Positions 1-20,140 of a DNA stretch of 20,140 nt are shown one piece after another. Position numbers and translations under genes: made by a program. Source of the DNA: a virus; the IMG/VR virus record IMGVR_UViG_3300020293_000048, positions 1 to 20,140 of that record; one strand, written 5' to 3'. The notes under the pieces are model-generated. The model did not search any database and was not told the DNA's origin. It saw only the letters and a program-made list of their open reading frames with translations. Every line of letters starts with the position of its first letter. Position 1 is the first letter of the stretch.

Positions 1-2
1 AG

Positions 3-59
3 TTAAATGGAGTCGGTTTATTATTTTTATTGAGAAACCTAGCGGACTTTTATGCTTGA
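3..59 (+). CDS. C-terminal tail of an upstream gene (partial)
   Basis: An open frame enters from the left edge and stops at TGA 57-59. Its 18 visible residues end in RNLADFYA, and it overlaps the start of the next gene by 8 nt, the kind of junction seen throughout the window. Nothing identifies its function. The other two frames either stop at once or run far into the following gene, so this is the most economical reading, but it rests only on layout. Confidence 0.35.
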   Translation, partial: LNGVGLLFLLRNLADFYA

Positions 60-546
60 ACGATTCGATAATTTCTTACCCGAAAATATTTTTGACCGTG
101 TCCAGTCTATTCTAATGGGCTCCGACTCTATGGAAATGCCTTATTATTACCGTGACGGTTTGTCTAGTCCAGGCGATAATGGGTTTAGTTTCGGAAATAC
201 TATCTGGCAAACAGACAGTGGTCTATGTGACCCTCACCTATTTAATACTATTGGTATCCCTATTGTATCAAGGTTAGGTATCGATGAACTCATTCGTATC
301 AAGGTAAATTGTTATACTCGACAGTCAGAACAGGTTCAATCAGAGTTTCACCAAGACTTCATGTATCCTCACCAAGTAGGTATATACTGTGTCAATACCT
401 GTAATGGTTATACAAAGTTTAAGAATGGACAGATGGCAAGCTCGGTTGCAAATACTTTATACATTTTTGACGGCAACGAGTTTCACGCAAGTGTGGGTCA
501 GACTGATACCAACTTGAGAGTTAACATTAATATTAATTTTATATGA
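52..546 (+). CDS. 2OG-Fe(II) oxygenase-like protein
   Basis: This 164-aa protein has the minimal signature of a 2-oxoglutarate/Fe(II)-dependent dioxygenase on a short double-stranded beta-helix. An HxD pair (H100, D102 in FHQDF) is followed by a distal His (H145 in NEFHAS) and an Arg 11 residues later (R156), the usual arrangement of the iron triad and the 2OG carboxylate anchor. Such small oxygenases are frequent accessory genes in marine T4-like phages; their substrates (protein Pro/Lys, nucleobases or small molecules) are mostly unknown. The stop overlaps the next start (ATGA). It is the first of two unrelated-looking Fe(II) oxygenases in the window; the other is at 3641-4249. The superfamily call is fairly secure, the substrate is unknown. 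Confidence 0.7.
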   Translation: MLERFDNFLPENIFDRVQSILMGSDSMEMPYYYRDGLSSPGDNGFSFGNTIWQTDSGLCDPHLFNTIGIPIVSRLGIDELIRIKVNCYTRQSEQVQSEFHQDFMYPHQVGIYCVNTCNGYTKFKNGQMASSVANTLYIFDGNEFHASVGQTDTNLRVNININFI

Positions 547-710
547 GATTATTAGAAGCAAATTACGGTGAAGTCCGTGTATTCAGTGAAAGGATATTCG
601 GATACAAACGATATATAGTAGAGTGGGATAACGAAACTACAGAAGTATTCAGTAGTCTTTGGTATTCCAAAGAAAAAATATTATCCCTTGTGGAGGACAG
701 ATTATCATGA
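543..710 (+). CDS. small protein of unknown function (55 aa)
   Basis: An uninterrupted 55-codon frame starts at an ATG overlapping the preceding stop (ATGA) and ends in TGA overlapping the next ATG, so it exactly fills the space between two genes. The product starts MRLLEANYGEVRV and is charged, with alternating hydrophobic positions that suggest a small beta-sheet followed by a C-terminal helix (EKILSLVEDRL). There is no clear Shine-Dalgarno site, so translation probably depends on coupling to the upstream oxygenase gene. I recognise no family. The tight fit at both ends is the main evidence that it is real. Confidence 0.6.
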   Translation: MRLLEANYGEVRVFSERIFGYKRYIVEWDNETTEVFSSLWYSKEKILSLVEDRLS

Positions 711-904
711 TAGAAACAATTGTAGATATATACTTACTACCATGGACTCTCCTAGGTTGGTTATTGAAATGGTTCTTTAGTGGAGTCATTTGGGTGACAG
801 TCCTTGGTGGAATATGGTATGCACTATGGTATAACAAATGGAGTATAAGAAACCCCTTTGTTCGTAGAACTATTTGGGACGAAGACGATTATACGGGAGT
901 ATAA
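707..904 (+). CDS. small membrane protein (65 aa)
   Basis: The ATG at 707 is chosen because a GGAGG Shine-Dalgarno site lies at 692-696 and the ATG overlaps the previous stop (ATGA); the same frame is open further upstream but without a ribosome site. The product has one long hydrophobic stretch rich in Trp, Leu and Val (about residues 8-43, with WTLLGWLLKWFF and VIWVTVLGGIWYAL), enough for one or two membrane passes, followed by a basic then acidic tail ending DEDDYTGV. No family is recognised. It could be a small inner-membrane effector or a holin-like protein; no lysis gene is adjacent. The stop codon lies within the TATAAATA box at 900-907. Confidence 0.65.
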   Translation: MIETIVDIYLLPWTLLGWLLKWFFSGVIWVTVLGGIWYALWYNKWSIRNPFVRRTIWDEDDYTGV

Positions 905-907
905 ATA
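900..907 (+). promoter_or_regulatory. T4-type late promoter box TATAAATA
   Basis: The octamer is an exact match to the T4 late promoter consensus read by gp55-RNA polymerase with gp33 and the sliding clamp. It ends 5 nt before the ATG at 913. In T4 the late start site lies about that far downstream, so the message for the next gene may be leaderless. gp33, the late coactivator, is encoded in this window at 16979-17221. Confidence 0.65.
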
Positions 908-912
908 ATATT

Positions 913-1086
913 ATGGAAAGTTTAGAACTATACACTGTCCTTGCAATATATACCATTGCATGTGTTTACTTCTCTTATCAGAGTGGTGCAAAGAACGGAA
1001 GAGCAGATATCATAGAAGATTTGTTAGACCGTAAACTTATCACACATATGCAGTTAATGAAAGCATATAAGATAAACGAAGAATAA
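913..1086 (+). CDS. small membrane-anchored protein (57 aa)
   Basis: The frame is open from 874, but the ATG at 913 is preferred: it sits just after a TATAAATA box and gives a protein beginning with a clean N-terminal membrane segment (about residues 5-24, LYTVLAIYTIACVYFSYQSG). A short charged cytoplasmic-type tail follows (NGRADIIEDLLDRK...KINEE). The only possible Shine-Dalgarno site (GGGAG at 895-899) is 13 nt away, longer than usual. No family is recognised. It resembles the short single-span proteins that T4-like phages carry in numbers, whose roles are largely unknown. Confidence 0.6.
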   Translation: MESLELYTVLAIYTIACVYFSYQSGAKNGRADIIEDLLDRKLITHMQLMKAYKINEE

Positions 1087-1100
1087 ATTAAATTATTGTT

Positions 1101-2312
1101 ATGAAAATTATTGGATACAATTCAAGCCACGAAGCGTCAATCGCACAATACGATACTGAAACCAAGAAGGTTGATTTCCTATACGAAGAAGAAAGATTTC
1201 GTAGAGTAAAGTATTGGTCACCGAAAGGAAACATGCATGACCTATCCTGTATCCCTCTTAAGAAAGTAGAGACTCCCGACCATATGGTGCATTGTTCTTT
1301 TGACCGTAGACATTTCGAATGGTATCTAGACAATGGTCACATGTTAAGAGACCGTAATAGAATGAGAGAGACAAGAGACTTTGTCGCTGCAGAACAATTT
1401 AATATGAAGAGACAACTTAAACTTATAGATAAGTTTGGTGACAACCTTCGAACTCCTCACCCCGAATCTCTTAATGAAGACGGAGATATAGACCCGTCCA
1501 TGGGTCAACAGACTGACGATGTATTTGCAAGTGCAGTCGCAGACCAATTGGAACTAGGGTTTGATAACTTCCATTATCGATTCGAACACCACATGTATCA
1601 TGCAGAGTGTGGTTATTACTTAAGTCCTTGGAACAATGAAGAGTCAGCTATCGCTATCGTTTGGGACGGTGGTGGAGCAAAAAGATTTCAGTTTGATTGG
1701 CCAGACTATCAAGAGGTTGAATCTATTTACTTCATGGAACCTAACGAGATTCCTAAACTACAATGGCAAAGACTATCCAACCACCGAAGACTTGTAGACT
1801 TTCATAAGAATGCATTCGGTGTAGAACAAGAACAAAGTATCATTGCACCTTCACATATTACAACAGAAGAAGAAACTGGTGCAGAGATTGTGTTCTCTAG
1901 TTTCCCTAGTTGTGGAATGAACTTCTCTAATTTATCTTATGCATTTGGATTTGATAAGTTGGGTCGTGCAAGTGGTAAGGTTATGGGTGCAGCGTCTTAT
2001 GTAGACTGGAAAGAGTATGACGAAGGTATGCATTACTTTAGTATGAATGCAATCTGTAATCTCTTACAACAGGATTCATTTAACTACAGTTGTAAAATTA
2101 TACAAAAGGCAATCGACAAGAATCCCGATTGCAAGAATATTATATTAAGTGGTGGGTTCTCTTTGAACTGCACAAACAATGCAAAGTATCTACGAGAGTT
2201 TCCCGACCACCAATTTTTTGTTGACCCCGTTGCACATGACGGTGGCACTGCAATCGGAGGTGCAATTAATCTTGCAAAGCTTTTAGAACATGATGATAAC
2301 ACAGATACATAG
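1101..2312 (+). CDS. carbamoyltransferase, N-terminal (Kae1-like) half
   Basis: This 403-aa protein matches the first domain of the NodU/CmcH/TobZ O-carbamoyltransferase family. This ASKHA-fold (Kae1-like) domain binds ATP and transfers the carbamoyl group to a hydroxyl, using carbamoyl phosphate. Visible marks are the opening MKIIGYNSSHEAS, the metal-site motif HHMYHAECGYYLSPW near residues 163-177, a WDGGG phosphate-type loop at 188-192, and SGGFSLNC (350-357) with VAHDGGTAIGGA (377-388). The protein stops in the linker exactly where the second domain would begin, and that domain is encoded by the next, overlapping gene (start 2290). Family members I know are usually a single chain of roughly 550-650 residues. 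The substrate is unknown; in phages, modification of DNA bases, sugars or surface glycans are possibilities. Confidence 0.85.
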   Translation: MKIIGYNSSHEASIAQYDTETKKVDFLYEEERFRRVKYWSPKGNMHDLSCIPLKKVETPDHMVHCSFDRRHFEWYLDNGHMLRDRNRMRETRDFVAAEQFNMKRQLKLIDKFGDNLRTPHPESLNEDGDIDPSMGQQTDDVFASAVADQLELGFDNFHYRFEHHMYHAECGYYLSPWNNEESAIAIVWDGGGAKRFQFDWPDYQEVESIYFMEPNEIPKLQWQRLSNHRRLVDFHKNAFGVEQEQSIIAPSHITTEEETGAEIVFSSFPSCGMNFSNLSYAFGFDKLGRASGKVMGAASYVDWKEYDEGMHYFSMNAICNLLQQDSFNYSCKIIQKAIDKNPDCKNIILSGGFSLNCTNNAKYLREFPDHQFFVDPVAHDGGTAIGGAINLAKLLEHDDNTDT

Positions 2313-2925
2313 AGACCCCCAAGTAGTTGTCAAAGATTTAATCATTGACCGTAAACAAATAGTTGCAATCTATCAGAACGAATCTGAATGGGGCCCTCGT
2401 GCATTAGGTAATCGTTCTATTCTTTTTGACCCAAGGATATACAATGCAAAAGATATTGTCAACGAAGTCAAGAAGAGAGAACACTATAGACCTTTTGCCT
2501 GCACCATATTAGAAGAGTATGCACATGAGTATGTTGACTTGTGTCAACTCCCTTCTAGTCCGTATATGTCATTTGCCTTACAAGTCACTGACAAGGCGTA
2601 TGAGGAGATTCCTGCGTTAGTCCATAGTGACGGGACATGTCGTATACAAACGGTCAACAGAGAACAGAATAAGAACTACTACGACCTAATTAATTTGTTT
2701 TATGAAGAGACAGGAGTTCCGATTCTATTCAACACTTCATTTAATGTTCATGGTGAACCGATAGTCGAGACTATCTATGACGCTGTGAATACATGCAATC
2801 AATCACAAATCAATCACCTCTATGTTCCCGAAGACCAAGACATAGAGATACCATATCAGTTATGTAGAATCAAAGGTGACGACAAAGAATTATTTGAAAA
2901 CTCTGAATCAAAAATCCACAGGTAA
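2290..2925 (+). CDS. carbamoyltransferase, C-terminal domain as a separate gene
   Basis: This 211-aa product is the C-terminal domain of the same carbamoyltransferase family, which completes the carbamoyl-adenylate site. Conserved blocks appear in order: EWGPRALGNRSI (33-44), REHYRPFA (63-70), PYMSFA (91-96), HSDGTCRIQTV (112-122) and NTSFNVHGEPIVE (148-160). It starts at ATGATG, 23 nt inside the preceding gene and in the +1 frame relative to it, with no good Shine-Dalgarno site. Translational coupling, a programmed +1 shift, or a natural gene split are all possible. No conserved block seems lost between the two parts, so a two-subunit enzyme is more likely than a dead one. Both ATGs at 2290 and 2293 are usable starts. 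Confidence 0.85.
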   Translation: MMITQIHRDPQVVVKDLIIDRKQIVAIYQNESEWGPRALGNRSILFDPRIYNAKDIVNEVKKREHYRPFACTILEEYAHEYVDLCQLPSSPYMSFALQVTDKAYEEIPALVHSDGTCRIQTVNREQNKNYYDLINLFYEETGVPILFNTSFNVHGEPIVETIYDAVNTCNQSQINHLYVPEDQDIEIPYQLCRIKGDDKELFENSESKIHR

Positions 2926-2931
2926 TAAATA
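2924..2931 (+). promoter_or_regulatory. late-promoter-like box AATAAATA
   Basis: This differs from the T4 late consensus only at the first base; NATAAATA variants are the form usually given for cyanophage late promoters. It overlaps the stop of the carbamoyltransferase gene and ends 5 nt before the GTG start at 2937, the same geometry as the exact boxes at 900 and 12172. Confidence 0.4.
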
Positions 2932-2936
2932 GTTGT

Positions 2937-3314
2937 GTGGGAAATATTTTAGAACTAACAGACGAAGCAATAGTCAAACTATTAGAAGCAAAAGAACGAG
3001 ACGGATTTAATTATATTCGTCTTGGTATCACTGGTGGTGGGTGTGCTGGATTTGAGTATATCTTTGATTCAGTAAAAGAAAAAGCACCCGAAGATATTGT
3101 TGTAGATTTTGGTAAACTACAATTTGTTATAGATAAGATAAGTGTTCCTTATATAAATGGTATGACACTAGACTGGAGAAAGGAAGGATTGAATGAAGTA
3201 TTTAAGTTTATCAATCCAAAGGAACAATCCAGTTGTGGTTGTGGAGTATCAATAAATTTTGATTTAGAACAAGTAGAGGTTGACAAAAGTAAAATCTTTG
3301 CAATAGAAGTATGA
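2937..3314 (+). CDS. A-type Fe-S carrier (IscA/HesB family)
   Basis: This 125-aa protein belongs to the IscA/SufA/HesB A-type carriers, which hold and deliver Fe-S clusters to client proteins. The three ligand cysteines are in place: C36 in GGGCAGFEY, then C100 and C102 in SSCGCGVSINF. The fold blocks between them, including a central VVDFGKLQFVID, also match, and the length is normal for the family plus a short C-terminal tail. GTG at 2937 is the only reasonable start: upstream in frame there is a stop at 2904 and otherwise only ATC and ATA. Such genes recur in marine T4-like phages. A radical SAM enzyme (9454-10374) in this window is an obvious possible client, though supply of host Fe-S proteins is equally plausible. 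Confidence 0.88.
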   Translation: MGNILELTDEAIVKLLEAKERDGFNYIRLGITGGGCAGFEYIFDSVKEKAPEDIVVDFGKLQFVIDKISVPYINGMTLDWRKEGLNEVFKFINPKEQSSCGCGVSINFDLEQVEVDKSKIFAIEV

Positions 3315-3320
3315 TAGATT

Positions 3321-3656
3321 ATGAAAACAAGTTCAGCAAAAGCAAAAGGTCGTAAACTACAACAGTGGTTTGCAAACTTACTTGTTGAGTCATTAGGACT
3401 TGACCAAGAAGATATCGAGTCAAGACCTATGGGTTCTCAAGGTGAAGATATAATACTAGGAAAACAATCTAGACAAATCTTTCCTTATAGTGTAGAATGT
3501 AAGAATCAAGAAAAAGTAAATGTATGGGAAGCCTATGCACAAGCAGAACAAAACTGTAAAGGATATGAACCAGTAGTGGTTATAAAAAGAAACAGACAGA
3601 AACCTCTTGTCCTAGTAGACGCAGAACATTTCGTAGAGATATGCAAGAACAGATAA
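3321..3656 (+). CDS. small PD-(D/E)XK-like nuclease
   Basis: This 111-aa protein looks like a minimal restriction-endonuclease-fold nuclease of the Holliday-resolvase-like kind seen in many phages. An N-terminal basic helix (KAKGRKLQQWFANLL) is followed by GEDIIL (E42, D43) and then SVECKN (E59, K61), which together form the D...ExK metal-binding core. A helix with polar residues (EAYAQAEQ, 70-77) and a final strand (VVVIKRNRQKPLVLVD) complete the usual alpha-beta order. It lies in the accessory block between the Fe-S carrier and an oxygenase, and its last 16 nt overlap the next gene. It may process recombination intermediates or host DNA; the exact substrate is not readable. Confidence 0.6.
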   Translation: MKTSSAKAKGRKLQQWFANLLVESLGLDQEDIESRPMGSQGEDIILGKQSRQIFPYSVECKNQEKVNVWEAYAQAEQNCKGYEPVVVIKRNRQKPLVLVDAEHFVEICKNR

Positions 3657-4249
3657 GAACCTTTTCACCCTTCGGGCCACTAATCCATTTGACAAAGATT
3701 GACCCAAAGTATATTGAAGAACTATCAAGTCATATAGATTCAGTTCGAGGTGAAGAAGACAGAGACTACGCAGGTAATCTCGCTGGTCGTATCTATGAAC
3801 AATACACTGTAGAAGATAAAGCTTCCGAAGCATGTAAGAACCATATACTTCGTCATGCACAAACATTTTCTCATGAAGCAGGTATGCAACCTCAACCATT
3901 ACAGATAGATGGGTTGTGGGTCAACATACAAAAAGAAATGGAAGTCAATCCCATGCACGCCCATAGTGGTATGTTGTCATTTGTTTTGTATATAAAAAAT
4001 GATTTAACAAGGGCAGAGACCATAAATAATAAATTCGACAATGCTGGTGATAAAGAACTTGCTGGTATATTAGAATTACATTATGGTGAGGAACAGTTTT
4101 TAAATTGGTCGAAGTATTATCTTTGGCCAGAAGTTGGTGACTTGATAATCTTTCCTTCTTGGTTGAGACATTTTGTCTATCCACATTATGAAGAAGGTAA
4201 AGAAAGAATATCAGTCGCAGGTAATATCAATCCGTTAAATGAGGGATAA
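3641..4249 (+). CDS. 2OG-Fe(II) oxygenase, PF13759-like family
   Basis: The 202-aa product fits the phage and marine bacterial family of putative 2OG-Fe(II) oxygenases (2OG-FeII_Oxy_5 type). Seen in order are W93 with N95 in DGLWVNIQ, the first histidines in NPMHAHSGMLSFVLYI (H106, H108), and GDLIIFPSWLRHFVYPH with the distal His H177, then R189 in KERISVAGNI. As I recall the family, HxH in place of HxD is typical of it and not a defect. The N-terminal half is helical and charged. It overlaps the nuclease gene by 16 nt and is followed at 4254 by the ATP-grasp gene. Its substrate is unknown. With the oxygenase at 52-546 it gives the region two distinct iron-dependent oxidation enzymes. Confidence 0.75.
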   Translation: MQEQIRTFSPFGPLIHLTKIDPKYIEELSSHIDSVRGEEDRDYAGNLAGRIYEQYTVEDKASEACKNHILRHAQTFSHEAGMQPQPLQIDGLWVNIQKEMEVNPMHAHSGMLSFVLYIKNDLTRAETINNKFDNAGDKELAGILELHYGEEQFLNWSKYYLWPEVGDLIIFPSWLRHFVYPHYEEGKERISVAGNINPLNEG

Positions 4250-4253
4250 AAGA

Positions 4254-5663
4254 ATGCGTTCGTTTTCAGAGGTTATCCGAGAGGAAGTCGATAACAAGAA
4301 ACCATATCGCCTAGTGGTGATAGCTGAAAGACGCATGGTCAAGAAAGCAAAAAAGAATTCTGATAAACCTGTTGTCAAGAAACCTTCTTCTACTTCAAGT
4401 AAACTCTACAACCTTGCAAAGGAAGCTGGGTGTAAAGTTTATTCTGTAAAAGTAAACGGTGCATATCTAGAACGAGACGACAATGGTGTCATTACAATCC
4501 ATAACCAAGACGATGAGAAAGGTTTTGAAATGGACGGTGATACAATTGTTATGGTTCGTGGAGCTGTCACTGCAAAAGATTCTTACCTAGATTTAATCTC
4601 ACAAATAGAACGATATGGATTCCCAGTTGTAAACTCTAGGGAGTGTATCGAAGTATGTGCAGATAAGTTCAGAACATATTTGAGATTACAAGAGATTGGT
4701 ATGAACCAACCTCGAACAGTATTAGTTCCAAACGAAGACCCCGAGACTGTAGATATCGCTGCAGAAAGATTAGACAATGAGTTCCCTATGGTTCTCAAAA
4801 CTCTACAAGGTGCAAAGGGTGTTGGAGTTTTACTTGTAGAAACTGAAAGGTCTCTACAATCAACGGTTAGTCTAGTCTACAAGATTGACCCAACATGTGA
4901 TATATTACTACAAGAATATATCGACATGGATTATGATGTCCGTGTAATGATAAACAATAAGAGAGTCATTGGTGCAATGAAGAGGAAAAAAATTATTGAT
5001 GACTTTCGTTCCAATATATCTCAAGGTGCAGAAGCCGAAGAGATAAAACTAACAGACCTAGAAAAAGAAACATGTTTGAGAGCTGCAAAAGCTGTCAATG
5101 GTCAATGGGTTGGTGTTGACTTTATCCCAGCAAAGAACAGGGAGACAGGAGACCCATATATTTTAGAAGTAAATCACTCGCCAGGCACACAAGGAATATC
5201 CGATGCATTAGGTGAAGAAGTATGTGAAACTATAGTCGAAGATTATCACGACAGAGAGATATGGAGGAAGAAGGCAACTGAATGTGGCGTTCTAGAGTCC
5301 ATAGAAGTCGATGGTGAGACGATGACAGTTAAGTTGGACACTGGGAACAGTGCAAACGCATGTGCCCTTCACGCGGACTCCTACGAGGTCAAAGACAAGG
5401 TTGTGGTTTACAAGAGAAATGGTAAGACCCATAAGAAACCTCTCGTAAGAATGATGAAACTTATCAAACCAGCAGAGGAAAGACCTATAGTCAAGTGTGA
5501 GTTAAACTTCTTAAATACTATATATGAGCAAGAAGTAAGTTTAGACCAAAGAGGAAAGATTCCATTTTTGGCAAACAGAGATTTTATGAACAGAGCTAAC
5601 CTAATGATTAATCCCAGTAGGAAGTTCTTATTGACTAATAAACATGACGAAGCAGACGATTAG
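4254..5663 (+). CDS. RimK-like ATP-grasp ligase fused to RimB-type aspartic-protease-like domain
   Basis: ATG 4254 is preferred over the in-frame ATG at 4239 because GAGGGAT (4241-4247) stands 6-7 nt before it; this gives 469 aa. About residues 20-125 form a RimK-like pre-ATP-grasp domain. Residues about 125-335 are ATP-grasp: ADKFRTYLRLQEIG, FPMVLKTLQGAKGVGV (nucleotide-binding loop), LLQEYID, DVRVMI, a Mg site at VGVDFI, and YILEVNHSPGTQGI. Residues about 345-465 resemble the RimB/Zn_protease (PF05618) domain, a retropepsin-like fold, with the catalytic-type motif KLDTGNSANACALHAD (D362) and the closing block FLANRDFMNRANLMINPSRKFL. RimK adds glutamates to the C-terminus of ribosomal protein S6; RimB-type proteins are linked to removal or control. 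Here ligase and putative peptidase are one chain. The target (S6, a phage protein or a small peptide) is inference. Confidence 0.85.
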   Translation: MRSFSEVIREEVDNKKPYRLVVIAERRMVKKAKKNSDKPVVKKPSSTSSKLYNLAKEAGCKVYSVKVNGAYLERDDNGVITIHNQDDEKGFEMDGDTIVMVRGAVTAKDSYLDLISQIERYGFPVVNSRECIEVCADKFRTYLRLQEIGMNQPRTVLVPNEDPETVDIAAERLDNEFPMVLKTLQGAKGVGVLLVETERSLQSTVSLVYKIDPTCDILLQEYIDMDYDVRVMINNKRVIGAMKRKKIIDDFRSNISQGAEAEEIKLTDLEKETCLRAAKAVNGQWVGVDFIPAKNRETGDPYILEVNHSPGTQGISDALGEEVCETIVEDYHDREIWRKKATECGVLESIEVDGETMTVKLDTGNSANACALHADSYEVKDKVVVYKRNGKTHKKPLVRMMKLIKPAEERPIVKCELNFLNTIYEQEVSLDQRGKIPFLANRDFMNRANLMINPSRKFLLTNKHDEADD

Positions 5664-6345
5664 TATACAAGACCGAATGAGGAACAAGGCAATCGACGCC
5701 TTGCAGAATGTCGAGCTTCAAATAGATAACCTCATGGATAAAAAGAAAACTTCTTTCTCCATGTATAAGTATCTTCGACAACTAGATTACAGTAGTCGTG
5801 TAGTTCAATACATGAAAGGTTTTACACATGAGACTGCATATGAAATTAAGAATGAAGAAGGTTGTGAACAGTTAGAAGAAGCATATAACTTTCTTACTGC
5901 AAGACAAAAGAAATATATTATTAACAAGTTAGAGTCTTTTGAATCAGACATAGAAAAATACATAGACGAATATAAACCAGTTCGTAAAGTCAGAATCAAA
6001 ACCCCAGCACAAATTGTCAAAAAGATTTCGTATCTTCCCGAGTGGGAAAAGTATAAATCTATTGACCCAACAGAAATACCTAGAGCAAAAATGTTATTTA
6101 CCTATAACATATCAAGTAAGAAACTAACAAAGTTCGAAGGTCATTTATCTGCAAGAGGTTCTCGTATCACTGGATATGAGTTATGCGTAGAAAAGACCTT
6201 GACAGATTTGACTTTGCTTGATAGACTAGTAGTAGGTGGTAATATTATTGCTTCAAAGTTTATGGAAGAGATACCTCGTTCAAAAGAAAAAGAAGGAAAC
6301 GATTTACCTACAAAGAATACATTATTGATAAAAGTGATTAAATGA
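5644..6345 (+). CDS. conserved-looking protein of unknown function, upstream of rnh
   Basis: This 233-aa soluble protein has a helical, highly charged N-terminal half (residues 1-115, including KKTSFSMYKYLRQLDYSS and LTARQKKYIINKLESFESDIEKYIDEY). The C-terminal half is more beta-rich, with AKMLFTYNISSKKLTKFEGHLSARGSRITG near 147-176. I recognise no enzymatic motif. It overlaps the ATP-grasp gene by 20 nt and its stop overlaps the rnh start (ATGA), so the three are almost certainly co-transcribed and coupled. There is no Shine-Dalgarno site at 5644. Its place beside rnh hints at a replication or virion role, but that is position only. Confidence 0.75.
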   Translation: MTKQTISIQDRMRNKAIDALQNVELQIDNLMDKKKTSFSMYKYLRQLDYSSRVVQYMKGFTHETAYEIKNEEGCEQLEEAYNFLTARQKKYIINKLESFESDIEKYIDEYKPVRKVRIKTPAQIVKKISYLPEWEKYKSIDPTEIPRAKMLFTYNISSKKLTKFEGHLSARGSRITGYELCVEKTLTDLTLLDRLVVGGNIIASKFMEEIPRSKEKEGNDLPTKNTLLIKVIK

Positions 6346-7193
6346 TTTTAATAGATTTTACTCAAACCATAATTGCTGGTTTGATGGCTCAGTTGAAAAT
6401 AACTAATGGTGATATTTCAGAAGATATGTTAAGACACATGATTCTGAATTCAGTGAGGAATTATCAGAAAAGATATTCCGAAGAGTATGGTGAGATTGTG
6501 TTATGCACAGACGCAGCCAATCCATGGAGAAGAGGATACTTCCCACTATACAAAGCAAACAGAAAGAAAGCAAGAGAGAAAGACGATAAAGATTGGGGAT
6601 TAATCTTTGATACATTACACAAAGTTAAAATGGAAATCAAAGAGAACTTTCCATACAGATACATGTATGTTGAGAACTGTGAGGCAGACGATATCATTGC
6701 AGTCCTTACACAACATGCATATATATTAGATACAGGTAAACCTACATTAATTGTAAGTGGTGATAAAGACTTTCAACAGTTGCAGAGATATGATAATGTG
6801 ACACAGTGGTCACCTAATCTAAACAAGTTTATAGAACCCGAAGACCCACAAGAGTTTTTAAAAGAACATATACTCAAGGGGGATAAGTCAGACGGTATCC
6901 CAAACATTCTATCAAATGATAATTGTTTGGACGAAGGTATAAGACAAACACCTTTGAGGAAACCTATACTTGATAAGTATATGAGAATCACGATTCAAGC
7001 TGACGATAAATACTATAGGAACTATCTACGAAATCAAACATTAATCGATTTTGATTTCATACCTCAAGGGGTAAGTGATAGCATTATAACCGAGTATAAT
7101 AATACTAAACCAGTAAGAGGTAAAGTATTTGATTACTTAAGAACTCATAGATTAAAAGAGTTATTAAATCATGTAGAGGATTTTGCATTATGA
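6342..7193 (+). CDS. rnh: RNase H / 5'-3' exonuclease (T4 Rnh, FEN-1 family)
   Basis: This 283-aa protein is the T4 RNase H type flap endonuclease, which removes RNA primers and adjacent DNA during lagging-strand maturation. Acidic metal ligands appear in the family order: D5 in LIDFTQ, D57 in CTDAANPWRRGYFP, the ENCEADD cluster (E114, D116, D117) and GDKDF (D141, D143), then LKGDKSDGIPN near 178-188. The basic stretch YKANRKKAR (70-78) corresponds to the DNA-contacting arch. It is slightly shorter than T4 Rnh (305 aa). In T4, rnh is followed by dsbA, 33, 59 and 32; here 33, 59 and 32 lie about 10 kb downstream with accessory genes between. Confidence 0.9.
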   Translation: MILIDFTQTIIAGLMAQLKITNGDISEDMLRHMILNSVRNYQKRYSEEYGEIVLCTDAANPWRRGYFPLYKANRKKAREKDDKDWGLIFDTLHKVKMEIKENFPYRYMYVENCEADDIIAVLTQHAYILDTGKPTLIVSGDKDFQQLQRYDNVTQWSPNLNKFIEPEDPQEFLKEHILKGDKSDGIPNILSNDNCLDEGIRQTPLRKPILDKYMRITIQADDKYYRNYLRNQTLIDFDFIPQGVSDSIITEYNNTKPVRGKVFDYLRTHRLKELLNHVEDFAL

Positions 7194-7708
7194 GCGAAAA
7201 GAAAAGAGGAAGAGGGAGACCAAAGGGTTCTCCTAATAAACCAAAAATGGAATTGATTACGGAGAGACAAACTCTCACTAACAATGCAGATGTGTATGAG
7301 ATTCTTTGTCAAGCAGATATAGTTGCACAGGAAGACGAAGCAAAAGCAATACACGGTCTAACAGTATTCAATGATAGGAACGGTGCAGTATTACCAATCC
7401 TTCGTTGGGTGTTTGATAGTAATATCAATTCGACATTACCCGAAGGGCCAACCCCTTTCAATAGGAATGACGCACCAGCTTCAGACCTTGCAGAAACATC
7501 ATTAAGGTTCGAACATAAAATGTTCAAATACTTTGTGACAGAAGAAGTTCCACAAACTCGTAGAGAGACTATGTGGATTGAATTGTTAGAAGGCATTCCA
7601 CAAAAGGAAGCTGAACTAATGGAACTAGTGAAAGACGGAGTATGGCCGTTTCCAAATGTGACTAAAAGTCTTGCAGAAAAAGCCTTTCCGAATATCACAT
7701 TTAACTAA
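7190..7708 (+). CDS. AT-hook-like protein of unknown function, next to rnh
   Basis: This 172-aa protein opens with a lysine/arginine-rich tail holding a GRGRPKGSPNKPK motif (residues 7-19), close to an AT-hook core (GRP flanked by basic residues) that binds the minor groove of AT-rich DNA. The remainder is globular and acidic with no motif I know, including a helical segment ERQTLTNNADVYEILCQAD and a C-terminal block with WIELLEGIPQKEAELMELV. It starts inside the rnh stop (ATGA). T4 has its small double-stranded DNA-binding protein DsbA in the same position after rnh; there is no visible homology, so any shared role is speculative. Confidence 0.7.
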   Translation: MSEKKRGRGRPKGSPNKPKMELITERQTLTNNADVYEILCQADIVAQEDEAKAIHGLTVFNDRNGAVLPILRWVFDSNINSTLPEGPTPFNRNDAPASDLAETSLRFEHKMFKYFVTEEVPQTRRETMWIELLEGIPQKEAELMELVKDGVWPFPNVTKSLAEKAFPNITFN

Positions 7709-7715
7709 ATATTAT

Positions 7716-7808
7716 ATGTCCACAGAGACTATACATAAAATAAGGAAAGGGAACATTAACTTTCCAGTGTGTAAACTTTCTAGTCGAGTTGGACTCCATG
7801 GAGCTTAA
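7716..7808 (+). CDS. possible tiny ORF (30 aa) filling the gap before the EF-hand protein
   Basis: A 30-codon frame starts at ATG 7716 and ends TAA 7806-7808, two bases before the next ATG. The peptide (MSTETIHKIRKGNINFPVCK...) is basic. There is no Shine-Dalgarno site, but a one-mismatch late-box-like sequence (ACTAAATA, 7704-7711) ends 4 nt upstream. The same 102-nt gap also holds a 6-bp hairpin (GGAAAG 7744-7749 with CTTTCC 7760-7765) and the perfect palindrome CTCCATGGAG (7794-7803), so it may be untranslated leader instead. Confidence 0.3.
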   Translation: MSTETIHKIRKGNINFPVCKLSSRVGLHGA

Positions 7809-7810
7809 AT

Positions 7811-9067
7811 ATGGCAGAAGAAATTAAAAGTGAATTTGCACAAGATAGTGCTACTCCACCCGAGAAGACAGAGTTAGAGAGAATACAAGAAAGAATCTCA
7901 AACTACAAAGTATCGATATCACCGAATACTGCTCTGTTTATTCAGAACCTAACTAAACAATCTTTAGAAAGTCCAACCAAGGTTGAAGACCTAGACGCGT
8001 ATGTTGTAATCAGAAATGAACTTACAGAAGGACTAGCTGAATATCAAACACAGGTTCAGAATGCTCAAAGGAGAATGACTCAACTACAAGAAGAACATGT
8101 TCTTGCAAAACAAAAAGAACTTGCAGACAAAGAACAAAAACTTATAGAGAGTAGAGACGCTGAAAGACAGTTAAGAAAGTCTGTAGAAGATAGACTTGCA
8201 CAAATGGAAGCAGTTCTAAAATCACATGGTATTAGTTTAGACTTGAATCAAGACGGTGTAGTTGGATTACAAGAAGGACAACCTCAAGAGAATCTATCAC
8301 CCGAAGAACTTGCAGAGGTCAACAGTATCATTCAAGAAAGATATGCAAGCGATACACAAAGTAAAGTGAGTCGTGCATTTGAAACTGCAAGAGCATTGAA
8401 TCCCGAACCTACAGACCAAGATAAGTTTGAGGCAAAGGTTGAGGCAACTAAAAAGTCTTTCAAAGAATGGGAAGACGCACAACAGACAATCGAACTAGAA
8501 GTTCCCGAAGACGCAAAGGGAACAGAAGACTTTGATTCTACTGTAGAAGAAGTTGCAAAGGCAAATGAGAATGTTCCATTCCAACCAGAGCCACAAGCAA
8601 AAACTACAATTGCAAAAGACGGTGCAACGATTCCACAGTCTCATACAACACAACCTATACTAGGTGGTGGTAATGCACCTAACCTTAAGATGAACACCGA
8701 GAAGAGTGTGTCTGAAACAATGCAAGAAGAACTAGAACCGATTCAAGCACCAAAGGTTAGAATGGTTGAAGAAGATAATATTGCAGAAGTCGAAGAGACA
8801 GAAGAATATGAAGAAGTCACTATTCCAACAAGAACAGAATTAGAAAGTTTTACAAAAACTAAAATCAAAGCAGAAGCAAAAGCATTAGGGTTCGATGTAA
8901 ATATCAAAGATACTAAAACTGAAATGATTGATTCTTTTATAAATCAAACAGAAGCTTTTATTCAAGACTTACAGGATAGTGGGGAGTTTGTTTCTGCACA
9001 AACAGATGAGGAAGACAATGCTGAAGAAACTGACACCAATGTTAGAGACGGTGGATACTTCAATTAA
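7811..9067 (+). CDS. acidic coiled-coil protein with an EF-hand loop and a SAP/Rho-N-like C-terminus
   Basis: This 418-aa, strongly acidic protein starts at ATG 7811 behind GGAG (7800-7803). A helical N-terminal domain (about 20-80) leads into a heptad-like coiled coil (about 80-138: QVQNAQRRMTQLQEEHVL...KEQKLIESRDAERQLRKSVEDRL). Residues 144-155 (DLNQDGVVGLQE) are a canonical calcium-binding EF-hand loop with ligands at positions 1, 3, 5 and 12. A long low-complexity, Glu/Pro/Gln-rich middle (about 225-335) follows. Residues 340-378 (TRTELESFTKTKIKAEAKALGF...TKTEMIDSFI) resemble the SAP/Rho-N helix-turn-helix style. The architecture suggests a virion, scaffold or DNA-associated protein rather than an enzyme. 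No specific family is recognised. Confidence 0.75.
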   Translation: MAEEIKSEFAQDSATPPEKTELERIQERISNYKVSISPNTALFIQNLTKQSLESPTKVEDLDAYVVIRNELTEGLAEYQTQVQNAQRRMTQLQEEHVLAKQKELADKEQKLIESRDAERQLRKSVEDRLAQMEAVLKSHGISLDLNQDGVVGLQEGQPQENLSPEELAEVNSIIQERYASDTQSKVSRAFETARALNPEPTDQDKFEAKVEATKKSFKEWEDAQQTIELEVPEDAKGTEDFDSTVEEVAKANENVPFQPEPQAKTTIAKDGATIPQSHTTQPILGGGNAPNLKMNTEKSVSETMQEELEPIQAPKVRMVEEDNIAEVEETEEYEEVTIPTRTELESFTKTKIKAEAKALGFDVNIKDTKTEMIDSFINQTEAFIQDLQDSGEFVSAQTDEEDNAEETDTNVRDGGYFN

Positions 9068-9461
9068 TGGTGAAGTTCTTCCTCACAAAGTTTCACAACA
9101 ATCAAAGTTATACGATTCTGTAGAACTACACAAAAACAGAACCGACTTACAAAGGTTTGATATCCCATGGGACTATGTCAACAAAGTCGGTTTTCGTTGG
9201 GACGATAAACTCTATGTCGTCCTCGAAGACGATAAGCTTATCTTTTCAAGATTCAATTTAGAAGACTCGACAGAGTATCCTGTATTCTTTTCTGCATTGG
9301 GTGGAGACCCTAGGTCTACTGTTATTGATAGAGATACGGATAATGCTTATACTCTAATACAAAGTGATAGGTCACCATTTGAAATTGGTGAAGAAATAAA
9401 ATTTAATTATGTTCATGAACAGGGAGACACAGAGAGACATCTCATGGTCGAACATGTCTAG
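9018..9461 (+). CDS. unknown beta-rich protein upstream of the radical SAM gene
   Basis: I choose ATG 9018 (147 aa) because GAGGAAG (9008-9014) precedes it; ATG 9039 (140 aa) and a GTG at 8979 are alternatives in the same frame. It overlaps the end of the EF-hand gene by about 50 nt. The body contains many beta-strand-like stretches (YVNKVGFRWDDKLYVVLEDDKLIFSRF) and a negatively charged tail, and its stop lies inside the next gene's start region. There are no metal-binding or catalytic motifs that I can name. It could be a small virion protein going with the preceding gene, or a partner of the radical SAM/SDR pair; the sequence alone does not decide. Confidence 0.65.
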   Translation: MLKKLTPMLETVDTSINGEVLPHKVSQQSKLYDSVELHKNRTDLQRFDIPWDYVNKVGFRWDDKLYVVLEDDKLIFSRFNLEDSTEYPVFFSALGGDPRSTVIDRDTDNAYTLIQSDRSPFEIGEEIKFNYVHEQGDTERHLMVEHV

Positions 9462-10374
9462 GAACATTCCTATAAATGCTGTAGACCAGTTTGATTTTCT
9501 AGAGCATAGAAGAGAACAGGAAAAGAAACACTGGAATGATAAAAATTTTACTCAACCCCTTGACTCAATTCTTACGGTTGAAATTAATACTACTGAGCTG
9601 TGCAACAGGTCATGTGTCTTTTGTCCAAGACATGACCCAACAGTATTTCCCAACAGGAATCTCCACCTTACAGTTAAGGGTGCTCAAACCATTGCAGAAG
9701 AGTTAGCAGATAATCAATATAATGGTAAAATATCTTTCAGTGGATTTGGAGAGAACCTTCTCAATCCAAACTTCATAGAGATAGTGAAGGAGTTTAGATT
9801 TTATTTACCTACTGCAACATTAGAATGTAATACAAATGGTGATAGACTAACAGAAAAATATATCAATGATTTGTATAGAGCTGGTCTTGATTTGCTTTAC
9901 ATAAATCTTTATGACGGGATAGAACAAATAGAACACTTCGAATCTATGTTGAAAGAAACTAGAGAAGACAGATATAAATTTAGAATGCACTGGGGTGACT
10001 TTGAGAAACATGGATTAATACTTAACAATAGAAGTGGAGTGATAGACTGGGTCGGTGTTGAAGAAAGTGATATCAAATCACTTCAAGGTAAACCATGTCA
10101 TTATCCTTTTTATAAAATGTTTGTAGATTGGAATGGTGATGTCTTATTCTGTTCTAACGATTGGGGAAGAGAACATGTCGTGGGTAATCTTTTGACAATG
10201 TCTCTACATGAAGTTTGGTTCAGTAAACCTATGACAAAGATTCGTAAAAAATTAATGAAAGGAGATAGAAGTTTATCTCCGTGTAATAAATGTAGTGTAG
10301 ACGGTTCGTTATTTGGTAAACCGTCTTTCGATATAGTGAGGAAATATTATGAAGGTGGCAATAACAGGAACTAG
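9454..10374 (+). CDS. radical SAM enzyme with SPASM-type C-terminal cluster domain
   Basis: With the start at ATG 9454 (306 aa; ATG 9409 would add 15 residues) the protein shows the radical SAM motif C50-x3-C54-x2-C57 in TTELCNRSCVFCPRH, which binds the [4Fe-4S] cluster that cleaves S-adenosylmethionine. ISFSGFGENLLNP (93-105) is the GGE-like strand, and ECNTNGD (124-130) is the next conserved strand. The tail carries a SPASM-like Cys pattern: C215, C233 (GDVLFCSNDWG), C277 and C280 (SPCNKC), which would hold an auxiliary Fe-S cluster. Such enzymes often modify peptides, sugars or aminoglycoside-like compounds. The next gene (SDR) overlaps by 26 nt, arguing for a joint pathway. The IscA-like protein at 2937 may supply its clusters (inference). 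Confidence 0.9.
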   Translation: MSRNIPINAVDQFDFLEHRREQEKKHWNDKNFTQPLDSILTVEINTTELCNRSCVFCPRHDPTVFPNRNLHLTVKGAQTIAEELADNQYNGKISFSGFGENLLNPNFIEIVKEFRFYLPTATLECNTNGDRLTEKYINDLYRAGLDLLYINLYDGIEQIEHFESMLKETREDRYKFRMHWGDFEKHGLILNNRSGVIDWVGVEESDIKSLQGKPCHYPFYKMFVDWNGDVLFCSNDWGREHVVGNLLTMSLHEVWFSKPMTKIRKKLMKGDRSLSPCNKCSVDGSLFGKPSFDIVRKYYEGGNNRN

Positions 10375-10942
10375 TGGTCTTGCAAGAGTAATCAAAGATA
10401 AACTAGAAGAACAAGATATAAAGGTATCTACTCCAAGAGTTGAAGACCTTACAATGAACGGAACTAACTGGTGGGGATTTGATTCTAATAATTCTAATCA
10501 TGTAGATGTTCTAATTAACTTTGCACACAAAGGTTTTGAACAAACTAGGATTTTAGATATCACACACCAAGCATGGAAAGAAGACCGAAGTAAATATCTA
10601 ATTAATTTCAGTTCTCGAGCAGCTCAACCAAACATATCTAAAGGTCATGTTTATGCAGCTGAAAAAGCTGCACTTAATCACCTTGCAAATAATCTAACTT
10701 ATAATTCTGACAGACAATACAAAATGACAACTTTGAATCTAGGTCTTTTGAACAATGACGACTTACCAAGTTTATCTCATGGAGAAGTTGCAGAATTAGT
10801 TTCATGGTTGATTGCAAATCCAAAGATAGAAATTACAGACATGACTGTGTCTGCACATGCAAACTATATAGAAGTTCAGAATGATAAACAGACACTACTG
10901 GAACTAGAAAAAGATTTCCTTAAATTCAATAAAGATAATTAA
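10349..10942 (+). CDS. short-chain dehydrogenase/reductase family protein
   Basis: The 197-aa product has the SDR layout: a Rossmann opening MKVAITGTSGLARVI (T6-G7-x-x-G10), an NFAH block at 57-60 in the NNAG position, the catalytic-type serines in INFSSRAAQP (S88, S89), and YAAEK (Y102, K106) as the active-site YxxxK. It is about 50 residues shorter than a classical SDR, mostly in the substrate-binding C-terminal part and in the loop after the first strand. It is therefore minimal but has its catalytic residues, so it may be an active NAD(P)-dependent oxidoreductase. GAGGAA (10338-10343) is a good Shine-Dalgarno site before the ATG. Overlap with the radical SAM gene suggests that they act on the same compound. 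Confidence 0.85.
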   Translation: MKVAITGTSGLARVIKDKLEEQDIKVSTPRVEDLTMNGTNWWGFDSNNSNHVDVLINFAHKGFEQTRILDITHQAWKEDRSKYLINFSSRAAQPNISKGHVYAAEKAALNHLANNLTYNSDRQYKMTTLNLGLLNNDDLPSLSHGEVAELVSWLIANPKIEITDMTVSAHANYIEVQNDKQTLLELEKDFLKFNKDN

Positions 10943-11004
10943 TATATTCCATAAGTTCACTGTTTAGAATCCCTAAATAAATTATACTAATATGCAAATA
11001 TAAA

Positions 11005-11011
11005 CGGAGAT
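11005..11011 (+). promoter_or_regulatory. Shine-Dalgarno CGGAGAT deciding the DHODH start
   Basis: CGGAGAT lies just upstream of ATG 11016 and supports this start over the internal ATG at 11052. The 73-nt gap before it (10943-11015) is AT-rich, has a TATACT at 10983-10988, and shows no convincing -35 element. Confidence 0.5.
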
Positions 11012-11015
11012 TATA

Positions 11016-12176
11016 ATGCACAGCACAATTATTGGTATAAGAAATAAAATCATGTGGGCGGGGTATCGTTTAATGAGACCTCTTATATTCCTTATGGAAC
11101 CCGAACAAGCTCATTACTCTTTGAAGAGAGTAGGTGTATTCTTGGGCAGTAATCCTATCACTAGAGGATTAACAAGTTTACTCATGGACTACAATCATAA
11201 GAGTCTAAACATAGAGGTTGACGGTATCCAGTATAGGAACCCCGTAGGTTTATCAGCAGGATTCGATAAGGACGGAGAGTTAGGAAAGATATATCCTTCA
11301 ATGGGATTTGGTCTTGCAGAACTTGGTTCGTTCACTGGAGAAGTTTGCCCAGGCAACCCAGGCAAGAGATTATTCAGAATGATTAAGTCTAAAGCTATTG
11401 TTGTATGGTATGGTCTGAATAACGAAGGTGCAGAAAAGATATCTTCACGACTAAAAGACTTTGACTTTGGAAGACTTAAGGTCGGTATCAATGCAGCCAA
11501 CTCTAACTTAACACCCGAGTTTATATTAGAAGATTCTATCAGTGATTACCTCAAGACAATGAAAGCATTCAAAGATGTAGGAGACTATTACGATATCAAT
11601 ATCAGTTGTCCTAATACTCAAGAGGGTGAACCGTTTGTAGACAAAGACAATCTATGTGAATTACTTTGTGCAGTCAATGAAGAGATTAGACCTATCAGTG
11701 ATAAACCAATTTATATAAAACTTGCAGCCGACATGACGATAGACGAAATCAATACTATTGTAGATACAAGTATGGAACATGGTATAGACGGATTTGTTTG
11801 CACTAACCTTGCAAAACCACAATTCAATACTGAACATAGACCCGAAGAATATCCTACAGTAGACGGTAGACTTCCAGCTGGTAAGGGTGCAATGAGTGGG
11901 CAACCTCTATCAAGAATATCTACAGATGTTATTCGACATGTATACAGACGAACTAAAGGTAAAGTGACTATCATTGGAGTGGGCGGAATCTTTAGTGCAA
12001 AAGACGCTTACGAAAAGATTACATCAGGTGCAAGTTTACTTCACATGATTACCACAATGATATTTGACGGCCCACAAAATATCAATGAGATTAACAGAGG
12101 TCTAGTCAAACTACTCAAGAAAGACGGGTTCAATTCTATAGGAGAAGCTGTAGGTTCACGCAATCCATTACTATAA
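11016..12176 (+). CDS. class 2 (membrane-type) dihydroorotate dehydrogenase homologue
   Basis: This 386-aa protein aligns along its length with class 2 PyrD, the quinone-linked FMN enzyme of pyrimidine synthesis. It has the membrane-docking N-terminus with MEPEQAH (27-33), NPVGLSAGFDKDGE (75-88), INISCPNT (194-201), SGQPLSRISTDVIR (294-307), and the FMN phosphate loop TIIGVGGIFSAKDAYEKITSGASLLHM. The E. coli catalytic base Ser175 (NISSPNT) is replaced by C198, as in class 1 enzymes. The orotate-contacting Asn in NRMGFNN is replaced by V130 (VVWYGLNN), and TNTT is TNLA (264 onward). The fold is clear; activity on dihydroorotate is not guaranteed. By family it would act at the inner membrane. 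It is preceded by its own gap and a good Shine-Dalgarno site. Confidence 0.88.
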   Translation: MHSTIIGIRNKIMWAGYRLMRPLIFLMEPEQAHYSLKRVGVFLGSNPITRGLTSLLMDYNHKSLNIEVDGIQYRNPVGLSAGFDKDGELGKIYPSMGFGLAELGSFTGEVCPGNPGKRLFRMIKSKAIVVWYGLNNEGAEKISSRLKDFDFGRLKVGINAANSNLTPEFILEDSISDYLKTMKAFKDVGDYYDINISCPNTQEGEPFVDKDNLCELLCAVNEEIRPISDKPIYIKLAADMTIDEINTIVDTSMEHGIDGFVCTNLAKPQFNTEHRPEEYPTVDGRLPAGKGAMSGQPLSRISTDVIRHVYRRTKGKVTIIGVGGIFSAKDAYEKITSGASLLHMITTMIFDGPQNINEINRGLVKLLKKDGFNSIGEAVGSRNPLL

Positions 12177-12179
12177 ATA
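12172..12179 (+). promoter_or_regulatory. T4-type late promoter box TATAAATA
   Basis: An exact T4 late consensus octamer overlaps the stop of the DHODH gene and ends 5 nt before ATG 12185. No Shine-Dalgarno site is visible between them or just upstream. The geometry is identical to the boxes at 900 and 2924. Confidence 0.65.
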
Positions 12180-12184
12180 ATAGT

Positions 12185-12439
12185 ATGAGTTCAGAAATAG
12201 AATACAACGATTTTGGTTTTACTGCTTTAGACGGTGAAGGACTAAAGAAGGTTGATGTATCAATATCAAGTTCGACCCAAGAAGCAAAAGTAATCATTGA
12301 AAAACTAGACGACTTTATCAGACCTTTACTAGAGAATCTTGCAAAGGATTCTGATAAGGAATATATCTATTGGCCTAACCGTGTCGATATCATAAACAAA
12401 AAAATCCTCGAATTAGATAAAATAAAAGCAGGATTATAA
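12185..12439 (+). CDS. small acidic protein of unknown function (84 aa)
   Basis: This 84-aa soluble protein has a beta-like N-terminus (EIEYNDFGFTALDGEGLKKV) and a mostly helical remainder with DFIRPLLENLAKDSDKEYI, a YWPNR turn and a final helix IINKKILELDKIK. From memory it resembles a small conserved protein found in many T4-like cyanophages, whose function is unassigned; I cannot confirm that here. It stands alone behind an exact late promoter box, 8 nt after the DHODH gene, and so may be expressed late independently of the metabolic gene before it. There is no membrane segment and no metal motif. Confidence 0.75.
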   Translation: MSSEIEYNDFGFTALDGEGLKKVDVSISSSTQEAKVIIEKLDDFIRPLLENLAKDSDKEYIYWPNRVDIINKKILELDKIKAGL

Positions 12440-12451
12440 TTCAAAAACCCC

Positions 12452-12481
12452 TTTACAATGCCATAGGCTTTTTAGTATACT
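12452..12481 (+). promoter_or_regulatory. sigma70-type promoter (TTTACA, 18 bp, TATACT)
   Basis: The -35-like TTTACA (12452-12457) and the -10 TATACT (12476-12481) are separated by 18 bp. A 17-nt segment covering the spacer end and the -10 (12466-12482) recurs exactly at 13272-13288 in another promoter. It points at the gene starting at 12514. Both copies sit in short gaps before small genes, as early phage promoters usually do. Confidence 0.65.
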
Positions 12482-12513
12482 AGTATCCAATACAAACTAA
12501 ATGGAGATTTGTT

Positions 12514-12777
12514 ATGGATTCAATATACGATAGATACGAAGACAAGATTGTCCGTATGGGACGGAACCTTATCACAATGTGTGAGAGGAACGAGATATTC
12601 CCAAAGAATGATGAAATGTGGAATGCAGCTGTGACTGCTGGAAATAAGTTAGTCACAACTGGAACTACATGGTCTAGATTTCAAGGTGCAGAAGACCTTA
12701 ATGTTTTAGAGAAGAAAGCTGTTCAGTTTTATTTGGACAAATATGGCCTTGACTATAAGGCCCAAAAAATGTTATAA
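12514..12777 (+). CDS. small protein of unknown function (87 aa)
   Basis: An 87-aa helical protein begins at ATG 12514 behind TGGAGAT and downstream of a strong promoter. It has several aromatic and charged helices (IYDRYEDKIVRMGRNLITMCERN, EKKAVQFYLDKYGLDYKAQKML) and a polar middle (GNKLVTTGTTWSRFQG). I recognise no family. The promoter of the next gene lies inside its last 30 nt, so it is the first of a series of separately promoted small genes, a layout typical of early host-takeover regions in T4-like phages; that role is inferred from position. Confidence 0.7.
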   Translation: MDSIYDRYEDKIVRMGRNLITMCERNEIFPKNDEMWNAAVTAGNKLVTTGTTWSRFQGAEDLNVLEKKAVQFYLDKYGLDYKAQKML

Positions 12778-12778
12778 T
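12749..12778 (+). promoter_or_regulatory. sigma70-type promoter (TTGACT, 18 bp, TATAAT)
   Basis: A near-consensus -35 (TTGACT, 12749-12754) and a perfect -10 (TATAAT, 12773-12778) lie 18 bp apart, within the 3' end of the preceding gene. The predicted start falls near 12785, leaving a short leader containing GGAGAG before ATG 12802. Confidence 0.7.
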
Positions 12779-12801
12779 ACTTGTATAGATTGGAGAGTAT
12801 T

Positions 12802-13155
12802 ATGAAAATATTAGAATATGAAGTAAACGAAGTTGGGAAGACAGGTTCTTCCCTCAAGGGTAATATAATTACCACATACGATAAATTGGTTTCCGTTCTA
12901 GGAAAACCTTCTTACACTGACGCAGACCCTTATGCAAAGGTGAGCTGTGAATGGAATTTGACTGTAAAGGTTGAAGACCCATACGATTCAGAAGATTACA
13001 CTTACGAAGACATTTCAATATACAGCTGGAAATACGGTTGTATTCCTGTGAACGAATGTTCTTGGAATGTAGGTGGGTTCAGTTATGAGGCAGAGGATAT
13101 TGCAGAAGCAATCCTTGAGAACTCAATAGAACCAGCATATAGTGAGGTTGCATAG
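12802..13155 (+). CDS. acidic protein of unknown function (117 aa)
   Basis: ATG 12802 is chosen over the TTG at 12781 because GGAGAG (about 12792) precedes it and the promoter -10 at 12773-12778 would leave the TTG untranscribed. The product is acidic and beta-rich, with many Tyr, Trp and Asp residues (KVEDPYDSEDYTYEDISIYSWKYG) and a helical end (EAEDIAEAILENS). It resembles, from memory, small conserved proteins in T4-like cyanophages with no assigned role. Two cysteines (CEW, CSWN) show no metal-site spacing. It has its own strong promoter and is followed by a structured non-coding gap. Confidence 0.75.
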   Translation: MKILEYEVNEVGKTGSSLKGNIITTYDKLVSVLGKPSYTDADPYAKVSCEWNLTVKVEDPYDSEDYTYEDISIYSWKYGCIPVNECSWNVGGFSYEAEDIAEAILENSIEPAYSEVA

Positions 13156-13173
13156 TTTAGGGTCGTAAGACTC

Positions 13174-13254
13174 GGGGAAGGGATAATGGGTCAAGTATCA
13201 CAAAATCCACAAGCATTTACACGATTGATGTGTGAGACCCACCCCTCCTTTTTT
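13174..13254 (+). terminator. long imperfect hairpin followed by six T: terminator or structured RNA
   Basis: Nested complementary segments face each other. TGGGTC (13187-13192) pairs with GACCCA (13236-13241), TCACA (13198-13202) with TGTGA (13231-13235), and AATC (13204-13207) with GATT (13223-13226). Outside these, a GGGGAAGGG run can partly pair with ACCCCTCC, directly before TTTTTT (13249-13254). This looks like a rho-independent terminator closing the unit of the 12802 gene just before the next promoter, although the large loop is unusual. The 13156-13257 gap has no better coding explanation. Confidence 0.45.
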
Positions 13255-13257
13255 GCC

Positions 13258-13287
13258 TTGACAATGGGTTCGGCTTTTTAGTATACT
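13258..13287 (+). promoter_or_regulatory. strong sigma70-type promoter (TTGACA, 18 bp, TATACT)
   Basis: A perfect -35 (TTGACA, 13258-13263) and the -10 TATACT (13282-13287) are 18 bp apart. Seventeen bases around the -10 (13272-13288) are identical to the promoter at 12452-12481. The expected start is near 13294, the position of an ATG. The promoter drives the gene at 13389 and probably the following cluster. Confidence 0.75.
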
Positions 13288-13293
13288 ATAAAC

Positions 13294-13392
13294 ATGATGA
13301 GATTTATAGAAAAACACGGACTCCTAGATAGTGACTTCATTGTCCCTATGTTTGGGTTTATATTATTAATTTTTTTAGGAGAGACTATATGA
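13294..13392 (+). CDS. possible tiny hydrophobic peptide (32 aa)
   Basis: ATG 13294 opens a 32-codon frame (MMRFIEKHGLLDSDF...) ending in a hydrophobic run, FGFILLIFLG, and a TGA that overlaps the next start (ATGA). The first ATG coincides with the predicted transcription start, so translation would be leaderless; no Shine-Dalgarno site exists. The AGGAGA of the next gene lies within its last codons. It may be a leader peptide coupled to the 13389 gene, or simply an untranslated leader. Confidence 0.4.
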   Translation: MMRFIEKHGLLDSDFIVPMFGFILLIFLGETI

Positions 13393-13739
13393 AGAAAGAA
13401 TTGAAAGTGTTAGTTGAGCAACTTTGTGACGACTTGACTAATGCAATGCATGAGAAATGGGAACATTCTCGTGGAGTCACTACTCACAACTATTCTGTGG
13501 GTCAAAAATACATTCGTATTTTTTCAGTAGAAGATGGACAACCAAGGTCTGCTTGGGGTTTTATTAACAAGAAAGAATTTCAGAAAGGTGCAACAGGTAT
13601 CACTTTCAAAGAAGGTGATGTTCTTAAGTGTGCTGGTTGGAACACTCCAGCTCTGAATGCACCAAGGGGTAATCTCTTTCAAGGATATGAAATATATCCA
13701 AACTCAATGAGATTATATGGCCCTGATTATTTGAGGTAA
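13389..13739 (+). CDS. unknown protein (116 aa) behind a strong promoter
   Basis: This 116-aa basic protein starts at ATG 13389 behind AGGAGA. It begins with a helix (KKELKVLVEQLCDDLTNAMHEKWEH), then strands with GQKYIRIFSVEDG and a segment SAWGFINKKEFQ...FKEGDVLKCAGW. The latter resembles the small phage domain in which a residue pattern around 'G D V L K x A x W' links beta strands, then APRGNLF. I cannot name a family with confidence. It is the first well-supported gene after the TTGACA/TATACT promoter and leads into the small membrane and lysis genes. Confidence 0.7.
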   Translation: MKKELKVLVEQLCDDLTNAMHEKWEHSRGVTTHNYSVGQKYIRIFSVEDGQPRSAWGFINKKEFQKGATGITFKEGDVLKCAGWNTPALNAPRGNLFQGYEIYPNSMRLYGPDYLR

Positions 13740-13741
13740 TT

Positions 13742-13936
13742 ATGAATCATTATAAAATTTTATCAGAGACTTCGGGTGGTAAACTATCACCCGAAGAGGT
13801 TTACAATTTAGAAACCTATGGTGTGAAACACCCTCGTGAGTTTGCACCCGAAGAGGAAAATCTAAAAGAAGGTGAATGTGTATGTGGGACTGTAGATTGT
13901 CCTACTGAATATTCATGTCATACCAGCGGATACTAA
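13742..13936 (+). CDS. small acidic, cysteine-tailed protein (64 aa)
   Basis: ATG 13742 is preceded by GAGGTAAT at the end of the previous gene. The 64-aa product has an acidic middle (PEEVYNLETYG, APEEENLKEGE) and a cysteine-rich C-terminus with four Cys (CVCGTVDCPTEYSCHTSGY), which could bind a metal or form disulfides. The spacing (C-x-C-x5-C-x5-C) fits no zinc ribbon I know. The stop is shared with the next ATG (TAATG). Function unknown. Confidence 0.65.
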   Translation: MNHYKILSETSGGKLSPEEVYNLETYGVKHPREFAPEEENLKEGECVCGTVDCPTEYSCHTSGY

Positions 13937-14052
13937 TGGATATTTTTATTGGAATAATTATATGCACTGTCGCAGGTCTTTTTTGCTACATGAGTTGTCA
14001 TGTAGTCGAAGAACAAAAACGAGGTAAGAGAATACCATTACCTTGGGAGTAA
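13936..14052 (+). CDS. 38-aa membrane peptide
   Basis: This short frame begins at the ATG of a TAATG junction and ends TAA 14050-14052, one base before the next ATG. The product is one N-terminal membrane span (MDIFIGIIICTVAGLFCYMSC) with a basic cytoplasmic-type tail, VVEEQKRGKRIPLPWE, a positive-inside pattern. The tail's last codons supply the GGGAG Shine-Dalgarno site of the next gene. It is the first of three consecutive small membrane proteins leading to the cell-wall hydrolase, so a helper role in lysis is possible but unproven. Confidence 0.6.
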   Translation: MDIFIGIIICTVAGLFCYMSCHVVEEQKRGKRIPLPWE

Positions 14053-14053
14053 T

Positions 14054-14254
14054 ATGTTAGAACTAATTGGATTACTTACTGTTATATACATAGGGATAAA
14101 AGTTTTTCCCAGTGTTCTTAAGTTTACAGTAAAGCTTGCAGTTGCAATCTTAATAATAATCTTGGGAGTCTTAACATATTTTTATTTCTTTCCACCCACT
14201 ATGCAGATACTAATTGCATTTAGAAGTGGATTAATGTTAGGAGGCATAACATGA
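14054..14254 (+). CDS. small hydrophobic protein, holin candidate (66 aa)
   Basis: This 66-aa protein is hydrophobic almost throughout, with two probable membrane spans (about residues 2-20 and 26-48, the second LAVAILIIILGVLTYFYFF) joined by a Lys-containing turn, and a short tail ending RSGLMLGGIT. GGGAG lies before the ATG, and the stop overlaps the next start. Size, two spans and position two genes before the SleB-type hydrolase are what a class II holin looks like. Holins share little sequence, so this is a position-based suggestion only. Confidence 0.65.
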   Translation: MLELIGLLTVIYIGIKVFPSVLKFTVKLAVAILIIILGVLTYFYFFPPTMQILIAFRSGLMLGGIT

Positions 14255-14523
14255 CGGAATTTTATTTACTATTTGCATTTGCAGTTTTTGGACTTCCCTT
14301 ACTATTTCTATGGGTTGATTTAGTATTCATGGGAAGTTTTTTGGTTGCAAATTTTTTAACACTAGAGAAACAAGAACCCCACAATGTTAGGATAACGATA
14401 CTAGAGTATCTAAATTATCTCGTTGACCGTTCTAGTTTTTTAAATAAGTTATCTACAAAGTGGGATAAAGACTTTGTAAACGAACATTACTTTGGAGGCT
14501 GTAAATATGTTTCAAGATTTTAG
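14251..14523 (+). CDS. membrane protein preceding the cell-wall hydrolase (90 aa)
   Basis: ATG 14251 has an ideal AGGAGG (14239-14244) in front. The first 37 residues are hydrophobic and could form one or two spans (YLLFAFAVFGLPLLFLWVDLVFMGSFLVANFL). The rest is a soluble charged tail (EKQEPHNVRITILEYLNYLVDRSSFLNKLSTKWDKDFVNEHYF). It overlaps the hydrolase gene, whose GGAGG lies within it. It could be a holin, a spanin-like or antiholin component, or an unrelated membrane protein; nothing in the sequence decides. Confidence 0.65.
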   Translation: MTEFYLLFAFAVFGLPLLFLWVDLVFMGSFLVANFLTLEKQEPHNVRITILEYLNYLVDRSSFLNKLSTKWDKDFVNEHYFGGCKYVSRF

Positions 14524-15025
14524 ACCAATGATAGTTTGGTTTTTGATAGGTCTTACCCTAGGATTTGGGATAGGAGTTTTTTCACCTAAAGTATATGCAA
14601 GTGACGCGAACAATGACGCATTCTGTCTTGCAAAAAACATTTACTTCGAAGCTGGTAATCAGCCACTGGCAGGCAAACTTGCTGTTGCCCATGTAGTGAA
14701 AAATCGAATGGAGTCTTGGCAGTTTCCCGATACTTATTGTGATGTGATACATGAAACAAAAGAATGGAGAACTTCTTGGACAGGAAATGTAGTTCCTAAA
14801 TTAGGAATGTGTCAATTCAGTTGGTTCTGTGACGGTAAGTCAGACGAACCAAAAGACAGTAAGACATGGGAAGAGTGTCTATCAATTGCACAGTCCTTTA
14901 TCAAAGAAGAACAGATAGATATAACAGAAGGTGCAATGTGGTATCATGCAGATTATATTTTACCCTATTGGGCAGAACATTTAAACGAGACGGTTTATAT
15001 TAACAATCATATATTTTATAAATGA
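14507..15025 (+). CDS. SleB-type cell-wall hydrolase (probable endolysin) with N-terminal signal/anchor
   Basis: ATG 14507 is chosen because GGAGG (14494-14498) precedes it, giving 172 aa. Residues 8-31 are a hydrophobic signal or signal-anchor (MIVWFLIGLTLGFGIGVF then PKVYASDA, a possible signal peptidase site). The remainder matches the SleB/Hydrolase_2 (PF07486) lytic domain: FCLAKNIYFEAGNQPLAGKLAVAHVVKNRM with the catalytic Glu E48, then GMCQFSWFCDG (100-110) and GAMWYHADY (142-150). It would cleave peptidoglycan glycan strands in the periplasm at the end of infection. A secreted or SAR-type form would reduce dependence on a large-hole holin. The preceding small membrane genes fit a lysis cluster. 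Confidence 0.85.
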   Translation: MFQDFRPMIVWFLIGLTLGFGIGVFSPKVYASDANNDAFCLAKNIYFEAGNQPLAGKLAVAHVVKNRMESWQFPDTYCDVIHETKEWRTSWTGNVVPKLGMCQFSWFCDGKSDEPKDSKTWEECLSIAQSFIKEEQIDITEGAMWYHADYILPYWAEHLNETVYINNHIFYK

Positions 15026-15273
15026 AACGAGTTGCAGAGGGAAAAAAGTTTAGAGTCTTCTATGACAAACTACTAGGTATATGGCCCTACTATATTTTAG
15101 AAGACAGCACCAATGCAACTAAAAGTCAAGGTGTTGACTATAATGTGAAACTAACTAATTATTATTTTCAAACAAAAGACCAAATGAGATTAATTTGTAA
15201 TGATATGTTTGAAGATGGATTAGGTGTTGGAGTATGGAATCCAGTAGAAACAATACAACATAAACAGATATGA
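15022..15273 (+). CDS. small protein of unknown function (83 aa)
   Basis: An 83-aa basic protein starts inside the hydrolase stop (ATGA). It looks like a small beta-sheet domain: KKFRVFYDKLLGIWPYYILE, then VKLTNYYFQTKDQM and a C-terminal GLGVGVWNPVETI. There are no membrane spans, cysteine clusters or catalytic motifs. The stop overlaps the next start (ATGA), so it belongs to the same transcript as the lysis genes. No family recognised. Confidence 0.65.
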   Translation: MKRVAEGKKFRVFYDKLLGIWPYYILEDSTNATKSQGVDYNVKLTNYYFQTKDQMRLICNDMFEDGLGVGVWNPVETIQHKQI

Positions 15274-15443
15274 AACAACTTTGGCACGACTACATGAACA
15301 ACTCAAAAAGGTGGGAGAACAATTCCGATGAATGGGTTAAGTCCATGACAGAGTCAAAAGAGAACAAAGAAAAATATCAAGAGTATGTGAAAAAAACTAG
15401 AGACCCCATGACTTATATTGAATGGTTGAAGGAGAACCGATAA
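15270..15443 (+). CDS. small charged helical protein (57 aa)
   Basis: The frame runs from ATG 15270, overlapping the preceding stop, to TAA 15441-15443, which shares a base with the next ATG. The 57-aa product is helical and rich in Lys, Glu, Asn and Trp (MKQLWHDYMNNSKRWENNSDEW, KYQEYVKKTRDPMTYIEWLKENR). Coupled starts on both sides are the main evidence that it is real. Its final codons carry the AAGGAGA Shine-Dalgarno site of the next gene. Function unknown. Confidence 0.6.
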   Translation: MKQLWHDYMNNSKRWENNSDEWVKSMTESKENKEKYQEYVKKTRDPMTYIEWLKENR

Positions 15444-15982
15444 TGAATTTATTTTATTTACACAAAGAACCTAGAATTTCTGCAACATTACATTGTGACA
15501 AACATGTATGTAAAATGATTATTGAGTATGCACAAATGTTATCGACTGCACATAGAATGTTGGACGGTCATGAATATATCGATTCTTCAAGTGGTCGTAG
15601 AATCAGAAGGTGGGAACTAGACCCCGACAGAGAACCTTACTTATACAAAGCTTCTCATATCAATCACCCTTCTACATTATGGGTTCGTGAGAATGCAATT
15701 CAATATCAGTATGCATATGATATGTTTGAGAATCTATGCAACGAATACACATACAGGTATGAGAGAGAACACCTCACTGATACTAAATTGAGAGACATAC
15801 TAAACTGTCTGCCTGACAATATTAAACTAGGTGAGTGGTCTGAACCACCACAATGTATGCCTGACGATGTTAAGGTTCCAAATGATTCTATTTCTGCCTA
15901 TCATAAATACTATGCAGTCTACAAAAAAGACTTTGCAAAATGGACTGGAAGAGAAGTCCCACAATTTATGAGTTATGCATAA
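15443..15982 (+). CDS. phage protein with CDKHV-K-E motif (pyrimidine-dimer-glycosylase-annotated family)
   Basis: ATG 15443 (179 aa) follows AAGGAGA; the frame is open from 15422. The N-terminus, MNLFYLHKEPRISATLHCDKHVCKMIIEYAQMLSTAHRML, belongs to a widespread phage family recognised by 'CDKHV.KM..E.AQ.L..AHR'. As I recall, members are variously annotated as hypothetical or as pyrimidine dimer DNA glycosylase (Pyr_excise-like). Further conserved parts are SHINHPSTLWVRENAIQYQYAYDMF and YTYRYEREH. The conserved Lys and Glu near the N-terminus could suit a glycosylase/lyase, but I see no direct proof of that activity. A DNA-repair role is a family-level guess; the family assignment itself is fairly firm. 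Confidence 0.7.
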   Translation: MNLFYLHKEPRISATLHCDKHVCKMIIEYAQMLSTAHRMLDGHEYIDSSSGRRIRRWELDPDREPYLYKASHINHPSTLWVRENAIQYQYAYDMFENLCNEYTYRYEREHLTDTKLRDILNCLPDNIKLGEWSEPPQCMPDDVKVPNDSISAYHKYYAVYKKDFAKWTGREVPQFMSYA

Positions 15983-16287
15983 TGCCTTTATACGAATTTT
16001 ACCACGAAGAACTAGACGAATCATTTGAAATGTTAATGTCTATTGCAGACAAAGAAAAGTTCTTAAAAAAGAATCCACATATCAAACAAGTTATTGGAGC
16101 TCCTAATATCATAGGTGGTCACGGTGACCGTGTGAAGGTAGACGGTGGATTCAAAGATGTGTTAAACAAGATAGGTGACGCACACCCAGGCTCCGAAGTT
16201 CATGCAAGACATGGGAGTAAAGATATTAAAAGAGAAAAGTCTGTAAAGACTATTAAAAAGCATATGGACATACAGTCCCGAAAGTGA
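15982..16287 (+). CDS. FmdB-like small protein lacking the zinc cysteines
   Basis: ATG 15982 shares a base with the preceding stop (TAATG), giving 101 aa. The opening MPLYEFYHEELDESFEMLMSI follows the pattern of the FmdB/regulatory zinc-ribbon family (MPxYEYxCxxCxxxFE), but both positions expected to be CxxC are non-cysteine and the protein has no Cys at all. The remainder (FLKKNPHIKQVIGAPNIIGG...) ends in a highly basic tail (KDIKREKSVKTIKKHMDIQSRK), suggesting nucleic-acid contact. Similar cysteine-less versions are, from memory, common in T4-like marine phages. The role is unknown. Confidence 0.65.
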   Translation: MPLYEFYHEELDESFEMLMSIADKEKFLKKNPHIKQVIGAPNIIGGHGDRVKVDGGFKDVLNKIGDAHPGSEVHARHGSKDIKREKSVKTIKKHMDIQSRK

Positions 16288-16298
16288 TACAATAAACT

Positions 16299-16979
16299 AT
16301 GACTAAAGTGAGAACAACCCTATATGATATTCCCGAACTGGAGAATATCCAACTCAAAACAGAAACAAGAGACGGTAAAAGACATTACATAGACGACGCT
16401 GGAAATGCATATCCAAGTGTCACCACAGTCGCAGGTCTATTAACAAGAGACCATATCAAATTGTGGAGAGAACGAGTTGGTGACAAAGAAGCAAACAAAG
16501 TATCCACACAGGCTGCAAGAAGAGGAACAAAGTTTCACCAACATGTCGAAGATTATCTTCGGAAAGAAAAAGAATTTATAGAGTTTGATAATATACTTCA
16601 AGAAGGAATGTTTAAAGCAGTCCAACCAATTCTTGACGAGATAGTTCCACTTGCGTTAGAAGCACCACTATGGAGTCCTAATTTAAAAATGGCAGGACGC
16701 GTAGATTGTGTAGGAATGTTCGAAGGTAAATTATGTATTATCGATTTTAAATCAAGTGCAAAGATGAAAGAAGACTACATGGCAGAACCATGGTTTATTC
16801 AAATGACAGCTTATGCACTTATGGTGGAAGAACTAACAGGTCACCCTATCGAAGAGTGTATGGCTTTAGTTGGAGTGGAAGGTCTGAATACTTTTCAAAT
16901 GTTCTTCTGTAATCCTGTAGAATATGTTGACAAGTTGGTTGACTTGAGAAAACAATACAAAAATTTATATGGTGTATAA
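16299..16979 (+). CDS. PD-(D/E)XK exonuclease (Cas4/RecB/MGME1-like)
   Basis: The 226-aa protein shows the full motif order of a RecB-family exonuclease: RGTKFHQHVEDYL (75-87, His motif H80), E121 before the core, AGRVDCVG with D136, IIDFKSS with D149 and K151, and the QMTAYALM helix (168-175, the QxxxY motif). It begins with SVTTVAGLLTR, the usual N-terminal PSVT signature of the phage and MGME1-like branch. It probably degrades or processes DNA ends in recombination or host-DNA scavenging. It is followed at once by gp33 (TAATG). No Shine-Dalgarno site stands before ATG 16299; a TACAAT lies just upstream. Confidence 0.85.
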   Translation: MTKVRTTLYDIPELENIQLKTETRDGKRHYIDDAGNAYPSVTTVAGLLTRDHIKLWRERVGDKEANKVSTQAARRGTKFHQHVEDYLRKEKEFIEFDNILQEGMFKAVQPILDEIVPLALEAPLWSPNLKMAGRVDCVGMFEGKLCIIDFKSSAKMKEDYMAEPWFIQMTAYALMVEELTGHPIEECMALVGVEGLNTFQMFFCNPVEYVDKLVDLRKQYKNLYGV

Positions 16980-17221
16980 TGATAACTAGAAAAGAATTTA
17001 CTGAACAAGTGGAAAAATTGTTAACAAAAGGTAGAGGTTGTGATGTAATGTCAGCCATTATCAAAGTTTGTGAAACAAATAATATTGAACCCGAGAGTGC
17101 AAAGAGATTAATCTCTCCACCTCTAAAAGAAAAGTTAGAGGCAGAGGCAACAGGGTTGAATATGATAAATCGAACCTCAAGAAGTCAATCGTCTTTGTCG
17201 GGGTTTTTTAAAGGAGATTAA
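16979..17221 (+). CDS. 33: gp33, late promoter transcription coactivator
   Basis: This 80-aa protein matches the short marine-type gp33: a helical N-terminus (MITRKEFTEQVEKLL), a core 'DVMSAIIKVCETNNIEPESAKRLISPPLKEKLEAEA', and a flexible Ser/Arg tail ending SSLSGFFKGD. In T4, gp33 (112 aa) bridges the RNA polymerase beta-flap and the sliding clamp gp45 at late promoters; its C-terminal hydrophobic motif binds the clamp, and LSGFF here is a good equivalent. Position before gp59 and gp32 is the T4 order. Its presence supports the reading of TATAAATA boxes in this window as real late promoters. It starts by overlap with the exonuclease stop. Confidence 0.8.
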   Translation: MITRKEFTEQVEKLLTKGRGCDVMSAIIKVCETNNIEPESAKRLISPPLKEKLEAEATGLNMINRTSRSQSSLSGFFKGD

Positions 17222-17223
17222 TT

Positions 17224-17496
17224 ATGGAAAAAGGTGATACAGTCACAGTGGTGACAATCAGCGGAGAGTATGTTGGTATACTAGAATCCCAACAAGACTT
17301 AAGGGTGACTTTAAGTAAACCAAGAATGATAATCCAAACCAAAGAGGGTATGGGTTTTGCAAGGGGTGTTGCAGTGACGGGTGAAGAGAATCCCGATACG
17401 GTGACATTCATGAATCCAGTGTATATTGTTCCTACTAACGAACAAGTAAGTAAAGCACACACCGAGGCAACAACTAATATACAATTAGTTAAGTAA
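17224..17496 (+). CDS. small beta-barrel-like protein between genes 33 and 59
   Basis: A 90-aa protein starts behind GGAGATTA. The sequence alternates strand-like segments (DTVTVVTISGEYVGILESQQDLRVTLSKPRMIIQ, GVAVTGEENPDTVTFMNPVYIVP) in a way typical of small SH3/Sm-like barrels, with a polar helical tail. The resemblance to Sm-like RNA-binding folds is only in pattern. Lying between gp33 and gp59 it is probably co-transcribed with the replication and late-switch genes; its stop is shared with the gp59 start (TAATG). Function unknown. Confidence 0.7.
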   Translation: MEKGDTVTVVTISGEYVGILESQQDLRVTLSKPRMIIQTKEGMGFARGVAVTGEENPDTVTFMNPVYIVPTNEQVSKAHTEATTNIQLVK

Positions 17497-18089
17497 TGAC
17501 AAGTCGTGAAGGATATGATGCATACACACTTTATCTTGCTATAAAGCTACACTTCTATTCTAAAGATTATAACTTTGTCACATATAACGGAAAGGTTAAA
17601 GCAGATATCAATTCGTTTGTAAAACGAAAAGACAAATACCATTTTGGTAAACTGTATAAAAAATATAAGAACAATCTACAAGATTTTTATATTGCAAATC
17701 TTTCTGTTTATGACTTATGGGCTGGTGACCTTCTAGACAATGAGAGTGAAGGACGATACAGAGAATGGAAGAAGAGACAACAAAAACTAAAATACATGTT
17801 TGAGACAGAAGTATCAGACCAGTTAAGAAAATATAAGATAGATACTTTACTCAAGGTAAGTAAAGGACAACACCCTAGACTATTAAAAGCATATCTAGGA
17901 AGTCAGATAAGTCTAGAGACACTTTGTATCATGGACGAGATAATCGGATTCAGTAAAGACTGGGAAAGACTCATACAAGAAAAGGTTGTATATCCCGATG
18001 TTCATATTAAGATAAACAAATACAAAGCTTTCTTATCTTATCCACAACAAGAATATAAAAAGAGGTTAATAGAACTATGCTCTACATAG
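17496..18089 (+). CDS. 59: gp59, loader of gp41 DNA helicase
   Basis: This 197-aa protein shares the T4 gp59 layout. The N-terminal block SREGYDAYTLYLAIKLHFYSKDYNFVTYNGKV...RKDKYHFGKLYKKYK lines up with T4's 'VYKLYLMIKQHMNGKYDVIKYN...KRRDKYFFQKLSEKYK'. The protein is all-helical and basic, as expected for a protein that binds fork DNA and gp32 and loads the gp41 helicase. The block FYIANLSVYDLWAGDL also matches T4 ('FISNLVANQDAWIGDI'). It is about 20 residues shorter than T4 gp59. Its last 13 nt overlap the next gene, and gp32, its partner, is one gene further on. Confidence 0.9.
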   Translation: MTSREGYDAYTLYLAIKLHFYSKDYNFVTYNGKVKADINSFVKRKDKYHFGKLYKKYKNNLQDFYIANLSVYDLWAGDLLDNESEGRYREWKKRQQKLKYMFETEVSDQLRKYKIDTLLKVSKGQHPRLLKAYLGSQISLETLCIMDEIIGFSKDWERLIQEKVVYPDVHIKINKYKAFLSYPQQEYKKRLIELCST

Positions 18090-18820
18090 TGGGGAATGGG
18101 CCAAGTCGAAAAGACTTTGATTTAGAAAAGTGTCGTGCTTATGGTTGTGAGTGGTATGGGTGTAATGGAATCTATACTGAAGCAGTCCCCGATATATTAT
18201 TTGTTCATGACATTCCCGTCCAACACGAAGTTTTCGAAGCTGGAGTTTATAAAGATATGCCTATTGCAGTGGGAGATTGGAACCCTATGGAGATAGAACT
18301 ATACGACCAAATGAAGTTTGCATACGGGAATATGAAAGTAATTGAAAATCGTTCCGAGGACGACACACATTTTGTTGTTCAAGGTGAAGGTGAAGAAGTA
18401 TTTCTTACTAGCTATAATAGTTCTCTGGGCGACAACATTATTATGTATAATTATCCAAAGCTCAAGAATACTTTCTGTGGAATAACAGCACTAGGATATG
18501 CAGCTGAACAAGGACACAAAGCGATAACATTAGTAGGTTTCGATGCACTAGACCCTAGTTTAGATAGTGTAGGAAATGTATACGAAAATACAGGACTGCT
18601 TAAATATAAGACTAAATATACTAAAGAAGATACAATTTACTGGATTCAAAGATTTCAGTTTGTGTCTTTATTGAAAGATAAGTTGTTTGAAGATATAGAT
18701 GTTTTTTTCGAAAACCCTCTAGACAACAAACAACCTATCATATATAATGAACTTACTTATTATGAAAATAGTAAGGATAGGTGGTCATTAGGAGAAAGTT
18801 CTCTTTTTGACTTTCAATAA
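18077..18820 (+). CDS. NGPS-motif protein, putative glycosyltransferase (GT42/MptE-like)
   Basis: The 247-aa product begins MLYIVGNGPSRKDFDLEKC, with the GNGPS loop at residues 6-10. That loop is shared by GT42 sialyltransferases and by DUF115/MptE-like proteins, followed by an early acidic/aromatic strand (WYGCNGIYTEAVPDILFVHD). A second block, TFCGITALGYAAEQGHKAITLVGFDAL, resembles the 'G..A...A...G...I.L.G.D' strand that closes the nucleotide-sugar site in these families. It could transfer a sugar from a CMP- or NDP-linked donor to DNA, a phage protein or the host surface. The substrate is unknown, and the call is family-level. The gene is inserted between gp59 and gp32, and it overlaps gp59 by 13 nt. 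Confidence 0.6.
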   Translation: MLYIVGNGPSRKDFDLEKCRAYGCEWYGCNGIYTEAVPDILFVHDIPVQHEVFEAGVYKDMPIAVGDWNPMEIELYDQMKFAYGNMKVIENRSEDDTHFVVQGEGEEVFLTSYNSSLGDNIIMYNYPKLKNTFCGITALGYAAEQGHKAITLVGFDALDPSLDSVGNVYENTGLLKYKTKYTKEDTIYWIQRFQFVSLLKDKLFEDIDVFFENPLDNKQPIIYNELTYYENSKDRWSLGESSLFDFQ

Positions 18821-18834
18821 AATGCTAATACAAT
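18807..18834 (+). promoter_or_regulatory. possible promoter for gene 32 (TTGACT, 16 bp, TACAAT)
   Basis: TTGACT (18807-18812) and TACAAT (18829-18834) lie 16 bp apart at the end of the preceding gene. The predicted start leaves a short leader with GAGGAGA before ATG 18853. The spacer is 2 bp shorter than in the three promoters at 12452, 12749 and 13258, so this is less certain; gene 32 is normally expressed from its own promoters in T4. Confidence 0.45.
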
Positions 18835-18852
18835 GCGATACGAGGAGATACA

Positions 18853-19752
18853 ATGTCGACATCATTAGATAAACTACGCGCAGCAATGGAATCTGCGTCT
18901 CCGACTCAAGGAGAAAAAAAGTCCTATTCCGATGAAACAATGTGGAAACCCGAACTGGATAAAACTGGTAATGGGTTTGCAATCATTCGTTTCTTACCTA
19001 CACCCGAAGGAGAAGAAAACCCATGGGTCTCATACTGGGATCATGGCTTTCAAGGCCCTGGCGGTTGGTATATAGAGAAGTCTCTGACTACTCTTAACAA
19101 GAAAGACCCTGTGTCTGAATACAACACACAGTTGTGGAATACAGGTATTGAAGCAAACAAAGACCAAGCAAGGAAACAGAAGCGTAGACTTCATTATGTT
19201 TCTAATGTCTATGTTGTTTCAGACCCAAAGAATCCCGACAACGAAGGTAAAGTATTCAAATACAGATACGGTAAAAAAATCTTTGAACATTTGAGAGACG
19301 CACTCAATCCTCAATTTGAGGACGATGCAGCAATCAATCCTTTTGACTTAAGAGGAGAAGGTGCAAACTTCAAAATCAAGATTAGAAAAGTAGACGGTTA
19401 TTGGAACTATGACAAGTCAGAGTTCGATACACCAGCACCACTTTTTGATGATGAAAGTAGGTTGAATGATATAAATAGTTCAACACATTCATTATCAGAT
19501 GTGATATCACCAAATGAGTTTAAGTCTTACGAAGAACTCAAAGAGAAACTAGATAGAGTTCTAGGTCTCACTGGTGGTGTAAGTAATTCTACAGCAGAAT
19601 CAATTGCAGAAGACCAAGAAGAAGTGCCTTGGGGAAATGTGAATACTGATTCAGTTGCAGAAGAACCTGTAATCGCATCAGCAGAAGCTTCTGTAGGTGA
19701 ATCAGAAGATGACGCGATGGATTACTTTAAGAAGTTAGCTTCAGATAGTTAA
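18853..19752 (+). CDS. 32: gp32, single-stranded DNA-binding protein (zinc-less)
   Basis: This 299-aa protein follows T4 gp32 (301 aa) along its core: GNGFAIIRFLPTPEGEENPWVSYWDHGF, VFKYRYGKKIF, GANFKIKIRKVDGYWNYDKSEFD, then EFKSYEELKEKL, and an acidic, disordered C-terminal tail (AEEPVIASAEASVGESEDDAMDYFKKLA) for protein recruitment. It would coat replication-fork DNA and interact with gp59. T4's zinc ligands are H64, C77, C87 and C90. Here H64 remains but the protein contains no Cys; the zone reads GGWYIEKSLTTLNKKDPVSEYN. As I recall, marine T4-like gp32 proteins share this loss. A strong Shine-Dalgarno site (GAGGAGA) precedes it. Confidence 0.92.
   Translation: MSTSLDKLRAAMESASPTQGEKKSYSDETMWKPELDKTGNGFAIIRFLPTPEGEENPWVSYWDHGFQGPGGWYIEKSLTTLNKKDPVSEYNTQLWNTGIEANKDQARKQKRRLHYVSNVYVVSDPKNPDNEGKVFKYRYGKKIFEHLRDALNPQFEDDAAINPFDLRGEGANFKIKIRKVDGYWNYDKSEFDTPAPLFDDESRLNDINSSTHSLSDVISPNEFKSYEELKEKLDRVLGLTGGVSNSTAESIAEDQEEVPWGNVNTDSVAEEPVIASAEASVGESEDDAMDYFKKLASDS
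19470..19477 (+). promoter_or_regulatory. exact TATAAATA inside gene 32
   Basis: The octamer is an exact late consensus but lies within gp32 coding sequence (Asp-Ile-Asn-Ser), with no start codon at the 5-nt spacing seen at the other boxes. It could drive late transcription of the downstream RNA-like gap and the 19930 gene, or be chance in AT-rich DNA. Confidence 0.25.
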
Positions 19753-19760
19753 TTTCTAAT

Positions 19761-19920
19761 TTGGGGTGGTCGTGTTTTATAATGTGTCCTTGAAACAGAC
19801 GACCACAACACGAAGACCGTGGAAAAAATTGGGGGTGCTTCGTAAGGGAAAGATTGACGGCAACATTGCGGGTCAATCGGTTAAGAACGGGTTGCTGTAA
19901 GGCGTGGGGTGACTTAACAC
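19761..19920 (+). ncRNA. hairpin-rich, GC-richer gap: candidate structured RNA or regulatory leader
   Basis: The 177-nt gap between gene 32 and the next gene holds three perfect inverted repeats in a row. GTGGTCGT (19766-19773) pairs with ACGACCAC (19799-19806), GATTGAC (19852-19858) with GTCAATC (19872-19878, and GCA/TGC inside its loop), and GTTAAG (19880-19885) with CTTAAC (19913-19918). Base composition is clearly richer in G than the flanking genes (GGGGGTG, GGGTTGCTG, GCGTGGGGTGAC). A TATAAT at 19778-19783 has no matching -35. A short open frame (GTG 19766 to TAA 19898-19900) exists but uses codons rare in this phage. Confidence 0.4.
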
Positions 19921-19929
19921 TTTATTATT

Positions 19930-20140
19930 ATGAAGAGTGAATACTACAAAAACATATTACCATTCAACGAGAACGAAAGAGTCGTTGACCAGTTTGGTTG
20001 GAGTCCACAATCAGTAATAACACCTACTAAATCTTCAAAGAACAATTGGGAAGACGCATACCTAACTGCATATGAAGAGAAGAGAGGGATATGTGAAAGA
20101 CTTCCAAATGGATTAATGATGTCAGAGTTTCATGCTGGAC
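19930..20140 (+). CDS. start of an unknown gene, cut by the window edge
   Basis: ATG 19930 opens a frame still open at the right edge, with 70 complete codons visible. The product begins MKSEYYKNILPFNENERVVDQFGW and continues with polar and helical segments (NNWEDAYLTAYEEKRGICERLPNG). Codon use is like that of neighbouring genes. There is no good Shine-Dalgarno site; the preceding gap is the hairpin-rich region described separately, so translation may be controlled by that leader. No family can be named from this fragment. Confidence 0.7.
   Translation, partial: MKSEYYKNILPFNENERVVDQFGWSPQSVITPTKSSKNNWEDAYLTAYEEKRGICERLPNGLMMSEFHAG

Follow-up and report, generated by a model that had tools for sequence, protein, structure and literature searches.

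A DHODH-like flavoenzyme gene of a marine T4-like phage, its altered active site, and a possible link to host respiration

The class 2 DHODH enzymes include E. coli PyrD, human DHODH, and M. tuberculosis PyrD. The class 1A and 1B enzymes, such as L. lactis PyrDA and PyrDB, use a Cys base within an NISCPN motif. A Cys base has also been described in class II DHODs of anaerobic fungi (A. robustus, S. japonicus, and D. bruxellensis Ura9; PMC8520639), which are proven pyrimidine enzymes with isolated Ser-to-Cys changes and are likened here by their published description. Among phages, pyrimidine genes (PMC11360552) and viral electron-transport genes (PMC4053976) have been reported in surveys. T4-like marine phages with Fe-S carriers, radical SAM genes, and SAR86 links were already known (PMC5332604); the available part of that report makes no mention of DHODH or respiratory-chain genes.

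The window, which is the whole stretch of DNA that was analysed (an IMG/VR virus record, 20,140 bases), comes from a marine T4-like phage. It contains T4-like replication genes, including a gp32-type single-strand binding protein, a helicase loader, and an exonuclease (PHROGs), and an RNase H (Pfam). As far as the available part of PMC5332604 goes, the window resembles those phages in its T4-like replication genes, its A-type Fe-S carrier, and its radical SAM gene, with a DHODH-like protein nearest to SAR86 (79%). This protein shares with the class 2 enzymes the predicted fold, the N-terminal helical docking domain, the equivalents of Lys66, Asn172, Asn177, Asn246, Arg102, and His19, and scores above the TIGR01036 and NF003652 cutoffs. 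It differs from them by four changes (Ser175 to Cys, Asn111 to Val, Thr247 to Leu, and Tyr318 to Ile) and by its separate clade, a member of which accompanies a canonical PyrD in most carriers tested. The Cys base is a likeness to the class 1A/1B and the fungal enzymes; whereas the fungal change is isolated, the Cys of the phage protein is one of four changes fixed together in a paralogue clade of prokaryotes and phages. Where marine viruses are said to boost pyrimidine synthesis, the claims rest on DHODH annotation, and a clade that passes the class 2 cutoffs with a different pocket and genome context would make such claims wrong for its members. The open-access papers searched contained no account of this clade, of a coupling between its members and pseudoazurin or cytochrome b, of a phage pseudoazurin, or of a cytochrome bc1 carried by phages as an AMG.

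Predicted fold and class assignment

The DHODH-like gene lies at 11016..12176 on the + strand. It encodes 386 aa from an ATG start without an internal stop, and GGAG is found upstream. The protein scored 197 bits against Pfam PF01180, 282 bits against the class 2 pyrD profile TIGR01036 (cutoff 200), and 318 bits against the quinone-dependent DHODH profile NF003652 (cutoff 267); the cutoffs of several narrower PRK05286 models were not reached. An AlphaFold model, built on 40 relatives, had a mean pLDDT of 88.7. Superposition of model residues 9-384 on the human DHODH chain 30-395 gave a Z of 48.7 and an rmsd of 1.7 over 354 aligned residues, the N-terminal helices included. These helices (residues 2-57; 11019..11186, +) superposed on the human N-terminal domain and correspond to the class 2 membrane-docking region. 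The predicted class 2 architecture is well supported, because the class 2 profile cutoffs are passed and the model matches human DHODH including the N-terminal helices. The profiles and the superposition thus bear out the initial annotation, which had read a class 2 sequence with an N-terminal docking segment.

A phylogenetic tree placed the class 1 sequences in a separate group (support 100), with the DHODH-like protein outside. The Asn is present in most of the class 1 sequences (INA/LNS), whose length leaves no room for the N-terminal domain. The phage protein has the class 1 Cys base (C198 in NISCPNT), but does not group with class 1, and contains the N-terminal domain. A class 1 enzyme with an added N-terminus was ruled out by the tree and the profile scores. 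Among the matches listed from the BFVD viral structures, there was no DHODH-like match.

Active-site substitutions

Alignment to E. coli PyrD showed that S175 is replaced by C198 (11607..11609, +), N111-R112 by V130-W131 (11403..11408, +), F115 by L134, and T247-T248 by L265-A266 (11808..11813, +), so that TNTT becomes TNLA. The Val, the Cys at the base position, and the TNLA had all been read in the initial annotation, and the alignment places C198 on Ser175 and not elsewhere. A further change, beyond those noted before, replaces Y318 (human Tyr356) by I345 (12048..12050, +). The residues K66, N172, N177, K217, N246, R102, and H19 are kept, as K85, N195, N200, K235, N264, R121, and H33 in the phage protein. 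In class 1A structures, the Asn at the N111 position touches the orotate carboxylate, and the residue at the T247 position touches the orotate ring. The orotate-binding set is thus incomplete in the phage protein: N172, N177, N246, and K66 are retained (4/6), and N111 and T247 are V130 and L265. The Ser catalytic base of class 2 is absent, and C198 stands in its place. On the quinone side, the equivalents of R102 and H19 are present and Y318 is gone. The retained R121 (11376..11378, +; E. coli R102, human R136) is conserved at a position that we take to be part of the quinone/inhibitor tunnel. The human counterparts of N111, S175, and Y318 (Asn145, Ser215, and Tyr356) are given as active-site residues (PMC12197698).

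V130, C198, L265, and I345 are invariant in the aligned relatives (6 phage and 43 proteobacterial), and 91-100% conserved across 22 relatives from Patescibacteria and DPANN archaea. The canonical class 2 sequences have N/S/T/Y at positions 111/175/247/318 in 31/31 cases. Since the substitutions are invariant in relatives, chance or sequencing error was ruled out as their source. The phage copies showed dN of about 0.07-0.2, with dS above 1 and often saturated, which indicates purifying selection.

The paralogue clade and its pyrimidine context

The clade was defined by V/C/L/I at E. coli positions 111/175/247/318, together with grouping when those columns were left out; the window protein has these residues and groups accordingly. 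With the signature columns and four neighbouring columns removed, the clade was still recovered as one group (SH-aLRT 96%). It lies beside canonical class 2, and class 1 is separate at 100. Relatives were found at 20 IMG/VR loci, and those spanning most of the protein are 74-85% identical. The nearest cellular relatives are from SAR86 (79 and 78% identity), followed by Porticoccaceae, Vibrio, Thaumasiovibrio, Moritella, and Pseudoalteromonas (73-78%), by Thioglobus, Hydrogenovibrio, Tritonibacter, and others (59-65%), and by Patescibacteria and DPANN archaea (43-49%). Among 185 genomes taken as the class of genome G004, only G004 itself and one 48% match exceeded 45% identity. In isolated phages, the pyrD matches were only distant (33% or less), and some resemble host sequence. 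Ordinary-looking pyrD matches, which are possibly host sequence, came from three records that bear Staphylococcus or Salmonella phage names and have unusual lengths (OR850117, OR844989, and OR851520).

A phage-specific innovation was ruled out by the cellular relatives with the same substitutions; these are an ancestral trait of the paralogue family. The initial annotation had held that close cellular class 2 enzymes with the same substitutions and normal activity would speak against it; of the two, the shared substitutions were found in close cellular enzymes. The SAR86 copies are nested among the phage copies, and phage monophyly was not rejected (p-AU 0.168). The tree is compatible with transfer between phage and SAR86 in either direction. 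Taken as a whole, the clade is a little-studied side branch of DHODH with a consistently altered active site.

A second DHODH was searched for in 26 carrier genomes, of which 18 are proteobacterial. All 18 proteobacterial carriers have a second, canonical DHODH, which is class 2 in 14 and class 1 in 4 (Thioglobus-like and Thiomicrospira/Hydrogenovibrio). The canonical SAR86 PyrDs are quite different proteins from the clade members. In three Patescibacteria (G020, G022, and G023), pyrB and pyrE have a class 1 PyrD gene at a distance of at most about 5 kb, and the clade member is at another locus. In three others (G019, G021, and G025), the clade member is present and no pyrB or pyrE scored over the cutoff; these are MAGs of uncertain completeness. 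The same searches found no pyrB and no clear pyrE in a SAR86 MAG (G001), so the absence of these genes from MAGs is weak evidence. In a Woesearchaeota genome (G024), pyrB and a weak pyrE are present and the clade enzyme is the only clear DHODH, and for these reasons the clade enzyme could be the orotate-making DHODH there. With this possible exception, a role in de novo pyrimidine synthesis fits the family poorly, since the members examined are extra genes, lie outside the pyr loci, or occur without detected pyrB/pyrE. Judged from sequence, the clade member is probably distinct from the ordinary pyrimidine DHODH, because a normal DHODH stands alongside it in Proteobacteria and the Patescibacteria pyr loci point the same way.

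Gene neighbourhoods and possible function

Respiratory genes were found in 6/21 DHODH-bearing phage contigs, on at least four branches; most of the contigs are fragments. In one contig, the order is NuoB, cytochrome b, and DHODH-like gene, with NuoB and cytochrome b just upstream and an ATGA overlap between them (L030). In another, the order is NuoB, SufB, cytochrome b, and DHODH-like gene (L031), and a third contains NuoB and SufB (L032). In L025, the end of the DHODH-like gene and a pseudoazurin gene share an ATGA overlap; L033 has a further pseudoazurin about 1.6 kb from the DHODH-like gene. The NuoB, the SufB, and one pseudoazurin passed NCBIfam cutoffs, and the cytochrome b passed Pfam cutoffs. 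In contig G040, the neighbour of a pseudoazurin is a protein that combines an N-terminal membrane segment with a CXXCH cytochrome c domain (PF00034, 32.7 bits). This pair (L167 60-503 and 506-934) is next to T4-like gp43, gp46, and gp47 genes, recognised by eye, and the DHODH-like gene is at the opposite end of the contig. Among the ORFs of the window that were scanned, no respiratory genes were seen. In cells, Pseudoalteromonas copies are near cyoAB, and that of an alphaproteobacterial MAG is near sdhA. No conserved cellular operon was found, as the neighbours vary by lineage.

In the window itself, a radical SAM/SPASM protein is encoded upstream on the same strand (9409..10374, +). A weakly SDR-like protein (10349..10942, +; 22 bits to a FabG-like PHROG) is also encoded upstream, and 73 bases separate its end from the DHODH-like gene. 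In the other phages seen, this pair did not recur as a neighbour. An A-type Fe-S carrier (2937..3314, +; TIGR00049 over cutoff) has relatives in two other DHODH-bearing phage contigs. Elsewhere in the window, the N- and C-terminal halves of a carbamoyltransferase are on two overlapping ORFs (1101-2312 and 2290-2925), and a relative in contig G043 (L165 5294-7105) is a single 604-aa ORF; the split may be a frameshift, an assembly error, or a true split. A RimK-like ATP-grasp ligase at 4239-5663, the C-terminal part of which is weakly zinc-protease-like, has a 32% relative in phage contig G044.

Because the pocket is altered, the gene is a paralogue, and the phage neighbours are respiratory, the simplest reading is a membrane flavin dehydrogenase that would feed the host chain. 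The favoured explanation, to which a probability of about one half is given, is a membrane-docked flavoenzyme that acts on a substrate other than dihydroorotate and delivers electrons to the respiratory chain of the infected host, probably via quinone. The gene product would be an FMN dehydrogenase of the DHODH paralogue clade, separate from the housekeeping PyrD. Model and alignment suggest that the class 2 fold, the docking domain, and most FMN and ring-binding residues are kept. The substrate pocket would have lost Asn111 and Thr247, with Cys acting as the base and Ile replacing the Tyr between flavin and quinone, and the substrate oxidised is most likely not dihydroorotate. Electrons would then be passed to the host respiratory chain, probably via quinone; the docking domain and the conserved R121 and H33 are counted in support. 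The enzyme probably serves host respiration, since its active site is altered and related phages carry the gene next to respiratory-chain genes. During infection, it might work jointly with the phage-borne NuoB, cytochrome b, cytochrome c, pseudoazurin, and SufB seen in relatives, and respiratory electron flow might be kept up or redirected. We infer both the step from structure to quinone and the step from gene neighbours to a shared function. Counted against this explanation are the low share of phage contigs with respiratory neighbours and the varied cellular neighbourhoods. A respiratory chain is believed to be missing from many Patescibacteria, and Tyr318 at the flavin/quinone interface is lost, so the acceptor may be something other than quinone in part of the family.

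The main alternative is that the phage has a DHODH isoenzyme whose kinetics or electron acceptor (free flavin, fumarate, or another oxidant) differ from the usual, and with it would speed up pyrimidine synthesis or free it from the respiratory state of the host. It is a serious possibility, of lower probability than the favoured one. Dihydroorotate may still fit the pocket, because N172, N177, N246, and Lys66 are conserved (phage K85, N195, N200, and N264). The scores above the NCBIfam class 2 cutoffs also count in favour of this rival. In fungi, anaerobic pyrimidine synthesis is supported by class II DHODs that carry Cys at the base position; S. japonicus Ura9 needed the Cys for its anaerobic function, and one Cys-type enzyme uses free FAD or FMN (PMC8520639). 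UMP synthesis is also among the pathways fully covered by AMGs in marine virus surveys (PMC11360552). However, N111, T247, and Y318 are changed too, which S-to-C alone does not require, and S263C alone gave K. marxianus Ura9 no anaerobic function (PMC8520639). Moreover, the gene is an extra one beside a normal DHODH in 18/18 proteobacterial carriers, lies outside the Patescibacteria pyr loci, and is present where pyrB and pyrE were not found. The proposal in the initial annotation that the enzyme alters the way infected cells drive pyrimidine synthesis is therefore not favoured, as the close cellular relatives are extra genes beside a normal PyrD, some without detected pyrB/pyrE. Its other proposal, a different substrate, fits better than the pyrimidine reading, although it is not proven.

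A fumarate- or C4-acid-linked redox enzyme, for example one that reduces fumarate with electrons from another donor, appears improbable. In a Woesearchaeota contig, a malic-enzyme homologue overlaps the gene by GTGA and a FrdA/SdhA-like gene is present; malate dehydrogenase and malic enzyme are downstream in Thioglobus, PEP carboxylase is nearby in a Peregrinibacterium, and sdhA in the alphaproteobacterial MAG. However, the association is inconsistent, with lactate dehydrogenase, enolase, and unrelated genes as other neighbours, and several neighbour pairs are on opposite strands. A supposed malate dehydrogenase neighbour in Peribacteria was rejected, and the idea is weakened because its profile prefers L-lactate dehydrogenase. 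Least probable is the chance acquisition of a host PyrD with neutral substitutions and no special role. The SAR86 copies do branch with the phage copies, but dN is low against saturated dS, the substitutions are near-invariant clade-wide, and the canonical SAR86 PyrDs (L142 and L144) are quite different.

Returning to the flavoenzyme that would feed the host chain, a wider form of this explanation is tentative and rather unlikely. Marine T4-like phages would carry a mobile respiratory kit, in which a DHODH-like enzyme with a new substrate feeds a chain patched with phage NuoB, cytochrome b, cytochrome c, and pseudoazurin, and the phage would control host respiration. If this were true, the viral clade genes annotated as pyrD would be misannotated. 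For the search for a new quinone- or flavin-linked substrate, the clade offers enzymes that can be tested, some of them from culturable Vibrio and Pseudoalteromonas. The occurrence of the gene together with cytochrome b, NuoB, cytochrome c, and pseudoazurin suggests that heterotroph phages target respiration directly, in parallel to the photosynthesis genes of cyanophages.

Several further genes were observed around these loci. Beside the pseudoazurin and/or the DHODH-like gene, several loci (L025 7602-7883, L022 starting at about 5400, and L273 5402) encode a small protein that has a single likely membrane segment and no confident family match. Vibrio, Pseudoalteromonas, and relatives share a conserved gene of ~210 aa without a Pfam match, which adjoins the DHODH-like gene in divergent orientation (L053 2226-2864 and 19 loci like it). 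Relatives of the bc1-type cytochrome b (about 50-67% identity) occur at 76 loci called viral (L196-L271), among which cellular contamination is possible; in many of them, the surrounding few kilobases also hold T4-like genes for gp32, RNase H, a helicase, or a polymerase. Pseudoazurin-like genes are near cytochrome b in four marine viral contigs (L226 10075, L251 3079, L252 5547, and L256 1), and a T4-type RNase H is close by in three of them.
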